DNA of 64,000 nt, from the NCBI RefSeq assembly GCF_947499695.1, contig NZ_CANMPQ010000005.1:62001-126000 (forward strand), given 5' to 3'. Positions 1-64,000 of the stretch are shown here, one piece after another. The position numbers and the translations under genes were made by a program. This DNA comes from an uncultured Allomuricauda sp. (GTDB taxonomy: Bacteria > Bacteroidota > Bacteroidia > Flavobacteriales > Flavobacteriaceae). The stretch's first letter is position 1; each line of letters starts with the position of its first letter. The notes beneath the pieces are model-generated. The model did not search any database. It saw only the letters and a list, made by a program, of their open reading frames with translations, and was not told where the DNA came from.

Positions 1-265
1 CTTGGATAAGCCTTGAAATACTTTTGAGCTTTTCCCTTTGTTCTTTGTTCTTCCTCCGGATTGTGGCTTTGGCCCTCTTTTCAACTTTGGGTATAAATTG
101 CTTTTTATAATGCTCGTGGCCTTCATCCGTTGTTTGCATCCATTCCCAAAAACAGTAGGGGCATAATCCGTACTTTCTATCGTACACCTCTTTTCCGCAT
201 CCCTCAAAAAAGTTGGAATTATGGTTTCCCTTGCATTGTTTTGATTTAGGCGGAATCCTAGTCAT
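1..265 (-). CDS. NinG-like recombination protein, N-terminal part
   Basis: Partial gene, cut by the left edge; 88 residues are visible. Four cysteines (residues 11, 23, 35 and 38, the last two as CPYC) look like a zinc-binding knuckle. They are followed by a long basic helical stretch rich in Lys, Arg and Glu that ends in a KLKSISRLIQ-type sequence. That layout, a Cys knuckle then a basic helix, is what I remember for NinG-family phage recombination proteins, which act in lambda-type recombination. The diagnostic C-terminal half is outside the window, so the family call is an inference. The start overlaps the stop of the upstream gene by 8 bases, so both are translated from one leftward message. 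Confidence 0.5.
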   Translation of the reverse strand, partial: MTRIPPKSKQCKGNHNSNFFEGCGKEVYDRKYGLCPYCFWEWMQTTDEGHEHYKKQFIPKVEKRAKATIRRKNKEQREKLKSISRLIQ

Positions 266-581
266 TTTTCATTATTCCCAGTTCATTGCTTATTGCAATC
301 TGGACGTTCTTTGCTGCGTCCAAAATCTTTCTTGTCATCCTCAACTCTGGTACTTTTTCATTTGCTAGGGTCTGACCTGCTGCATTGCTGCCGTTATGTT
401 TATGAACTAAAGTGTTCCATTCCTGAAAAGCCTCTATATTGTGCTGTGTCAGATAGTAGACATTGGAGGAAAGGGAGCGCTGTATCAATATCAAGTTCTC
501 CTTCTTCAACCACGCCCCGCACTCGTATTCCTCCACACTACTAACCAACTCGTTCAATATTTGCTTTAAAGGCTTTTTCAT
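258..581 (-). CDS. small phage-region protein of unknown function
   Basis: 107 residues, no signal peptide or membrane segment. I do not recognise a family. The protein is mostly helical with one Cys (residue 21) and a basic N terminus (MKKPLKQIL). It sits inside the leftward early operon: its start overlaps the end of the upstream gene by 4 bases (ATGA) and its end overlaps the NinG-like gene. Position between an SSB-like gene and a NinG-like gene suggests a role in DNA replication or recombination of the element, but nothing in the sequence proves it. Confidence 0.6.
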   Translation of the reverse strand: MKKPLKQILNELVSSVEEYECGAWLKKENLILIQRSLSSNVYYLTQHNIEAFQEWNTLVHKHNGSNAAGQTLANEKVPELRMTRKILDAAKNVQIAISNELGIMKND

Positions 582-1075
582 GAAACTGGCTCTTCTTGGA
601 TTCTTTTTACAGAAAGACTATCAGCGCCATAGACCACATTTACATTGGATGGGTCAACAATTTCCCCTGTGTCCTCGTCTACCAATACTTGGTTCTTTTG
701 CTTCATGATAAATGCGGTCTTGTATTTGGATTCGGTTGCCTTATAATCCTTCCACTCGTCGGTAGATTCCGCATATGCCTTTTTAGTCTTTACCTCTGGA
801 ACATCCGTAAAGTAATATCTGGTCGAACCCTGTCTAATGGTAAATTGATAACCACCGTCCTTGTATGATTTCTCATTGGGGTTTAGGTAGTTGCGACGGA
901 TATTGTCTATCGCAACGTCCCTTACCTCTGAAATCTCAACCTTTAAATATTCGTCCAACCCAGCTTCTTTTATCAGGGCAAACGCCTCATGTGGTTGCAA
1001 TTCCCCTGATATGGCAAAGTCTTTCAACTTGCCTATGCTGTTTGTCACGTTCGTTATATGGTCTTGAATCTTCAT
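578..1075 (-). CDS. phage-region protein of unknown function
   Basis: 165 residues, soluble, acidic and lysine-rich. The N-terminal 50 residues look helical. A central segment (roughly 75-95) with several Tyr and Phe looks like beta strands. The C terminus contains VDEDTGEIVDPSNVNVVYG. No family recognised. It lies 39 bases downstream of the SSB-like gene and overlaps the next gene by 4 bases, so it belongs to the same early transcription unit. A partner role with the SSB-like protein is possible from context only. Confidence 0.6.
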   Translation of the reverse strand: MKIQDHITNVTNSIGKLKDFAISGELQPHEAFALIKEAGLDEYLKVEISEVRDVAIDNIRRNYLNPNEKSYKDGGYQFTIRQGSTRYYFTDVPEVKTKKAYAESTDEWKDYKATESKYKTAFIMKQKNQVLVDEDTGEIVDPSNVNVVYGADSLSVKRIQEEPVS

Positions 1076-1114
1076 CCTGTCTTTGTTTTATAAATTGTTC
1101 CTTAGAGCCTTCCA

Positions 1115-1879
1115 TCAGAAAGGAAGATCATCATCACCATTGGCGACGGCATCGTGCATTGCCAGTTCAGCGTCCACTTCACTTGGTGGTACAGGTGGTT
1201 TGTTCTGGTTCATTTCGTGCTTGTCGACCTCACTTCTTTCTCGGTAGTTTTCTTTTGGTTCTTCTGATTTACCGAAATAGGATTCTTCGTATTCCTCAAT
1301 CTTGGCATCCGCATTTTCAGCGCGTAATTGGCTTTCTGTGTCCAATGATGTTCCCCATTCAAAAACCGGATAAGTGTATTCAACCGTTCCACTCTTACCA
1401 TCTTTATAACCATTTACTAAAACCCAATTATCAAAGAATCTATCGGTCTGGTTGTTCTGGAATTCAAACCATGTGGACAATGATGCGCCATTCAATTGGA
1501 TATTGGCGACCTCTCCATTAGGAAGCATGACATATACACTTTGGGTGAATTTGCCCTTTTCAACTTCCATTTTCTCTTTTATCTCATTCCATTTTCCACG
1601 GACAACTTCCGATTTGCTGCCATCCTTGTAAGCATTCACCACAAGAACATCATCGATACTCTTTACCTCATTCGATATAAGGGCGTGTTCCTTTTTTTGA
1701 TTCCATCCCTTGACCGTGATGTACCTGGATAGTGCCAAGAATTTAAAGGGTAGGTCAACAAATACATTTTCCTTTTTCTCCTTGTCGTAATAGCAGAATT
1801 TTTGGTGGTCACTCTTCCATTGGAAGAAATATTTTGCGGGGTTCTGCGTCCCTGATTGCATTCTGTTTACTCTTGCCAT
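1115..1879 (-). CDS. SSB-like protein with DDDLPF tail
   Basis: 254 residues. The first 160 or so form a compact, strand-rich domain with many aromatics (YFFQW, FCYYD, STWFEF). Then comes a low-complexity hydrophilic linker (about 170-235, rich in E, K, N and P), ending in acidic DGDDDLPF. A conserved nucleic-acid-binding domain, flexible linker and acidic tip ending in PF is the architecture of bacterial SSB, where the tip recruits partner enzymes. The core does not read as canonical Ssb, so this is probably a phage-type ssDNA-binding protein. The location beside a NinG-like gene fits a replication/recombination module. A 7-bp hairpin lies in the mRNA just upstream of its start. Confidence 0.6.
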   Translation of the reverse strand: MARVNRMQSGTQNPAKYFFQWKSDHQKFCYYDKEKKENVFVDLPFKFLALSRYITVKGWNQKKEHALISNEVKSIDDVLVVNAYKDGSKSEVVRGKWNEIKEKMEVEKGKFTQSVYVMLPNGEVANIQLNGASLSTWFEFQNNQTDRFFDNWVLVNGYKDGKSGTVEYTYPVFEWGTSLDTESQLRAENADAKIEEYEESYFGKSEEPKENYRERSEVDKHEMNQNKPPVPPSEVDAELAMHDAVANGDDDLPF

Positions 1880-1906
1880 TGTTATTGATTTATATTGCGG
1901 TAGGTT

Positions 1907-1928
1907 ATGCAGTTACCGCTTACTGCAT
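1907..1928. promoter_or_regulatory. ATGCAGT / ACTGCAT inverted repeat upstream of SSB-like gene
   Basis: A perfect 7-bp inverted repeat with an 8-base spacer, between the micro membrane gene and the SSB-like start. In the leftward message it would form a hairpin about 28 bases before the start codon. It could be a protein-binding dyad or a translational control hairpin; no further support is visible. Confidence 0.4.
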
Positions 1929-1930
1929 CT

Positions 1931-2014
1931 TTAATTATTATCTATCTCAAAAAATATCTTGCCGAACAACATCAGTATCAAATACATTCCCAATACTATG
2001 ATGTAGTGTTCCAT
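1931..2014 (-). CDS. 27-residue micro membrane protein
   Basis: A short reading frame that starts 3 bases after the stop of the upstream gene. It encodes MEHYIIVLGMYLILMLFGK, a short acidic tail and a stop. Residues 4-22 are hydrophobic enough for one transmembrane helix, followed by KIFFEIDNN on the other side. Tight packing in the leftward operon and the clear single-helix profile are the support; there is no homology argument. A second micro membrane protein occurs in the same operon, which makes chance less likely. Confidence 0.45.
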   Translation of the reverse strand: MEHYIIVLGMYLILMLFGKIFFEIDNN

Positions 2015-2017
2015 TGG

Positions 2018-2581
2018 TTACACTATTGTACAGTTGAGCTTTTCTTCGGCTTCCTTTTTTGTCATTGTCTTGACTATTTCTGCCCACTTTCCTTGTCTAT
2101 ATATGTATTGGAATCCGCAGGAAATGGCATCCGTTTCAGGGTAGTAATCGAAAGCGTCCGTTGCTTCCCAAACCTTATTTGGATCTTCTACCTCAATTTC
2201 GAGAATGGGAATGTATCTTGCCCCCTTCTTAAAACCCCTTTTCTTAGCTTCTTTTATGAGCTGCTCTTCAATTTCTTTAGGGGTGGCTGTTCTGGCTTTA
2301 TAATTATTTCCAATTCCCCAAACGTCGCCATCGATATTGACTACTAAACCATAATGAAGTCCATTGGTTATATGTTCGTTTACATCACACACTCTTCCAA
2401 AACTTAAACTTGCACCATAGGCCCCTTTAGAAGCTTTATCTATGTAAACCCAGTCCCCTTTTTTAAACCTGTCTTTCTTAAAAAGCTTTGGAAATCCCTG
2501 TTCAATCTTTCCCTTCCACTCGGAACATGCTGCCCCGTGGCCTTCGATTATCAGTTTCTTTTGTTTCTTGGTGAGTTTCAT
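2018..2581 (-). CDS. phage-region protein of unknown function
   Basis: 187 residues from the ATG chosen here (MKLTKKQKKL). A longer upstream extension in this frame would run through a separate micro gene, so I reject it. The protein has a basic N terminus and a strand-rich middle (GDWVYIDKASKGAYG, then HYGLVVNIDGDVWGIG) that recalls small beta-barrel domains. A helical segment follows at about 110-130. No family recognised. It starts only 2 bases after the stop of the micro gene and is followed after 3 bases by another, so it is a central member of the early operon. Confidence 0.6.
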   Translation of the reverse strand: MKLTKKQKKLIIEGHGAACSEWKGKIEQGFPKLFKKDRFKKGDWVYIDKASKGAYGASLSFGRVCDVNEHITNGLHYGLVVNIDGDVWGIGNNYKARTATPKEIEEQLIKEAKKRGFKKGARYIPILEIEVEDPNKVWEATDAFDYYPETDAISCGFQYIYRQGKWAEIVKTMTKKEAEEKLNCTIV

Positions 2582-2583
2582 TG

Positions 2584-2688
2584 TTATCGTTTTAGTTTCT
2601 TCTTTCCGTTGTTTGATGTTATCTGTAGATACCATACCACTATCAATAATGTGAAGCTTAGTATCAGTACTATTGTTTCTGGTGTCAT
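2584..2688 (-). CDS. 34-residue micro membrane protein
   Basis: Encodes MTPETIVLILSFTLLIVVW, then YLQITSNNGKKKLKR. There is one strong transmembrane helix (about residues 5-23) followed by a basic tail expected to stay in the cytoplasm. Its ATG overlaps the upstream stop in the ATGA arrangement and its stop is 2 bases before the next start, which is strong evidence of translation as part of the leftward operon. Function unknown; single-pass phage micro proteins are often holin-like, spanin-like or host-inhibitory, but nothing here discriminates. Confidence 0.55.
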   Translation of the reverse strand: MTPETIVLILSFTLLIVVWYLQITSNNGKKKLKR

Positions 2689-2918
2689 GGTTTTTGGTTT
2701 TCCCTGATGTAGTTTTGGGCCACAATTACCCCTCCACGAAGTTTATACTCCGAATAGGACCGTTTGGTCAGATAATTGGTCTTTAAGGAATGTACCTTTA
2801 CATCAATAGCTCCTGATACAGCTTCCAGCAACCCATCCTTATGCCCTTCTCCCAAGGCATCCGCTTTTTCGACCAGTTCAATAAAATTGTCGATCAACTC
2901 GATTTTCTCTTCTACCAT
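2685..2918 (-). CDS. small phage-region protein
   Basis: 77 residues with an acidic helical N-terminal half (EEKIELIDNFIELVEKADAL) and a basic C-terminal half (LTKRSYSEYKLRGG). No membrane segment and no recognised family. It begins one base after the stop of the preceding gene and overlaps the start of the micro membrane gene downstream, so it is part of the leftward early operon. Confidence 0.55.
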   Translation of the reverse strand: MVEEKIELIDNFIELVEKADALGEGHKDGLLEAVSGAIDVKVHSLKTNYLTKRSYSEYKLRGGVIVAQNYIRENQKP

Positions 2919-2919
2919 T

Positions 2920-3204
2920 TTAACTCAATTGTGGTGTTAAACTCTCTTCCAATAGGTTCTCCCTTTCCAGTTCGGAGACCCTTGCCTTTTGCTTTTCGAC
3001 CTCTATACCTATGCTTTCAAGAATTGAATAGCGTTCGGTCAAATACTGTTTTTTCCTGTTCCTGACCTCTTCAAGGTCATTCGTCCTTTCCTCTTCCGTT
3101 CCGAAAATCTTGTAGTATGGAAGGGATTTAATATTCTCTCCTTCCTGATGGATCAGCTCAAGCATTTTTTCGTTGTTGTTGAGCTTTGATATAAGTCTTT
3201 TCAT
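2920..3204 (-). CDS. small coiled-coil phage-region protein
   Basis: 94 residues. The second half (about 45-90) is a heptad-like run rich in E, K, R and L (for example KQKARVSELERENLLEE), consistent with a coiled coil and probable oligomerisation. No catalytic motif. The start overlaps the upstream stop in an ATGA arrangement. No family recognised; a scaffold or regulatory adaptor in the early region is possible. Confidence 0.55.
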   Translation of the reverse strand: MKRLISKLNNNEKMLELIHQEGENIKSLPYYKIFGTEEERTNDLEEVRNRKKQYLTERYSILESIGIEVEKQKARVSELERENLLEESLTPQLS

Positions 3205-3515
3205 GATTCAAAGGTTTTTATGATTTTCTCCCTCAAAATGTCCTTCTCCAGTTCGGTTATATCTATAATGTCCTCTTCTCCCCATAATTCCAACTCCCCT
3301 ACCCAAGCATCATTCTTTCCATAATTGATGGAATCGACCCTTAAGTGAAATCTTATAAGATGTTCTCCCAGATCGATTTCCTCTTGTTTGTTATAGTAGT
3401 AAGTAATTGTGTCGCCGGACTCGGTGTAGTCATGTTCCCATGTTATGTCCAGTTCAGGTATAAGGAAGTCCCGAACGTCAACAATTTTATCGTGTGTTGT
3501 TAAGGTAGATTCCAT
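3201..3515 (-). CDS. first gene of the leftward early operon, unknown function
   Basis: 104 residues, acidic, no signal or membrane segment. It contains alternating hydrophobic strands (ITYYYNKQEEIDL, LIRFHLRVDSINYG) that suggest a small beta-rich fold, and a helical C terminus. No family recognised. Its interest is positional: it is the promoter-proximal gene of the leftward operon, facing the divergent repressor gene across a region carrying a good Bacteroidota-type promoter with a repressor-like dyad inside it. This is the cro-like position of temperate phages, though no helix-turn-helix is seen. Confidence 0.6.
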   Translation of the reverse strand: MESTLTTHDKIVDVRDFLIPELDITWEHDYTESGDTITYYYNKQEEIDLGEHLIRFHLRVDSINYGKNDAWVGELELWGEEDIIDITELEKDILREKIIKTFES

Positions 3516-3548
3516 ATATTTGAGTGCTTTTGTTTTTTAAATACAATG

Positions 3549-3580
3549 TAAATATATGTACAACTTTGTAAAGTTCCAAA
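3549..3580 (-). promoter_or_regulatory. leftward early promoter, TTTG-N20-TATATTTA
   Basis: On the minus strand there is TTTG (3577-3580), then exactly 20 bases, then TATATTTA (3549-3556). It matches the Bacteroidota consensus TTTG / TAnnTTTG with one mismatch. It lies 34 bases before the first gene of the leftward operon, and the spacer is occupied by a TGTACA-type dyad. Confidence 0.6.
3557..3572. promoter_or_regulatory. candidate repressor operator TGTACA-N4-TGTAAA
   Basis: A 16-bp element filling most of the spacer of the leftward promoter. The same pattern occurs inside two other predicted promoters of the element (8464-8479 and 8519-8534). A further TGTACA (3587-3592) and two TGAACA copies (3618-3623 and 3628-3633) lie on the repressor side. 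Placement between the promoter elements fits repression by blocking RNA polymerase; the neighbouring HTH protein is the obvious candidate. Confidence 0.5.
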
Positions 3581-3626
3581 CATTTTTGTACATTTCGAGG
3601 CATTTTTAACACTTTTTTGAACATTT

Positions 3627-4118
3627 ATGAACACGGAAGAATTTTTAGAGCTATATGATTCTAGTGGATTGAGCAAAGTAGATTTAGCCCTTGCACTGGA
3701 TATGTCAAGAACTTCCGTTTATAATTGGCTGGGTGGTGGAAATATCCCTAAGAAAAATTGGAAGAGAATCAGGGATGTCCTAAGTAAGAGCCCGGAAGAG
3801 TTAAAAGATCTTGTAGCCAAGAATCTTCAAAAGCAAATGAATGATTATCAAGATTCGCCGGATCAACCAAATACGATTCGGTTAGATTTAAATCTATTGG
3901 ACAGTAAACAAGACACAGGAAGGCTCTTGCTATTTCTTAACAAGAACTTAAACGAATTAAAAGAAGATGTTGCGTTTGGACTATTCTTTGAAAAAATAGA
4001 GAATGCTGCTGTAAATAAATTTAAGAACGCTCTTGTAGAAGATGCTGATCAAGAGTCTTTCACGAAGGAAGAATATATTAAAAAGGTATTGAGCAAAACG
4101 ATCACAAAAGTTAAGTAG
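3627..4118 (+). CDS. HTH repressor, phage CI/Cro-like
   Basis: 163 residues. Residues 14-40 form a helix-turn-helix (LSKVDLALALDMSRTSVYNW) of the XRE/lambda-repressor type. The remaining 120 residues are helical and hydrophilic without the Ser/Lys protease domain of LexA-like CI, so it would not be expected to self-cleave. It lies divergent to the early operon, the classic position of a lysogeny repressor. TGTACA-like half-sites flank its start. Its 3' end overlaps the convergent downstream gene by 8 bases. That it binds the 16-bp dyads is my inference. Confidence 0.75.
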   Translation: MNTEEFLELYDSSGLSKVDLALALDMSRTSVYNWLGGGNIPKKNWKRIRDVLSKSPEELKDLVAKNLQKQMNDYQDSPDQPNTIRLDLNLLDSKQDTGRLLLFLNKNLNELKEDVAFGLFFEKIENAAVNKFKNALVEDADQESFTKEEYIKKVLSKTITKVK

Positions 4119-4425
4119 ATTTAATCCTTAACATGCTGACAATATCTGATTCAAGGTCATTTATTACTTCTCCATCCCTTACTTTGTGATAAATTCTATC
4201 AACCTGTTTTAGCCTATGAAGCGAAATAGCTAATGCTTTGTCCAGCTCCTCGGATTCTTTTTTCTGTTCAGCAATTTCACCTTTTAACTCCCTCATTGCA
4301 ATTTCATAAGGGTCATTCTCTGCCTTAAGGCTTTCTTCCGCCTTTCTAAGATTTGGAATATTCAAAAGTTTACAGAACAGGTTATACAACTGCTCCTTAA
4401 TAGTTGATAATTTCATCTGCTTCAT
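4111..4425 (-). CDS. small coiled-coil protein, unknown
   Basis: 104 residues, soluble and strongly helical. A central heptad region (about 28-75) contains KGEIAEQKKESEELDKAL. No family recognised. It is translated together with the membrane protein upstream, whose end it overlaps by 29 bases (10 fewer if translation starts at the second Met). A pair of coiled-coil soluble protein plus coiled-coil membrane protein suggests a membrane-anchored complex, but that is inference. Confidence 0.5.
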   Translation of the reverse strand: MKQMKLSTIKEQLYNLFCKLLNIPNLRKAEESLKAENDPYEIAMRELKGEIAEQKKESEELDKALAISLHRLKQVDRIYHKVRDGEVINDLESDIVSMLRIKST

Positions 4426-5206
4426 CTTGCATTTTCTTACTCAGTTTTTGAGAACTTTTCTTTAAGCTGTCTTGATAAGCCTCGTTGTAAGGGTCGGCAT
4501 TGATAGCTATTTTATAAATGTTCTTAATATGTCCGTTTTTCAATTCCGATAAAATCATTAGCATCTTATATTTAAGCCATAATATGCTCTTTCTTTTAAC
4601 TTGTGCAGCGTACACACCGCTAATTCCGGCCAAAACCCCGATTGCCAATAAAACATGTAGGTAAACATTCTTTGGAAGGTCGTCGTTAACGTAAAATATC
4701 CAAGCCATATAGTAGCCGGCTATCGTTAATGCAGTGAACGCTCTAAAAGTCCTTGCTTTTCTGTGAACACCTTTAAAATAAGATAGCGTTCTTAGCATAT
4801 CCAAGGCAAATACCAAAATCACAAGACCTATTCCAAAATGCCAAAGAAATTTATGTGGAGAATGAAAACCGGATATAGTGGTCTTCTCTCTTTCAGCGAG
4901 GTATTTTTGTTGTAATTCTGCTTCTTGCTTTTTAAGTCGCTCTATGTGCTCGGTTATTGTTATCCCATCCGAAACGAGATAATCTTTTTGAGTCGCCCTT
5001 AAAAGTAGGCTATCCTTTAATAACTGGATGTTGTTGCTGACCGAATTGCGTTCTTTTTGTGCTTCAGCAACATTTTTAGCAGGGTGTGGTAGGTAAATAT
5101 GAGAAATAAAGGTAACGGCCACAATGACCGTTACCAATACATGTAGAATAATTTTGAATATACTAACTGTTGCCGTCCCCGTTTCTGTCTCCAGGACTTC
5201 CATCAT
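4397..5206 (-). CDS. membrane protein with central coiled coil, unknown
   Basis: 269 residues from the ATG chosen here, which has an AGGGAG run directly before it on the coding strand; an upstream ATG at 5266 would add 20 residues and deepen the overlap with the lipoprotein gene. Helix 1 lies near the N terminus (IILHVLVTVIVAVTFISHIYL). It is followed by a roughly 70-residue extracytoplasmic or coiled-coil segment (EHIERLKKQEAELQQKY), three more hydrophobic helices (WHFGIGLVILVFALDML, AFTALTIAGYYMAW, VYLHVLLAIGVLAGISGVYA) and a basic C-terminal tail. No family recognised. It is part of the accessory cargo between the repressor and the integrase. Confidence 0.55.
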   Translation of the reverse strand: MMEVLETETGTATVSIFKIILHVLVTVIVAVTFISHIYLPHPAKNVAEAQKERNSVSNNIQLLKDSLLLRATQKDYLVSDGITITEHIERLKKQEAELQQKYLAEREKTTISGFHSPHKFLWHFGIGLVILVFALDMLRTLSYFKGVHRKARTFRAFTALTIAGYYMAWIFYVNDDLPKNVYLHVLLAIGVLAGISGVYAAQVKRKSILWLKYKMLMILSELKNGHIKNIYKIAINADPYNEAYQDSLKKSSQKLSKKMQDEADEIINY

Positions 5207-5342
5207 CTCCCTTTCCTGTTGCTTGGGGATCGATTGAGATTTCTTTAAAATCTTTGGCAGTTTCATTTACTTCTTGTTTGGTGTCGTCTGTACATGCAAT
5301 AAACAATGTTGCTGCGAACAACGCTAATAATACTTTTTTCAT
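5163..5342 (-). CDS. 59-residue lipoprotein
   Basis: A signal peptide MKKVLLALFAATLFIAC with an excellent lipobox (LFIAC, Cys 17) is followed by a short acidic mature part (TDDTKQEVNETAK) and a Gly/Asp-rich end. It should be cleaved by signal peptidase II and lipidated. Only about 43 residues remain after cleavage. The reading frame overlaps the start of the downstream membrane protein in another frame. The signal peptide is so typical that the gene is very probably real; function unknown. Confidence 0.7.
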   Translation of the reverse strand: MKKVLLALFAATLFIACTDDTKQEVNETAKDFKEISIDPQATGKGDDGSPGDRNGDGNS

Positions 5343-5502
5343 CGTGAAATATTTTAAAGTTATACTTACTTTAAAATACCTCTCTTTCAGTTACTTGACA
5401 GTCCAGGGGGAGTAAACTTATCAAGATTTTATGCACTTGACGGGGCGTACAATTTACGTTCTTTTTGTCATACGTGCATTATAGGAAAACCTTAAAAATT
5501 CT

Positions 5503-5523
5503 GGGGTTTTTGTTGTTAACCCC
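5503..5523 (-). terminator. weak hairpin terminator
   Basis: A GGGGTT / AACCCC stem with a 9-base loop, followed on the minus strand by AGAATTTTT. It would end transcription of the secreted SH3-like gene before the lipoprotein gene. Confidence 0.4.
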
Positions 5524-5587
5524 GACTTAAAAGTACTCTTCTATAATTTTTGGGGAGGCAAACTTAGAACCGTCCCTGATCTTTATT

Positions 5588-5625
5588 CGGTTGTTAACCG
5601 TTTGTTTTCGTTTGTAACCGTTTAC
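5588..5625. promoter_or_regulatory. repeated TAACCGTTT elements
   Basis: Two near-direct repeats (TTAACCGTTTG and GTAACCGTTTA) about 21 bases apart; the first also forms a CGGTT / AACCG inverted repeat. They lie in the 298-base space between the lipoprotein and the SH3-like gene, which otherwise shows only the weak terminator. They could be a protein-binding site; no regulator is identified. Confidence 0.25.
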
Positions 5626-5640
5626 TAGTACACTTTGGTC

Positions 5641-6519
5641 TTATTTTATGCATTTTATCTTATCAATAAAAATATCGTTCCATTCAACATTTTCGACATC
5701 GTGATAATATTCTGTGCCGGACAATCTGATGATTTTAATAGGTGACCTTAACAGTTTTGTTTTGTCTGCTGCGGTCAACCTCCCGGCAAGTCTAAAATTT
5801 CCACAATCTATATCTCCCCTATGGTAAAATTTTACAATTTCATTGTTCTCCAGCTTTACAGATACAAAGGACCTACTGTTGGAATATGGACTGGCACATC
5901 CGAGATCCTGATATGTCCTAAATATCACGAACTGTTCACCTCCATATCTTCTAAACTGAATATCAAGCTCTCCAAGTGGTTTTAGTTTATAAAATTCCGT
6001 ATACTTCCTGGTCTTTCCCGTGAACTCATCTTTTTCGTTGGTTTCGTACTGACATTCGTTCTTAAGCCTTGTCGCATTTGCTATCCTTTGTATGCTGTCA
6101 AGTTTCTTTAATTCTACAGCGACTTTCTTTAAACTATCATTCCTGCGCTTATATTCCTCTACCCTCTTTGCTTTGGCAATCCTTTTACTTTCTTCAGCCT
6201 GTTCAATGGCGTAGTCGGTCGCATTCTTGATAATTCCTGTTTTTGGCATGTGAATTCGACTAATGTACCCTTTGCAGTTTGCGGTTTCCACTTTGTACAT
6301 TGCCCTACCAAAACCAATCACTTTTACTTTTTCATCTTTTGTAATAGTGCAATACACCTTGTCCTTCATGCTTTTGTAACTTTTAAATACATTGGAAGGG
6401 CTGGATGATAGTTTCACCTCTATAGGATGCTTGAACTCCACGTATTCTTCCGAATATTGGGGATACGCTGATAATTGTGTTATTAACCCTATTACTATTG
6501 CGGTAATTGTTCTTTTCAT
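5641..6519 (-). CDS. secreted protein with SH3-like domain and coiled coil
   Basis: 292 residues. The N-terminal signal peptide MKRTITAIVIGLITQLSAYPQ is followed by a segment (about 45-92) that reads like a bacterial SH3 domain (KVIGFGRAMYKVETANCKGYI). A charged helix follows (about 100-145, EESKRIAKAKRVEEYKRR), then a strand-rich C-terminal domain containing several Cys. It should be exported to the periplasm or surface. SH3b domains often bind the cell wall or peptides. It is a lone gene in the cargo region of the element, with its own terminator, and the enzymatic role, if any, is unknown. Confidence 0.6.
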   Translation of the reverse strand: MKRTITAIVIGLITQLSAYPQYSEEYVEFKHPIEVKLSSSPSNVFKSYKSMKDKVYCTITKDEKVKVIGFGRAMYKVETANCKGYISRIHMPKTGIIKNATDYAIEQAEESKRIAKAKRVEEYKRRNDSLKKVAVELKKLDSIQRIANATRLKNECQYETNEKDEFTGKTRKYTEFYKLKPLGELDIQFRRYGGEQFVIFRTYQDLGCASPYSNSRSFVSVKLENNEIVKFYHRGDIDCGNFRLAGRLTAADKTKLLRSPIKIIRLSGTEYYHDVENVEWNDIFIDKIKCIK

Positions 6520-6725
6520 TGGTTTTTGGTTGTATTGTAAATGTAATCCTTCTTTTTTATAGTACCGTTCTTACGGTTTTACGTTTATCGGGGCTATATG
6601 TATTTTGTCTAAAAGTGCCCTTGTATTGTAATAATTGTTGGTTTTCTGCGTCTTATTAATACCTATATTTAGCTATATTTATATATGTTTAACATCATAT
6701 CATCATATAAATAGATAGTTTTATA

Positions 6726-6733
6726 TACTTTTG
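6726..6733 (+). promoter_or_regulatory. -7 element TACTTTTG of the toxin-antitoxin operon
   Basis: A perfect TAnnTTTG element about 83 bases before the antitoxin-like start; no clear -33 TTTG is present at the usual distance. Downstream, the leader holds a TGTGTA / TACACA dyad around a TATG repeat and a small ATTGT-CGAA-ACAAT hairpin, both possible autoregulatory sites. The rest of the 296-base gap before the operon shows nothing else. Confidence 0.45.
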
Positions 6734-6815
6734 CACGGTTATTGTGTATGTATGTATGTACACACAAACAAATTGTCGAAACAATACATTGTCTAACACT
6801 TGAAATACAACCGAA

Positions 6816-6968
6816 ATGGCACGTCCAATTAAAGAAACTCCTGTTTTGCGTGGTGATGATGCTAAGAACTTTATCGAAAACACAAAGAACGTGGTCAAAG
6901 AGACCGAGGAGGCTAAAGAGAGAATAATTGAAAACTACAATGCACTAAGTGACATTGCGAAATTCTAA
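6816..6968 (+). CDS. putative antitoxin paired with GNAT
   Basis: 50 residues, beginning MARPIKETPVLRGDDAKNF and continuing as an acidic/basic helix rich in E, K and N (VVKETEEAKERIIENY). It contains no ribbon-helix-helix and is only about half the size of the DUF1778 antitoxins that usually accompany GNAT toxins. From memory, short proteins with a similar MxRPIKETPVL start occur in Bacteroidota next to toxin-like genes; I cannot verify this. Its stop overlaps the start of the acetyltransferase gene (TAATG), so the two are translationally coupled, the typical order antitoxin then toxin. Confidence 0.65.
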   Translation: MARPIKETPVLRGDDAKNFIENTKNVVKETEEAKERIIENYNALSDIAKF

Positions 6969-7495
6969 TGTTCAAAGATTTTGAACTGATACGGCTTGAG
7001 CCGGAAACAGAAGTAAAACCATTTAACTGCGGTGATTCGGAGATAGATGGTTTTCTTTTTGATGATGCTAAGACCTCTTTAATCGATAAAACCTCCGTCA
7101 CTTATCTTTTGCAAAATTCGGATGTTACTGTTGCTTATTGGAACTATCTCAATGATAAGATTCAATATGCTCAGCTTAATAACGAAAAAAAATGGCTAGA
7201 ACGTGTAGCTGGATCATTCACTAAAAACACGCCTTTGAGAAGTTATCCCGCCGTTAAAATAGGAAGGCTTGGTGTACATAAAGATTTCAAGAGAAAAGGA
7301 ATCGGTACTGCTATCCTGGATTACACTAAGAATCTTTTTGTAACCAACAATAGAACCGGATGTGCTTTCATTACTGTTGATGCTTTCCAAAAATCAACAA
7401 TGCTTTATGAAAAAAATGGATTTCTTTACCTATCCAGTCAAGACCTGAAATCAAAGACGAGGTTGATGTATTATGACTTAAATTCCATTTCATAA
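6968..7495 (+). CDS. GNAT acetyltransferase, putative toxin
   Basis: 175 residues. It shows the GNAT fold signature: a strand with IGRLGVHKDF (98-107), then the acetyl-CoA pyrophosphate loop KRKGIGTAI (109-117) and a late YEKNGF motif whose Tyr is the usual general acid. N-terminal sequence FNCGDSEIDGFL matches the start seen in TacT/AtaT-type toxins, which acetylate aminoacyl-tRNA and stop translation. Coupling to a small upstream gene supports the toxin reading; an ordinary acetyltransferase of the same family cannot be excluded. Location inside a mobile element also fits a stabilising or abortive-defence module. Confidence 0.75.
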   Translation: MFKDFELIRLEPETEVKPFNCGDSEIDGFLFDDAKTSLIDKTSVTYLLQNSDVTVAYWNYLNDKIQYAQLNNEKKWLERVAGSFTKNTPLRSYPAVKIGRLGVHKDFKRKGIGTAILDYTKNLFVTNNRTGCAFITVDAFQKSTMLYEKNGFLYLSSQDLKSKTRLMYYDLNSIS

Positions 7496-7563
7496 ACCAA
7501 CAATTTCAAAGAACTTTTATTATTTGGGTTTTTAGAGTATTTTTCCTACTCTAAATAACCGTT

Positions 7564-7998
7564 ATGTCTTATATCGAGGACTTTTTCAAGAACGACTTCC
7601 TTAAATCCCTTCTGTTTCCAGCTACGATGATGCCCTTCTGGTATTTATCTATCTACATGATAAACAATGAATTTTATCTCCAAACAGAAATGGCAATATT
7701 GATAATAATTTGTTATGTAATCTGTTTAACATCCCTTTTAATGATGTCTAGTATAATTAGTTTATTTGACAATGATTTTCGTAACCGTAACGATCCACAC
7801 CTAATGATGGGAATTTTTTTGGTGGCCACCATTTTTCTTTTGGTATGGAAGGTGATTTTGTTTTTCCTTGCTTATTCAACACTTTTCTTTTTTGATAACA
7901 AACTGTATTATTACTGGTATATCGTCATATACTTCATACCCTTATTTGTTTTATGGCCTATAGGCTACATCTATAACACAAAGCATGGGCAGGATTAA
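7564..7998 (+). CDS. four-helix membrane protein, unknown
   Basis: 144 residues with four hydrophobic helices, at about 16-32, 38-65, 80-105 and 115-135. It is rich in Phe, Tyr and Ile and ends in a charged tail (NTKHGQD). No family recognised. It starts 68 bases after the GNAT gene and could be co-transcribed with the pair. Small membrane proteins beside toxin modules or on prophages are sometimes superinfection-exclusion factors, but no motif here shows that. Confidence 0.5.
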   Translation: MSYIEDFFKNDFLKSLLFPATMMPFWYLSIYMINNEFYLQTEMAILIIICYVICLTSLLMMSSIISLFDNDFRNRNDPHLMMGIFLVATIFLLVWKVILFFLAYSTLFFFDNKLYYYWYIVIYFIPLFVLWPIGYIYNTKHGQD

Positions 7999-8148
7999 AT
8001 GAATTTGACAACACTTGAATACAAAAAGAATTTTATCATATTCTGGTTTTATCGTCTTCTTTTTCATTCTATTCTCTATTATTTAAGAGTTAATATTAAA
8101 CTTGCTATCCAAGATTCTAGATTTGGTAAGGACATACCTCCCCTATAG
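7999..8148 (+). CDS. possible 49-residue protein with one membrane helix
   Basis: The ATG follows the upstream TAA directly. It encodes MNLTTLEYKKNFIIFWFYRLL and then HSILYYLRVNIKL plus a hydrophilic end. Residues 11-29 could form a membrane helix. The only support is the close position behind another membrane protein gene; it could be a chance frame. Confidence 0.3.
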   Translation: MNLTTLEYKKNFIIFWFYRLLFHSILYYLRVNIKLAIQDSRFGKDIPPL

Positions 8149-8358
8149 AAAAGTATGGCCTTGATTAAAACTTGCTCACCTGAGTTCTGAGTTCGTATAA
8201 TTCACAGATAGCGACAACCTTAGAACACACTATCATTTGAGGTCTTTTTACCACTTCTAAAGTTTGTGGCCCTAGCTGCGTGAATCCTCTTGTACCTACG
8301 CTTGTGCCCTTGCTTTTTTCTTGCACACTATAAAAGGTTATCCGAAAAGTATCTAGCC

Positions 8359-8453
8359 AAAAAATAACCCCTTACGATCTGTGTGAGTCACGTAAGGGGC
8401 GTATATGGTGTACATTTTTCCCACCGAGTTTCTTCCCTCATTCTCACACAATG
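8359..8453 (-). ncRNA. putative short RNA, leftward, 5' end complementary to terminator loop
   Basis: A leftward promoter (8460-8490) would start a transcript near 8453. It ends about 90 bases later at a strong hairpin with a 9-bp stem (8368-8376 with 8391-8399) followed by TTATTTTTT. The 14-base loop contains an 8-base sequence (8380-8387) that is perfectly complementary to bases 8443-8450 near the RNA's own 5' end. The resulting structure is either a pseudoknot or, because the joining loops are only 3 bases, a switch with two exclusive helices. The only frame is 17 codons long and ends inside the hairpin loop. No known RNA family recognised. Confidence 0.45.
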
Positions 8454-8459
8454 ATGAAA

Positions 8460-8490
8460 CAAATGTATATTGTTTTACACTTTTATACAA
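8460..8490 (-). promoter_or_regulatory. leftward promoter TTG-N20-TACATTTG
   Basis: On the minus strand: TTG (8488-8490), 20 bases, then TACATTTG (8460-8467), a perfect -7 element. It faces left into the hairpin at 8368-8399. Bases 8464-8479 form a TGTATA-N4-TTTACA dyad overlapping the promoter. Confidence 0.55.
8464..8479. promoter_or_regulatory. candidate operator, imperfect dyad
   Basis: TGTATA-TTGT-TTTACA, the 16-bp dyad pattern with one mismatch per half relative to the TGTACA copies. It overlaps the -7 element of the leftward RNA promoter, a position from which a bound repressor would block transcription. Confidence 0.4.
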
Positions 8491-8506
8491 TTTTATTTAC
8501 ATTTTA

Positions 8507-8538
8507 TTTGTTTACTTATGTACAGTTTTGTACATTAG
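8507..8538 (+). promoter_or_regulatory. rightward promoter TTTG-N20-TACATTAG
   Basis: TTTG (8507-8510), exactly 20 bases, then TACATTAG (8531-8538), one mismatch from TAnnTTTG. It is back to back with the leftward promoter, 16 bases away, and would drive the second short RNA and possibly the gene train from 8702. Confidence 0.5.
8519..8534. promoter_or_regulatory. candidate repressor operator TGTACA-GTTT-TGTACA
   Basis: The best copy of the 16-bp dyad, lying between the -33 and -7 elements of the rightward promoter, as at the early operon promoter (3557-3572). Confidence 0.5.
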
Positions 8539-8544
8539 CATCAG

Positions 8545-8640
8545 AATCACGCTAGGGGAGTGAACTACGGAAAAAAGTTTTTTGGTTGGTTAGTTTAGTT
8601 TAAGCCCCTTGCTCCCCTAGAGTTTAAGGGGCTATTTCTT
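8545..8640 (+). ncRNA. putative short RNA or leader, rightward, 5' end complementary to terminator loop
   Basis: A transcript from the rightward promoter would begin near 8545. It soon carries CTAGGGGAG (8552-8560), which is a perfect 9-base complement of CTCCCCTAG (8612-8620). That second copy sits in the loop of a hairpin with an 8-bp stem (AGCCCCTT 8603-8610 with AAGGGGCT 8626-8633) followed by ATTTCTTTT. This is the same layout as the leftward RNA, with different bases. Joining loops are 1 and 5 bases, so the two helices may compete, giving a terminator/anti-terminator switch ahead of the 8702 gene train. Which state dominates cannot be read from sequence. Confidence 0.45.
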
Positions 8641-8701
8641 TTAGGAAAAGTGAGGTTGTTGAAATCCTAAAAGAGTTTTTTCTCCTTCCCGATGTGACCT
8701 G

Positions 8702-9088
8702 ATGGGACATGAAAGGGAAGGGGATTTTAAGAAGACAGTTAAAAATCAATATATGTATCAGACAGCACGAAGCCAGAGAAGTTTTTTAAGGGAAAGGGGA
8801 TTGATGAGCAAAGGACAGGGAAAACTATCCGTATTCAGTAAACGTCAAATGATAGTTGATAAGGAATCAGGGAAGTTAATCGAGATTCGACATACCGGAA
8901 TCCCTTTTAAAAACTCAGGTTCTGCATTCAAGTTCATGGCTAGACATGGGATACGTTCTGGCACTATTATTCTGAATGGATGGAAACCTCCAAAAGGATT
9001 TGCCTTAAAAGCTGAGAAAAGCAAAATAAAGAACAAGACCAGCAATTTATCACGAAAGCAACGTGACATAATAATGGAGCTTCAATAA
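8702..9088 (+). CDS. basic protein of unknown function, first of the rightward train
   Basis: 128 residues, very basic (many K and R), no membrane segment. The central part (AFKFMARHGIRSGTIILNGWKPPKGFAL) suggests a small mixed alpha/beta fold and the C terminus is a basic helix (SNLSRKQRDIIM). Nucleic-acid binding is plausible from charge alone. No family recognised. It lies just behind the putative switch RNA and opens a series of closely spaced small genes reaching to 10890. Confidence 0.5.
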   Translation: MGHEREGDFKKTVKNQYMYQTARSQRSFLRERGLMSKGQGKLSVFSKRQMIVDKESGKLIEIRHTGIPFKNSGSAFKFMARHGIRSGTIILNGWKPPKGFALKAEKSKIKNKTSNLSRKQRDIIMELQ

Positions 9089-9095
9089 AAAGAAT

Positions 9096-9257
9096 ATGAC
9101 CAGAGAAGCATACGCAAAGGAACTGATAACTGATTTTGGCAAGACAGATGCCATCAAGAGTCTGATTAAGGATATAGAGTCCTTAAAGCGCAGAACGGGC
9201 TGTAGAAAACTCTTATCATTCTTCTCTGACACACTTGAGATAGTAAGGACTAATTAA
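9096..9257 (+). CDS. 53-residue small protein
   Basis: Encodes MTREAYAKELITDFGKTDAI, then a basic helical segment (ESLKRRTGCRK). It starts 7 bases after the previous stop. Predicted helical, soluble, one Cys. Support is position in a regular series of small genes each preceded by an AACCAAATAA-like or similar spacer. Function unknown. Confidence 0.5.
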   Translation: MTREAYAKELITDFGKTDAIKSLIKDIESLKRRTGCRKLLSFFSDTLEIVRTN

Positions 9258-9269
9258 AAACCAAATAAG

Positions 9270-9425
9270 ATGAAAAGAGAAAGAATTATAGAGGTTTTTC
9301 AAAAATGGAATAAGGATTTTAACGAGAACAGGGAGGAATACCGTGATGAGTCTGCAAACGATTCTCTGGAATATGCCGAAAATCAAGCTGATCATTTCCT
9401 TGAATTATACAATTCAATAGACTAA
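9270..9425 (+). CDS. 51-residue acidic small protein
   Basis: Encodes MKRERIIEVFQKWNKDFNEN and an acidic remainder (DESANDSLEYAENQADHFLEL). Strongly helical and negatively charged, as in many small phage inhibitor proteins, though no target can be named. It is preceded by AAAAACCAAATAAG; the next gene is preceded by the very similar TAAAACCAAATAAC, a repeated spacer that suggests a shared translation signal. Confidence 0.5.
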   Translation: MKRERIIEVFQKWNKDFNENREEYRDESANDSLEYAENQADHFLELYNSID

Positions 9426-9436
9426 AACCAAATAAC

Positions 9437-9616
9437 ATGGAAACAACAATAAAAGAGTTTAAGTGGGAAGTTCAATATAAAGGACAATCAGTTGGGAAGA
9501 ACTTTTTTACTAAAAAGGAAGCTGTTAAGGAATGGAATCGCCTTTGGAATTTGAATTTATACGGATACACCGTATCTAAAATCAAATCAGCAATATCCTC
9601 TGCTATAGGGGAGTAA
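9437..9616 (+). CDS. 59-residue small protein
   Basis: Encodes METTIKEFKWEVQYKGQSVG followed by NFFTKKEAVKEWNRLWN. The pattern strand, strand, helix resembles a small alpha/beta domain; Trp-rich. It starts 11 bases after the previous stop, behind the same ACCAAATAA spacer. Function unknown. Confidence 0.5.
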   Translation: METTIKEFKWEVQYKGQSVGKNFFTKKEAVKEWNRLWNLNLYGYTVSKIKSAISSAIGE

Positions 9617-9627
9617 AGAACAGTAAT

Positions 9628-9786
9628 ATGAATAAAGAGCAAAGGAAATTTTCATACCAATGTTTGGCTGGAGCAATTCTGCTTTTGATAAGTGGAGTTA
9701 TTATACCCGAACAATCAATATTCTGGGTTTTTTCAGGAATAATGTTCGGGCTTTTCATTTTCAACTATCAAAATTCTAAGAAATGA
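9628..9786 (+). CDS. 52-residue protein with two membrane helices
   Basis: Encodes MNKEQRKFSYQCLAG, then two hydrophobic helices (AILLLISGVIIP and SIFWVFSGIMFGLFIF) separated by a short turn, and a basic tail. Its stop overlaps the next start in the ATGA arrangement, which supports translation. A hairpin membrane protein of this size on a prophage could be a holin or an exclusion factor; no motif decides. Confidence 0.55.
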   Translation: MNKEQRKFSYQCLAGAILLLISGVIIPEQSIFWVFSGIMFGLFIFNYQNSKK

Positions 9787-10151
9787 AAAAGACAAACACC
9801 ATACTGATAATACTGGCAATCCTTTTCTGGGGAATATTCTTTTATCAAGGAAATGCCCAGATACATATACCGGATTCAATCCCAGTGATTGGAGGTACGG
9901 CAGAGCCACATATTATTGACACGCCTATTCAATGGAGTGTTGTGTCCCCACTTTCGATAGACCAGAAAGAACTTGAGTTCAACGCTGTAGCACCAGCCCT
10001 TCTTTTACTAGAGCTTTATATGCATGATCTACGGACATACAATGATTCGATTATTAATAATTCCAGTCCGATTATGTGGTACATCAAGCAACCTGATTTT
10101 GCGGATTTCTACGATTGGTCACAGGAATATTTTAAGGAACAACTAAAATGA
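9783..10151 (+). CDS. secreted or membrane-anchored protein, unknown
   Basis: 122 residues. N-terminal hydrophobic segment TILIILAILFWGIFFYQ followed by GNAQ, a plausible signal peptidase I site (also typical of Flavobacteriaceae exports). The mature part is acidic with many aromatics toward the end (DFADFYDWSQEYF). No family recognised. ATGA overlaps on both sides couple it to the two-helix protein and to the barrel-like protein, suggesting the three act together at the envelope. Confidence 0.6.
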   Translation: MKKTNTILIILAILFWGIFFYQGNAQIHIPDSIPVIGGTAEPHIIDTPIQWSVVSPLSIDQKELEFNAVAPALLLLELYMHDLRTYNDSIINNSSPIMWYIKQPDFADFYDWSQEYFKEQLK

Positions 10152-10618
10152 AAAAACAACTATACATATTGCTCACTTTATTGGCTTGTCCACTTTTCAT
10201 GATCGCCCAACTATCATTGAATGCCGGATGGGTCGATGTGAGCGATTGGAACGAAGGTGAAGCTCCTGTTACCTGGACGGTGGGATATGACCATTTTTCA
10301 AGGGAAGGCATCGGCGGAGGACTGAACTACAGGTACACAGGAATGGCAGGGGTAACATTTTACAGTGTGGAGGCCAAGGCAAAATATAGGCTCGGTGAAA
10401 GGAACTATAGATTGGAAATAGGTGGAGGAGCGGGGCATAATCTTGATGACAAGGATTTTTACCCCGTGGTGCACATGAGGAACGCCTTTAGGATAGGGGA
10501 ACTCAGTTGGCTCACATTGGACTTCGACAACAGTTTCAGAACCATGTACAAGCATACCGAGACCTATTTAATGGTAGGGATAGTGGTTGATATGAACATT
10601 TTTAAGGATACATTTTGA
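10148..10618 (+). CDS. small outer-membrane beta-barrel-like protein
   Basis: 156 residues with signal peptide MKKQLYILLTLLACPLFMIAQ. The rest alternates polar and hydrophobic residues with Gly and aromatic ends of strands (GGGLNYRYTGM, FYSVEAKAKYRLG, RLEIGGGAG, TYLMVGIVVDM) and finishes in Phe, the usual C-terminal residue of outer-membrane barrels. About eight strands could fit. It is encoded on the mobile element, so it may alter the host surface, for example blocking a receptor. That function is a guess. Confidence 0.6.
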   Translation: MKKQLYILLTLLACPLFMIAQLSLNAGWVDVSDWNEGEAPVTWTVGYDHFSREGIGGGLNYRYTGMAGVTFYSVEAKAKYRLGERNYRLEIGGGAGHNLDDKDFYPVVHMRNAFRIGELSWLTLDFDNSFRTMYKHTETYLMVGIVVDMNIFKDTF

Positions 10619-10890
10619 TAGAACAGATTCTGGATTACATATCAGTACTGAACAATGAATACCGAGAGCCACAATGTTTTTTGGTGGCTTTGATGCTAAA
10701 ATGTGAGTTTGGGGGAGAAATCTATAATGACGAGAACCATTGTGTCATAGCCATTGATAACATTGTTTATGATAAACGTGGTATAGTACCTATAAACGAG
10801 ATTATAGAAGGGAGTTATCTGCCTATCCAGAAGTCTGGAGTCCATAACCAAGTTGCATTGATGAACGCATTGATCCATAAACACAAATAG
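10615..10890 (+). CDS. small protein with Cys-His-Asp arrangement
   Basis: 91 residues, starting at TTG, chosen because it overlaps the upstream stop (TTGA) and keeps the whole conserved-looking N terminus. Cys21 begins a hydrophobic helix (CFLVALMLKCEFGG). His42 sits in a strand (NHCVIAIDN) and Asp53 is followed by KRG. Cys at a helix start, then His and Asp on strands, recalls papain-like and transglutaminase-like cores, which would imply a peptidase, amidase or deamidase. At 91 residues it would be a minimal version. No family is recognised with certainty. Confidence 0.5.
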   Translation: MIEQILDYISVLNNEYREPQCFLVALMLKCEFGGEIYNDENHCVIAIDNIVYDKRGIVPINEIIEGSYLPIQKSGVHNQVALMNALIHKHK

Positions 10891-10910
10891 GATTAACCAC
10901 TTACAAAGTA

Positions 10911-11174
10911 ATGACCAAAGAGGAATTGATAGAAACACAACTTCAGGCAATGATAATATTCGCTGCCAACGACCACATGATGGACGTAAAGGAGTGTGCT
11001 AAATTCCTTCGTTGTAATGAAAGGACAGTCACCAATCGCATCAAGAGCAATAACAAGCACAACAAAATAATCGCCGAGTACAAAGGTGGGTGGAGAATAC
11101 CCAAGCTACAGTTCTACAAAAAACTCATCAAAGAGTTTGATAATACTCGTTCCACTTCTCTAAAAGCCGTTTAG
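10911..11174 (+). CDS. excisionase-like HTH protein
   Basis: 87 residues. Residues 25-47 form an HTH_17/MerR-like winged helix start (DVKECAKFLRCNERTVTNRI) and a following WRIPKLQF is the wing typical of excisionases. It lies beside the integrase gene but converges on it, with a 47-base overlap of the two 3' ends. The likely role is directing excision of the element or controlling integrase. A general small DNA-binding regulator is the alternative. Confidence 0.65.
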   Translation: MTKEELIETQLQAMIIFAANDHMMDVKECAKFLRCNERTVTNRIKSNNKHNKIIAEYKGGWRIPKLQFYKKLIKEFDNTRSTSLKAV

Positions 11175-12324
11175 CGTGCTGCTTTGGTGTTACCTTGATA
11201 TATTTCAAGAAGTTCTTTTCCGTGGTATGCCCGGTAATGTTCATAATCGTGAGGGTATCGATCCCCATTAAATAGTTATTGGTGGCAAATGACCTTCTAC
11301 AGGTGTGGGAGCTTACCATTTTCCATTTTTCCATCACACCTTTTTCAAGTCGATTTGTTTCAGGGTCTCTCCTACTCCCATATACCTTTTCCTTGATTCC
11401 CGCCTTTTCACATACTTTCTTTATCACCCTGTTGAACTCAACATCACTGCACCTTTCTGGCAATCCATTTTTAATGACTTCCTTTACCTGGGGATGGAGT
11501 GGAATAACTACCCTTCTACCCGTCTTTTCGGTTTCAATCTCAATCAGCTCCCCTTTTGGCTTGAACTTATCCCAATCACTTACACGAAGTCCGGTCCATA
11601 GTCCAATTATTGCCCAATCCCTGACCTTCCTTTCCCTGTCCGTAAGGTCATCAAACTTAAATAGTATGTCAATCTCCTTTTCATTCAAGAAGATGCTTTC
11701 ACTCTTCTCCACCGGAACAAAAAAGTCTATGGAAAATACCTGTTCGTTTACTGGATAACCGTCCTGTTTAGCGTAGGCAGCGAACTTCTTTAGGTTTTTG
11801 ATATAGCCCCCTATCGTATTGGTTGCCAAGCCGTGTTCCTGTTCCAAGTATTCAATGAAACTCCTATGAAAGCTCAAGTCCAGTCCATCAAACTTTACTT
11901 TGGCAAACTGGTCAAGATATCCTTTGGTTGTATTATAGGATTGTATTGTGCGCTTTTTTAAAGGGTCTCCGTTCCTTAGCCTTATCTTGTGAATATCCTC
12001 CAGCAACTTTTCGACATAATCATTGAACGAGATAACCTTTTTACTTCTGAACTGTTCCCTTAATCCATCCATGGAAGGTTCCTCCCCTGACATCTTGCAA
12101 GAATTGACATAGGTGTTTACCTTGTCCTGGATTCTTTGAAGAACAGCCTTGATTGCTGAAACATTATGATCACCCTTTTTTCTTTTTGGATATTGGCCCT
12201 CAAAATCCCAATCATTGGGGTGTATTTTTTCACCTGTCCCCAACTTCAATGATTTACCGTTTATTCGGTAAATAAGATAGATTGGTGTATCTTTATTTGA
12301 CTTTGGTTCTTTTAGATAAAACAT
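11128..12324 (-). CDS. tyrosine integrase
   Basis: 398 residues, full length. The N-terminal arm-binding region (about 1-95) is followed by a SAM-like core-binding domain (about 100-195) and the catalytic domain. Visible catalytic residues are Arg247 (GLWTGLRVSDW), His340 and Arg343 (SSHTCRRSFA), His366 (TGHTTEKNF) and Tyr375 (FLKYI), so the enzyme should be active. It is of the Bacteroidota phage/ICE integrase type. Its position at the right end marks the element's boundary, so the attachment site should lie within a few hundred bases to the right. Confidence 0.93.
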   Translation of the reverse strand: MFYLKEPKSNKDTPIYLIYRINGKSLKLGTGEKIHPNDWDFEGQYPKRKKGDHNVSAIKAVLQRIQDKVNTYVNSCKMSGEEPSMDGLREQFRSKKVISFNDYVEKLLEDIHKIRLRNGDPLKKRTIQSYNTTKGYLDQFAKVKFDGLDLSFHRSFIEYLEQEHGLATNTIGGYIKNLKKFAAYAKQDGYPVNEQVFSIDFFVPVEKSESIFLNEKEIDILFKFDDLTDRERKVRDWAIIGLWTGLRVSDWDKFKPKGELIEIETEKTGRRVVIPLHPQVKEVIKNGLPERCSDVEFNRVIKKVCEKAGIKEKVYGSRRDPETNRLEKGVMEKWKMVSSHTCRRSFATNNYLMGIDTLTIMNITGHTTEKNFLKYIKVTPKQHAKRLLEKWNEYYQTL

Positions 12325-12327
12325 ATC

Positions 12328-12344
12328 AGGGGAAAGATTAGGGG
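12328..12344. repeat. near-repeat AGGGGAAAGATTAGGGG, copy 1
   Basis: Directly before the integrase start. The same sequence minus one A recurs at 12501-12515. Such a pair beside an integrase may be arm-type binding sites or part of the attachment region; the left end of the element is outside the window, so the core cannot be identified. Confidence 0.35.
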
Positions 12345-12499
12345 AAAAATCCCTTTACTTTATATTCCAAATATCGGTAATATGAGGTAAAAAACAACCA
12401 TTTTTCTATCGAAAACACCATAAAACATTGAAAATCAACAATAATGCGTGCCGCAGTCGTGGGCACAAGTACTACTAATTATCAGTTAGGTACAAATCA

Positions 12500-12538
12500 A
12501 AGGGGAAGATTAGGGATTAAAACCTATCTCCCCTTTTT
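12500..12538 (+). terminator. hairpin terminator containing near-repeat copy 2
   Basis: Left arm AAGGGGAAGATTAGG pairs with CCTATCTCCCCTT (two small bulges), followed by TTTTTATTTT. It reads as a rightward intrinsic terminator, but no gene is seen ending here, so it may be the reconstituted 3' end of a host gene or RNA at the attachment site. The left arm is copy 2 of the AGGGGAA-GATTAGGG repeat. The rest of 12345-12700 shows only a short GTGCC / GGCAC hairpin near 12450. Confidence 0.45.
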
Positions 12539-12701
12539 ATTTTCCACTGGATTAACCAAACCTCCTTTACTATGGGGTTTAATTCCTTAACCATAAACCT
12601 TCGATTTGGTTATATTATCTTAATGATAGTGTAAGATTTTTTCACGATAAATCTATGTTTTTAGCTATACAAAAGTTATATTGTAGGTTCAAATCGACCT
12701 C

Positions 12702-12797
12702 ATGAAAAAGCACTTAAAAAATCAAATCTACGGCTCTATTGGGATAATAATCCTTACTGTTTTATTTGTATTCTATAAAATGTGGATGGAAAAGTGA
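12702..12797 (+). CDS. possible 31-residue membrane peptide
   Basis: Encodes MKKHLKNQIYGSIGIIILTV and LFVFYKMWMEK: a basic N terminus and one strong membrane helix (about 10-26). No overlap or neighbour supports translation. It is the only reading frame of note between the element and the first host gene. Confidence 0.35.
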   Translation: MKKHLKNQIYGSIGIIILTVLFVFYKMWMEK

Positions 12798-12834
12798 CCA
12801 CTGAATATCTCAAATCAAAATTAACCCATAAGGT

Positions 12835-13326
12835 CTATTTTGTTTTCTGATAATTGTACTCACTTCTTTTAATCCAATGCTTGGATGCATCGAACTGGAC
12901 TTCCTTTCTGATGATTAAGGTATCACCTCCAAAAACATAGGTACATCTAATCATTGCCTTTTTATTATCATCTTTACCCTCGTGTTCTGTTTGAATGCTG
13001 AGTTGTCCATTTTCCAATTGAATTCGAGAAGTAACCGTCTTTTTGTTCAACAGAGTTCCATTTTTGGTAACCTTGATTTTCTCTGAATTATTGGCTTTCG
13101 GTTCATTTGGGTAAATATTATTCAATATCAAGCTATTTTCATCTTTACCCGGTTCAACAATGAGGTTTGCGGCCATGGTAAATGGATTATTCGTTTGATA
13201 ATCCAAATAAGTAATGCTACCCTCCCAACTACCCACAGCAAGTTTTAAATCTTCCGGAGTAACTTTCATCTGACCATATCCATTCAAAAAAAACAATAAC
13301 AACAAGCTTTTGACAATTTGTTTCAT
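12835..13326 (-). CDS. secreted lipocalin-like protein, unknown
   Basis: 163 residues from the ATG giving the signal peptide MKQIVKSLLLLFFLNGYGQ. A GTG 48 bases upstream would lie within the promoter and is rejected. The mature part begins with a helix and LAVGSWEGSITYLDY, like the first strand of small lipocalin or calycin domains, and continues as alternating strands (GTLLNKKTVTSRIQL, IRCTYVFGGDTLIIR). Probably periplasmic; ligand unknown. It is the first host gene after the element. Confidence 0.6.
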   Translation of the reverse strand: MKQIVKSLLLLFFLNGYGQMKVTPEDLKLAVGSWEGSITYLDYQTNNPFTMAANLIVEPGKDENSLILNNIYPNEPKANNSEKIKVTKNGTLLNKKTVTSRIQLENGQLSIQTEHEGKDDNKKAMIRCTYVFGGDTLIIRKEVQFDASKHWIKRSEYNYQKTK

Positions 13327-13343
13327 ACTCATGTGCCTTTCTA

Positions 13344-13377
13344 TAAAGATACACGAACCAAGGACTTTTGCCACAAA
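13344..13377 (-). promoter_or_regulatory. promoter of the lipocalin-like gene
   Basis: On the minus strand TTTG (13374-13377) and TATCTTTA (13344-13351), spaced by 22 bases, slightly longer than the usual 19-21. It decides against the upstream GTG start of the gene. Confidence 0.4.
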
Positions 13378-13527
13378 TATTTACATCTTAAAATAGCTAA
13401 TGACCCAACATACCAATAGCTTTCCAAAGCTCCTTAAGTGTCCATATATATAGCGAATGAAGTCGCCGAATAATAGTAATCTTCACAAATTTTATGACAA
13501 TTAATTAGGCCAACTCCGATTAAATCG

Positions 13528-13546
13528 TAAATTTGTTTAACGTTTA
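13528..13546 (+). promoter_or_regulatory. -7 element TAAATTTG and GTTTA repeats before the carotenoid operon
   Basis: A perfect TAnnTTTG (13528-13535) runs into GTTTA-AC-GTTTA (13535-13546), 11 bases before the regulator start. A -33 TTTG is not evident, as expected for promoters needing a MerR-type activator or with weak -33. The tandem GTTTA could be an operator for the regulator itself. The element also rules out a TTG start at 13533. Confidence 0.5.
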
Positions 13547-13556
13547 TATCAAAAAG

Positions 13557-14456
13557 ATGAACAATGTAAAAGCTTCCTTCAGTATTCGAGACATGGAAAA
13601 CCTGTCTGGAATTAAAGCACATACCATTCGAATCTGGGAAAAGAGGTACAACCTGTTTACTCCTGAAAGAACAGATACAAACATTAGAACTTATAGTATA
13701 GGAAGTCTTCAAAAGTTGTTGAACATAACCTTGCTGTATAATAATGGTTACAAGATTTCCAAAATAGCCAAGATTGATGAAGGTCAGATACCGATTATGG
13801 TGCGGGAAATTGTTTCCAACAATAGTGAAAAAAGCCATGCCATCAACGCTTTCAAATTGGCCATGGTCAATTTCGACCAAACCCTGTTTTTAAACACGTA
13901 TAGCAGTCTACTCTCCGAAAAATCATTCAGGGAAATTTTCTCTGACGTTTTCATTCCATTGTTGAATGAACTTGGTCTTCTTTGGCAAACCGATACCATA
14001 AGTCCTGCTCACGAGCATTTTATAACTCATTTGATCAAGCAAAAGCTGTACATCAATACAGAAAAGCTTCAAATGTCCGAGCCCACTAAAAAGGATAAGG
14101 TTTTTGCACTCTTTTTGCCTGAGAATGAAATTCATGAATTAGGATTACTTTATATCAATTATGAAATTACCCTTAGGGGGTATAAGTCAATTTATCTTGG
14201 ACAGACCATGCCTATTGATAGTCTGGAAGATTTATTGAAGTATCATGACAATCTCACCTTCCTCTCTTACTTTACTGTTTCGCCTACGAAGGATGAGTTA
14301 ACCTCCTATTTCGAAAAATTCTCAAACACCTTAAACGCAACCGGCAATTCAAGTCTATATGTTCTTGGTCATCAAATACAATATGTTGACAAAGACAATC
14401 TACCTGACAATATAAAAATATTCGAATCTATAGATCAAGTCATCGGTTCTTTGTAA
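13557..14456 (+). CDS. CarH/LitR-like B12-binding MerR regulator
   Basis: 299 residues. N-terminal MerR HTH (about 8-75: FSIRDMENLSGIKAHTIRIW). Then comes a helical cap with the light-sensor signature Wx9EH (Trp143, Glu153, His154) and a cobalamin domain with the ExHxxG motif (Glu191, His193, Gly196), where the His is the lower axial ligand. These motifs define CarH, which holds adenosylcobalamin in the dark as a DNA-bound tetramer and lets go in light. It sits 20 bases upstream of crtI in the same direction, so it probably controls both itself and carotenoid synthesis. Light response is inferred from the motifs. Confidence 0.85.
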   Translation: MNNVKASFSIRDMENLSGIKAHTIRIWEKRYNLFTPERTDTNIRTYSIGSLQKLLNITLLYNNGYKISKIAKIDEGQIPIMVREIVSNNSEKSHAINAFKLAMVNFDQTLFLNTYSSLLSEKSFREIFSDVFIPLLNELGLLWQTDTISPAHEHFITHLIKQKLYINTEKLQMSEPTKKDKVFALFLPENEIHELGLLYINYEITLRGYKSIYLGQTMPIDSLEDLLKYHDNLTFLSYFTVSPTKDELTSYFEKFSNTLNATGNSSLYVLGHQIQYVDKDNLPDNIKIFESIDQVIGSL

Positions 14457-14476
14457 CAGCTGTCCCAAATCAAAAA

Positions 14477-15931
14477 ATGAAAAAAGTAATAGTTATCGGT
14501 TCGGGCTTTTCGTCATTATCTGCAGCTTGTTATCTAGCGAAGGAAGGCTTTGAGGTGGAACTATTCGAAAAAAATTCTACTGTTGGCGGAAGGGCCAGGC
14601 AATTCAAAAGAGATGGATTTACTTTTGACATGGGTCCAAGCTGGTATTGGATGCCTGACATTTTTGATAAGTTTTTCGCTGATTTCGGTAAAAAAACCTC
14701 TGATTACTATCAGTTGGACAAACTCGATCCTGCCTATAAGGTTTTCTTTCAAGACGATATCATCACCATTGGTGATTGCATGGACAAAATCTGTGATGAG
14801 TTTGAACGTATAGAACCCGGAAGCGCAAGCCAGTTAAAAAGTTTTATCACCAAAGCGCAAGACAACTATGATATTGCGATCAATAAAGTAGTGCTTCGCC
14901 CAGGATTGTCCCCCATGGAACTTGTTACCAAAGAGACGGTACTTCGTGTAGACCAATTTTTCAAAACTATAAGCCATGAAGTGCGCAAGCGCTTCAAAAA
15001 TCCAAAGTTGATTGCGGTTCTGGAATTTCCTGTATTATTCTTGGGAGCAAAGCCAAGTAAAACCCCTTCCTTTTACAGTTTTATGAATTTTGCTGATTTT
15101 GGATTAGGCACTTGGCATCCAAAGGGTGGTATGTATCAAATCATCAAGGCTATGAAAGATTTGGCATTGGAACTTGGGGTTAACATGAAAACCGACAGTC
15201 CTGTAGAGCAAATTCTAATAGAAAATAGCATTGTCAAAGGAATTAAAAGTAATGGTTCAGAGCATATAGCTGATTTGGTGGTAAGTGGAGCTGATTATCA
15301 TCATTCCGAAAATCTCCTACCAAAAAAGTTTAGGCAGTATTCCGAAAAATATTGGGATACCCGCACATATGCTCCATCATCATTACTGTTTTATATTGGT
15401 TTTAGCCAGAAGCTAAGTAATGTAGAACATCATAACTTATTTTTCGACACAGACTTTAATCAACACGCTAAAGAAATTTACGATAATCCGCAGTGGCCCA
15501 GTAAACCTTTGTTCTATGCCAATTTTCCATCGGTAACAGATGCTACTATGGCTCCAAAAGGTTGCGAAACGGGGTTTTTTCTGGTTCCTATAGCTCCCGG
15601 TTTACAAGACACTCCGGAATTAAGAGCACAATATTTTGACATTGTGATGGATAGGTTCGTCCAACGCACCGGTCAAGATGCCAAAAAATCCATTATCTTT
15701 AAAGAGAGTTTCTGTGTAAAAGACTTTATTGAACAATACAATTCTTATAAAGGCAATGCCTACGGTATGGCTAATACATTGCGCCAAACAGCCTTTTTAA
15801 GACCTAACCTCAAAAGTAGCAAAGTAGAAAATTTGTTTTTTACGGGTCAGCTCACTGTTCCGGGGCCAGGTGTTCCACCATCATTGATTTCCGGAAAATT
15901 GGTGTCTGACCTGATAACCAAAAAAACGTAA
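14477..15931 (+). CDS. crtI: phytoene desaturase
   Basis: 484 residues. N-terminal dinucleotide fold (VIGSGFSSLSAACYLAKEG, then VELFEKNSTVGGRAR) and the C-terminal carotenoid-desaturase signature TGQLTVPGPGVPPSLISGK. It introduces double bonds into phytoene to give lycopene, using FAD, at the membrane surface. The length matches bacterial CrtI. It is followed after 4 bases by phytoene synthase and preceded by the CarH-like regulator, so the operon is regulator-crtI-crtB-crtZ. A four-step versus fewer-step product cannot be read from sequence. Confidence 0.93.
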   Translation: MKKVIVIGSGFSSLSAACYLAKEGFEVELFEKNSTVGGRARQFKRDGFTFDMGPSWYWMPDIFDKFFADFGKKTSDYYQLDKLDPAYKVFFQDDIITIGDCMDKICDEFERIEPGSASQLKSFITKAQDNYDIAINKVVLRPGLSPMELVTKETVLRVDQFFKTISHEVRKRFKNPKLIAVLEFPVLFLGAKPSKTPSFYSFMNFADFGLGTWHPKGGMYQIIKAMKDLALELGVNMKTDSPVEQILIENSIVKGIKSNGSEHIADLVVSGADYHHSENLLPKKFRQYSEKYWDTRTYAPSSLLFYIGFSQKLSNVEHHNLFFDTDFNQHAKEIYDNPQWPSKPLFYANFPSVTDATMAPKGCETGFFLVPIAPGLQDTPELRAQYFDIVMDRFVQRTGQDAKKSIIFKESFCVKDFIEQYNSYKGNAYGMANTLRQTAFLRPNLKSSKVENLFFTGQLTVPGPGVPPSLISGKLVSDLITKKT

Positions 15932-15935
15932 GACC

Positions 15936-16775
15936 ATGAAAACTATTTTTGACCGTGTTTCCTACGATTGCAGTAAAATTGTAACTGAAACCTACAGTAC
16001 CTCATTTGCCCTGGCAACCAAAATGTTGGCCACCTCTATTCGAAAGGATATTTACAATATCTATGGCTTTGTTCGCTTTGCGGATGAAATTGTTGACACT
16101 TTTCACGATTATGATAAGAAAGTACTTTTCGAAAATTTTGAAACGGCATTGGAAGCCTCAATTCAAAATAAGATAAGTCTAAACCCCATTTTAAACTCTT
16201 TTCAACATACCTATCATAAATATGGTATTCCACATCATCTTGTGGAGGCTTTCATGAAGAGCATGCGCATGGATTTGACCAAAAAGAAATACAGTACCTA
16301 TAGTGAGTACAAAGAATACATTTATGGTTCTGCTGACGTGGTGGGATTGATGTGCCTTTGCGTTTTTGTAGATGGGGATAAAAATAAATATGAAGAATTA
16401 AAGGAATCTGCTATGGCCTTAGGTTCAGCTTTCCAAAAAGTGAATTTCCTCAGAGATCTCAAAGCAGATTATGAAGATTTGGAACGCACCTATTTTCCAA
16501 ATACGAACTTGATGGAATTGGATGAGATTTCGAAAAAGAGAATTGTGGACGAAATTAAAGCGGATTTTGAATTGGGATACTCGGGAATTGTAAAACTTCC
16601 AGAGCAGGCCAAATTTGGGGTATACACGGCCTATAGGTATTATAAAAAGTTACTTCAAAAGTTACAGAGCACACCACCTTTGGAAATAAAAAACACACGT
16701 ATTCGTGTTCCAAACTATCAAAAATTCGGACTTTTGGCTGAATCTTATGTGAATTACAAATTACAACTGCTCTAA
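15936..16775 (+). CDS. crtB: phytoene synthase
   Basis: 279 residues. It condenses two geranylgeranyl diphosphates to phytoene. Both Asp-rich motifs of squalene/phytoene synthases are present: RFADEIVDTF (about 47-56) and NFLRDLKADYEDLERTYFP (about 170-188), which bind the diphosphates through magnesium. Slightly shorter than many homologues but within range. It starts 4 bases after crtI and its stop abuts the crtZ start, indicating one message. Confidence 0.93.
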   Translation: MKTIFDRVSYDCSKIVTETYSTSFALATKMLATSIRKDIYNIYGFVRFADEIVDTFHDYDKKVLFENFETALEASIQNKISLNPILNSFQHTYHKYGIPHHLVEAFMKSMRMDLTKKKYSTYSEYKEYIYGSADVVGLMCLCVFVDGDKNKYEELKESAMALGSAFQKVNFLRDLKADYEDLERTYFPNTNLMELDEISKKRIVDEIKADFELGYSGIVKLPEQAKFGVYTAYRYYKKLLQKLQSTPPLEIKNTRIRVPNYQKFGLLAESYVNYKLQLL

Positions 16776-17225
16776 ATGAAAGTTCTTTTTTGGATACTCA
16801 TTTTTCTGGCCACCTTTTCTGTAATGGAATTTATGGCATGGTTTACCCATAAATACGTGATGCACGGATTTTTATGGAATCTTCACAAGGATCATCACAA
16901 AAAAGACCATGATTCTTGGTTCGAACGTAATGACGCTTTTTTTATTTTCTATGCCGTAGTAAGTATGGTCTGTTTTTATTTGGGAGCACAGACTGAATTC
17001 TGGTACGGATGGCCGCTCGGTTTTGGAATTTTAGCTTATGGAATTGCGTATTTCCTGGTGCATGATATTTTTATCCATCAACGCTTTAAGCTATTTAGAA
17101 ATGCCAATAATTGGTACGCTAGAGGTGTTCGAAGAGCACATAAAATCCATCACAAACATTTAGGGAAAAAAGAAGGTGAATGTTTTGGAATGCTGTTGGT
17201 TCCCTTTAAATATTTCAGAAAATAG
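16776..17225 (+). CDS. crtZ: beta-carotene hydroxylase
   Basis: 149 residues, integral membrane di-iron hydroxylase of the fatty-acid hydroxylase superfamily. His clusters are visible: HKYVMH (HX4H), HKDHHKKDHD, HDIFIHQRF and HKIHHKHLG, plus three to four membrane helices. It hydroxylates the rings of beta-carotene to form zeaxanthin, the typical yellow pigment of the family. The gene starts immediately after the crtB stop and converges with the TlpA-like gene 2 bases downstream. Lycopene cyclase is not next to it. Confidence 0.92.
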   Translation: MKVLFWILIFLATFSVMEFMAWFTHKYVMHGFLWNLHKDHHKKDHDSWFERNDAFFIFYAVVSMVCFYLGAQTEFWYGWPLGFGILAYGIAYFLVHDIFIHQRFKLFRNANNWYARGVRRAHKIHHKHLGKKEGECFGMLLVPFKYFRK

Positions 17226-17227
17226 AA

Positions 17228-17788
17228 TTACTCTATTAATAGCTGGTCCAGTAGTTTTCTTATTCTACCTGAATTCCAATTGGCTGCACCTTTTTCATCC
17301 ACCACTATTTTTCCAGATTTATTGATGACATATGTCGCAGGTATGCTTTTGGAAAAAAACTCCTCTGGAACCTGGGAAGCTCCAAAATAGACTGGTAAAT
17401 CATAACCTTTTTTGTCCAAAAACTGTTTGACTTCCCCCCCCTCTTCATTGGTGACAAAAACAAAATTTACCTTGTCACCGTAATCCTTATACAGTTTATC
17501 AAGGCTTGGTAATTCAGCTACGCAGGGAGGGCACCATGTGGCCCAAAGGTTTACCAAAACCACTTCTCCCCTATTAGCATCAAAATTAGCCCGATTTCCC
17601 TCCAAATCAGTTAATCTCCAATCATAATTCGATAAGGTATTTTGCTTATCGGTTTCTATAACCTCCGCACTTCTCGCAAACAGTTTACCCACAAATACCT
17701 TTGCATGAAAACCCACGGGGGTAAACACAATTAAAACAATAACCAATATCCAAACGGCATTGCCCAGCTGTTCTTTAGTAAACTTCAT
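17228..17788 (-). CDS. TlpA-like thioredoxin, membrane-anchored
   Basis: 186 residues from the ATG 4 bases after the upstream stop. An ATG 15 bases earlier would overlap that gene. N-terminal anchor helix (AVWILVIVLIVFTPVGF), then a thioredoxin domain with an intact active site WCPPC in LWATWCPPCVAEL and cis-Pro in KSIPATYVINKSG. It should work in the periplasm as a thiol-disulfide reductase. It forms a tandem pair with an upstream paralogue that has lost both cysteines. Confidence 0.88.
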   Translation of the reverse strand: MKFTKEQLGNAVWILVIVLIVFTPVGFHAKVFVGKLFARSAEVIETDKQNTLSNYDWRLTDLEGNRANFDANRGEVVLVNLWATWCPPCVAELPSLDKLYKDYGDKVNFVFVTNEEGGEVKQFLDKKGYDLPVYFGASQVPEEFFSKSIPATYVINKSGKIVVDEKGAANWNSGRIRKLLDQLLIE

Positions 17789-17792
17789 ACGA

Positions 17793-18353
17793 TTATTCAG
17801 CAATCAATTCATCCAATAAATTGTATACCTTGGTCGTACTCCAGTCTGCAATCTTTCTTTTGTAAATGACAATATTTCCTGTTTTGTCAATAAGGTAAGA
17901 AGATGGCACCTCTTCCGGATTGATAGGTGTTTTTTCTCCAATAATCAAATACGTCACAGGAAATGTAAATCCATGTTTATCCATGAATTCCTCAACCGGC
18001 GGGCGGTTTTCATTGGTAATAATGTAGAAATCTATTTTACCTTTATAAGCATCATACATTGCCTGAATACTTGATAGCTCAGCCTCACTTGGCAATCGCC
18101 ATGAAGCCCATAGGTTTATGAAGATCACATTGCCTTTAGACTCCTCAAAATTGAAGAAATTCCAATCCGCATCCTTTAGTTTCCAGTCGTAATCCGTGAT
18201 TTTTTCACGTTTCGCCTCTTCTATAATTGGAGGTGAGGTCGCAAAGAGTTGATTCAGTAAAATTTTGCCATAGTGCCCCATCGGAGTGACAAAAAAGGAA
18301 AGCACAAAAAGAATGATGGCAATATTAAAAACGGTCTTTTTACTGATTTTCAT
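17793..18353 (-). CDS. TlpA-like thioredoxin lacking the CxxC
   Basis: 186 residues, closely similar in layout to the downstream gene: anchor helix (IILFVLSFFVTPMGHYG) and thioredoxin fold. The active site reads LWASWRLPSEAEL where WCxxC is expected, so both cysteines are replaced (Arg and Ser), while the cis-Pro region (EVPSSYLIDKTG) is kept. It cannot do thiol-disulfide exchange at this site. A regulatory, chaperone or heterodimer role with the active paralogue is possible. Transcribed first in a two-gene unit. Confidence 0.85.
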   Translation of the reverse strand: MKISKKTVFNIAIILFVLSFFVTPMGHYGKILLNQLFATSPPIIEEAKREKITDYDWKLKDADWNFFNFEESKGNVIFINLWASWRLPSEAELSSIQAMYDAYKGKIDFYIITNENRPPVEEFMDKHGFTFPVTYLIIGEKTPINPEEVPSSYLIDKTGNIVIYKRKIADWSTTKVYNLLDELIAE

Positions 18354-18380
18354 TAGTTTAGGGTTAGATTAAAACAAAAA

Positions 18381-18405
18381 AACTCCTGATGCAATATCAG
18401 GAGTT
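18381..18405 (-). terminator. terminator of the aconitase gene
   Basis: A 10-bp perfect stem (AACTCCTGAT / ATCAGGAGTT) with a 5-base loop, followed on the minus strand by TTTTTGTTTT. It lies 25 bases after the aconitase stop and separates it from the TlpA pair. Confidence 0.85.
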
Positions 18406-18429
18406 TCTTTGAATTATCCCTAAAGTATT

Positions 18430-20700
18430 TTAGGCATTCTCTTTTTTAATCACATTTAAGGCAGAACCTTCATTGAACCAATGAATTTGTGATTCGTTGT
18501 ACGAATGGTTCGCAATAATGGTATCCTTGCTTCCATCGGCATGTATCACTTCTAACGTCAATGGTTTACCAGGAGTGAATTCTGAAATATCAACAAAGTT
18601 GAAAGTATCATCTTCCTGGATTAAGTCATAATCATTTTCATTAGCAAAAGTCAATGCCAACATTCCTTGTTTTTTCAAGTTTGTTTCATGAATTCTAGCA
18701 AAAGACTTGACCAATACCGCCGCAACTCCTAAATGACGAGGTTGCATCGCAGCATGTTCCCTTGAAGAGCCTTCTCCATAGTTGTGATCTCCCACCACTA
18801 TAGTACGTATACCTTCTTTTTTATAAGCACGTTGGGCATCTGGAACAGCCCCGTATTCTCCTGTCAACTGATTTTTGACAAAATTAGTCTGCTTGTTGAA
18901 TGCGTTAACTGCACCAATTAAGGTGTTGTTGGCAATATTATCTAGATGCCCGCGGTATCGTAACCAAGGACCTGCCATTGATATATGATCTGTAGTACAT
19001 TTGCCAAAAGGCTTAATAAGCAATTTAACCCCTTGAAGACTTTCTTTAGAAATTGGAACAAAAGGATCCAACAATTGAAGTCTCTCAGATGTTGGTGAAA
19101 CCACAACTTGCACTCCACTTCCATCTTCCATAGGCGCTATAAAACCAGCGTCTTCAACAGCAAACCCTTCCGGAGGAAGTTCGTACCCTCTTGGTTCGTC
19201 CAACATTACCTCTTCTCCATCCTCATTGATTAATTTGTCGGTAACAGGATTAAAATCCAGACGCCCTGCAATAGCGATTGCTGTTACCAACTCTGGTGAG
19301 CCAACAAAGGCCAAGGTATTTGGATTTCCATCTGCACGCTTCGCAAAGTTTCTGTTGAAAGAATGAACGATGGTATTTCTTGGTCCATCTGCAGCTTTAT
19401 CACCATAACGATCCCACATTCCAATACAAGGTCCGCAAGCGTTGGCAAAAACTGTTGCTCCAATGGCGTCAAAAGTATCTATAAAACCATCCCTGTCGAT
19501 TGTATAGCGCACCTGCTCCGATCCTGGGGTAATGGTAAATTTTGATTTCGTTTTTAGGTTTTTATCTGTAACCTGTTTTGCCAAGGATGCAGCTCTTGAA
19601 ATATCTTCATAGGATGAGTTCGTACATGAGCCAATCAATCCAACCTCAACGTTCAACGGCCAATCATTCGCTTTGGCAGCTTCACTCATCTTAGAAATTG
19701 GAGTAGCCAAATCTGGAGTGAATGGACCATTCAAGTGTGGTTCCAATTCATTCAAGTTGATTTCAATCAACTGATCAAAGTATTGCTCAGGATTCGCATA
19801 CACCTCCGCATCGGCTGTTAGATGCTCTTTTACCTCTAAAGCAGCATCAGCAACATCAGCCCTATCGGTTGCCCTAAGGTAACGGTCCATGGATTCGTCA
19901 TAACCAAAAGTGGATGTTGTAGCTCCAACCTCCGCGCCCATATTACAAATGGTTCCCTTTCCAGTACAGGACATTGAGGTAGCACCTTCTCCAAAATATT
20001 CGATAATAGCCCCTGTTCCTCCTTTAGCGGTAAGAATATCGGCTACTTTTAAAATCACGTCTTTAGGAGCGGTCCAACCGGATAGTTTTCCAGTTAATTT
20101 TACTCCAATCAATTTAGGGAATTTCAATTCCCAAGGCATTCCGGCCATTACATCAACGGCATCTGCACCACCAACTCCGATGGCCACCATTCCAAGTCCT
20201 CCTGCATTTACAGTATGTGAATCGGTTCCTATCATCATTCCACCTGGAAACGCATAGTTTTCAAGCACAACTTGATGAATAATTCCCGCACCGGGCTTCC
20301 AAAAACCTATTCCGTATTTATTGGATACGGATTCCAAGAAATCGAAAACCTCATTACTAGTTTCGTTGGCTCTTTTTAAATCAGCACTGGCTCCGACTTT
20401 TGCCTGAATCAGGTGATCGCAATGCACGGTTGTAGGGACGGCCACTTTGGGTTTTCCAGCATGCATAAATTGCAAAAGTGCCATCTGGGCAGTTGCATCT
20501 TGACATGCCACCCTATCCGGTGCAAAATCCACATAGTCCTTGCCACGGGTAAATTGTGTGCTTGGAGCACCTTCCCAAAGGTGTGAATACAATATTTTTT
20601 CTGCAAGGGTCAAGGGTTTCCCAGATAGTTCACGAGCTTTTTCGATACGCTCTCCCATTGAGGCGTAAACACCCTTAATCATGTCAATGTCAAATGCCAT
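18430..20700 (-). CDS. acn: aconitate hydratase
   Basis: 756 residues, the length of mitochondrial-type aconitases common in Bacteroidota. Motifs: GTDSHT (substrate), [10 protein letters not shown] with the first cluster Cys, [12 protein letters not shown] with the other two, and C-terminal swivel motif [15 protein letters not shown] with active-site Ser and Arg. It interconverts citrate and isocitrate in the TCA cycle with a 4Fe-4S cluster. Transcribed alone with its own terminator. Confidence 0.96.
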
Positions 20701-20799
20701 TCTAGATTGGATTTAAGATTTTTACAATTCGGCTAATTTACTAAAATACCACCGATTTAGGAATTAGAATTTGGCAAATAAGTCGGTTGGATATTGTAT

Positions 20800-21753
20800 T
20801 TATAACAATTCTGAAATAATTTTTTCTTCAGAAATGCCTTCAGCCTCGGCTTTATAGTTTTTTAGTATCCTGTGCCGTAATATTCCTGCGGCAATTGCTT
20901 TAACATCTTCAATATCGGGAGAAAATTTTCCATGAATTGCTGCATGGGCCTTTGCGCCCAATACCAAATTTTGTGATGCTCGGGGTCCAGCCCCCCAATC
21001 CACATAGTTATTTACAAAATCCAAAGACCCTTCCATTCCCGGTCTAGTCTTATTGACCAATCTTACCGCATAATCAATAACATTATCAGGAACTGGTATT
21101 CTACGCACCAAATGCTGTACTTCGATAATTTCATCAGCGCTGAACAGCGTGTCGAGCTGTACCTCACTATCCGTGGTTGTTGATTTTACTACTTCTATCT
21201 CTTCTGAGATGGATGGGTATTTCAACTCAATAGCAAACATAAAACGGTCCAATTGAGCTTCTGGCAAGGGATAAGTACCCTCCTGCTCAATAGGGTTTTG
21301 TGTAGCCAGCACAAAATAGGGCATGCTCAACTTATATTGCTGTCCAGCAATGGTCACAGCCTTTTCCTGCATGGCTTCCAACAGAGCCGCCTGGGTCTTC
21401 GGAGGTGTACGGTTAATCTCATCCGCTAGAATGATATTTCCAAAAACCGGTCCTTTGATAAACTTGAAGTTTCTGTTTTGGTCAAGCACTTCACTACCCA
21501 AAATGTCACTTGGCATTAAGTCGGGGGTAAATTGAATTCTTTTAAAATCAAGACCGAGTGTTTGGGCAATTGTATTTACCATTAAGGTTTTGGCCAAACC
21601 TGGCACACCGATCAACAAGGAATGCCCACCTGTATAAATGGATAATAAAATTTGCTCAATTACTTCGTTTTGACCTACTATGACCTTAGCAATTTCGTCT
21701 TTTAGGGCCTGGTGTTTTTTTACAAGGTTTTCAACCGCGACAACGTCCGACAT
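20800..21753 (-). CDS. MoxR-family AAA+ ATPase
   Basis: 317 residues. Walker A GVPGLAKT, Walker B ILADEINR and sensor motif LATQNPIEQEGTYPLPEAQLD are intact. MoxR ATPases act as chaperones that mature or insert partner proteins, often with VWA-domain proteins; none is in view downstream here. It starts 4 bases after the peptidyl-prolyl isomerase gene and is the last gene of that operon, an arrangement also known in other flavobacteria, suggesting a link to envelope protein folding. Confidence 0.93.
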   Translation of the reverse strand: MSDVVAVENLVKKHQALKDEIAKVIVGQNEVIEQILLSIYTGGHSLLIGVPGLAKTLMVNTIAQTLGLDFKRIQFTPDLMPSDILGSEVLDQNRNFKFIKGPVFGNIILADEINRTPPKTQAALLEAMQEKAVTIAGQQYKLSMPYFVLATQNPIEQEGTYPLPEAQLDRFMFAIELKYPSISEEIEVVKSTTTDSEVQLDTLFSADEIIEVQHLVRRIPVPDNVIDYAVRLVNKTRPGMEGSLDFVNNYVDWGAGPRASQNLVLGAKAHAAIHGKFSPDIEDVKAIAAGILRHRILKNYKAEAEGISEEKIISELL

Positions 21754-21757
21754 GTAG

Positions 21758-23164
21758 TTATTTCTTTACCCAGTTATTTGCAAAATCGCAGCTTTTGTTA
21801 TCGGTATTTACGTGGATATAAGTGTCTTCGATATGCTCGTTCATCCAGTCCTTAATGGCATTGAATTGTTTCTCCCTTAAAGCCAATTCCTGTATTTTGA
21901 TGTAATCTTTGGCGAAATCCGCTTTGTGTTCATCATAGCGATTGGAGATTTTCATAATCTTGAATTTTGGCGCTCCTCCTCTTTGATCATCTTCGCGGAT
22001 GGGCCTTGAAATCTCTTCATCCTTTAGATTTCTTACTTGATTATACAAACTTGGATCCATTTTTGTCAACTCAAATCTCGAATCAAAATTGATTGGGTTT
22101 CTAAGGAGTCCACCGTCGAATTTAGTTTCTTTTTCCTCTGAAAAATTCAAAGCAGCATCAGCAAAAGTGTATTTTCCGTCCAAAATCTGCTGTCGGATAC
22201 TATCCAACTCTTTAACTGCCGTTTCAATCGCACTTTGCGGTATCTCTGGAATTAAAAGGATATGTCTTAAATCCAATTCTTGTCCTCTTATTTTTTCTAC
22301 ATAAATGATATGATACCCAAAATCAGATTCAAAAGGCTCCGAAATTTCCCCTTCTTGCAAACTAAAAGCCACGTCCTTAAATTCCTTTACAAAAGGGGTT
22401 TCTCTAGTCATGCTATAAAATCCACCTTTAGATTTTGAACCAGGATCTTGGGAATACAGAATTGCCTTAACATTAAAACTAGCATCGTTTTCTTCAACAT
22501 CCTGCTTAATTTGCTTAAGCCTATCAATCACCTTCTGTTTTTCTTCTTCTGGTGCAGTGGGTTGCTTTACAATCTGGGCTATTTCGAGCTCCGCTCCGAA
22601 AACCGGCCTTTCATTTTCGGGTATCTTACCAAAAAACTGACGGACTTCTTCTGGAGTCACCTCAATTTCTTCGACAATTTTTCCTTGCATTTTTTCGGAA
22701 AGCATTCGAAGTTTGTTGATCTCAAAAAGCTCCGTACGGAAACTTTCGATATCCTTTTTCTTATAAAACTTCAACACCTTTTCTATAGAACCTACTTGGG
22801 CTGTTAACTGCTGAATCTGCCTATCACTTTGAGCATTCACCTGATCATCTGAGACCAAAAGGCTATCCTGAACAGCCTGATGGGCATATAAACGGTCTTC
22901 CATCAATTTACCCAATACACCGCATCGTGTAAAATCTGCAGTTGATGCACCTTGACTTTTTAAATCAATAAATGTCTTTTCGATATCGGACTCAAGTATC
23001 ACATAATCCCCAATTACAGCTGCTATACCGTCCAACTTAACTTTTTTTATAACCTCAGTTGAGTCGTTCCTATTTAACGATACCTCATCGCTTTCTTGGG
23101 CGTTGCCAATCCCAACCACAGCAAAAAACGCCATGGCCAACATCATCTTATTCTTTATTTCCAT
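21758..23164 (-). CDS. periplasmic peptidyl-prolyl isomerase, SurA-like
   Basis: 468 residues from the ATG giving signal peptide MEIKNKMMLAMAFFAVVGIGNAQ; longer starts exist upstream but only add residues that spoil it. A SurA-like N-terminal helical region (about 40-175, IAAVIGDYVILESDIEK) is followed by two parvulin domains (about 185-290 with FGYHIIYVEKIRG, and 290-400). It should help outer-membrane proteins fold. Its start overlaps the end of the upstream lipoprotein isomerase by 17 bases. Confidence 0.88.
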   Translation of the reverse strand: MEIKNKMMLAMAFFAVVGIGNAQESDEVSLNRNDSTEVIKKVKLDGIAAVIGDYVILESDIEKTFIDLKSQGASTADFTRCGVLGKLMEDRLYAHQAVQDSLLVSDDQVNAQSDRQIQQLTAQVGSIEKVLKFYKKKDIESFRTELFEINKLRMLSEKMQGKIVEEIEVTPEEVRQFFGKIPENERPVFGAELEIAQIVKQPTAPEEEKQKVIDRLKQIKQDVEENDASFNVKAILYSQDPGSKSKGGFYSMTRETPFVKEFKDVAFSLQEGEISEPFESDFGYHIIYVEKIRGQELDLRHILLIPEIPQSAIETAVKELDSIRQQILDGKYTFADAALNFSEEKETKFDGGLLRNPINFDSRFELTKMDPSLYNQVRNLKDEEISRPIREDDQRGGAPKFKIMKISNRYDEHKADFAKDYIKIQELALREKQFNAIKDWMNEHIEDTYIHVNTDNKSCDFANNWVKK

Positions 23165-24023
23165 ATACCTCAAATTCATTCTTCTGTGTTGCTTCATCTA
23201 TAATTTCGGTTTTCAACCTTTTGACATAATCCAACCTTCGTCGATTTAGAATAAGTTGTTTTATATCTGGTGAAATATATTCAAATGGTGCTATATCGTT
23301 GACTTCCAGTACTTCTTTCACTCTTCCCAAATATACCCCTAAGGAGTCTTCCAATTCAAAAAATTGTGATTTTTTTAAGTAGTTCGCTTCGTTTAGGGAA
23401 GTAAGTGCGGGTATTTCTTCAATCACCCGGGAAGCACTTACCCAAATAGAGTCGTTAAAATGTATTTTCTTGAATTGTACCGCTATGGAATCAAGATAAT
23501 TTTTATCCGATTCCTCCCAATCCTTCATTTTGGTAATTACCTGATCTTTGTCCAAAAATTGAGAAGGCAGCGTAACAAACCTCAACTGAACCAATTTCTC
23601 GTTCAATTTAAAATTATCCTTCTCCCTTTCGTAATACGACCTTAATTGCGAAGTGGTCACTGCAGTATCTTGTGCCTGAAGTACTAATGCTTCAACATAG
23701 GCTCTTGTGTACAACTCAGCCCGATAATCCTCGACCAAGCGATCAAACGCCGCCAATTCTTCCTCAGAAAGGTTTATTTTAGATTTTGATAGCAATAACT
23801 GTACTGAAGCCCAATTATTTATATAATTGGTTACAAACAGGGCACTGTCTTGAGCAGACATATCATCCCGAATAAGGGAAGCGACATCTTCTTTATAAAG
23901 ATAGGAATCCCCAACTCTGGCCAAAGGTTCCTTTTCAGCCTTTTCCCTAAAAATGGAACTGCAGGAACCCAAAAACAACAGTATAATCAAACCAATAAAA
24001 GGTTTTATATTTTTTTGGAGCAT
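23148..24023 (-). CDS. SurA-like lipoprotein, parvulin-type
   Basis: 291 residues from the ATG that follows the predicted promoter. Signal peptide with lipobox (LLFLGSC) then VGDSYLYKEDVASLI, the start seen in SurA/PpiC N domains. The rest is helical with a degenerate isomerase part (FEYISPDIKQLILNRRR). It is probably a periplasm-facing lipoprotein chaperone working with the downstream isomerase. The longer N-terminal extension possible in this frame (Cys-rich) lies in the promoter and is rejected. Confidence 0.8.
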   Translation of the reverse strand: MLQKNIKPFIGLIILLFLGSCSSIFREKAEKEPLARVGDSYLYKEDVASLIRDDMSAQDSALFVTNYINNWASVQLLLSKSKINLSEEELAAFDRLVEDYRAELYTRAYVEALVLQAQDTAVTTSQLRSYYEREKDNFKLNEKLVQLRFVTLPSQFLDKDQVITKMKDWEESDKNYLDSIAVQFKKIHFNDSIWVSASRVIEEIPALTSLNEANYLKKSQFFELEDSLGVYLGRVKEVLEVNDIAPFEYISPDIKQLILNRRRLDYVKRLKTEIIDEATQKNEFEVYGNKE

Positions 24024-24033
24024 AAGCATTCCG

Positions 24034-24063
24034 CAAAAATAACAATTACATCTAGGCTCGCAA
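24034..24063 (-). promoter_or_regulatory. promoter of the isomerase-MoxR operon
   Basis: On the minus strand TTG (24061-24063), 19 bases, TATTTTTG (24034-24041), a full TAnnTTTG match. It puts the transcript start only a few bases before the chosen ATG, so the leader would be very short. Confidence 0.5.
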
Positions 24064-24147
24064 GTAGGTTGCATTCTCATTAACAGATTTTTAGTAGCTG
24101 CACCTACTAACAACATAAATTATTACATTAGTGGAAAACCGGCCAAA

Positions 24148-24600
24148 ATGAAATATACCACAGAAATAGTCATTGACCTTCCTCGCGATGAGTTTCTAAA
24201 AAAACTGGATGAACCTGAAAACATGAAACACTGGCAACGCGGGTTGGTCGACTTCGAGTTACTATCCGAAAATCCAACTCATGAAGGAGCTCAAATGCGT
24301 TTAGGGTACAAAATGGGGAAACGTGAATTTGATATGGTTGAAACCATATTGAAGCGAAACCTTCCGGAGGAATTGCATACCACTTACGATACCAAAGGAG
24401 TGCATAATATTCAGAAAAACTACTTCAAGGAAGAAAACGGAAAAACAAGATGGGTTTCGGAGAGTGAATTTCAGTTTTCGGGATTTGGCATGAAAGTTAT
24501 TGCCTTTTTAATGCCGGGAGCCTTTAAAAAGCAATCCTATAAGTACTTGGAGGACTTTAAAGCTTTTGCAGAACAAGGCACATCGGTACTAAACACCTAG
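24148..24600 (+). CDS. SRPBCC-family protein
   Basis: 150 residues with the START/SRPBCC ligand-cavity pattern: first strand TTEIVIDLPRDEFLKKLDEPENM, then helices and strands, and a long C-terminal helix (YKYLEDFKAFAEQ). Such proteins bind hydrophobic small molecules or act as cyclases; ligand unknown. First gene of a rightward four-gene unit, 4 bases before the next. Confidence 0.8.
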   Translation: MKYTTEIVIDLPRDEFLKKLDEPENMKHWQRGLVDFELLSENPTHEGAQMRLGYKMGKREFDMVETILKRNLPEELHTTYDTKGVHNIQKNYFKEENGKTRWVSESEFQFSGFGMKVIAFLMPGAFKKQSYKYLEDFKAFAEQGTSVLNT

Positions 24601-24604
24601 CGCC

Positions 24605-24874
24605 ATGACAAAACTATTGGATAGAAAAATAAAGCTGATATGGGATTTTAGAGGTCCCAGGGCCGCCAGGACCGCAGAACACTATAGGACTCATCTTGAA
24701 GAATTCATAGTGATTGAGGAGTTGAAATTTGATATTACTGGAGTGCACCATTTCAGTGACAGCCATAGCATCGCCTATATGGTAGTTGCTGAATTTGAAA
24801 TGGAAGAGACTCGTGAAATTCTCAAACCTCAAAGAGGGGAAGTTTATTTAGATGATTTTGATATCAATAAATGA
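24605..24874 (+). CDS. small conserved-looking protein, unknown
   Basis: 89 residues. A basic start (LLDRKIKLIWDFRGP) is followed by His-containing sequence (AEHYRTHLEEF, GVHHFSDSHS) and a strand-helix end. Four to five His residues could bind metal. No family recognised. Its stop overlaps the following start (ATGA), so it is coupled to the beta-lactamase-fold gene. Confidence 0.65.
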   Translation: MTKLLDRKIKLIWDFRGPRAARTAEHYRTHLEEFIVIEELKFDITGVHHFSDSHSIAYMVVAEFEMEETREILKPQRGEVYLDDFDINK

Positions 24875-26007
24875 AGGCACCTAAATCCATTTTTATTTTA
24901 GTTGTAACTATATCTTTCTTCGGGTGTCAACAAGAAACAACATCGAACCCCTTGAAAAGTGCGCTGGCATCGGAAAGTCCTTTGATTCGAAAAGTTATGG
25001 ATAGTGTGGGCCAGTACGAAGTACAGATTCGCTATACTCAGATTGACCGTAAAAATGACAGTGTCCAATTCACTGATTTTGATTTTCAAGTGGATAGTGA
25101 CAATTACTTCTACCCTGCCAGCACGGTAAAATTTCCAGCTGCGGTAGCTGCACTGGAAAAACTGAATGAAATTGACTCGCTCAACTTGGACACTCGTTTT
25201 TATATTGAAGGGGATTCAATCGAAACAACGTTTGCAAATGCCATTTCGGAGATATTTTCAGTATCGGATAATGCTGCCAACAACAGATTGATTGAATTTT
25301 TAGGTCAGGATGCACTGAATACGAGGATGTCGGCAAAAGGGGTTAACCCCATCCGGATAGCTCATCGTTTATCTGCACCTGAAGCGGATAATGTAACCAC
25401 AAAACCACTCATCATTTATATAAATGATTCTACAACCGCAACAAGCAATCCTATAATCAATACCTATCTGGAAGCACTTCAATTAAAAAGAATTGAAAAA
25501 GGGCAAGGTTTTTATACTGATGACGGAATGCAAACAGGATCTTTCGACTTTTCAATGAAAAATTACTATCCTATAGATGCGCAACACGGACTGCTAAAAC
25601 GAATTATTTTCCCGCAGGTTTTTTCCAAGGAGGAACAATTCGACTTAAGTCCATCTCAGTATGAGTTTCTGCTTAATGCCATGCATACACTTCCAAAAGC
25701 CTTGGGCTATGACAGCAATGAATATTACGATAGCTATGTAAAATTCCTAATGTTCGGAGATTCAATGGACCCCATGCCGGACTATATAAAAGTGTATAAC
25801 AAGGTAGGGTACGCCTACGGAACCCTAACGGATTGTGCTTACATACAGGACACAAAAAACAATGTCGATTTCATGGTTACTGCCACCATTCTAGTCAACA
25901 AGGATGGTATTTTTAATGATAACGTCTACGAATACGATGAAATCGGAATTCCTTTTCTTGCCCAACTGGGAAGAGAATTATATCAATATGAACTAAATCG
26001 CAAGTGA
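24871..26007 (+). CDS. class A beta-lactamase-fold lipoprotein
   Basis: 378 residues. Lipoprotein signal (ILVVTISFFGC). Active-site elements of class A serine hydrolases: SxxK in YPASTVKFP (Ser84, Lys87), SDN in FSVSDNAANNR and a KVG in place of KTG (YNKVGYAYG). The Glu of the omega loop is not obvious, so real lactamase activity is doubtful; a penicillin-binding or unknown hydrolase role is as likely. Coupled to genes on both sides by ATGA overlaps. Confidence 0.82.
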   Translation: MKAPKSIFILVVTISFFGCQQETTSNPLKSALASESPLIRKVMDSVGQYEVQIRYTQIDRKNDSVQFTDFDFQVDSDNYFYPASTVKFPAAVAALEKLNEIDSLNLDTRFYIEGDSIETTFANAISEIFSVSDNAANNRLIEFLGQDALNTRMSAKGVNPIRIAHRLSAPEADNVTTKPLIIYINDSTTATSNPIINTYLEALQLKRIEKGQGFYTDDGMQTGSFDFSMKNYYPIDAQHGLLKRIIFPQVFSKEEQFDLSPSQYEFLLNAMHTLPKALGYDSNEYYDSYVKFLMFGDSMDPMPDYIKVYNKVGYAYGTLTDCAYIQDTKNNVDFMVTATILVNKDGIFNDNVYEYDEIGIPFLAQLGRELYQYELNRK

Positions 26008-26519
26008 TGGAAAAACTAACTTTTGATTGTTTCACAAAAAAAGTCTTTATCAAAGCCCCCATGGAAAAATTGTATTGGTGCTGGGGTACTTCGGCAGGCA
26101 TTACTTCGTGGTTTTTGAGCGAGGCGAACTACGTTTCGGATACCAGAAAAAAGCGCGCTTTGGATGAAAACATTCAATCTGGAGATAATTACACCTGGAA
26201 ATGGCATAATTGGGACGGAATAGAAGCCGGAAAGGTCTTGAAGGCGAATGGAACAGATTTTTTGGAAATCTCCTTTGCAGACAGCAAGGTTTCCGTTTCC
26301 CTGGAAAATCATGAGACTGCCGTGCTGCTCGTTTTAAAACAATACGAAATATCCACAGATGAGGAAAGTAAGCTAAACATCCATCATGGTTGCAGCAATG
26401 GCTGGACATTTTGGCTGACGAATCTAAAGGCTTTTTTGGAACATGGCATATTGCTCAATGAAACTGAATTTGATTTAAGAAATATTCCTTTATCCGGTTA
26501 TGAGTTTGTGAACATGTAG
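26004..26519 (+). CDS. AHSA1/SRPBCC-domain protein
   Basis: 171 residues. It starts with KKVFIKAPMEKLYWCWGTSAG and goes on through strands and a C-terminal helix (TFWLTNLKAFLEHG), the pattern of activator-of-Hsp90-ATPase-like SRPBCC domains. Trp-rich, probably binding a hydrophobic ligand. Last gene of the unit that begins with another SRPBCC gene; converges on the oxidoreductase gene with a 4-base gap. Confidence 0.8.
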   Translation: MMEKLTFDCFTKKVFIKAPMEKLYWCWGTSAGITSWFLSEANYVSDTRKKRALDENIQSGDNYTWKWHNWDGIEAGKVLKANGTDFLEISFADSKVSVSLENHETAVLLVLKQYEISTDEESKLNIHHGCSNGWTFWLTNLKAFLEHGILLNETEFDLRNIPLSGYEFVNM

Positions 26520-26523
26520 TCCA

Positions 26524-28143
26524 TTAAACTTCCAGATTTTCTGAAGATTCTTTCCATTTTCCATTAAAAAGCAAAACCTCGTCAAAATTTATTCCTGATA
26601 TCGGTTTGAGCACCTCATTTTCAGCATCCCATTCAATTTTTCTTCCCGTTTTCCACGACAATCCAGCCATATGCGCCGATATTGCCTCTTCAAACCCTTC
26701 TTTGATTCCACAACTTAATTTTCCACCATTTTTGATGACACTTAGCCATTCCCTCATATGCAAAAAAGTAGAATCGACCCTAACCCCGTCAATATAAGTC
26801 CACATTAGACCTTTATCGGCAAAATATTGTGAAGTAGCTGATGATACAGCATCAGGAACGTTTGCCGCGGGATTATATTGATACATTGGAATATTCGGTC
26901 TCAGTTTCTCCCCTTCCAACATATCAGCATACTTGGTTGACGCCATATCCGGCCAAATTGTAAGTTTGTTGCCAAGTTCCATCGTTGCGTCATGGCCCAT
27001 CAATATCGTCGGTCTATTAAATGAATTTCCCAGAGAAGCACTATAACAAAATGTCATCCCTTGCTCTTTTCCTTCTACTTGACTGCTCCCAGTTGAAAAT
27101 CTAGGAAATTCCATATTTACTTGAAGTACATCGGGTACATTTCGGCCGTCATTATGGGTGTAAATGCCGCCAGAAGCCGATACGGTATCTGGGATACCCA
27201 TGTTAAGCACACAATTCAATCTATCATAGTCATGGGTTAAAAGGTCTCCGGAAAGCCCGGAACCATAAGCCCACCATTTACGCCACCTAAAAAAATGATT
27301 TTTGTTAAACGGAATCTTGGGTGCAGAACCTAAAAATTGTTCCCAATCAATGGTCTGGGCGCTTGCCTGATTATGGATATCATAATTCCAAGCACCATTG
27401 TCATCATTCCGATTGGTATTGGTCTGAATAAGTGATACATGACCTAAAATTCCTTTTTCAACAATATCTTTTGCTGTCCTAAAGCTCAAGGTCTGTCTAT
27501 GCTGATGTCCTATTTGCAATGTGGCCTTGGACTTTTTGGCAGCTTCCCGTAGTTCATAGGTTTCTTCAATGGTATGGGTCATTGGTTTTTCTACGTAGAC
27601 ATGTATATTATTGTTCAAAGCTTCAATGGCCATCGGAGCATGCCAATGGTCTGGTGTTGCTATAACGACCGCATCCATATCTCCGCTATGGATCATTTCA
27701 GTATACGTAGCATATCTTTTGATTTTATTATCAGGAGTTGAAAATGACCTTAATGCTTTTTCTGCCCTTACATCAAAAACGTCACAGACACCGGTCAAAC
27801 TCACATTGAGCTTATCTTGTCTTAAAAAATCTTCCAATGCTCTGTTATTGGGGTCTTCTTGAGCAACCATTCGCATTTCTTCCTTCCATTCCTCCGTTGC
27901 AAAACCCAAAGACCTGCAAAGTTGCTCTCCCCTAATGCCGAAACCTATAATCCCAATTCTAATCGGGTCGCCACCAATTCCTGGGACAGCCTTTGGTAAG
28001 GATGGACTAATGTTTAATTGATTTAAAATTTCGGCTCTTTTCTTCTTGCGGTTTACCACAGAAGCAGCTCCGGCCCACCAGACCGCACCCAGAATGGGAA
28101 GTCCACCTAAACCTTTCAATAAATCTCTTCTTGTCCAGTTCAT
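26524..28143 (-). CDS. Tat-exported Gfo/Idh/MocA oxidoreductase
   Basis: 539 residues. The twin-arginine signal TRRDLLKGLGG is followed by a hydrophobic stretch (GAVWWAGA). Rossmann start IRIGIIGFGIRGEQLCRSLG for NAD(P), then the family motif VYVEKPMTHTIEETYEL where the Lys of EKP is catalytic. These exported members act on sugars or cyclitols in the periplasm with tightly bound NAD; the substrate is unknown. Followed upstream in the same direction by a DoxX protein 4 bases away, suggesting electron transfer to quinone. Confidence 0.9.
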   Translation of the reverse strand: MNWTRRDLLKGLGGLPILGAVWWAGAASVVNRKKKRAEILNQLNISPSLPKAVPGIGGDPIRIGIIGFGIRGEQLCRSLGFATEEWKEEMRMVAQEDPNNRALEDFLRQDKLNVSLTGVCDVFDVRAEKALRSFSTPDNKIKRYATYTEMIHSGDMDAVVIATPDHWHAPMAIEALNNNIHVYVEKPMTHTIEETYELREAAKKSKATLQIGHQHRQTLSFRTAKDIVEKGILGHVSLIQTNTNRNDDNGAWNYDIHNQASAQTIDWEQFLGSAPKIPFNKNHFFRWRKWWAYGSGLSGDLLTHDYDRLNCVLNMGIPDTVSASGGIYTHNDGRNVPDVLQVNMEFPRFSTGSSQVEGKEQGMTFCYSASLGNSFNRPTILMGHDATMELGNKLTIWPDMASTKYADMLEGEKLRPNIPMYQYNPAANVPDAVSSATSQYFADKGLMWTYIDGVRVDSTFLHMREWLSVIKNGGKLSCGIKEGFEEAISAHMAGLSWKTGRKIEWDAENEVLKPISGINFDEVLLFNGKWKESSENLEV

Positions 28144-28147
28144 CGTT

Positions 28148-28627
28148 TTATTTTTTAATTAATTTTCGTTTGCGGAAAAGACCAAGTCCAAAAAATCGAG
28201 CGGTCGGGTAATTGTAAATTACAATACAAGCCCCCAGCTCAATTAAGTTTTTGTTTACCAACCAGTAATTGCCCTCGACATTAATCTGCTGAATTCCAGG
28301 AAACGAGGGATGGGCCAGATAGTACAGGCCTAAAAGGCAAATTCCCACCAACGCTCCTTTCTTTTCAAAAATTCCAAGCAAAAATGTAATGCCCACAACC
28401 AAAAGTGCGGTCACATTCAAGTTATCTACCCAGTCGATAATGGAAGGTGCTGTTAAGGAATAAAAAATGGACTTGAAAGGTCCCTGGGCTGAGGCTAAAT
28501 ATCCAAATGAAGTCCATTCTGGATTATACAGCTTTACAATGCCCTCATATAGGAAGTGCCATCCTATTAAAACTCTTAATAGTGTAATGCTGATTTTGAC
28601 CTTACGGTCGTGTGCTGTGGTGACCAT
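28148..28627 (-). CDS. DoxX-family membrane protein
   Basis: 159 residues from the ATG; a TTG 27 bases upstream is possible but unneeded. Four membrane helices with the DoxX start RVLIGWHFLYEGIVKLYNP and Pro/Trp pattern. DoxX members are linked to quinone or thiosulfate-related redox chemistry. It precedes the Tat-exported oxidoreductase by 4 bases, so it may pass electrons from that enzyme to quinones. Confidence 0.85.
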   Translation of the reverse strand: MVTTAHDRKVKISITLLRVLIGWHFLYEGIVKLYNPEWTSFGYLASAQGPFKSIFYSLTAPSIIDWVDNLNVTALLVVGITFLLGIFEKKGALVGICLLGLYYLAHPSFPGIQQINVEGNYWLVNKNLIELGACIVIYNYPTARFFGLGLFRKRKLIKK

Positions 28628-28722
28628 AATTTGGTGTTTTTGATTTGTACTCAATAAACCAAAGCTACAACAAACTGAAAAGCAGCACTATGACATTTGT
28701 CAAATATGTATCAAAAAATAAA

Positions 28723-30030
28723 TTAAGATTGAACGGGTATTCCGTACAGGTCAAAGTCCGAAGCTTCTGTAATTTCAACATTCGTAAAACCACCAACCTT
28801 CACGTAGTGCTGTGTTGCATCTACAAGCACTTCATTGTCTACATCAGGAGAGTCAAATTCTGTACGAGCTACAAAATGGTCCCCTTCTTTACGATCCACA
28901 ATGCATTTATAAGTCTTTCCAATTTTTTCTTGGTTGAGTTCCCATGAAATTTGGGACTGAACTTCCATGATCTCATTGGCTCTTTGTTGTTTGACCTCTT
29001 CAGGCACATCGTCTTTGAGTGAATATGCATGTGTATTTTCTTCATGGCTGTAGGTAAAGCATCCCAAACGTTCAAAACGCATCTCTTTTACCCATTCTTT
29101 TAAAATCTGGAAGTCCTCTTCTGTTTCTCCAGGGTATCCAACAATCAATGTCGTACGTATTGCCATCTCCGGAACCGCGATTCTAAAATCTTCCAACAAC
29201 TTGGTTGTCTTTTCCTTGGTTGTACCCCTTCGCATACTTTTTAATATGGAATCTGAAATATGCTGAAGCGGAATGTCAATATAATTGCAAACCTTCGGCT
29301 CTTTCTTCATCACCTCCAAAACATCCATTGGAAAACCAGTCGGAAAGGCATAATGCAAACGAATCCATTCAATACCTTCAACCTCTACAAGTTTTTGAAG
29401 CAATTCGGCCAAGTTTCTCTTTTTGTAGAGGTCCAATCCGTAATATGTGAGGTCTTGGGCAATCAAAATCAATTCTTTCACTCCTTTGGCGGCCAATTTT
29501 TCCGATTCTTCCACCAACTCTTCAATAGGCTTACTTTTATGTTTGCCACGCATCAAGGGAATTGCACAAAAAGAACAGGGTCTATCGCATCCTTCGGCAA
29601 TTTTTAAATAAGCGTAGTTTTTTGGAGTCGTCGTCAATCGCTCTCCAATCAATTCATGCTTGTAATCTGCTCCTAAAGCTTTTAACAAATTCGGAAGGTC
29701 CGTAGTCCCAAAATATTCATCCACATTTGGAATCTCTTTTTCCAAATCAGGTTTATAGCGTTCGCTCAAACAACCTGTGACAAAAACTTTATCCACATCG
29801 CCTGCTTCCTTTTTCTGAACGTATTCCAAAATAGTGTTTACGCTCTCCTCCTTTGCATTAGCAATAAATCCGCAAGTATTGATTACCACAACATTTCCTT
29901 CTTCCTCATGAGCCACATCTTTATTGTTGGCCTTTAATTGTCCCATGAGCACCTCTGAATCGTAAACATTTTTGCTACAACCCAAGGTAACCACGTTAAT
30001 TTTGTTCTTTTTAAGAGATTTCGTACGCAT
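28723..30030 (-). CDS. rimO: ribosomal protein S12 methylthiotransferase
   Basis: 435 residues from the ATG giving MRTKSLKKNKINVVTLG. N-terminal MTTase domain with cluster Cys in LGCSKN, NTCGF and TGCLSERY. The radical-SAM motif CDRPCSFCAIP (CxxxCxxC) and a C-terminal TRAM domain (about 370-435) complete the family layout. It methylthiolates Asp88 of S12 using two 4Fe-4S clusters. Typical length, nothing unusual. Confidence 0.95.
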   Translation of the reverse strand: MRTKSLKKNKINVVTLGCSKNVYDSEVLMGQLKANNKDVAHEEEGNVVVINTCGFIANAKEESVNTILEYVQKKEAGDVDKVFVTGCLSERYKPDLEKEIPNVDEYFGTTDLPNLLKALGADYKHELIGERLTTTPKNYAYLKIAEGCDRPCSFCAIPLMRGKHKSKPIEELVEESEKLAAKGVKELILIAQDLTYYGLDLYKKRNLAELLQKLVEVEGIEWIRLHYAFPTGFPMDVLEVMKKEPKVCNYIDIPLQHISDSILKSMRRGTTKEKTTKLLEDFRIAVPEMAIRTTLIVGYPGETEEDFQILKEWVKEMRFERLGCFTYSHEENTHAYSLKDDVPEEVKQQRANEIMEVQSQISWELNQEKIGKTYKCIVDRKEGDHFVARTEFDSPDVDNEVLVDATQHYVKVGGFTNVEITEASDFDLYGIPVQS

Positions 30031-30151
30031 ATTGCTATAAGTGGGGTGCAAAAATACAACATGCCAGGGCATTACATCGATTTCACTGAATATTTTTCTA
30101 AACCCAACGTTAAACCTTTAGAGGGCAAACTTGTCCAATAAAAGTCGGATT

Positions 30152-31246
30152 ATGAAAAAGCTACTCACCTTCATTCTTATTGCAGCTGTTTTATGTTGCA
30201 GCTGCTCATCGGAATCTTCACCTGGAGACAATGAAGGTATAGACTTGCCAAGTCCGTCCAATCTATATTTTCCGCCTTCACAATCCCCAGAATGGGAAAC
30301 CATTGAAGCTTCTACATTAGGGTGGGATTTGGCCGCTGAACAAGATTTGTTCAACTTTCTGGATGAAAAACAGACCAAAGCTTTCATTATTCTTAAAGAT
30401 GGTAAAATAGTAGTGGAATGGTATTTTGATGACCATACTCAAAATACGAGCTGGTATTGGGCATCAGCAGGAAAAACCTTAACTGCTTTCACTGTTGGTA
30501 TTGCCCAAGAGGAAAACCATTTGGACATACAGGACAAAACTTCCAATTATTTAAGTGAGGGATGGACAAGTACTCCATTGGAAAAGGAAAATTTAATCAC
30601 AATTTGGCACCAACTGACCATGACATCCGGTATGAACGCCTTATTTTTTGATTGTGTTACCCCTGAATGCTTAAATTATGTGGCCGATGCAAGTTCTCGG
30701 TGGGCATATCATAATGGCCCGTACACCCTTTTGCAAAAAGTGGTTTCAAATGCGACCGAGATGCAATGGACGGATTATTTCAATACTAAACTAAGGGATA
30801 AAATAGGAATGGATGGTTTTTGGCTATCTACGAATAACTTGAACAATGTTTTCTTTAGCACTGCTCGCAGTATGGCACGTTTCGGCTTACTAAACTTAAA
30901 TAACGGAGTTTGGAACAATGAGGTCATTCTGGGCGATGGTAGCTATCAGAATGCAATGAAGAACACTTCCCAAAACCTAAATAAGTCTTATGGGTATTTG
31001 TGGTGGTTAAATGGAAAATCAAGCTATCGAGCCCCATCATCCCAGACCGAATTTCAAGGAGAATTAATTCCCAATGCACCCGCTGACACCTACGCTGGAC
31101 TAGGTAGAGATGACCAAAAACTGTACATTATCCATAGCGAAGGCTTGGTTATAGTGCGTATGGGTGAGGATGCCGGTGAAAATCTATTGGGTCCCTCAAG
31201 TTTTGATAATCTTCTTTGGGAAAAAATCAGTGATTTTATCAATTAA
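30152..31246 (+). CDS. serine hydrolase, class C beta-lactamase fold, lipoprotein
   Basis: 364 residues from the ATG giving a signal peptide with Cys-rich lipobox (LCCSCSS). Catalytic SxxK in WASAGKTLTAF, YxN in YHNGPYTLL, and GLGRDDQKLYI near the third motif. Usually esterases, D-aminopeptidases or PBP-like enzymes; substrate unknown. Its 3' end overlaps the convergent amidase gene by 4 bases. Confidence 0.88.
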   Translation: MKKLLTFILIAAVLCCSCSSESSPGDNEGIDLPSPSNLYFPPSQSPEWETIEASTLGWDLAAEQDLFNFLDEKQTKAFIILKDGKIVVEWYFDDHTQNTSWYWASAGKTLTAFTVGIAQEENHLDIQDKTSNYLSEGWTSTPLEKENLITIWHQLTMTSGMNALFFDCVTPECLNYVADASSRWAYHNGPYTLLQKVVSNATEMQWTDYFNTKLRDKIGMDGFWLSTNNLNNVFFSTARSMARFGLLNLNNGVWNNEVILGDGSYQNAMKNTSQNLNKSYGYLWWLNGKSSYRAPSSQTEFQGELIPNAPADTYAGLGRDDQKLYIIHSEGLVIVRMGEDAGENLLGPSSFDNLLWEKISDFIN

Positions 31247-32976
31247 TCACTGAAATTTTCAGGAATCTTTCGTGATTTGGTCAAAGTTTCAAATGCCTTT
31301 CCTAATGCATACAATTTTCCTTCCTGATATTGTTTTGCGATAAAGGTCAGATTCACTGGTTCTCCAGAGTCTTTATATCCCATAGGAATAGTCAGCGCTG
31401 GAAATTCGGCGGCGGCGGCAGCTCCAGCATCATAATTATTGATGGATAAAATGGCATCCAAACGATGCTCATTTAACGGAGTATTAAAATACGTACGACC
31501 ATTGGTTTTTAATCGTTGCTTAATCAATTTTAATCCACTCGTCGAAGTAGTATCGGCCAAAATACCATCAAAACGTGCTTGTCCATATGGAATTCTGACT
31601 GTACTATCTTTTAAATTGAATTCTACGACTTCCTCAACATTTCTAACCTGCACCAATTCCTTATTTTTCGCTTGCGTTTCGATATAGAGCGGTAAATCAT
31701 TTTTCATGTCTATATTCAAAATTGACAAAAAGCCATTGAAATCTACTTCCGGAGGTTCAAATTCAACTATTATAGCTCCGGCGGCTTTTAGTTTATCCAT
31801 TGTCTCCTTATAGACGGTATCACTTTCCATATAATTTTTGAACGCACCGAATCTTTTGCCTTTTAGAGTTGTCTCCTCGGAATACCATTGCGCTTCCCAA
31901 TTTGCCTGTACTGATTTCTCATCATCGATATCAAAACCACGCATGGCATCCAACAGAATACCGTTGTCAATGACGTTTTTGGTCATAGGACCGGGGGTAT
32001 CCAAAGTGCTGGAAATGGGAACGATTCCTGTACGACTTAAAAGCCCAATGGTAGGTTTCATCCCTACAACCGAATTTTGTCCAGAGGGTGATAATATCGA
32101 ACCCGATGTTTCCGTACCCACAGCGGCTACTGCATAATTAGCGGCAACAGAAGTTCCACTGCCCGCACTTGAACCACCAGTATCAAAAATTCGTCGTCCG
32201 TAAGGGTTTAACGTCTGTCCTCCTATTGCACTTTGCCCATTAGGGCATTCACAAATAAAATTGGCCCACTCACTCAAGTTCACTTTCCCCAGAATCAATG
32301 CGCCGTTTGCTTTAAGTTGCGTTACCACAAAAGCGTCATCGGTATGATTTTCTTTAAAAGCGATTGACCCCGCCGTGGTATTCATTTCTAAAGTGCCAAT
32401 ATTGTCCTTCAATAGTATGGGCATTCCATATATTGGGTGATGACCTTCAGCAGTGCTATCTAAAGCTTTAGCCTCTTCCAAGACATTTGGATTCAGCGCA
32501 ATAACTGTATTCAATGTGGTTTCATTGGGCAGTTCATAATGATATATTCGATGCAGATAAAAAAGGGTTAGGTCAACATAGGTGAATGCTCTCTCCGCAA
32601 TATGTTTTTGAATAGTTGGAATATCCTGTTCCAAAACCAAAGGTTTCATCATTTCATACCTTTCCTTGGGAAACTCGGAAACGTCCCGATGTAATTCTTC
32701 AAAAACCGTGTTCTTATCCAATACTTTGGATTGAATGAATTTGTATCGCATTCGTTCCTTTTCATGATCGGCATTCTGCGCAACTTCAACAGAATCATAG
32801 TAGGGCGTCCAAAGTGGTTCTTCTTTTTTTTCTTCGTTAATATCATTTTCAAAAGACTCCGAAGGAGATTCATTTATTGGGTATGATTCCTTTTTCTTGT
32901 CCAGAAATTGACATGACTGAAATATGAAAAGTAACAACGAATAGCCAAAAGCAACGCGAAGAATTTTGCTATGCAT
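31243..32976 (-). CDS. amidase, lipoprotein
   Basis: 577 residues from the ATG that clears the upstream gene and gives lipoprotein signal SLLLFIFQSC. The amidase signature is complete: Lys in PILLKDNIG, the GGSSAGSGTSVA loop with the cis-Ser, and nucleophile Ser in GTETSGSILSPSG. It hydrolyses amides of unknown substrate in the periplasm. Preceded by a DUF2911 gene in the same direction. Confidence 0.92.
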   Translation of the reverse strand: MHSKILRVAFGYSLLLFIFQSCQFLDKKKESYPINESPSESFENDINEEKKEEPLWTPYYDSVEVAQNADHEKERMRYKFIQSKVLDKNTVFEELHRDVSEFPKERYEMMKPLVLEQDIPTIQKHIAERAFTYVDLTLFYLHRIYHYELPNETTLNTVIALNPNVLEEAKALDSTAEGHHPIYGMPILLKDNIGTLEMNTTAGSIAFKENHTDDAFVVTQLKANGALILGKVNLSEWANFICECPNGQSAIGGQTLNPYGRRIFDTGGSSAGSGTSVAANYAVAAVGTETSGSILSPSGQNSVVGMKPTIGLLSRTGIVPISSTLDTPGPMTKNVIDNGILLDAMRGFDIDDEKSVQANWEAQWYSEETTLKGKRFGAFKNYMESDTVYKETMDKLKAAGAIIVEFEPPEVDFNGFLSILNIDMKNDLPLYIETQAKNKELVQVRNVEEVVEFNLKDSTVRIPYGQARFDGILADTTSTSGLKLIKQRLKTNGRTYFNTPLNEHRLDAILSINNYDAGAAAAAEFPALTIPMGYKDSGEPVNLTFIAKQYQEGKLYALGKAFETLTKSRKIPENFSD

Positions 32977-32984
32977 GATTCTTT

Positions 32985-33839
32985 TTATTTTAATTCCTTT
33001 TTCCATCGAAGAATATTTTTCTTGTTCATCCGAACAAATTCATCTTTCCCTAATTCATCTGCGATTTTTAAAGATTTGTTAGCGGATATTATTGCAGATT
33101 GATAATCGCCGAGCTTTGCTTCTACCAAAGATTTTACTCTATGAAAGTAATAGGTGTCCCCACCCAATTCCAAAGCTTTATTTAAGTATTCTAGGGCACG
33201 CCGATATTGTGTTCCCTTTTCTTGAAAGTAGCGTGCAGCTTCATAATAGGTTTGCGCTGAAGGGTTTTCTCTGAGCTGCTTGGCAATTTCCAATTCCATC
33301 AAGGAATTGGTATCTACCATAAAGGGTATCTGCACTTTGGTATTGGCCCAAATCAACTCCATAATTGCTGAATCATGGGTGATTGAATCAAAAGAAATCA
33401 AAAAGTTCTCTTGATGATAGGGTATTTTTTGAGGCTTGACAGAAATACGAAATACATCTTCCTCTGGATTATAGTTTTTTCTTCCGTCACCCCAATGTGT
33501 AGTGTTTTCATGAAACACTATTTGCCATTCATCGGCTTCGGGAAAAGCGTATAGGGCATAGGTCCCGGTAGGCAAAACATTGCCCATGACTTTCAAATCC
33601 GAATCAACGGTAATTTTTGTGCTTTCATTCGCCCCTACTCTCCAAATTCTACCATAGGGTACCAGATCTCCAAAAATTTGGCGGCCTTTTGTTGCTGGAC
33701 GGGAGTATTTCACCATTATTTTGGAAAGACCAACATTTTGTTCCACCATCGAAAAGGGACTTGCCTTAGGATGTTTTATTTGAGCGTTACCTTGCCATAA
33801 ACCAACTACACAAAACAACATTAATACTCGAAATACCAT
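32985..33839 (-). CDS. DUF2911 protein with TPR
   Basis: 284 residues. Signal peptide (VLMLFCVVGLWQGNAQ), DUF2911 domain (about 25-165: VKYSRPATKGRQIFGDLVPYG, WRVGANESTKI) and C-terminal tetratricopeptide-like helices (YRRALEYLNKALELGG, YQSAIISANKSLKIA). Function of DUF2911 is not established; the TPR part suggests protein contacts. First in a two-gene unit with the amidase. Confidence 0.9.
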   Translation of the reverse strand: MVFRVLMLFCVVGLWQGNAQIKHPKASPFSMVEQNVGLSKIMVKYSRPATKGRQIFGDLVPYGRIWRVGANESTKITVDSDLKVMGNVLPTGTYALYAFPEADEWQIVFHENTTHWGDGRKNYNPEEDVFRISVKPQKIPYHQENFLISFDSITHDSAIMELIWANTKVQIPFMVDTNSLMELEIAKQLRENPSAQTYYEAARYFQEKGTQYRRALEYLNKALELGGDTYYFHRVKSLVEAKLGDYQSAIISANKSLKIADELGKDEFVRMNKKNILRWKKELK

Positions 33840-33872
33840 AGTTTCTATTTATTCAGTTTGAGAAAAATCCCA

Positions 33873-35276
33873 TTACTCCAGTACTATTTCCCAATCATCC
33901 GTTCTAAATGACGATGCAGGCAAACCGGATTCATTGTACAAATTGGGAAGTGCCTTGTCATAAAAGGCAAAACGAACCGCTACTGGTTCTTTAACCTTAG
34001 AGGAGGATACCTCAACGGTGTTACCCTTGATTCTTGCATTCGCCTTATAAAATTCCTTATCAAGTCCAGCTATATAGAATTCTTCCAACGTTTTTCCATC
34101 CGCTTTCAAACCACTTTCCGCATAATCAAAAGTCACTATTATTTTATTCCTTTTGATTTCCATACCCTTATAAACCGGCCCAGTGAAAGCTACATCTTTA
34201 ACACCATAGGTTTTGGCTAAGGCCCATAGCGCCAATCGTCTACCCACTTCTTGCTTATTTGTAGGGTGTATATCTTTAAGGTTTCCGATGTCATTTGTAA
34301 CCGCCATTCCAGTATTTGGGACATTCAGCATGGTAAATAATTGCGCGTCACGGACAATAGCGGCTTTGATATCTTTTTTATCCTTCTCGTAATCAAAGGG
34401 AGCAATTTGAGCAAAATAAAACGGGAAATCCTTTTTCCAGAGTTCTCTCCAAGATGCAATCAACAAGGGAAATGATTTGTAATAGGACTTTGAATTGGCC
34501 CGATTTGATTCTCCCTGATACCAAATGGCACCAGCTATATTGAACTTCAAAAGTGGGTGAATCATTCCATTATATGCGGTTCCAGGCAGATGTGGCCACC
34601 ATTCAAATTCCGAAATTTGTTTTGAGGCTTCGTTTAGCTCCTCATCTTGTGAAATCCGTCCTTTCGGAATCCAAACTTCTACTGGCGTACCTCCCCAATT
34701 AGAACTTATCAAACCAATAGGAACTGACATCTGTTTATGCAATTTTTTCCCAAAGAAATAGGCGACAGAACTGAAGTTCTGCATGGATTCAGGCGAGCAT
34801 AAAACCCATTCCCCAGGCGTATCATCTTGCGGAGTATTGGATATACGTTGCGGTACTTGGAAAAAACGAATGTCAGCATAGTTAGCATTTTTCACTTCTT
34901 CCTCAGCATTGTCCAGACCCATATTTGGTGTCCATTGCATGTTAGATTGACCTGAAGCGATCCATACTTCACCGATCATAACGTTAGAAAATGTAAGTTC
35001 TTCATGTCCTTTAATGGTGATTGTGTAAGGCCCTCCAGCTGCAGGTGTTGGAATTTCCGTAGACCAAACACCTTGATATGCCTTGGTTGTAATCCCCTCA
35101 CTATTCCATGAACCTATAATGGTAATGGTCTCATTGGTGGCAGTGGTCCACCCCCAAATAGTTGCATTCGATTGTTGCTGCAAAACCATGTTATCGGAAA
35201 GGATTGAGGGTGTCCATATTTTAGCAAAGCTGATATTCACCAGTAGTACTAAAACAAAAAAAAGTAGTTTTTTCAT
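33873..35276 (-). CDS. sialate O-acetylesterase family
   Basis: 467 residues. Signal peptide (LLFFVLVLLVNISFA). SGNH-type esterase with nucleophile in ASGQSNMQW and the second motif WYQGESNR; C-terminal DIHPTNKQEVGRR carries the Asp and His. It removes acetyl groups from sialic acids or plant/algal polysaccharides in the periplasm. N-terminal 100 residues form the usual beta domain. Alone here, without sialic-acid genes next to it, so xylan or other acetylated glycan is as likely. Confidence 0.9.
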   Translation of the reverse strand: MKKLLFFVLVLLVNISFAKIWTPSILSDNMVLQQQSNATIWGWTTATNETITIIGSWNSEGITTKAYQGVWSTEIPTPAAGGPYTITIKGHEELTFSNVMIGEVWIASGQSNMQWTPNMGLDNAEEEVKNANYADIRFFQVPQRISNTPQDDTPGEWVLCSPESMQNFSSVAYFFGKKLHKQMSVPIGLISSNWGGTPVEVWIPKGRISQDEELNEASKQISEFEWWPHLPGTAYNGMIHPLLKFNIAGAIWYQGESNRANSKSYYKSFPLLIASWRELWKKDFPFYFAQIAPFDYEKDKKDIKAAIVRDAQLFTMLNVPNTGMAVTNDIGNLKDIHPTNKQEVGRRLALWALAKTYGVKDVAFTGPVYKGMEIKRNKIIVTFDYAESGLKADGKTLEEFYIAGLDKEFYKANARIKGNTVEVSSSKVKEPVAVRFAFYDKALPNLYNESGLPASSFRTDDWEIVLE

Positions 35277-35319
35277 ATTTTATTGGTTAAGCTTTTAAGG
35301 CTATTAGATAGTATTATCG

Positions 35320-36093
35320 TCATGATTTTGGTATGCCTAGAAGGTAAAGTATAACTCCTGGGCCAGATTTAACCCTTTTTATTTCCCATTCAAAAGATTC
35401 TTTATCTTTCAGTTGGTCGACCAACGCATTCATTTCTTTGACTGAATATGTCCGTAAAGAAGAAACAACACCATCCCAAAGCACAAATAGTGGAACTACG
35501 GGTATGAGATAGGTAAAAATGAGTCTCCCTATCTTAAAGGGTCTTATAAATGGGGTAGTCAATAAAACAGAGATAGGAGAAAAAAGCATAGCCAGAATAC
35601 TTGGAATACTTCGCTCTTGCCCTTCAAAAATACCAATCACGCTATTTGAATTTAACGCATTCTGCAATATTTGTCGGGCATCTTTTGGTTTGAAATGGTG
35701 CAATGACAAGAATTGTGTTCGGAATCCTTTTAAGCTTTCCGGTACGTTTCTAGCATCAATGGATGTGGCTATAAACTCAAAATTATCAGCTTGCTTTTGG
35801 GTATATTCAAAAGCCCTTAGATTCGGGTAGAAATCGGTTAAAACAATCTTTAGATTTGGATTGGTCCTTATGAGTTCAGAATTCAGCCAAAGCAATCCTC
35901 CTCCTCCTCCTGAACCTAAATCGACAATCGTATTTGTTCCGCTTGCCCGCAGTCCCCGTTCCAAGACTGAGACAACAGGTTTGTACAGTTTAACTTTGTT
36001 GGATAAGAACTGAAGAAAATCAGTACCATAGTCGCGTAAAAAACTGGGAAACCATTTTTGGTCTTCAAATTCAAAAAGGTGTAGTCTTCCCAT
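35320..36093 (-). CDS. class I SAM-dependent methyltransferase-like
   Basis: 257 residues. SAM-binding motif I in IVDLGSGGGGGLLWL and motif II in LKIVLTDFYPNL. A mid-region with two hydrophobic helices (about 165-215, LLTTPFIRPFKIGRLIFTYLIPVVPLFVL) is unusual and suggests membrane association. Substrate unknown. Transcribed alone. Confidence 0.78.
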   Translation of the reverse strand: MGRLHLFEFEDQKWFPSFLRDYGTDFLQFLSNKVKLYKPVVSVLERGLRASGTNTIVDLGSGGGGGLLWLNSELIRTNPNLKIVLTDFYPNLRAFEYTQKQADNFEFIATSIDARNVPESLKGFRTQFLSLHHFKPKDARQILQNALNSNSVIGIFEGQERSIPSILAMLFSPISVLLTTPFIRPFKIGRLIFTYLIPVVPLFVLWDGVVSSLRTYSVKEMNALVDQLKDKESFEWEIKRVKSGPGVILYLLGIPKS

Positions 36094-36156
36094 AGTTCTG
36101 TAATAAGTGAACTAAAATTAGGGAATAATTGGCTATTTAAGCTTGATTAGGGAATG

Positions 36157-37113
36157 CTATATTTTGAAGAAAGAATCTACAAATTCGTACTTATTGAAAA
36201 CTTGAAGGTCTTCAATCCCTTCACCTACTCCAATATATTTTACTGGGATTTGAAATTGGTCAGAGATTCCAATGACCACCCCTCCTTTTGCAGTGCCATC
36301 CAATTTGGTCACGGCCAAACTGGTAACTTCTGTTGCCTTGGTGAATTGTTTGGCTTGTTCAAAAGCGTTTTGACCTGTTGAACCATCCAATACCAAAAGC
36401 ACATCATGCGGAGCATCAGGCACTACTTTTTGCATTACCCGCTTAACTTTTGAAAGTTCGTTCATTAGATTGACCTTGTTATGCAAACGCCCAGCGGTAT
36501 CAATGAGTACTACATCGGCATTATCAGCCACAGCAGAATTCAAGGTATCAAAGGCCACCGAAGCTGGATCACTGCCCATTTTTTGCTTTATGATAGGCAC
36601 ATCAACCCGCTTGGCCCAAACCTCCAGTTGGTCAATTGCAGCCGCTCTAAATGTATCTCCTGCTCCTAAAACCACCTTGAGTCCTTGGTTTTTAAATTGA
36701 TTTGCCAATTTTCCGATTGTTGTGGTCTTCCCTACTCCGTTGACACCAACAACCATGATAACATAAGGTCTTTTATCGGAAGGAACAGTAAACTCGGAAT
36801 CTTCACCGACATGGGTTTCGGAAAGTAATCCTGCAATTTCCTCTCGTAATATGGTGTTGAGTTCCTCTGCCCCTAGATATTTGTCCTTGGAAACACGTTC
36901 TTCAATGCGTTCAATTATCTTGAGTGTGGTTTCTACACCCACATCCGAGGTAACCAAAACCTCTTCCAAATTATCCAAAACCTCATCATCTACCTTGGAT
37001 TTTCCGGCCACAGCTTTGCTTAACTTTCCAAAAAAGCTGTTCTTGGATTTTTCAAGACCCTTATCCAAGGTCTCTTTTTTGTCTGAAGAAAATATTTTTT
37101 TAAAAAGGCTCAT
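36157..37113 (-). CDS. ftsY: signal recognition particle receptor
   Basis: 318 residues, short acidic N domain then NG GTPase domain. G1 GVNGVGKTTTIGKLAN, G3 DTAGRLHNK, G4 TKLDGTAKGG. It docks SRP-ribosome complexes at the membrane for protein insertion. The start MSLFKKIF is chosen over an ATG 6 bases upstream. Sits downstream of rpmB, rpmG and the DUF4295 gene, as in other Bacteroidota. Confidence 0.97.
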   Translation of the reverse strand: MSLFKKIFSSDKKETLDKGLEKSKNSFFGKLSKAVAGKSKVDDEVLDNLEEVLVTSDVGVETTLKIIERIEERVSKDKYLGAEELNTILREEIAGLLSETHVGEDSEFTVPSDKRPYVIMVVGVNGVGKTTTIGKLANQFKNQGLKVVLGAGDTFRAAAIDQLEVWAKRVDVPIIKQKMGSDPASVAFDTLNSAVADNADVVLIDTAGRLHNKVNLMNELSKVKRVMQKVVPDAPHDVLLVLDGSTGQNAFEQAKQFTKATEVTSLAVTKLDGTAKGGVVIGISDQFQIPVKYIGVGEGIEDLQVFNKYEFVDSFFKI

Positions 37114-37203
37114 ACGCATTCGTCATCAATCTTCAAAGATAGAAAAGTAAGAGGAGTTATGTTAAACCCAATTTAACTTTGTTTTCGGAACAAGACATAA
37201 AAA

Positions 37204-37224
37204 AAGCCGCTTATAAAGCGGCTT
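37204..37224 (-). terminator. terminator of the rpmB-rpmG-DUF4295 unit
   Basis: A 9-bp stem (AAGCCGCTT / AAGCGGCTT) with a 3-base loop, followed on the minus strand by TTTTTATG. It lies between the DUF4295 gene and ftsY. Confidence 0.8.
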
Positions 37225-37246
37225 GTGATTTTTTCGTAGAATACTA

Positions 37247-37399
37247 CTATTTCTTATTCAACCAATCGTTAACCATTTCAGGCGCCATAACTGATTCTAC
37301 AAAAGTGTAAGCTCCTGTTTTTGGAGATTTTACCATTTTGATGGCCTTGGTCAATCTTTTTGACGATGACTGAAGTGTTGCTACTGTTTTCTTTGCCAT
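37247..37399 (-). CDS. DUF4295 small protein
   Basis: 50 residues: MAKKTVATLQSSSKRLTKAI, then KMVKSPKTGAYTF and VNDWLNKK. This is the small basic protein found in Bacteroidota between rpmG and ftsY; probably ribosome-associated by context and charge, though its role is not established. 11 bases after rpmG. Confidence 0.88.
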   Translation of the reverse strand: MAKKTVATLQSSSKRLTKAIKMVKSPKTGAYTFVESVMAPEMVNDWLNKK

Positions 37400-37410
37400 G
37401 GCTTATTTTA

Positions 37411-37593
37411 TTACTTGATTTCTTTATGAATGGTCATACGCTTAAGGATAGGGTTGAATTTCTTGATTTCCATCCTATCTGGCGTATTTTTCTTGTTCTT
37501 TGTTGTGATGTACCTTGAAGTACCGGGCATACCAGAGTCTTTGTGCTCTGTGCACTCTAAAATAACCTGAATTCTATTTCCTTTCTTTGCCAT
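37411..37593 (-). CDS. rpmG: 50S ribosomal protein L33
   Basis: 60 residues, starting [18 protein letters not shown] and containing [15 protein letters not shown] and [12 protein letters not shown], the standard L33 layout. Only one Cys, so it is the zinc-free form used without zinc regulation. Second gene of the ribosomal unit. Confidence 0.96.
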
Positions 37594-37619
37594 TGTATCG
37601 TACTTAAAATCTTATCTAC

Positions 37620-37847
37620 CTATTTTTTGGAATTGATTTCCTTCAAAACAGCTGAGATTCCTTTTTTGTTGATGATCTTTAAACCTCTTGTTGACACGTT
37701 AAGGGTAACCCAACGGTCTTCCTCAGGAATGTAAAATCTCTTTTTAGAAATATTTACATCGAATCTTCTTTTGGTTTTATTGATAGAGAAGGAAACATTG
37801 TTTCCAAACATCACCTTTTTACCTGTTACTTCACAAATCTTAGACAT
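37620..37847 (-). CDS. rpmB: 50S ribosomal protein L28
   Basis: 75 residues. Starts MSKICEVTGKKVMFGNNVS with the L28 core FSINKTKRRFDVNI and ends in a basic helix. Lacks the CxxC zinc pair of the zinc form. First gene of the rpmB-rpmG-DUF4295 unit. Confidence 0.96.
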   Translation of the reverse strand: MSKICEVTGKKVMFGNNVSFSINKTKRRFDVNISKKRFYIPEEDRWVTLNVSTRGLKIINKKGISAVLKEINSKK

Positions 37848-37920
37848 CTCCCTAACTTTTGAGTGATTTTAATGAGGCTGCAAATTTATGGCAATTTAAT
37901 CGGATGCACAAAATTCTTTT

Positions 37921-39168
37921 TTAGAAATTTGCAATTTCTTTTGCTAACATCTCAAACGCCTTGTTTACAGACTTTTGAACGATGCGCTCTCTATGGTTTC
38001 CCATAGTAAATTGTGTGGCAAAAGTACGTCTTGCAGAGCTAATGGCAATAAAGACCGTACCAACCTCAGCATCGGAGTCTCCTTTGGTTGGGCCAGCATT
38101 GCCTGTTGTTGCAATAGAAAAGTCAGTCTTAAATATTTTTCGTGCATTCTCTGCCATAGAGATGGCAACTTCCTCACTAACAACAGAGTGCTTATCTATT
38201 ACTTCTTTCGGAACATTTAAAACTTCTATTTTGGTCTCGGTGGCATAGCTAACCATGCTTCCTTTGAAATAGGCAGATGCTCCAGGAACCGAAGTGATGC
38301 GTTGTGCAATTTTGCCACCCGTAAAACTTTCCGCGGTTGCGATGGTCATATTTTTTTCGGTCAATAACTTTCCTATCTGACTTTCAATGGAATCTTCATC
38401 TTCTTCACCATAAATAATATCACCAATCAACGGGTACAACTTTTCAACTTCTTTGCTGACAGCCATTATCAGCTTTTCCTTGTCATCACCTTTGGCCGTT
38501 AAACGAAGTCTAACCCTACCTAAATTAGGCAGATAAGCCAATTTTATGAAGTCGGGCAGATTATCTTCCCAAGTCTCAATTTTACCTGCAATCGCGCTTT
38601 CTCCCAAACCATGTGTAAGAATGGTCTTGTGCAAAATATGGGGGCGCTCATATTCCTTAACAATTTTAGGGACTACATGGTCCAGAATCAAATATTTCAT
38701 TTCGAGCGGGACCCCAGGCAAGGACACATAAACAGTGTTCCCATTTTTCATCCAGATACCTGGCGCAGTTCCATGGGCATTGGGTAAAACGGTTGCTTTT
38801 GATGGCACCAATGCCTGCTTTCTGTTTAAATCGGAAATTGGTGTGGAAATATATTTTTTGAATAACTCTTCGATGTGTAAAAGCACATCATTATTCATAA
38901 CCAACTCATCATGAAAAAAATCGCAAAGCGTATGTTTGGTTACATCATCCTTGGTTGGACCCAACCCTCCTGTAATAATCACAAGGCTAGAACGAGCTCC
39001 GGCGCTTGTCATTGCTTCCAAAATATGGTCATGAGAATCTTGAACGGATGTTATTTGATACACCGAAACACCGATTTTGTTCAATTCCTTGGAAATAAAT
39101 GCAGAATTAGAGTCCACAATCTGACCAATGAGAATCTCATCCCCAATGGTTATGATCTCGGCTTGCAT
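37921..39168 (-). CDS. cinA: CinA-family protein (competence/damage-inducible, NMN deamidase)
   Basis: 415 residues, full length. N-terminal MoaB-like domain ([34 protein letters not shown]) and C-terminal CinA domain (about 250-415, [14 protein letters not shown]). The C domain deamidates nicotinamide mononucleotide; the N domain has ADP-ribose pyrophosphatase activity in some members. Abuts the Hpt gene directly downstream of its start side. Confidence 0.95.
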
Positions 39169-39507
39169 TTACAGATTAAAGTCTTTTTTAAGCTCGGATA
39201 CCACTTGAAGTACATCTTTTTTCAGTAAAGGGAATTTCTTCTCAATCTCATCGATGCTGGTGGTGTTTTTGCCAAGAGTCTCTATTTCGAGCGCGGTAGC
39301 TCTTGTTTGCTCCATACCTAATAAATCCACATTTGGTTTTATTTTATGGGCAAGTTTGTATACATTTTCATAATCCCGAGCTTCAATTGCCTTTTCAAGG
39401 TCTTCCATATCAGCGGGGACTTCTTCCAAAAATACAGAAATCACAGAGGTTATAAAGTCCTGATCGCCTTCTGCCATTTCATTTACTTTGTCGAGGTTGT
39501 AAATCAT
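39169..39507 (-). CDS. stand-alone histidine phosphotransfer (Hpt) protein
   Basis: 112 residues forming a single Hpt four-helix bundle. The phospho-acceptor His sits in KLAHKIKPNVDLLG. It would pass phosphate between a hybrid kinase and a response regulator. No kinase or receiver gene is near: it lies between the FAH-type hydrolase (1-base overlap) and cinA (abutting), so its partners are elsewhere. Confidence 0.88.
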   Translation of the reverse strand: MIYNLDKVNEMAEGDQDFITSVISVFLEEVPADMEDLEKAIEARDYENVYKLAHKIKPNVDLLGMEQTRATALEIETLGKNTTSIDEIEKKFPLLKKDVLQVVSELKKDFNL

Positions 39508-40118
39508 TATCTCACAGTAATTTCAAACATATTTTCTCCTTCCAGTGTACCTGAAAGGTAATCATTTGGACTAACTTTACCAACCCCTGCGGGTGTCCCA
39601 GTGAACAAAATATCGCCCTTTTTGAGCATAAAATAGGTAGATACATAGGAGATAAGCTCGTCTATCTTCCACAACATCAAGGAAGTATTGCCGTTTTGCA
39701 CTTTTTCCCCATTTTTTAACAAGGAAAAACCCAGTTTGTCAAGGTTTTCGTACTTTGTTTTTGGTAACCACTTACCCACCACCGCAGATCCATCAAATCC
39801 TTTTGCTTTTTCCCAGGGTAAACCTTTGGATTTTAACTCCGTCTGAAGATCCCTCGCCGTGAAGTCAATTCCAAGCCCGATTTCATCATAATAGGTATGG
39901 GCGAATTGTTTTGTTATATGTTTTCCAACTTTTTTGATCTTGACCAAGACTTCTACTTCATAATGAACATCATTAGAAAATTCGGGAATATAAAAATCTT
40001 GCTCCTTAGGCAGAATTGCAGAATCTGGTTTAATGAAAACAACAGGCTCTTTGGGTTTTTCATTTTCTAATTCCTCAATATGGGCAGTATAATTTCTACC
40101 GATACATATCAGCTTCAT
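39507..40118 (-). CDS. fumarylacetoacetate hydrolase-family protein
   Basis: 203 residues. Typical short FAH-fold enzyme: KLICIGRNYTAHIEE start, KPDSAI, metal-binding acidic motif DVHYEVEVLVKI and C-terminal FTGTPAGVGKVSPND. Members hydrolyse or decarboxylate 2-oxo acids such as acylpyruvates or oxaloacetate. Exact substrate unknown. An ATG 6 bases upstream is an alternative start. Confidence 0.9.
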   Translation of the reverse strand: MKLICIGRNYTAHIEELENEKPKEPVVFIKPDSAILPKEQDFYIPEFSNDVHYEVEVLVKIKKVGKHITKQFAHTYYDEIGLGIDFTARDLQTELKSKGLPWEKAKGFDGSAVVGKWLPKTKYENLDKLGFSLLKNGEKVQNGNTSLMLWKIDELISYVSTYFMLKKGDILFTGTPAGVGKVSPNDYLSGTLEGENMFEITVR

Positions 40119-40146
40119 CTCCAATCATTTTTAGTGGTTATTGTTA

Positions 40147-40920
40147 CTACAATTTATTGTTAAGCTTACTGAGCTTGATTTGTGTAAGCACTTTCTTAGT
40201 GTACAACGGAAAGTCAGCATTCAAAATCCATCCGAAATAACCCGGTTCGGACTCCATTACCTCATCTACCGTCTTGCCCTTATGCTTTCCGAAAGCAAAA
40301 ATAGGCTGTTCATTTTCATCTACACCAATGAATCCTGCAAAGTCAAGTGATTGTTTTCGGGTAGTGAACTGCGATAGCTTCTTAACGTTATTTTCCAAGT
40401 CGGGATAACGATCCAATTGCGCCTTTAGCACCTCGTAGGTCGCATTGGTATCTGCTTCGGCGCTATGGGCATCTTCAAGGTCTTTATCACAATAGAATCT
40501 GTAGGCCGCTCCAAGCGTTCTCTTTTCCATTTTATGGAAAATGGTCTGTACATCCACAGACATCATATGTTTCATATCAAAATCGACATCTGAACGCAGC
40601 ATTTCTTCAGCCAGCAGGGGTATATCAAATCTATCGGAATTGAAACCGGCCAAATCACTGTCCTGGATCATTTTATAAATTTCCTTGGACAGTTGTTTGA
40701 AAGTGGGCTCGTTGGCCACCTTTTCATTTGTAATGCCGTGCACAGCTATTACCTCTGGCGGAATCGGCATTTCAGGATTCACTAGCCAGGTCTTGCCTTC
40801 CTTATTCCCATTTGGAAAAATCTTTAAAATGGAAATTTCAACAATTCTGTCCTTAGCGACATTTGTACCCGTTGTTTCCAAATCGAAAAAACAAATTGGT
40901 TTTGTAAGCTGTAACTCCAT
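40147..40920 (-). CDS. DnaQ-like 3'-5' exonuclease
   Basis: 257 residues. DEDD exonuclease: FFDLETTGTNVAKDRIVEI (ExoI), FNSDRFDIPLL (ExoII) and the HSAEADTNATYEV motif (ExoIII, DEDDh type). The C-terminal part (about 190-250, FAFGKHKGKTVDEV) is an extra DUF3820-like region. Acts on DNA or RNA 3' ends; probably repair or proofreading. Confidence 0.92.
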   Translation of the reverse strand: MELQLTKPICFFDLETTGTNVAKDRIVEISILKIFPNGNKEGKTWLVNPEMPIPPEVIAVHGITNEKVANEPTFKQLSKEIYKMIQDSDLAGFNSDRFDIPLLAEEMLRSDVDFDMKHMMSVDVQTIFHKMEKRTLGAAYRFYCDKDLEDAHSAEADTNATYEVLKAQLDRYPDLENNVKKLSQFTTRKQSLDFAGFIGVDENEQPIFAFGKHKGKTVDEVMESEPGYFGWILNADFPLYTKKVLTQIKLSKLNNKL

Positions 40921-40926
40921 TTAGAT

Positions 40927-41709
40927 CTATTTCGATTTAGAGAATAACCAGGATAACAATTCGGGCTCAGCAAATGCATTGTCCCAACTATTGTGCCCCA
41001 CCCCAGGATACACGGAATATTTAACGTCTATCCCATTTGCTTTCATGGCATCCACCATTTGAGAAGAATACTTTTCGGGAACAACTTGGTCATCGTCTCC
41101 ATGAAAAACCCACCAGTGTGGCTTTTTAAGTTTTTTGGAAATTTCTGGATTGGCACCTCCGCAAATTGGAAGGGCGGCAGCAAAAGTTTTGGGATTCCTT
41201 CGGACCAATTCAAAAGTTCCCATTCCTCCCATAGAAAGTCCACCGACATACATCCTATTTTTATCAAGCTTGTATGTCTTCTTCAAATGCTTAAGTAAGC
41301 CTTCCAACAGCAACATATCTTTTGTGGCCTCTGCATCTTCATAAAAAACAAACTCTCGATTTGGAAAATCTCCTTCAACATCAATTTTCGCCCATGAACT
41401 TTGGGCCTTGCACTGTGGAAAAACAACAATGGCTTTATAATTATTCCTTACTTCCTCTTTTAGAAAAAGATTTGATCCGTGAACCAATTGAGCCTCATTA
41501 TCATTACCTCGTTCTCCAGAACCGTGTAAAAAAAGAATGAGAGGGTATTTTTCTGATGGATTGTAATCCTTCGGTAAAAGAATTCGATAGGGCATCGTAC
41601 CTCCATCTTTTTCAAAGGTTTTCTTTTGGTAACTGGAAAGGTCTTGGGCCTGCATTGAACTGCTAAATAAAAAAAGTAAAGCCAGATTGATTAGGGCAAA
41701 ATATCTCAT
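40927..41709 (-). CDS. secreted alpha/beta hydrolase (PHB-depolymerase/esterase-like)
   Basis: 260 residues. Signal peptide MRYFALINLALLFLFSSSMQAQ, which sets the start. Nucleophile elbow GGLSMGGMG, oxyanion region LFLHGSGERG and catalytic His in GVGHNSWDNAF. Fits the phospholipase/carboxylesterase-like exports common in Bacteroidota; substrate unknown. Follows the DnaQ-like gene by 6 bases in the leftward direction. Confidence 0.87.
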   Translation of the reverse strand: MRYFALINLALLFLFSSSMQAQDLSSYQKKTFEKDGGTMPYRILLPKDYNPSEKYPLILFLHGSGERGNDNEAQLVHGSNLFLKEEVRNNYKAIVVFPQCKAQSSWAKIDVEGDFPNREFVFYEDAEATKDMLLLEGLLKHLKKTYKLDKNRMYVGGLSMGGMGTFELVRRNPKTFAAALPICGGANPEISKKLKKPHWWVFHGDDDQVVPEKYSSQMVDAMKANGIDVKYSVYPGVGHNSWDNAFAEPELLSWLFSKSK

Positions 41710-41773
41710 TGACGAATGCATTTGATTAAGCCTCTAAGTTAACAATAGTGAAAAGAAAAAAACGCTTTTCTAT

Positions 41774-43132
41774 TTAGATTTCCCTATTTATATCCCAAGC
41801 TTCGAGATAATCAGCCACAGTTTTTACGAACATACCTCCTAAGGCTCCATTTACCACTCGGTGGTCATAGCTATGGGACAGGAACATTTTACTGCGTATA
41901 CCAATGTATTCTCCCTGATCTGTTTCTATTACCGATGGAAGTTTTCTTATTGCGCCTAAGGCCAAAATACCAACCTGTGGTTGATTGATGATCGGCGTAC
42001 CAAAAACACTTCCAAAAGAGCCAACATTGGTAACGGTATAAGTACCATCTTTGACCTCATCAGGTTTTAATTGGTTGTTCCTTGATCTGTTTGCCAAATC
42101 ATTTACGGTTTTTGCCATCCCAACCAAATTAAGTTGATCGGCGTTTTTTATTACTGGAACAATCAAGTTTCCATCTGGCAATGCAGCGGCCATTCCCAAA
42201 TTGATGTTTTTCTTTTTGATGACCTTATCACCATCCAAAGAAATATTCATCATGGGGTATTTTTTTAAGGCTACGGCAATGGCCTCCATAAATATTGGGG
42301 TGAATGTCAATTTTTCACCTTCTCTTTGTTCAAATTCTTTCTTGACCTTATTCCTCCAGTTGACCACATTGGTTACATCAACCTCCACAAAGCTCTGAAC
42401 ATGCGCCGAAGTGGATACACTGTCAACCATATGCTGAGCAATAAGCTTACCCATTCTTGTTAGCGGAATAATTTCATCCCCTCCAGTAACATGTGTGGGT
42501 GCAGCTTTGGGCGCTTCCGGTTTTGTAATGGCACTTTCCGCTTTAGCTGGAGCTTGTGCAACTTTATCAACAACAGTTTCAACGGTAGTCGGAGAACTTC
42601 CATTGGAAGACCTGCTCTGCAAGAATGCCTTAATATCATTCTTTGTCACCCTACCTTCTTTCCCTGTGCCTGCAATAGATTCCAATTCTTCCATTGAAAC
42701 TCCTTCTTCTCTCGCGATATTCTTGACCAATGGGGAGTAAAAACGTTCCGAATGCGAAAAATCTTGGCTTGGTGCGGAAACGGACTCCTTAACCTCTGCT
42801 ATTTGACTTTCTAAAACGGCAACTGGCTCTTCAACATCTTCTATTTCTTCAACAACATCAGCACCGTTGCTGGAAACTTCTGGGGCTTCTCCATCTATTT
42901 GGATTACCGCTACAACTTCACCTACTTTGATGACATCATCGATATCAAATCTTTTTTCCAACAGCACACCTTCTACCTCACTGGGCACTTCTGAATCTAC
43001 TTTATCAGTAGCAATCTCAAATACGGCTTCGTCCAACTCAATGGCATCTCCAACTTCTTTTAACCAAGTGGTCAATGTTGCTTCAGCAACACTTTCTCCC
43101 ATTTGTGGTAATTTCAACTCAAACTTTGACAT
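41774..43132 (-). CDS. 2-oxoacid dehydrogenase E2 (dihydrolipoyl acyltransferase)
   Basis: 452 residues. Lipoyl domain (1-77, lipoylated Lys44 in ATDKVDSE), acidic linker, peripheral-subunit-binding domain (about 128-165, SPLVKNIAREEG), Ala/Pro linker, and catalytic acyltransferase domain ending HSYDHRVVNGALGG with the catalytic His. Could serve branched-chain 2-oxoacid or pyruvate complexes; E1 and E3 genes are not adjacent. Transcribed alone. Confidence 0.93.
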   Translation of the reverse strand: MSKFELKLPQMGESVAEATLTTWLKEVGDAIELDEAVFEIATDKVDSEVPSEVEGVLLEKRFDIDDVIKVGEVVAVIQIDGEAPEVSSNGADVVEEIEDVEEPVAVLESQIAEVKESVSAPSQDFSHSERFYSPLVKNIAREEGVSMEELESIAGTGKEGRVTKNDIKAFLQSRSSNGSSPTTVETVVDKVAQAPAKAESAITKPEAPKAAPTHVTGGDEIIPLTRMGKLIAQHMVDSVSTSAHVQSFVEVDVTNVVNWRNKVKKEFEQREGEKLTFTPIFMEAIAVALKKYPMMNISLDGDKVIKKKNINLGMAAALPDGNLIVPVIKNADQLNLVGMAKTVNDLANRSRNNQLKPDEVKDGTYTVTNVGSFGSVFGTPIINQPQVGILALGAIRKLPSVIETDQGEYIGIRSKMFLSHSYDHRVVNGALGGMFVKTVADYLEAWDINREI

Positions 43133-43226
43133 ATTCCTATTTAACGAGGTGATATCGACTTATATTTTGCAAAAATACTAAAGAAATCCTCTTATTATTA
43201 ATTTATATGTATTATTTCGTTCAAAT

Positions 43227-43847
43227 TCAATTAGCCTTAATTGAATTTTCGAAGGGAACCCTGTTCAATATACTTCTGCCTAAAGTCACCTCATCTGCAT
43301 ATTCCAATTCGTCTCCTACAGATATTCCCCTGGCAATGGTAGATGTTTCAACGTCCAATCCTTCAAGTTGTTTATAAATGTAAAAATTGGTTGTATCTCC
43401 TTCCATAGTAGAGCTTAAAGCAAAAATAAGCTCTTTTACATCCTCTTCTTTAACGCGTCTAACCAAGGAAACAATATTCAAGTCTTGCGGACCTACGCCC
43501 TCCATAGGTGATATTTTTCCACCGAGGACATGGTAAAGTCCGTTGTATTGCGAGGTGTTTTCTATAGCCATAACATCTCTAATATCCTCAACCACACAGA
43601 CCAAATTCCGATCTCGTTTGGTATTGGCGCAGATTTCGCATATTTCAGTGTCGGAAATATTGGAACACGTTTTACAAAAATTGATTTCGCTCCTCAGTTT
43701 CAATAGGGCTTCAGCCAGCAAGTTTGTGCGTTCTTCTGGTTGTTTCAGTAAATGCAAAACCAATCTTAAAGCAGTGCGTTTACCAATCCCTGGTAATTGT
43801 GACATTTCGTACACAGCATTTTCCAAAATTTTCGACGAAAACTCCAT
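43227..43847 (-). CDS. recR: recombination protein
   Basis: 206 residues. HhH start ([17 protein letters not shown]), four-Cys zinc motif ([16 protein letters not shown]), and TOPRIM domain ([16 protein letters not shown]). Works with RecF/RecO in loading RecA at gaps. Standard length. Divergent from the symporter gene. Confidence 0.96.
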
Positions 43848-43923
43848 ACTTTCGATTGTTTGGCAAAATTACGATTTTAGAGTTACCGATTAACTTTTGT
43901 ATTTTGCAAATCAAATACAATCT

Positions 43924-45405
43924 ATGTCGGCCACTCAGATTCTTTTGCTCATCGGTGCGTATTTTTTGGTGTTGATGATCATTTCCTATTTCACAGGAAA
44001 GAATGATTCCAATTCAGATTTTTTTAAAGCAGGTAAACAATCACCCTGGTATTTGGTTGCCTTTGGAATGGTGGGTGCATCACTTTCAGGGGTTACCTTT
44101 ATTTCAGTTCCTGGATGGGTAGAGGCCTCCCAATTTGGTTATATGCAAGTGGTTTTGGGTTACTTGGTTGGGTATTTTGTTGTCGCATATGTACTCTTAC
44201 CATTGTATTATAAATACAATCTTACCTCTATTTATGAATATTTATTGGACCGGTTTGGTACCGTGAGCCATAAAACAGGAGCTTTTTTCTTTTTTGTATC
44301 TCGGGTATTGGGTGCAGCATTCAGGTTATACCTGGTAGCCATTGTACTGCAACAGTTTGTTTTTGATGATCTCGGAATTCGGTTTGAGTTTACAGTAATT
44401 ATTTCAATCGCACTGATATGGATCTATACCAATAGAGGAGGTATAAAAACGATTGTTTGGACAGATACCTTGCAGACCTTGTTTATGATTATCGCGGTTG
44501 TTTTGTCCATTATCCTCATTAATCGAGAACTTGATTGGAGTTTTGGAGAATTTTTAGCTTCGGAGGAGTTAAAGACTTATAACAAATTTCTTTTTACAGA
44601 TAGTTTTCTTGACAGAAATCATTTTATCAAATCCTTTATTGGCGGAATGTTCGTAACCATTTGCATGACCGGATTGGACCAAGATATGATGCAAAAGAAC
44701 CTTACCTGCAAAACATTGAAGGATGCCCAGAAGAATATGGTATCCTTTAGTCTGGTTTTGGTGGGGGTAACCTTTCTTTTTATGCTGTTGGGGGCCTTGC
44801 TATTTATTTTTGCCAACCAAAATGGAATCTCTATTCCCCTGATGGATGGAAATCCAAAAACGGACCTTTTGTTTCCTGAAATCGCATTGAACAGCGGCCT
44901 TGGGTTAACATTGGCCATCACATTTATGTTAGGTCTTATCGCAGCTGCTTACAGTAGCGCAGACAGCGCTCTGACTTCATTGACAACATCTTTTTGTGTT
45001 GATTTTTTAGATTTGGAAAAACAAGCCGAAGAAACGCAAAAGAAAACCAGAAAACGCACGCATGTCGCCATGAGCGTAATGCTTATTCTGGTGATTATTT
45101 CCTTCAAATACATTTTGAACAGTAATGTAATTGATAGTCTTTTAACTGTTGCCGGGTACACCTATGGCCCACTTTTGGGGCTCTTTGCCTTTGGCATTTT
45201 CACCAAACATCAGATACGAGACAAGTATGTTTGGGTAGTTGGATTGTTTTCAGTCCTTATTATTTGGACCATTGCCAACATCCCTTCAGAGTACCTGGGA
45301 GGATATGTGCTTGGATACGAATTGCTGCCATTGAACGGACTATTGACCTTTTTCGGTCTTTGGTTAATTCGAACTAAAAATCCTGCTCCTAATACTGCCC
45401 TGTAG
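43924..45405 (+). CDS. sodium:solute symporter
   Basis: 493 residues from the ATG giving [14 protein letters not shown]. About 13 membrane helices and SSS-family signatures ([21 protein letters not shown], and [16 protein letters not shown] for the sodium site). Substrate unknown; Bacteroidota homologues are often near sugar or sialic acid genes. The 3' end overlaps the convergent CoA-binding gene by 17 bases. Confidence 0.94.
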
Positions 45406-45748
45406 CCAGTAAAACCAAGGTACATGCATTCTCCACTTTGACTCCGACATCCATAAGCATTGTGGCAAATTCGGGGTTTTCCGCGCCTGGATTGAATATC
45501 ACCCTTTCGGGCTTTAAATCAATTATTTTTTGGTAATACTCCTTCTGCCGTTGAGGGTTCATATACAAAGTAATCGTATGGATATTTTGAAAATCAGTAA
45601 GGTTGTCCTTAATTTGTATGCCGGAAACGGTTCCTTGGCGAACCCCAAACGCAAAGGTTTCCTGTTGGTTTTCAACCAATCGATGTATTGCCAAATTGCT
45701 GTATCTACTTGGATTTAATGATGCTCCGAAAACAAGTGTGTTACCCAT
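45389..45748 (-). CDS. CoA-binding domain protein, YccU-like
   Basis: 119 residues. Rossmann-like CoA_binding_2 domain: [16 protein letters not shown] start and [11 protein letters not shown] loop. Such proteins bind CoA or nucleotides; role unknown. The short length matches the family. Confidence 0.88.
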
Positions 45749-45890
45749 TTGTTAATTTATGTGTTAAACTAAACTAAAGCGTGTAACTATTCCAAAAAAA
45801 AACCGTCTATTGTACATAGAAAATTAATCATTGGTAAGTCTGTATTTTTTATAGTTAATGGTTAGTGTTTAGTATAGCTTATCAATGTAA

Positions 45891-45929
45891 AAACCCTGGC
45901 GTCTCGATTGTTATCGTAAGTCAGGGTTT
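45891..45929. other. AAACCCTG / CAGGGTTT inverted repeat in a 328-base gap
   Basis: An 8-bp stem with a long 23-base loop in the space before the outer-membrane receptor gene. It could be a weak terminator for a rightward transcript or an operator. Apart from this and AT-rich sequence with TGTTAAA repeats near 45985-46000 I see nothing in 45749-46076. Confidence 0.25.
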
Positions 45930-46076
45930 ATCTTTTGTACCACTTTTCGCAACGAACTTACATCTTCAAGTTTCAAAGGTCTTTGTTAAAAAATGTTAAA
46001 GCTCATTTAAGATGTAACAATTTAATAAGGCCATCGTCTAGTAGACATCATCAATCAATCAAAAACAAACGAACTC

Positions 46077-48530
46077 ATGAAACGAGTAATTTTTCTTTTT
46101 GCGCTACTCTTATGTGGCGCCCAATCTACAATTTTAGCATCAATAAACACTAATGAACCTCCTATCGGGTCCATTTCGGGGGTTGTTTTAGACAACGCCT
46201 TAAATCAACCTGTGGCCTATGCGGCCATTGTAATAAAATCGGAGGATGGTACACAAACTATTACAGGCGGTATAACTAATGACGATGGTACCTTCGAGAT
46301 TAAAAAATTGCCCGAAGGCTCTTTTGTTCTTGAAGTTCAATTTATTGGATACAAGACGCACTCTCAAAAGTTGATAATAGATAAAAGGAACCGCAAAGTA
46401 AATGTCGGTACCATAACATTGATGGAAGAGACCGCAGAACTTGACGAGGTCGAAGTGGTTGCAGAACGCACCACCATAGAACAACGGGTAGATCGCAAAG
46501 TAATTAATGTTGGGAAAGATTTGACAACTGCCGGCGCTACAGCCTCCGATATCATGAACAATATTCCTTCTGTGAATGTTGATTCACAAACTGGGGATAT
46601 TAGTATGCGTGGCAACTCCAACGTCCGTGTAATGGTAGATGGGAAGCTTTCTAATGTACCTGTAGCACAATTGCTAAGACAAATACCTTCAACCTCTATA
46701 AAATCTATTGAACTGATTACCAATCCTTCCGCCAAATACAATCCAGAAGGCATGAGCGGCATCATCAATATTGTATTGCATAAAAACGCCAATATCGGAT
46801 TCAATGGTAGCATTACAACAGGACTTACCAAAGGTATCGAAGCCAAGTTCAACTCTTCAATCGATATGAACTATCGGAACGGAAAGTTCAACTTTTACGG
46901 AAATTATGGCAATAACATTGGTAAATATGTAAATGATGGGACTATTACAAGATTGGATGAAAACTCCATTCAAATATTCGATTTTTTCAACAATAATAAA
47001 TCACATTTGTACAAGGTGGGTGTGGATTTTTATCTGAATGATAAAAACACCATATCGGTATTCACAAATCAGAACATATTTGATGGCAAAGGCGAAGGCA
47101 TTACCGATGTAATATATAGAAATGACCTCCCTAGAAACGTAACCCAATTTTTTAATGATGTCAGTGATAATAGAAGTGAACAATACAACTTTGATTATAA
47201 ATTGGATTTTAACAAAGAGGGGCACAACATAGAACTTGAGGTAGACCACAATCAGTTTAAAAGTGGTCAAGATGCAAATTTCAGGACATCTGGTGCATCA
47301 TTATTTCCGGACTATATGGATTTTGTAGATACCGAGCGCACGCAGACCATTGCCAACCTGGATTATGTGAACCCACTTGACAGTATTTCCAAAATTGAAG
47401 TTGGGTTAGAGTCTAGAAACTTTGAGACCGATGTAGATTATTCTTCAACGGGACTTTCATTCAACTCAGCAGGAGATTTAATTCCAACGCCAAGCACAGA
47501 CTTTGTTTACAATATGGATATTTATTCGGCTTATGCCACTTTTAGTCAGAAAAGGGATAAGTGGTCCTATCAAGTAGGAGTGCGTATTGAAGACGTAGAG
47601 GTAAAGGCTGATACAAACACAGTGAGGTCCTTCACCGACAAATACACCCAAATATATCCATCCGCTTTCCTAACCTATGACCCAAATGAAAAGGACCAAT
47701 GGCAAGTAAGCTTCAGTAAGCGAGTGGATAGGCCAGGTTTAGGTCAGGTCAATCCTATTCGGGAATGGGCAACGCCATTGATTTCATCCTTTGGAAATCC
47801 AAGTTTGGAGCCACAGTTCACCAATTCCTATGAGGTTAATTACACCAGAAGGATTAAAAATGGAAGTATTACCACAGGTGTTTTCTATAGATCAATATCT
47901 GATGAAATCAATAGAGCTGTCTATGTTGATAGATTGGATTTCAACAAGCTGATTTTGACTTTCGATAATTTTGATAATACTTCTGCCTACGGTTTTGAAT
48001 TGTCTTCAAACTATAAACCTACAAAGTGGTGGAGCATCAACGGTAGTTTTGATTTTTATTCACAGACCCAGCGCGGAATTACAGAAAGTTTGGATCCAAA
48101 TGTCACCAACCCTACGGAAGATGATATCGCGGTGGAAAACGTTGAAGTTGACAACACAGCATGGAATTTGCGTATGAACAACAGTTTTAAGATAAACAAG
48201 AAACTTACGCTTCAGGCCTTTGGTTTCTATCGCGGTCAGAACAGAACACTCCAGTTTGAAATCAGACCAATGTACTTTGTAAATCTTGGCGCGCGATACA
48301 GCTTTGCCCAAGGTAAAGGGACTTTGAGCCTCAATTATAATGATATTTTCAATACCATGCGATTTGCTTTTGACGGTCAGCGACCTTATCCACAAGAAGG
48401 TGGATTTAATTGGGAGAGCAACAATGTATATGTTGGACTAAACTATCGTTTTGGTGGCGGCAAGTATAGAGCTAAACAACGTAAAAGAAGGGATAGCAAC
48501 ACCAAACAATCCAGCGGAGGAATCTTATAA
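46077..48530 (+). CDS. outer-membrane beta-barrel receptor, TonB-dependent-like
   Basis: 817 residues. Signal peptide (1-22), carboxypeptidase-regulatory-like domain (about 33-120, GSISGVVLDNALNQPVAYA), plug domain (about 140-225, SDIMNNIPSVNVDSQTG) and a barrel of the OMP_b-brl_3 type ending in FGGGKYRAKQRKRR. It lacks the usual final aromatic residue: the tail is basic and ends SSGGIL, odd for a barrel recognised by BamA. No SusD-like partner follows, so a peptide or iron role is more likely than glycan uptake. Confidence 0.9.
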   Translation: MKRVIFLFALLLCGAQSTILASINTNEPPIGSISGVVLDNALNQPVAYAAIVIKSEDGTQTITGGITNDDGTFEIKKLPEGSFVLEVQFIGYKTHSQKLIIDKRNRKVNVGTITLMEETAELDEVEVVAERTTIEQRVDRKVINVGKDLTTAGATASDIMNNIPSVNVDSQTGDISMRGNSNVRVMVDGKLSNVPVAQLLRQIPSTSIKSIELITNPSAKYNPEGMSGIINIVLHKNANIGFNGSITTGLTKGIEAKFNSSIDMNYRNGKFNFYGNYGNNIGKYVNDGTITRLDENSIQIFDFFNNNKSHLYKVGVDFYLNDKNTISVFTNQNIFDGKGEGITDVIYRNDLPRNVTQFFNDVSDNRSEQYNFDYKLDFNKEGHNIELEVDHNQFKSGQDANFRTSGASLFPDYMDFVDTERTQTIANLDYVNPLDSISKIEVGLESRNFETDVDYSSTGLSFNSAGDLIPTPSTDFVYNMDIYSAYATFSQKRDKWSYQVGVRIEDVEVKADTNTVRSFTDKYTQIYPSAFLTYDPNEKDQWQVSFSKRVDRPGLGQVNPIREWATPLISSFGNPSLEPQFTNSYEVNYTRRIKNGSITTGVFYRSISDEINRAVYVDRLDFNKLILTFDNFDNTSAYGFELSSNYKPTKWWSINGSFDFYSQTQRGITESLDPNVTNPTEDDIAVENVEVDNTAWNLRMNNSFKINKKLTLQAFGFYRGQNRTLQFEIRPMYFVNLGARYSFAQGKGTLSLNYNDIFNTMRFAFDGQRPYPQEGGFNWESNNVYVGLNYRFGGGKYRAKQRKRRDSNTKQSSGGIL

Positions 48531-48592
48531 CGAGCATTTGATATTCCTTGAATAGCGTGTTGGTTGGTTAGTCTTTCAAGGTTTATCATTTA

Positions 48593-48622
48593 AAAACCCC
48601 GATCCTGTAGGATCGGGGTTTT
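48593..48622. terminator. bidirectional terminator
   Basis: A perfect 13-bp stem (AAAACCCCGATCC / GGATCGGGGTTTT) with a 4-base loop, between the convergent receptor and PPOX genes. The A and T tracts make it work in both directions. Confidence 0.9.
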
Positions 48623-48632
48623 ACTTTTGAAA

Positions 48633-49169
48633 TTAGTTTTCAATGGGATGTCCATCTAAACTTGTACTATTTTTTGTTTTCCAATACTTCTCCAGACCAG
48701 CATCCCCCTGTTTCTCAGCCCAATCAAGTAATCCTTGGCGCTGATGTTTGTATTCCATAATCGGAACGCCCATCCCGCATGAAATTTGGACTTTTTCGAT
48801 TTTTATATCTACCAATTGTCTGCCTCCTTTTATCTGTGGAAATAAATCAATGTGGTCTTTCCAAAATTTGGAATCAAATGAGTGAACTTTTGCCGCTCCG
48901 TACAACCTCAAAATCATGGGGTCACCTTCGAAGGCGCAGAACATAATGGTAATTCGGTTTTTATGGTTTAAATGGGCAGCTGTTTCATTGCCACTTCCGG
49001 TTAAATTCAGCCAAACTACCCTATTTTCATCGATAACTCGCAACGAATCCAGCCCTTTAGGAGATAGGTTGATTGACCCTTCTTCCATAGCTGTAGACAC
49101 AAAAAACATTTTTTGCCTCTGAATAAAATCGATAAGAGCTTGATTCAGTTTATCGAGCTGTCTGCCCAT
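48633..49169 (-). CDS. pyridoxamine 5'-phosphate oxidase-family protein
   Basis: 178 residues. FMN-binding split-barrel: FFVSTAMEEGSINLSPKGLD start and VWLNLTGSGNETAAHL, the strand-helix seen in PPOX-like reductases. Not true PdxH by length and motif. Probably reduces a flavin- or F420-type substrate; unknown. Follows the KAS III gene by 6 bases in the leftward direction. Confidence 0.85.
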   Translation of the reverse strand: MGRQLDKLNQALIDFIQRQKMFFVSTAMEEGSINLSPKGLDSLRVIDENRVVWLNLTGSGNETAAHLNHKNRITIMFCAFEGDPMILRLYGAAKVHSFDSKFWKDHIDLFPQIKGGRQLVDIKIEKVQISCGMGVPIMEYKHQRQGLLDWAEKQGDAGLEKYWKTKNSTSLDGHPIEN

Positions 49170-49175
49170 AAAGTA

Positions 49176-50183
49176 CTACCATTTTATAATGACACTTCCC
49201 CAGGTAAATCCGCTTCCAAAAGCCGCTAACACCACCACATCTCCTTCTTTGATTTTTCCTGATTCCCAAGCTTCGGTCAAAGCAATTGGGATGGAAGCAG
49301 CCGTGGTATTTCCGTAATTCATAATATTGTTGAACACTTGATTATTGGAAAGTCCAAATTTCTTCTGCACAAACTGCGAGATTCGCAAGTTGGCCTGATG
49401 CGGAATGAGCATATCAATATCCTGAGGGCCTAGATTATTGGTCTGTAAACCTTCCATGATTACTTCACTAAATCGCACCACAGCATTCTTAAATACAAAT
49501 TGACCGTTCATATATGGAAAATAGGAGGTGTCTTCCGGGTCTTCATCATTGATGATATCGGTCACCCATCTTTTTCCCATTCCAGGGGCAATCAACGAAA
49601 GTTCTTCGGCATGTTGCCCTTCTGAATGCAAATGTGATGACAAAATTCCTTTTGAAGTATCTTCTTCTCTAGTAAGCACTGCTGCTCCGGCACCATCACC
49701 AAAAATAACGGAAACTCCCCTGCCCCTAGTGGTCATATCCAACCCATGAGAATGGAGCTCCGAACCAATGACCAAAACGTTTTTGTACATTCCACTTTTG
49801 ATGTACTGGTCAGCAACTGAAACACCATAAACAAAACCGGAACATTGATTTCTTACATCCAACGCCCCTACGGTTTTAAGTCCTAAATCTCGTTGAACTA
49901 GCACACCTGGTCCTGGAAAATAATAATCAGGACTCAAGGTAGCAAAAACAATAAAGTCGATATCACCTTTATCCACTCCTGCCCTCTCAATGGCAATCTC
50001 TGCAGCTTTAACACCCATCGAAGTTGTGGTATCTGTTCCCTTGACAACATGCCTTCTTTCTTTGATTCCAGTTCGCTCCTGAATCCATTCATCATTGGTA
50101 TCCATCAGTTTGGACAAATCATCATTCGTCACCACATTCTCAGGTACATAAAACCCAAGACCTGATATTTTGGAATTGTACAT
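49176..50183 (-). CDS. fabH: beta-ketoacyl-ACP synthase III
   Basis: 335 residues. Catalytic Cys114 in VRNQCSGFVYG, His in LIPHQANLRI and Asn in MNYGNTTAASIP. Starts fatty-acid chains by condensing acyl-CoA with malonyl-ACP. Bacteroidota often carry several FabH paralogues; this one lies apart from plsX/fab genes and next to a PPOX protein, so it may feed a specialised lipid rather than bulk synthesis. Confidence 0.92.
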   Translation of the reverse strand: MYNSKISGLGFYVPENVVTNDDLSKLMDTNDEWIQERTGIKERRHVVKGTDTTTSMGVKAAEIAIERAGVDKGDIDFIVFATLSPDYYFPGPGVLVQRDLGLKTVGALDVRNQCSGFVYGVSVADQYIKSGMYKNVLVIGSELHSHGLDMTTRGRGVSVIFGDGAGAAVLTREEDTSKGILSSHLHSEGQHAEELSLIAPGMGKRWVTDIINDEDPEDTSYFPYMNGQFVFKNAVVRFSEVIMEGLQTNNLGPQDIDMLIPHQANLRISQFVQKKFGLSNNQVFNNIMNYGNTTAASIPIALTEAWESGKIKEGDVVVLAAFGSGFTWGSVIIKW

Positions 50184-50275
50184 ATGTTATACTTTAGGTA
50201 TTTACTTACAAGCCATTGGCTATATCATGGAAAAGTAAAAAATATATCCAAGGAATTATGAAAATAGCAAAAAAA

Positions 50276-51586
50276 TTAACCCAGATACTTCTTGAACTGG
50301 TTGACTTTAACCTGGGCCTTGAGGTCATGGAGCAGATTATATAGACCGAAAAAAGTACGGTTCATATACAGAAAATGCTTTGAACCTCGACTACCATTCA
50401 TTTTGCGAATCTGTTCGTCTTTAGAGTAGCGCTCACTTAGATCGGCAATTCGGTCCCAAAATGTAGTGTCTCCAAAATCAAACGTTTCGTGATGAAATGG
50501 TGAAGTGAACAACGTGAGCATTTCTTTGAACAACGCTTTGAAAAAAATCAGTTCCTCTTGAGAATCTGTCGGGGTTAAAATTTCCAACTCATACAATTTT
50601 TCCATAAAAACCGCATCGTTGTTGATGTTGTTCTCCTGAGCTAATTCAAAATAAGGGACATAAAATTCGTCGGGTATTTCTTTGATACATCCGAAGTCGA
50701 TAGCAATTAAGGTATCATTGGAACTTACAAGAAAATTTCCCGGATGCGGATCCGCATGAACTTTACGAAGATTATGAATTTGGAACATATAAAAATCCCA
50801 AAGGGCTTGCCCCAACTTATTTCCAAGCTCTTGCGAAAAACTAGTCCTTGTTAATTCTCCCAGATGCTTACCCTTCATCCAATCCATGGTAAGGATACGT
50901 TCACTAGACAAGTTTTTATAGTATCGGGGAAATTCCATATTCGGAATTATTGCGCAAGCCTCTGTAATTTCCTCACTCTGTTTGAGTTCCAAAATATAAT
51001 TGGTTTCCTCAATAAGTTTATTCTCTACTTCTTTAAAGTACTTTTCAGAGTCCTTTCCCTTTAAATTAAACATTCTTGTTGCCAAGGGCTTAACTAAAGC
51101 CAAATCACTGCTGATACTTTCGGCTACACCTGGATACTGTATTTTAACTGCCAACTCTTTTCCATTTTTCTGTGCCTTATGCACTTGGCCAATACTGGCG
51201 GCGTTTATGGAATCTTTCTCAAAAACATCAAAAATTTCTTCCGGATATTTGCTCAGATATCTCTTGAATGTTCTTCGAACCAATGGCGCGGACAATGGCG
51301 GAACTGAAAACTGGGACAAAGAGAATTTTTCTACATAGGCACTCGGCAGTAAGTTCTTCTCCATGCTGAGCATTTGGGCAACTTTTAGCGCGCTTCCCTT
51401 TAAACTTTTAAGGCTGTCATAAATGTCATCGGCATTATCTTGATTGAGTTCTTCCTTGGAAATATCAGGATTTACCAACTTTTTTCCATAGTACTTCACA
51501 TAATTACCCCCAATCTTGACTCCCGTTTTGACCAGTTTCCCGGCTCGTTCTATTTTTCCCGTGGGAATGCTATCCAAAGTCTTCAT
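50276..51586 (-). CDS. AarF/ABC1/UbiB-family atypical kinase
   Basis: 436 residues. Kinase-like motifs ALKVAQMLSME (KxGQ-like region), SIGQVHKAQKNGKELAVKIQYP, KVHADPHPGNFLVS and IAIDFGCIKEIP. UbiB-type proteins assist quinone biosynthesis or lipid handling at membranes. Starts 6 bases after the TetR gene end, so the regulator probably controls it. Confidence 0.92.
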   Translation of the reverse strand: MKTLDSIPTGKIERAGKLVKTGVKIGGNYVKYYGKKLVNPDISKEELNQDNADDIYDSLKSLKGSALKVAQMLSMEKNLLPSAYVEKFSLSQFSVPPLSAPLVRRTFKRYLSKYPEEIFDVFEKDSINAASIGQVHKAQKNGKELAVKIQYPGVAESISSDLALVKPLATRMFNLKGKDSEKYFKEVENKLIEETNYILELKQSEEITEACAIIPNMEFPRYYKNLSSERILTMDWMKGKHLGELTRTSFSQELGNKLGQALWDFYMFQIHNLRKVHADPHPGNFLVSSNDTLIAIDFGCIKEIPDEFYVPYFELAQENNINNDAVFMEKLYELEILTPTDSQEELIFFKALFKEMLTLFTSPFHHETFDFGDTTFWDRIADLSERYSKDEQIRKMNGSRGSKHFLYMNRTFFGLYNLLHDLKAQVKVNQFKKYLG

Positions 51587-51592
51587 ACTTTT

Positions 51593-52249
51593 CTATGCAA
51601 AAGTTTCCTTGTAAAGGAATTTTCCTAAATCAATTATCTTTTCCAAAGGTGTATTTTCAAAAACCTGGAAAATAGTGGTGACAGATTTTTCGATGGCGAT
51701 ATCCGTTTTTTCAAAATTCGGTGAGTTATCTTCCATCCAGAATTTTAATAGGAATAAAAACTGCACCCAAGCACCTTCAGAAAAAATCTGCGGGCTTTGT
51801 TTTAATATTTTTAAGTTCTTATCACTATTTTTTTCTTCAATTAGTTCTGACGTGTAATTCTTGATTTTTTTTCGCAAACCTTTTAACTGTTCCAATTGAC
51901 CCATTCTATCGCCACTTTCTTTCAGCATAAAAAGGACATAGCTTCGGTTTAACGCCAAGGTGTCAAAGAATGTAAAAAAGAAGGTCAGCATCTTTTCTTC
52001 GTTCCCCATGTCACTATAGCCTTCATTTTTTTGCATTAAAGCGATGGTATTGGTAAAGAACCGCTCCCAGACGACATTCCGGAGTCCTTGAAAAGAACCG
52101 AAATACTGATAAAAATCCTCTTCTTTGATTTTGTTCTCCTTGCAAAATTTAAAAATCGATTTTGGCAAAGACTCATGCTCGAGTACTGAGCGCATGTACC
52201 AGCTTATAATTTTTTCTTCGGTAACTTTAGATTCTGAAGTATTGGGCAT
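51593..52249 (-). CDS. TetR-family regulator
   Basis: 218 residues from the ATG giving MPNTSESKVTEEKIISWYM. N-terminal HTH (about 10-55: SKFCKENKIKEEDFYQYFGSF-like region, with a degenerate turn) and a helical ligand-binding domain. Bacteroidota members upstream of AarF-like genes are common; ligand unknown. Divergent from htpG across a structured 337-base gap. Confidence 0.8.
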   Translation of the reverse strand: MPNTSESKVTEEKIISWYMRSVLEHESLPKSIFKFCKENKIKEEDFYQYFGSFQGLRNVVWERFFTNTIALMQKNEGYSDMGNEEKMLTFFFTFFDTLALNRSYVLFMLKESGDRMGQLEQLKGLRKKIKNYTSELIEEKNSDKNLKILKQSPQIFSEGAWVQFLFLLKFWMEDNSPNFEKTDIAIEKSVTTIFQVFENTPLEKIIDLGKFLYKETFA

Positions 52250-52319
52250 AACAATTTTGTTTAAATAAAAATACGAATTAAAAAACAAAATACTCTTAAT
52301 GTTCCATCAATATATAACG

Positions 52320-52351
52320 GAAAACGCATTTTCGGGCGAAAATGCGTTTTC
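52320..52351. other. 14-bp perfect hairpin in the tetR-htpG gap
   Basis: GAAAACGCATTTTC pairs with GAAAATGCGTTTTC across a 4-base GGGC loop. It looks like a bidirectional intrinsic terminator, yet it lies between two divergent genes where none is expected. It is in the leader of the tetR-aarF message or ends an unseen short transcript. A TGTTGTAG / CTACAACA dyad (52380-52419) lies beside it. Confidence 0.5.
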
Positions 52352-52512
52352 AACAACCTAACCAATAAATAAACAAACTTGTTGTAGCATGATTCTGTTT
52401 CATAGCAACTTCTACAACAGTTCAAATATATACATTTTTGTTTAATTATTTTTAATTTTTAATAAACAAAATAATGTTAAAGTTTAATCGCAATTGTTAA
52501 ACCCTTTCATAA

Positions 52513-52526
52513 TGTCAGTTTGTCAG
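52513..52526 (+). promoter_or_regulatory. TGTCAG-TT-TGTCAG repeat upstream of htpG
   Basis: Two TGTCAG copies eight bases apart, with a third related TGTCAT at 52550-52555, 60-75 bases before the htpG start. It may be a heat-shock cis element; I recall similar motifs upstream of flavobacterial chaperone genes but cannot verify this here. Confidence 0.3.
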
Positions 52527-52586
52527 ATATCGCACTCTGGTATTTTTTTTGTCATTAAAGAAGAAATAAAAGAAAACTAATACACC

Positions 52587-54473
52587 ATGGCAACAGGTAA
52601 AATCAATGTTTCTGTAGAGAACATATTTCCTTTGATCAAAAAATTTCTATACAGCGATCACGAAATCTTTCTTCGCGAGCTCATTTCCAATGCAACGGAC
52701 GCCACCTTAAAACTAAAACACCTTACCTCCATTGGCGAGGCAAAGGTTGAGTACGGCAGTCCTATGATTGAGGTTAAAGTGGATAAGGATAAAAAACGCA
52801 TCCATATAATTGACCAAGGTATTGGTATGACCGAGGAAGAGATTAAGAAATACATCAATGAAGTGGCTTTTTCTGGAGCGGAAGAGTTTCTGGATAAATA
52901 TAAAGATGCTGACAAAGATGCTGGAATCATCGGTCATTTTGGACTTGGTTTCTATTCTGCATTTATGGTAGCAGAAAAGGTGGAAATTATTTCCAAGAGT
53001 TTTAAAGATGAGCCAGCGGTGCATTGGTCCTGCGATGGCTCTCCTGAGTTTGATTTAAAAGAAGCAAAGAAAAAGGACAGAGGTACAGAAATCATTCTGC
53101 ATATGGCAGACGATTCTACCGAGTTTTTGGAGGATAGTAAAATTCGTGAGCTTTTGACCAAGTACAACAAGTTCATGCCAATTCCAATAAAGTTTGGCAC
53201 CAAAACCGAAACACTTGAGAAACCTGAGGGTGCTAAAGAGGAAGACCCGGCTCCAACCCAAGAGGTCGATGATATCATCAACAATCCCAATCCTGCTTGG
53301 ACAAAGCAACCCGCTGATCTAAAAGACGAGGATTATAAGTCATTTTACCGTGAGTTGTATCCAATGCAGTTCGAGGAGCCTTTGTTCAATATTCATTTGA
53401 ATGTGGACTATCCATTCAACCTTACTGGAATTCTATACTTCCCAAAGTTGACCAATGACCTGAATATTCAAAAAGATAGGATTCAGCTCTATCAGAACCA
53501 AGTTTTTGTAACGGACAACGTTGAGGGTATTGTTCCTGAGTTTTTAACCATGCTTCGCGGGGTAATCGATTCTCCGGATATCCCATTAAATGTATCACGG
53601 TCTTATTTACAGGCCGATGGTGCTGTAAAAAAGATTTCCTCCTATATCTCAAGAAAGGTCGCTGATAAATTGAATTCGTTGTTCAAGAACAATCGTGAAG
53701 ATTTTGAGCAAAAATGGAATGATATTAAAGTTGTCATCGAATACGGAATGCTTTCCGACGAAAAATTCTTTGAAAAAGCTGACAAATTTGCGCTATACCC
53801 CACAGTTGATGGCAAATTCTTCACGTATGAAGAGCTGGAAAAGCAAATTAAGGATAACCAGACCGACAAGGATGACAAACTAGTGGTGCTCTATGCATCT
53901 GATCAGGAGGCTCAACATAGTTATATAGAGGCTGCAAAAACCAAAGGTTATGAGGTATTGTTGCTTGACTCTCCTATTGTATCCCATTTGATGCAGAAAT
54001 TGGAAACCTCCAAAGAAAATTTGTCGTTTGCCCGTGTTGATGCCGACCATGTTGATAATCTCATCAAGAAGGAAGAAACTGCAATTTCCAAACTCTCAGA
54101 TGAAGAAAAAGAAAAACTGAAAGGCAATATAGAAGAGGTTATTCAAGAAAAAGGATACACCATTCAGATGGAAGCCATGGATAGCGATGCTTCTCCTTTT
54201 GTAATTACCGAGCCTGAGTTTATGCGGAGGATGAAGGAAATGCAGCAAACAGGCGGTGGTGGTATGTTCGGTATGGGCAACATGCCAGACATGTACAACC
54301 TCATCGTAAATACCAACCACGAATTGGTAAGTGAAATTCTGAATACAAAAACAGCTAAAAAACGTGAGCGATTGATTAATCAATCACTTGATTTGGCTCG
54401 ATTGTCCAAAGGACTTCTTAAGGGTGAAGAACTCACGAATTTTATAGCACGCAGCTATGAGATGATCAAATAA
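52587..54473 (+). CDS. htpG: Hsp90-family chaperone
   Basis: 628 residues. N-terminal GHKL ATPase domain: FLRELISNATDA, DQGIGMTEEEI, GHFGLGFYSAFMVA. Middle domain with PLNVSRSYLQ catalytic Arg region, and C-terminal dimerisation domain with a Gly/Met-rich insert (GGGGMFGMGNMPDM, about 562-575) typical of Bacteroidota. Cytosolic ATP-dependent folding chaperone. Followed by a bidirectional terminator. Confidence 0.97.
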   Translation: MATGKINVSVENIFPLIKKFLYSDHEIFLRELISNATDATLKLKHLTSIGEAKVEYGSPMIEVKVDKDKKRIHIIDQGIGMTEEEIKKYINEVAFSGAEEFLDKYKDADKDAGIIGHFGLGFYSAFMVAEKVEIISKSFKDEPAVHWSCDGSPEFDLKEAKKKDRGTEIILHMADDSTEFLEDSKIRELLTKYNKFMPIPIKFGTKTETLEKPEGAKEEDPAPTQEVDDIINNPNPAWTKQPADLKDEDYKSFYRELYPMQFEEPLFNIHLNVDYPFNLTGILYFPKLTNDLNIQKDRIQLYQNQVFVTDNVEGIVPEFLTMLRGVIDSPDIPLNVSRSYLQADGAVKKISSYISRKVADKLNSLFKNNREDFEQKWNDIKVVIEYGMLSDEKFFEKADKFALYPTVDGKFFTYEELEKQIKDNQTDKDDKLVVLYASDQEAQHSYIEAAKTKGYEVLLLDSPIVSHLMQKLETSKENLSFARVDADHVDNLIKKEETAISKLSDEEKEKLKGNIEEVIQEKGYTIQMEAMDSDASPFVITEPEFMRRMKEMQQTGGGGMFGMGNMPDMYNLIVNTNHELVSEILNTKTAKKRERLINQSLDLARLSKGLLKGEELTNFIARSYEMIK

Positions 54474-54493
54474 AATTCATTGTAAACAAAAAA

Positions 54494-54513
54494 GGCCCGT
54501 CAGTTGACGGGCC
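54494..54513. terminator. bidirectional terminator after htpG
   Basis: A 9-bp stem (GGCCCGTCA / TGACGGGCC) with a 2-base loop (probably opening to 4), flanked by A6 and T6 tracts, between convergent htpG and the membrane protein gene. Confidence 0.9.
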
Positions 54514-54534
54514 TTTTTTCTTGTTATCAACGGT

Positions 54535-54936
54535 TTAAACCAACCTTCGGTTGAAGAATCGTTTTAGCAATAAGGTTTGGAAATATATCATTACTCCAAA
54601 AGTCCCTATCGTATACATTAACTTTTTTGACAATTGAACTTGCCCAAATCTATCATTAATCCAGCTGTTTGCTTCAGTAAATGAGGAAAAGTAGTTTCCC
54701 ACATTTGTATCGAGTTCGCCTTCGGATTGGATTACATAAAAAATCAAGCTGCCAAAAACTATTGCCCAAAGCAAGAAAGCTCTTTTTGTAATCAACGGTT
54801 TAAACTTTAGTTTAGCTTCCCTAGCTGACTTAGCCTTTGCAACCACCATTTCGGTGAAATTATCGGAAGGTTTTTCCAACGGGGCCTCCTCCATCAGACT
54901 ATTGATCAATTTTTCCAAATCTTTATCCTCATTCAT
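54535..54936 (-). CDS. probable anti-sigma-like membrane protein
   Basis: 133 residues. An N-terminal cytoplasmic helix region (about 1-45, KDLEKLINSLMEEAPLEKPSDNF), a first membrane helix (FLLWAIVFGSLIFYVI), a 30-residue outside loop and a second helix (LMYTIGTFGVMIYFQTLLL). Overlaps the end of the ECF sigma gene by 8 bases, the usual position of an anti-sigma factor, but the zinc-binding HxxxCxxC motif is missing. Confidence 0.65.
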   Translation of the reverse strand: MNEDKDLEKLINSLMEEAPLEKPSDNFTEMVVAKAKSAREAKLKFKPLITKRAFLLWAIVFGSLIFYVIQSEGELDTNVGNYFSSFTEANSWINDRFGQVQLSKKLMYTIGTFGVMIYFQTLLLKRFFNRRLV

Positions 54937-55507
54937 AACTTCTTATGGTTTCGGGTTTTAATTGTTCTTTCAAAATTACAGCCAACCGCTTTCTTGCCCT
55001 GAATAATTTAACCTTTGCTGTATTCATGCTCAAGTTTAACGTGCTTCCCAATTCATTCAAACTTTGCTCCTCAAAATAAAAAAGGGTAAGAATTGCAGCA
55101 TCTGCTGGGTTTAGTTTTTGAATACATTTTTTTATCATTTCTGATTTCTCCTGCTTCAGCATAGTATCAAGAGCATTGTTCATCTCAACTACTTGATAAT
55201 TGCTAACCTCTGTTATCGGCACTGAGTTTTGTCCAATTTTATTCTTTTTAATACGGTCCAAACATGTATTATAAGCTATTCTGTAAATCCATGTCGATAA
55301 CTTAGAATCTCCTTGAAAGCTTTTAAGTGACTTAAAAATCTTAATAAAGGAGTCTTGTGCAACCTCCTCAGCTTCCTCCCTATTTTTTAGCATCCGAAAC
55401 GCCACCGTAAACACCAAGTCCTTATAGCTATCCACAAGTTTTGCGAATTCTTGTGAATCACCATTTACAATAGCGACTATATCAGGTTGGTTTACGATAG
55501 CATTCAT
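54929..55507 (-). CDS. ECF-type RNA polymerase sigma factor
   Basis: 192 residues. Region 2 (AFRMLKNREEAEEVAQDSFI, LSTWIYRIAYNTCLDR) and region 4 (AILTLFYFEEQSLNEL with HTH MNTAKVKLFRARKRL). Extracytoplasmic-function sigma factor; probable target includes its own operon. Coupled to a downstream two-helix membrane protein that may hold it inactive. Divergent from the DUF6249 gene. Confidence 0.93.
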   Translation of the reverse strand: MNAIVNQPDIVAIVNGDSQEFAKLVDSYKDLVFTVAFRMLKNREEAEEVAQDSFIKIFKSLKSFQGDSKLSTWIYRIAYNTCLDRIKKNKIGQNSVPITEVSNYQVVEMNNALDTMLKQEKSEMIKKCIQKLNPADAAILTLFYFEEQSLNELGSTLNLSMNTAKVKLFRARKRLAVILKEQLKPETIRSYE

Positions 55508-55640
55508 TTTACGGTTTGACGACTATAAGCAACTGGAGGTTACATTAAAAATAAAAAATATGTCCCAAGTGTAACCTTACTAAAAAATCTGTCGTCTTAG
55601 TTTTCAAAGAGTTTATTAATCAATTAAAAAAACAATCAAA

Positions 55641-55991
55641 ATGGAAGGAATATTAATCCCAATCAGCTTTTTCTTGGTAATGTTTGCAATTACCTATTTA
55701 TATTTCTCAACTAGAAACAAGGAACGCCTTGCCTTAATTGAAAAAGGCGTGGATGCAGGTATTTTCTTTAAAAGTAAAGGAGAATATGATATTCCAACTT
55801 GGAAAATAGTGTTAATCAACTTCGCCGTGTTATTGATAAGTGTAGGCGTAGCTATATTTTTGGCATCAGCTCTAGTAAATACATTTGATCTGGATGAAGA
55901 AGTAGCCTATCCCGGAACCATCTTCTTAATGGCTGGTATTGGTCTTCTGGTAGGTTTTACCATGACCAAACGTCTGGAGAAGAAAGATTAA
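55641..55991 (+). CDS. DUF6249 membrane protein
   Basis: 116 residues with three membrane helices (1-24, 52-74, 90-108) and a conserved cytosolic segment RNKERLALIEKGVDAGIF. This matches the DUF6249 family, often encoded beside an ECF sigma factor. Role unknown, possibly the sigma factor's regulon. Own terminator downstream. Confidence 0.8.
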   Translation: MEGILIPISFFLVMFAITYLYFSTRNKERLALIEKGVDAGIFFKSKGEYDIPTWKIVLINFAVLLISVGVAIFLASALVNTFDLDEEVAYPGTIFLMAGIGLLVGFTMTKRLEKKD

Positions 55992-56015
55992 AATTGCTTT
56001 AAAATCTTTATGCAA

Positions 56016-56037
56016 ACCACCTTTTTCAAGGTGGTTT
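56016..56037 (+). terminator. terminator of the DUF6249 gene
   Basis: A 9-bp stem (AACCACCTT / AAGGTGGTT) with a 4-base loop, followed by TTTTTTT. Rightward intrinsic terminator. Confidence 0.88.
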
Positions 56038-56053
56038 TTTTTAGCTTTATATC

Positions 56054-56686
56054 ATGAAGATTATTTCAACAAACATAGGGGAACCTACTTCAATAACATG
56101 GAACGGGCAGCAAACCACAACCGGAATTTTCAAAAAACCAGTTGATGAACCCATAACCCTGGAAACAGAGAGCGTTGTCAAAGACAACATTAGCGATCGA
56201 AAAGTACATGGAGGAATCTATAAGGCATGTTATCTTTTTTCCTCGGACCATTACCCGTATTGGAAAGAAAAATATCCACATTTGGATTGGAATTGGGGCA
56301 TGTTTGGTGAAAATCTTACCGTAGAAGGAATGGATGAAGCCGAATTAAAAATTGGAAGTATTTATAAATTAGGGTCAGCCCTCGTACAGATTAGCCAACC
56401 AAGGGAGCCGTGTTTTAAACTCGGAATTAAATTTGGTACCCAAGATATTCTTAAAGAGTTTGTTGATCATGGCTATCCAGGAACTTATGTAAGAATATTG
56501 GAAGTTGGAGAGGTAAAGACCGGAGATATCATGGAGTTAAAAGAAGAGAGTAAAAATACACTTACCACCAAACAGTTTTACGAATTACTCTTCTCCAGAA
56601 AAAAAGATAAAGCTATTGTGGAAATGGCCTTAAAGAACGAGGCTCTGCCCGCCTACAAACGGGAACGCTTAAAGCGTTTTGTATAA
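56054..56686 (+). CDS. MOSC-domain protein
   Basis: 210 residues. MOSC beta-barrel with MFGENLTVEGMDE, and the conserved Cys in SQPREPCFKLG that carries sulfur or molybdenum cofactor contacts. Family members (YiiM-like) reduce N-hydroxylated compounds or transfer sulfur. Exact reaction unknown. Starts 17 bases after the preceding terminator. Confidence 0.9.
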   Translation: MKIISTNIGEPTSITWNGQQTTTGIFKKPVDEPITLETESVVKDNISDRKVHGGIYKACYLFSSDHYPYWKEKYPHLDWNWGMFGENLTVEGMDEAELKIGSIYKLGSALVQISQPREPCFKLGIKFGTQDILKEFVDHGYPGTYVRILEVGEVKTGDIMELKEESKNTLTTKQFYELLFSRKKDKAIVEMALKNEALPAYKRERLKRFV

Positions 56687-56690
56687 AAAA

Positions 56691-56706
56691 GGGCCCCGAA
56701 GGGCCC
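56691..56706 (-). terminator. terminator GGGCCC-CGAA-GGGCCC
   Basis: A 6-bp stem with a CGAA loop; on the minus strand it is followed by TTTTTT. It ends the leftward secreted-protein gene. Confidence 0.7.
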
Positions 56707-56737
56707 GATTGAATCGAATTTCAATAAACTAAACTAA

Positions 56738-57088
56738 CTATTTTACTACCATTGTTGTTTTGTAGGTGCCAGTGGCATCAGTTACAACAAGGGTATAATC
56801 GTCTTCAAAAGCTTTTTCAAAATTGAAAGCCTTCTCAATAACAAATTCTCCTTTAATTGATTCCTTATAGACCAATCGGTTTTGACTGTCGTATATTTTT
56901 AGTTCTACCTTATCCTGGGATAGGTTCAAAAGGTTCATCAAGATCTTTTCACCTTTTTTTACAAATACGGGATCAAGTTCAACATTGATTACCCTTCTTT
57001 CTACCTCGCTTTTTGCAGGTCCATTGGCAAATCCCATAGTTCCTAATAAGAGTGCCGCTACTGTAACATAGTTAAAAACTGATTTCAT
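56738..57088 (-). CDS. small secreted protein, DUF3244-like
   Basis: 116 residues from the ATG giving signal peptide MKSVFNYVTVAALLLGTMGFANG; a longer frame upstream lacks sense. The mature part is an Ig-like strand series (KIYDSQNRLVYKE, YTLVVTDATGTYKTTMVV), the layout of DUF3244 / secretion-system tail-like domains of Bacteroidota. Probably periplasmic; function unknown. Confidence 0.72.
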   Translation of the reverse strand: MKSVFNYVTVAALLLGTMGFANGPAKSEVERRVINVELDPVFVKKGEKILMNLLNLSQDKVELKIYDSQNRLVYKESIKGEFVIEKAFNFEKAFEDDYTLVVTDATGTYKTTMVVK

Positions 57089-57299
57089 AACGCTTCGTTT
57101 TTTTAAGATTACAGTACAAATGTATGTCGGGTTTTCACTGCAAACCACCACCAGATTTTCCAATTTATATGGAATATTAACTAGCATTCAATGTTAAAAT
57201 AATATTAAGGTTAATATACCATAGATTATTGGTAATTTTGCATAGAAGAAGGGATAATTACGTACCTAACTTTGTTTACTATTGATTAAATTGAATGCA

Positions 57300-58169
57300 A
57301 TGGTTCAAAAACCTGCTTTTGAAGCTATAGCCCCTGATTTTGGCAACTCATTTACCTATCAAAAGTTCAGTGAGCGAAACGAAAACACAGGTAGAAGTTG
57401 GCATTACCATCCCGAATTGGAGTTGGTATACATTAATGGTGGTTCTGGGAAACGACAGATTGGAAGTCATGTTTCTTATTTCATGGATGGGGATTTAATT
57501 CTGATTGGCTCAAATTTGCCGCACTGCGGTTTTACGGATAAGCTTACTGGTAATAAAAGTGAGACATTGATACATATGAAGATGGATTTTTTGGGAAATG
57601 ATTTTTTCAAAATCCCGGAAATGAAAAATATCCAAACCCTTTTTGAGATGGCCCAAGGTGGAATCGCCTTCTCAGGCAAAACCAAAATGAAGGTTGGGGA
57701 AAAGATGGAGGTCTTGGAATATCAAACCGACTTTCAGCGACTTTTATCCATTTTGAACATTCTGAATTTATTGGCAACCTCAAATGAAATGAATGTCCTC
57801 AACGCGGAAGGTTTTTCTATGGAAACGGAAGTAAAAGACAACGACCGTATCAATGTTGTATTCAATCACATAAAGACCAACTTCAAGGAGGAGATCAGCT
57901 TAGCAGAAATCTCGGATATGGTAAGCATGACAGTGCCATCTTTTTGTAGGTATTTCAAAAAAATCACCAATAAAACCTTCACTCAATTTGTGAACGAATA
58001 TCGGTTGGTACATGCATCCAAGCTTTTAGCAGAGCAACCCATGAGTATTACCCAAGTATGTTTTGAAAGTGGATTCAATAATTTCTCCCATTTCAACAAG
58101 TCTTTCAAGGCTTTTACGGGGCAAAATCCTTCTGAGTATAGAAATCAATTAAAAACGGTTCTTCAATAG
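57300..58169 (+). CDS. AraC-family regulator
   Basis: 289 residues from the ATG; a TTG 18 bases earlier is rejected. N-terminal cupin sensor domain (about 35-120, RSWHYHPELELVYINGG) and C-terminal double HTH (about 190-289, LAEISDMVSMTVPSFCRYF and ITQVCFESGFNNFSHFNKSF). Sugar-type sensor is likely by family. It precedes the AlkB-like gene by 1 base. Confidence 0.92.
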   Translation: MVQKPAFEAIAPDFGNSFTYQKFSERNENTGRSWHYHPELELVYINGGSGKRQIGSHVSYFMDGDLILIGSNLPHCGFTDKLTGNKSETLIHMKMDFLGNDFFKIPEMKNIQTLFEMAQGGIAFSGKTKMKVGEKMEVLEYQTDFQRLLSILNILNLLATSNEMNVLNAEGFSMETEVKDNDRINVVFNHIKTNFKEEISLAEISDMVSMTVPSFCRYFKKITNKTFTQFVNEYRLVHASKLLAEQPMSITQVCFESGFNNFSHFNKSFKAFTGQNPSEYRNQLKTVLQ

Positions 58170-58170
58170 A

Positions 58171-58767
58171 ATGGGATTATTCTCGGAAAAAATTGTTTTG
58201 GATTTAGTTGATTCAGATATCACATATTTTCCGAATTTCTTTAGCGCAGAACATGCACGGCGGCACTTTGAGTCTCTAGCACAGTCTATTCCCTGGCAAC
58301 AAGATAAAATTAAGGTCTATGGAAAGGTTCACGACCAACCAAGACTCACTGCTCTTTTTGGAGATAATAAAAGATCCTATTCGTATTCGGGCATTACCAT
58401 GCATCCGCATCTGTTTACTCCAGAACTGCTTCAGATTAAAAATGCGATTGAAAAAGAGGCGGATACAACATTTACCACATGTCTCTTAAATTACTATCGC
58501 GATGGGAAAGATAGTAATGGTTGGCATGCTGACGATGAGAAAGAATTGGGCATAAATCCAATTATAGCATCTGTTTCTTTGGGAGCAGAACGCTTTTTTC
58601 ACCTCAGAAACAAAGCCGATAAGAGTCAAAAACATAAGATTTTGCTTGAAAATGGAAGTTTGTTGTTGATGAGAGGAAAAACTCAACATTGCTGGCAGCA
58701 CCAACTTCCCAAAACTTCGAGGGCTATAGATGGTAGAATCAACCTAACTTTTCGGATTATCAAGTAA
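58171..58767 (+). CDS. AlkB-like 2-oxoglutarate dioxygenase
   Basis: 198 residues. Iron ligands HxD in WHADDEKELG, a later His in GKTQHCWQHQLP, and the RINLTFR motif binding 2-oxoglutarate. AlkB-type enzymes remove alkyl groups from DNA or RNA bases. Its partner genes are not DNA-repair genes here, and the AraC gene is directly upstream. Stop abuts the convergent nuclease gene. Confidence 0.9.
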   Translation: MGLFSEKIVLDLVDSDITYFPNFFSAEHARRHFESLAQSIPWQQDKIKVYGKVHDQPRLTALFGDNKRSYSYSGITMHPHLFTPELLQIKNAIEKEADTTFTTCLLNYYRDGKDSNGWHADDEKELGINPIIASVSLGAERFFHLRNKADKSQKHKILLENGSLLLMRGKTQHCWQHQLPKTSRAIDGRINLTFRIIK

Positions 58768-59535
58768 TCAATCAAAAAGGTCGTTCAGTACCTTGGCCAA
58801 ACGCAGCCCTCCTTTTTGCAATTGGGAGAAAAGCACCTTGTTATATTCATATCCGTATTTATAACCCAATTTTTCTCCTACTTCAACAGATTCATAAAGC
58901 TCTCCACATATTTCGTGCGATTCTTGAACCCAATCGTAAATCGTTCCTTCTTGAATTTTCTTTACTTCCTTCCTGGAAATTTGGTTCAACTCATTTCCCA
59001 ATTCAGTATAAGTCATTCCGTAGGAAACAATCAGATTTTTGTCCCATAGTCTATGCAGGTTTGTTCCTTCACCAAACCATTGTACTTGAATACTGTTTCC
59101 TCCTTTGTCCTCGGCCCTACTGGCATGCATTGGCTGATGCAGATCACCTATTAAATGAATGAGCATTTTTAAGTAAAATACCCTATCCTCGCGTTTTCTA
59201 TTCTTATCCTTGACAATTCGGGTACATTCTTCAATACCAACAATTAAATCACCAAATTGACTCTTCTCCGAATCCTCGTACCGAACATCCAAGGGATAGT
59301 TCACAAAATGCCACCCAAAAAATTTAGAGAACGACCTATCCGCCTTTATTTCATCCGCAAAGGTTGAGACAAATGCCAAACTATGCCCATCTAAAAGATC
59401 CTTAAGAGCTCGCTTTGCCTTTCCTGTCAAATGACTTTCTGCAATATGGCCTGTGACTCTATGCCCCGTTTTTCCCCAATAATTTGCCGAAACGAAAAAG
59501 GGTATTAGTAAAAAGAATAGGAAGGCTTTTCTCAT
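58768..59535 (-). CDS. secreted S1/P1-type nuclease
   Basis: 255 residues from the ATG giving signal peptide MRKAFLFFLLIPFFVSA. Mature N terminus NYWGKTGHRVTGHIAE with the Trp and His that bind zinc, and HLIGDLHQPMHASR with further ligands. Zinc-dependent, degrades single-stranded nucleic acids outside the cell, probably for phosphate. Confidence 0.92.
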   Translation of the reverse strand: MRKAFLFFLLIPFFVSANYWGKTGHRVTGHIAESHLTGKAKRALKDLLDGHSLAFVSTFADEIKADRSFSKFFGWHFVNYPLDVRYEDSEKSQFGDLIVGIEECTRIVKDKNRKREDRVFYLKMLIHLIGDLHQPMHASRAEDKGGNSIQVQWFGEGTNLHRLWDKNLIVSYGMTYTELGNELNQISRKEVKKIQEGTIYDWVQESHEICGELYESVEVGEKLGYKYGYEYNKVLFSQLQKGGLRLAKVLNDLFD

Positions 59536-59703
59536 AATTCTCAATTTGTTCAAATGTAGAAAACTGACCTCAATTACCATGTAAAATTTATATCAAATTA
59601 CGAACCTAACCATTGTGTTAAAAAAGTTGAATTTATTAGCATCTTTTGGGATTTTTTTAACGAACCTTCGACTTAAATTTGGACAGCTAACTCAAATTAA
59701 CCT

Positions 59704-61905
59704 ATGTCGAAACTTCGTTGTGTACTTGTTGCATCACTATTTCCATTCATATTTTTTGCCCAATCACCAGAAAAGTCATTCGTTGTCAAGTACATAGACC
59801 AACCTATAAAGTTGGATGGCGTATTGGACGAGTCTGTTTGGGAAACAGCAGACAGCGCTCATGATTTTCAGCAAAACTTTCCTTCCGATTCTATTTTTGC
59901 AACTCAAAAAACAGAAATCAAAATGCTCTTTGATGATACTACCCTGTACATCGGAATCAAACAGGATACCCGAGGAGACGACTATATTACACCATCATTG
60001 CGTCGTGATTACAGAGCTGGTGGTAATGACAATATTAGTTTGCTTTTTGACACTTTCAACGATGGAACAAACGCCTTCCTTTTCGGCATCAATCCTTTGG
60101 GCGTAAGACGCGAGGCCCTTATTTCAGGCGGAGGTAATGACTTTGCCAATTTTGTGACTTCATGGGATGTCAAATGGAGAGGTGAATCCAAAATTTATGA
60201 CAATTACTACACATCTGAATTGGCGATTCCCCTTACTTCATTTAAATTTCGCGAAGGTGAGACCAAATGGCGATTCAATAGTTATCGATTTGATATGCAG
60301 GCCAACGAGCGTAGCACTTGGGTAAGGGTTGCTCAAAATCAAATCATAACGAGTTTGGCTTTTATGGGTGACATGCATTTTGAGAAACCTTTGGGTAAAT
60401 CTCGCACGCCACTGGCCATAATACCCTATGTTAATGCAATTTCTGGCAGAGATTTTGAAAATGAAGTTTCCGCCAATGATATAAAGGTAGGTGGTGACGC
60501 CAAGGTGGCCATAGGCAACGGAATGAATTTGGACATCACCCTTAATCCTGATTTTTCGCAAGTCGAGGTTGATAATTTTATCACCAATCTCACACGTTTT
60601 GAAATTTCATTACCGGAGAGACGTCAGTTTTTTATCGATAACAATGACCTTTTTGGAAATTTTGGTGGTCGCCGGGATGCAAACCCCTTCTTTTCTCGAA
60701 GAATTGGAATTGCTAAGGATACCGCGGACAATACCATCGAAAATAGAATTATCGGTGGTGTCCGATTAAGTGGAAAACTTAATAAAAATCTTCGCCTCGG
60801 TGTTTTAAATATTCAAACGGAAGAAGATGCTGCCAATGAAATAGCCTCAAATAACAATATGATGTTCACCTTGCAACAGAAAGTATTCTCAAGGTCAAAC
60901 ATTGGCATGTTCTTTATCAACAGACAATCATTCAACAACCCCGATTTTCTGGATGAAAGCGAAGAATATAATCGTGTGGTTGGGGTAGATTATAACTTGG
61001 TTTCAGCGGATAATATTTGGCAAGGAAAGGTCTATGGCCATAAATCATTTCAACCAGATGATAGTGAGGGGAATTTCTCTGGAGGTGCATTTTTAGGGTT
61101 CAATACAAGAAAATATGGGTCTTTTTTGGATGTTGTATACATCGATGAAGAGTTTACTTCAGATTTGGGCTTTGTACCCAGAACTGACATCTTCAAGGTA
61201 GCAGGGAATATTAATCGGAATTTTTGGCCAAAGAAGAAAGGAGCCATAAATAACCACGGTCTTGAGCTTTTTATGATCAATACATGGCGACCTAATCTGG
61301 ATTATCAGCATACAGATCGTCTAATCAATCTAGGATGGGGTGCCGATTTCAATAATTTATCTGAATTAGAGGCCACCTTGTCCAACCAGTTCATCTTTCT
61401 GACCGATGAATTTGAACCGACCGGGAAAGATGATGCCATTCCTCTTCCTGCAAACACAGGATACCATTTTAACGCTGTACGGTTGGAATTCAGATCAGAT
61501 CGCAGAAATGTTTTATCCTACGGTTTTGAACCGTCGTTTGGAGGATTCTTTAATGGAACCAGGTATTCAATGGAGGCATTTTTAAATCTAAGAATACAAC
61601 CAAAGGTTAATATGTCAATGAATTTAAACTATGACCGTTTAGAGTTACCGGCTCCCTATTCCCAAGCGGATATTGTGCTTATTGCACCCCGTGTGGATAT
61701 TACCTTTAGTAAATCCGTTTTTTGGTCAACCTTGGTACAGTATAGTAATCAACGTGACAATTTGGGCTTCAATTCGCGCTTACAATGGCGTTTTGCTCCA
61801 CTTTCGGATTTATTTTTAGTCTATAATGACAATTATTTTGTGAATACCTTTATGCCCAGAAATAGGTCTATCAATTTGAAGCTTACCTATTGGCTAAACA
61901 TTTAG
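59704..61905 (+). CDS. DUF5916 outer-membrane protein with CBM9-like domain
   Basis: 733 residues. Signal peptide (1-20), carbohydrate-binding family 9-like domain (about 28-210, PIKLDGVLDESVWETADSA) and a C-terminal barrel (DUF5916) with alternating strands (NMSMNLNYDRLELP, FMPRNRSINLKLTYWLNI). Common in marine Bacteroidota; exact ligand unknown. Upstream 120 bases are AT-rich without a clear promoter. Followed after 1 base by the HAD gene. Confidence 0.9.
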   Translation: MSKLRCVLVASLFPFIFFAQSPEKSFVVKYIDQPIKLDGVLDESVWETADSAHDFQQNFPSDSIFATQKTEIKMLFDDTTLYIGIKQDTRGDDYITPSLRRDYRAGGNDNISLLFDTFNDGTNAFLFGINPLGVRREALISGGGNDFANFVTSWDVKWRGESKIYDNYYTSELAIPLTSFKFREGETKWRFNSYRFDMQANERSTWVRVAQNQIITSLAFMGDMHFEKPLGKSRTPLAIIPYVNAISGRDFENEVSANDIKVGGDAKVAIGNGMNLDITLNPDFSQVEVDNFITNLTRFEISLPERRQFFIDNNDLFGNFGGRRDANPFFSRRIGIAKDTADNTIENRIIGGVRLSGKLNKNLRLGVLNIQTEEDAANEIASNNNMMFTLQQKVFSRSNIGMFFINRQSFNNPDFLDESEEYNRVVGVDYNLVSADNIWQGKVYGHKSFQPDDSEGNFSGGAFLGFNTRKYGSFLDVVYIDEEFTSDLGFVPRTDIFKVAGNINRNFWPKKKGAINNHGLELFMINTWRPNLDYQHTDRLINLGWGADFNNLSELEATLSNQFIFLTDEFEPTGKDDAIPLPANTGYHFNAVRLEFRSDRRNVLSYGFEPSFGGFFNGTRYSMEAFLNLRIQPKVNMSMNLNYDRLELPAPYSQADIVLIAPRVDITFSKSVFWSTLVQYSNQRDNLGFNSRLQWRFAPLSDLFLVYNDNYFVNTFMPRNRSINLKLTYWLNI

Positions 61906-61906
61906 G

Positions 61907-62704
61907 ATGAATTTTAAAATACTTTGTTCGGATCTGGATGGAACACTACTATCCACAAAAAACGATGTTTCCGAATTTACTATTTCCCAGATCAATCGCA
62001 TTAAACATAGCACCCGAATTGTTTTGGTTTCAGCACGTATGCCCAAGTCAATCACCTATCTTCAAAAACGAATGGGTATTGAAGAAAATCCAATAATAGC
62101 CTACAATGGGGCATTGATTTTAGATCAAGATAAGGTACTAAGTAATTCTAATATCGCTATTTCCAAAATCTTGGCTCTTCATGCGCTATGTGAAAATCAA
62201 AATATTCGTTTCGGACTTTACAGGCACGATGATTGGTTTGTTTCTGAAACGTCGGAAAGGGTAGAAAAGGAAATTTTCAATACAAAGGCAACTCCCATTT
62301 TTGAACCAACAATGACCACTTTGGAAAGATGGAAAAAAGAAGACTCTGGGGCCCATAAATTAATGCTCATGGGCAACAAATCAAATATGGATGAGCTAGA
62401 GGTCATTTTAGATAAGGATTACGCATCCGAAATGAATTGTTACCGATCCAACGACACCCTAATTGAGATTGCACCTAAATCATCTTCAAAACTTGCCGGT
62501 ATAAAGACAATTTTAAGATCTAATGAATCTTTAAACGATGTAATCGCTTTTGGTGATAATTACAACGATGTGGAAATGTTACAAAGTGTCGGTTACGGAG
62601 TCGCAGTTGCCAATGGGCGAAAAGAAGCCAAGGAAGCAGCAAATAAGATAACCCTGGCCAATACGCAACATGGAGTGGCTCAATTTATTCAAGACCATTT
62701 TTGA
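61907..62704 (+). CDS. Cof-type HAD phosphatase
   Basis: 265 residues. HAD motif I CSDLDGTLLSTK with nucleophile Asp, motif II LVSARMP, and motif III/IV GDNYNDVEMLQSVG. C2B cap. Dephosphorylates sugar phosphates or nucleotides in the cytosol; substrate unspecific. Close behind the DUF5916 gene. Confidence 0.93.
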   Translation: MNFKILCSDLDGTLLSTKNDVSEFTISQINRIKHSTRIVLVSARMPKSITYLQKRMGIEENPIIAYNGALILDQDKVLSNSNIAISKILALHALCENQNIRFGLYRHDDWFVSETSERVEKEIFNTKATPIFEPTMTTLERWKKEDSGAHKLMLMGNKSNMDELEVILDKDYASEMNCYRSNDTLIEIAPKSSSKLAGIKTILRSNESLNDVIAFGDNYNDVEMLQSVGYGVAVANGRKEAKEAANKITLANTQHGVAQFIQDHF

Positions 62705-62740
62705 TTTTCCTATATTTGAAACCACCACTATTTTAATACT

Positions 62741-64000
62741 ATGGACCAACTGCCATTTTCCGAAGACACCATAATCTTCGCTCTTCTTTGCCTCTGTCTG
62801 GGTTTTGTTTTTTATACCTCTTCCATAAAAAAGGGGTTTTGGAAAAAATTCTACGCTGTAGTTCCTACAGTACTTATGTGCTATTTATTACCTGCCATTC
62901 TCGCAAGTACGGGAGTTATTGATGAAACCAAATCTCAGACATACTATATTGCCAGTCGCTATTTATTACCTGCTGCCCTTATTCTAATGACGCTTAGTAT
63001 AGATCTAAAGGCGATTGCAAATCTTGGTTCAAAAGCTTTGATAATGTTCCTAACAGGTACAGCTGGGATAATCATTGGTGGTCCTGTGGCTATTCTTATC
63101 GTTTCCATTTTTTCTCCGGAAACGGTAGGTGGAAATGGTTTTGATGCGGTGTGGCGTGGTCTTTCTACTATTGCTGGCAGTTGGATTGGCGGTGGAGCTA
63201 ATCAAGCAGCTATGTTGGAGGTTTTTCAATATAACCCAAAGGAATTCTCAAAAATGGTATTGGTGGATATTGTAATGGCAAATCTATGGATGGCCATACT
63301 TCTTTTAGGAATAGGAAAGACCAAAAAAATTGATAAATGGCTAAAAGCTGATACCTCATCCATTGAAGAACTAAAGGAAAAAGTGTCTACACATACAGCT
63401 AAAATTGCAAGGGTAACTTCTCTTCATGATTTTATGATGATGCTACTTTATGCTTTTGCTGGAGTTGGAATCGCCCATTTTTTAGGACATCACTTTGCTG
63501 ACTTTTTGGAAAACAATTTTGAAGTCATCCGGAACAAAGAAAAAATACTGTCATCCCTAGGTTCCAAATTTCTTTGGATGGTTGTCTTCGCCACTGCAAT
63601 CGGCATTGGCCTTTCTTTTACCAAGGCTAAAAATTATGAAGGAGCTGGTGCCAGTAAAATTGGTGGTATGTTCATTTATATTTTGGTGGCAACCATTGGA
63701 ATGAAAATGGATTTGGGTCGAGTAATGGAAAATCCGGGTTTAATTTTGGTAGGACTTATTTGGATTACTATTCATGCGGGTCTCTTGATTTTGGTTGCCA
63801 AACTGATAAAAGCACCTTATTTCTTCCTTGCGGTTGGAAGCCAAGCCAATGTTGGAGGTGCAGCCTCAGCACCGGTAGTGGCCGCAGAATTTCATCCCTC
63901 CTTGACTTCTGTTGGAATTTTATTGGCCGTCTTTGGTTATGTTGTAGGTACAGCAGGCGCTTATTTATGCGCTTTGTTGATGGAAGTAGCTTCAACAATG
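62741..64000 (+). CDS. DUF819-family membrane transporter, partial
   Basis: 420 residues visible, cut by the right edge. About 11 membrane helices with repeated halves: ALILMTLSIDLKAIANLG, AGSWIGGGANQAAMLEVF and GSQANVGGAASAPVVAA, the latter two likely forming a substrate site. DUF819 (YjcL-like) proteins are putative secondary transporters, possibly amino acid or peptide exporters. Starts 36 bases after the HAD gene. Confidence 0.9.
   Translation, partial: MDQLPFSEDTIIFALLCLCLGFVFYTSSIKKGFWKKFYAVVPTVLMCYLLPAILASTGVIDETKSQTYYIASRYLLPAALILMTLSIDLKAIANLGSKALIMFLTGTAGIIIGGPVAILIVSIFSPETVGGNGFDAVWRGLSTIAGSWIGGGANQAAMLEVFQYNPKEFSKMVLVDIVMANLWMAILLLGIGKTKKIDKWLKADTSSIEELKEKVSTHTAKIARVTSLHDFMMMLLYAFAGVGIAHFLGHHFADFLENNFEVIRNKEKILSSLGSKFLWMVVFATAIGIGLSFTKAKNYEGAGASKIGGMFIYILVATIGMKMDLGRVMENPGLILVGLIWITIHAGLLILVAKLIKAPYFFLAVGSQANVGGAASAPVVAAEFHPSLTSVGILLAVFGYVVGTAGAYLCALLMEVASTM

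Follow-up and report, generated by a model that had tools for sequence, protein, structure and literature searches.

The intergenic region around positions 8359 to 8640 of the window (the whole stretch of flavobacterial DNA analysed here, 64,000 nucleotides) raises the question of why two short RNAs, predicted to diverge from back-to-back promoters, should each carry near the 5' end a perfect complement of its own terminator loop, and whether such a segment would work in a terminator switch or close the RNA into a stable fold.

Two Predicted Divergent RNAs in a Prophage

The region belongs to a prophage of the tailed-phage type, which comprises the first 12.3 kb of the window and the 20 kb before it and was recognized by its portal, HK97-type capsid and prohead protease families and by an integrase (table 1). 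Genes past the integrase read as host genes, for example for carotenoid synthesis and aconitase, and no tRNA or tmRNA was found in the window. The HTH repressor-like gene is divergent from a leftward early operon, the first ORF of which starts at 3515.

The initial annotation proposed two short divergent RNAs, and the features of the locus agree with it: candidate -7 elements (the Bacteroidota-type consensus is TAnnTTTG), 5' hairpins and terminators occur on both strands, and a homologous pair of predicted RNAs is present in a second prophage, in genome G043. The minus RNA would start near 8454-8456 and end in the U run after 8368, and the plus RNA would start near 8543. The minus terminator stretch, 8359-8404, folds with a z of -4.4 against shuffles, and the U run of the plus terminator is broken (AUUUCUUUU). 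A simple scanner run over 7500-9500 returned one terminator (1.2 expected) and seven promoter-like sites (6.4 expected), being ill-suited to this locus with its loop limit of 3-8 and its sigma-70 hexamers.

Both complementarities were borne out exactly when the sequence was checked. In the minus RNA, 8443-8450 (CTCACACA) is a perfect 8-bp complement of 8380-8387 (TGTGTGAG), and in the plus RNA, 8552-8560 (CTAGGGGAG) is a perfect 9-bp complement of 8612-8620 (CTCCCCTAG). In each case a small hairpin at the predicted start of the RNA has the 5' partner as its loop, the downstream partner lies inside the loop of a terminator-like hairpin, and a linker of about 35-40 nt joins the two hairpins. The two RNAs had been described as sharing this design and no sequence, which has to be qualified for the terminator stem, GCCCCUU/AAGGGG, common to both.

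Table 1. Coordinates, in the window, of the features discussed
Feature	Position	Strand	Basis or remark
Predicted minus small RNA	8359..8456	-	promoter element, 5' hairpin, terminator hairpin, homologous RNA in G043
Minus RNA 5' hairpin, UCAUU[GUGUGAG]AAUGA	8438..8454, loop 8443-8449	-	sequence
Minus RNA terminator hairpin	8368..8399	-	CUCACAC (8381-8387) in its loop is complementary to the 5' loop
Minus promoter -7 element, TACATTTG	8460..8467	-	perfect TAnnTTTG match
Plus promoter -7 element, TACATTAG	8531..8538	+	TAnnTTTG with one mismatch; TATCTTAG in G043
Predicted plus small RNA / putative attenuated leader	8543..8640	+	similarity to G043; same order of hairpin, motif and terminator
Plus RNA 5' hairpin, UCAC-G[CUAGGGG]A-GUGA	8547..8563, loop 8552-8558	+	sequence
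Plus RNA terminator hairpin	8603..8633	+	CCCCUAG (8614-8620) pairs with the 5' loop
Flavobacterial pre-terminator motif, AGTTTTTTGGTTGGTTA	8576..8592	+	between the plus 5' hairpin and terminator
Second hairpin, CTCCTTCCC...GGGAAGGGG	8682..8723	+	between plus terminator and first ORF; by eye
First ORF past the plus RNA, encoding a basic 111-aa protein, pI 11.3	8753..9088	+	74% identical in G043
HTH repressor-like gene	3627..4118	+	PHROG transcription-regulation families, E 2e-5 to 2e-3; Pfam HTH_3 below cut-off
Prophage tyrosine integrase	11128..12324	-	family matches
Palindrome TGTA-N8-TACA	8464..8479	.	overlaps minus -7 element
Palindrome TGTA-N8-TACA	8519..8534	.	within ATGTAC-N6-GTACAT, 8518-8535; overlaps plus -7 element
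Third palindrome TGTA-N8-TACA	3547..3562	.	between early minus operon and repressor gene

The 111-aa protein encoded after the plus RNA was found in two genomes only among those searched; it had no match in PHROGs, nor in Pfam when a shortened 94-aa form and the G043 homologue were used, and its AlphaFold model (mean pLDDT 46) was left unused. A position directly after a leader recalls that of small basic phage antiterminators. The hairpin at 8682-8723, which has a counterpart at the equivalent place in the G043 alignment, is a possible leader element for the binding of a protein or the ribosome. On the other side, the larger window ORFs downstream of the minus RNA run in the opposite direction for about 1.5 kb, with a putative 53-aa minus-strand ORF at 8165-8326, and the minus RNA is probably an RNA end-product in this prophage; in G043 an ORF that reads as RNase-H-like lies about 0.2 kb downstream of it.

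In the window prophage, the promoters of both RNAs carry one and the same operator-like palindrome, which recurs in the repressor/early region. The window (64 kb) contains four copies of TGTA-N8-TACA where 0.82 would be expected, and none of 100 shuffles reached four; the fourth copy, at 28213, is outside the prophage, and the 20 kb before the window have none. The two promoter palindromes were first noticed by eye, the copy in the repressor region being the independent one. In G043 a different palindrome stands at two of the three equivalent places. With up to two mismatches, GATAGA-N6-TCTATC is not above chance there, whereas ATAGA-N6-TCTAT occurs three times in 39 kb against 0.06 expected: one copy lies in the repressor/early region, one at the promoter of the plus RNA and one close to a gene start at L154:16894. 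Because the promoter palindromes were found by eye and the G043 pattern was trimmed post hoc, these expectations are fair only for the extra sites. The G043 minus RNA promoter has no exact copy, and the divergent gene of G043 matches HTH_3 below the Pfam cut-off. From these arrangements we infer that the prophage repressor binds the palindromes and controls both RNAs in the window prophage, and that the plus RNA, if not both, is under such control in G043. The prophages appear to be heteroimmune.

Predicted Loop Pairing, Its Conservation and Its Alternatives

G043 was the only strong DNA match besides the source genome among 148 relatives. Positions 8476-8634 are 74% identical to it over 161 aligned positions, and the two prophages have regulatory and early genes in common. 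In a MAFFT alignment of both intergenic regions, the two predicted RNAs can be aligned over their full length and the minus 5' loop is free of gaps; MAFFT placed a gap inside the minus terminator loop, the register of which was set by hand on complementarity, a freedom for which the shuffle probabilities given below allow. The minus loops read GUGUGAG/CUCACAC in the window and AUGAUGG/CCAUCAU in G043: four of the seven pairs are changed on both sides, three are unchanged and none is broken. The initial annotation had expected homologous loci to keep the complementarity through compensation, and in the minus RNA the loop pairing has indeed been kept by compensatory change, as judged from two sequences and with the hand-set register. 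The 5' stem of this RNA is likewise unbroken, with two pairs unchanged, two U-A pairs changed to U-G and one A-U to G-C, and the six outer pairs of its terminator stem are invariant and so uninformative. In the plus RNA all seven kissing pairs are the same in G043, so that this helix yields no covariation; the 5' stem of the plus RNA has two unchanged pairs, one U-A changed to U-G, one C-G changed on both sides to U-A, none broken, and by eye a further G-C pair in G043.

Each of the four predicted RNAs, plus and minus in either prophage, thus contains two hairpins with complementary loops. Since the 5' segment occupies a hairpin loop and its partner the terminator loop, the two can kiss loop to loop in a manner compatible with both stems, and each RNA is best read, on its sequence, as an intramolecular kissing-loop RNA in which a 7-nt 5' loop pairs with the terminator loop, rather than as a set of competing helices. 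Of the two outcomes offered in the initial annotation, a pseudoknotted stable RNA would accordingly fit both RNAs. The competition that it expected from short joining loops finds no support, the linkers being about 35-40 nt long and the kissing helix able to coexist with both stems. The 7-bp loop duplex alone is worth -9.0 kcal/mol in the minus RNA, -11.3 in the plus RNA and -7.5 in the G043 minus RNA, and the 5' hairpins of the window prophage are weak on their own (-2.5 kcal/mol, plus; -1.5, minus). Whole-RNA nested folds are slightly better than shuffles (z -1.8 and -1.0), but nested folding cannot score a kissing helix, and these values speak neither for nor against the kiss. Co-folding of the plus with the minus RNA gains 4.2 and 7.6 kcal/mol over the monomers.

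An attenuator switch, in which the 5' segment would pair with the nascent terminator and alternative helices would decide between stop and read-through, is in our judgment unlikely. The plus terminator does stand ahead of the ORF at 8753, inspection by eye showed no further TAnnTTTG promoter in the interval, and in the plus RNA an alternative pairing of AGGGG with the CCCCU arm of the terminator, also possible by eye in G043, is the minimum-energy fold; the self-timing terminator switch suggested at first could therefore operate in this RNA. Yet even the alternative fold leaves a terminator, CCCCUAGAGUUUAAGGGG. The minus RNA has no such fold and, but for the putative 53-aa ORF, no larger window ORF in its own direction for about 1.5 kb downstream. 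Because the competing fold exists in the plus RNA only, competition is not the shared design; the conserved feature common to both RNAs is the loop-loop pairing of two intact hairpins.

The loops might instead act in trans, pairing between molecules either in dimers or as a free RNA with a nascent leader, for immunity or copy control at the RNA level as with P4 CI or ColE1; this seems to us less likely still. Fully paired 7-nt loops are of the classic kissing size, and the minus loop pair differs at four of seven pairs between prophages with differing operators, as specificity determinants would. No antisense gene was seen, however, and within the 20 kb before the window and the 12.4 kb after its start the loop 8-mers occur only at this locus, save for one TGTGTGAG at -15716. 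With a complement in the same molecule 35-40 nt away, pairing in cis should win over pairing in trans.

The chance of such loop matches was estimated from 1,165,476 bases (the window and collected loci, leaving out the four copies L001, L010, L011 and L152 and counting the G043 locus twice, as L003 and L153). For each of the 1049 terminator-like hairpins we determined the longest run of nucleotides in its loop that could pair with the loop of a hairpin upstream, with shuffled loops as the null. Matches of at least 8 nt were found at four hairpins against 1.3 expected, two of the four being the plus and minus RNAs and the others belonging to L069 and, with a 4-nt linker, to the viral contig L149. 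At 7 nt or more there were nine against 5.4 expected, a count in which the G043 minus RNA figures twice and the G043 plus RNA, scored at 6 instead of 7 with loop letters absorbed into its stem, is missing. This general excess is small, so the kissing design is not a general property of terminators. Shuffling the terminator loop gave p values of 0.0006 for the minus RNA, 0.0010 for the plus RNA and 0.0013 for the G043 minus RNA with strict 7-nt loops, and of 0.0006, 0.0005 and 0.0065, respectively, with looser 11-nt loops. The pairing of the 5' segment with the terminator loop, to which the initial annotation drew attention, looks selected. That the two RNAs are ordinary leader terminators with coincidental complementarities is most improbable. 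The small overall excess does show that chance can produce long matches, but both members of this adjacent pair are among the four best of 1049, and in the G043 minus RNA the corresponding loops match perfectly over 7 nt with other letters. As a separate observation, the L149 case (plus strand, around 3420-3480) consists of two adjacent hairpins with a complementarity of 9 nt between their loops (CGGTTAGGT/ACCTAACCG).

A Pre-Terminator Motif in Flavobacterial RNAs

The exact 17-mer AGTTTTTTGGTTGGTTA, closely followed by a terminator hairpin, is found in the plus RNA and in its G043 counterpart, and is missing from the minus RNA. A scan of GTDB genome contigs returned at least 119 exact matches in at least 117 stretches. 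Among the 119 matches listed, 95 have a terminator hairpin close behind them; the corresponding figures are 5 of 418 for offset control positions and 0 of 21 for matches in viral contigs. Titles were available for 80 of the 117 listed stretches; 65 of these have the terminator, and 64 of the 65 are Bacteroidota by title, mostly Flavobacteriaceae, the remaining one being a Limnohabitans MAG. In the window genome, the 16-mer core occurs twice exactly (a chromosomal copy and the prophage RNA) and twice with one mismatch, and the reversed 16-mer, used as a control, occurs twice within one mismatch. In view of this control, what distinguishes the motif family is its terminator context and not the number of copies. 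The site at L002:1513-1529, in the window's own genome, is an example of those in L014-L130.

Several groups can be told apart by eye. Flavobacterium RNAs combine the motif with a TAnnTTTG-type promoter and a 5' hairpin, and Nonlabens RNAs lie behind sigma-54-like TTGGCAC-N5-TTG sites. In 18 of 26 rows, a count that left out L001, L008 and L010-L013, Muricauda-type copies lie exactly 31 nt after a lipoprotein-like gene; they have a small hairpin with compensation (AUAGU..ACUAU, AUGGU..ACCAU). Other copies follow genes that read as uvrA and as RNA-helicase-like. A coding peptide in the motif was considered and rejected, the frame being closed by stops in other copies, by eye. At the motif, no Rfam family reached the gathering score in the loci scanned, and a search of 5.39 million papers for the literal string brought up nothing but an unrelated one on a chicken gene; the motif is possibly an undescribed RNA element.

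In the motif-bearing chromosomal RNAs, the loop match to the RNA's own terminator is at most 6 nt (L019, L053, L071, L085 and L112). Matches of 6 nt are common by chance (34 observed against 27.7 expected in the chance scan), and kissing is therefore not a trait of the motif family.

Further observations concern the neighbourhood of some copies. Two Nonlabens loci, L025 and L048, have two tandem small-RNA-like units about 50-60 nt upstream of the motif; sigma-54-like promoters (TTTGGCA.GGG..TTG), immediately preceded by a palindrome of the TTATG..CGCATAATA type, stand before both units in L025 and one in L048. L051:4240-4329 is an Rfam Flavo-1 RNA (71.8 bits), encoded on the strand opposite the motif at a distance of about 1.4 kb.

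Relatives, Known RNA Classes and a Proposed Role

The divergent pair was found in two prophages only; the searches covered genomes of the genus (71), the family (397) and the order (395) as well as IMG/VR, INPHARED and PLSDB. The protein of the ORF at 8753 matched its own genome and G043 among the 71 genus genomes and its own alone among the 397 family genomes, with no match in IMG/VR (searched twice), phages or plasmids; a profile search of the 395 order genomes added to its own match three weak ones, rejected as thioesterase-like genes by reading. The DNA of the pair gave something at E <= 1 in 145 of the 148 relatives, where matches outside the source genome and G043 were dismissed as short-motif or AT-rich; at E <= 1e-7 it matched its own genome alone among the 397 family genomes. 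It had no match among phages. The literal plus-RNA pattern was not found in IMG/VR. Alignments of the prophage genes A3 and A2, each searched in 70 genus genomes, had matches in two and four genomes; the two new A2 loci and a related IMG/VR phage (L161, part of a contig) held no convincing RNA pair, single 7-nt loop matches in L219 and L161 being judged chance. In 20 stretches beside integrase relatives, taken from about 60 listed matches, none of 192 terminators had a loop pairing of 8 nt or more, and the two with 7 nt were also put down to chance.

The initial annotation could assign the layout to no RNA class. This stands insofar as Rfam 15 has no match at the gathering threshold in the window and, up to E 5, nothing overlapping the RNAs in L001 and L003, and it is tempered by the widespread flavobacterial terminator-proximal motif in the plus RNA. 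In three host-copy loci the one sub-threshold Rfam match was RcsR1, which scored 22.4 bits where 60 are required and lay antisense to the L009 terminator.

Nearest in working principle are RydC, ColE1 RNAI/RNAII, HK022 put and P4 CI, an analogy drawn with sequences compared via Rfam only. RydC is an Hfq-bound enterobacterial sRNA forming an H-type pseudoknot; such pseudoknotted sRNAs are also short, with the 5' part tied into the 3' fold by long-range pairing, whereas here two complete hairpins would kiss, one of them a terminator, and in Bacteroidota. ColE1 RNAI and RNAII likewise have fully paired 7-nt hairpin loops, but these pair between two RNAs, and here both loops are in one. The HK022 put leader RNAs are short, two-hairpin RNAs at divergent early promoters, as here, and are not known to end in a terminator, where the present pair is predicted to be terminator-ended. 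Phage P4 also has complementary segments within a prematurely terminated leader, and differs in using a processed CI RNA.

The chromosomal flavobacterial AGUUUUUUGGUUGGUUA RNAs resemble the plus RNA in having the motif directly before the terminator and, in many cases by eye, a 5' hairpin, and differ from it in their shorter loop matches. Their Flavobacterium group possibly includes Rfp18 of F. psychrophilum, described as a flavobacterial sRNA conserved within the genus (PMC9723704). The Bacteroides sRNAs FopS and GibS are Bacteroidota sRNAs with a conserved single-stranded stretch followed by a terminator at the 3' end (PMC11697453); their 5' region is there described as single-stranded, unlike the 5' hairpins here, and the present RNAs had no Rfam hit. 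We found no description of the present kissing design in the literature searched, which lay mostly outside subscription journals. We regard the pair as a variant of structured phage regulatory RNA, known from two examples only.

We consider it reasonably probable, from sequence features, that these are two repressor-controlled small RNAs whose ends are joined by kissing loops, the plus RNA being also an attenuated operon leader. When repression is lost, both divergent promoters would fire; transcription on induction is suggested by the position of the palindromes over the -7 elements, where a repressor would be expected to bind. In each transcript of about 95 nt, the 5' hairpin would fold at once and the terminator next, and the 5' loop would then kiss the terminator loop and close the RNA into a ring-like fold. 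The kiss may guard both RNA ends, and the linker, held as a ring, may be the working part. Since the plus linker is the host-type element AGUUUUUUGGUUGGUUA, the plus RNA probably competes with the host RNAs bearing that element for their partner, whether protein or mRNA. As its terminator stands ahead of the rightward operon with no other promoter visible by eye, the plus RNA is probably also an attenuated leader, and read-through past the terminator would serve the operon starting at 8753.

A bolder proposal, which we think improbable, treats the self-kissing loops as an exchangeable address. They would close in cis when the RNA is alone and pair in trans with transcripts of a related phage or of a second genome, and would be swapped as a unit with the protein operators, adding an RNA layer to immunity; the plus RNA would in addition hijack the host motif. 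If true, it would be a new kind of phage regulatory RNA. To our knowledge, the structured small RNAs of Bacteroidota phages seem little charted. The pair has led to a motif common to chromosomal flavobacterial RNAs, for which scanning the loci with Rfam gave nothing at the gathering score, and it offers a compact and easily tested case of an RNA architecture under phage control.
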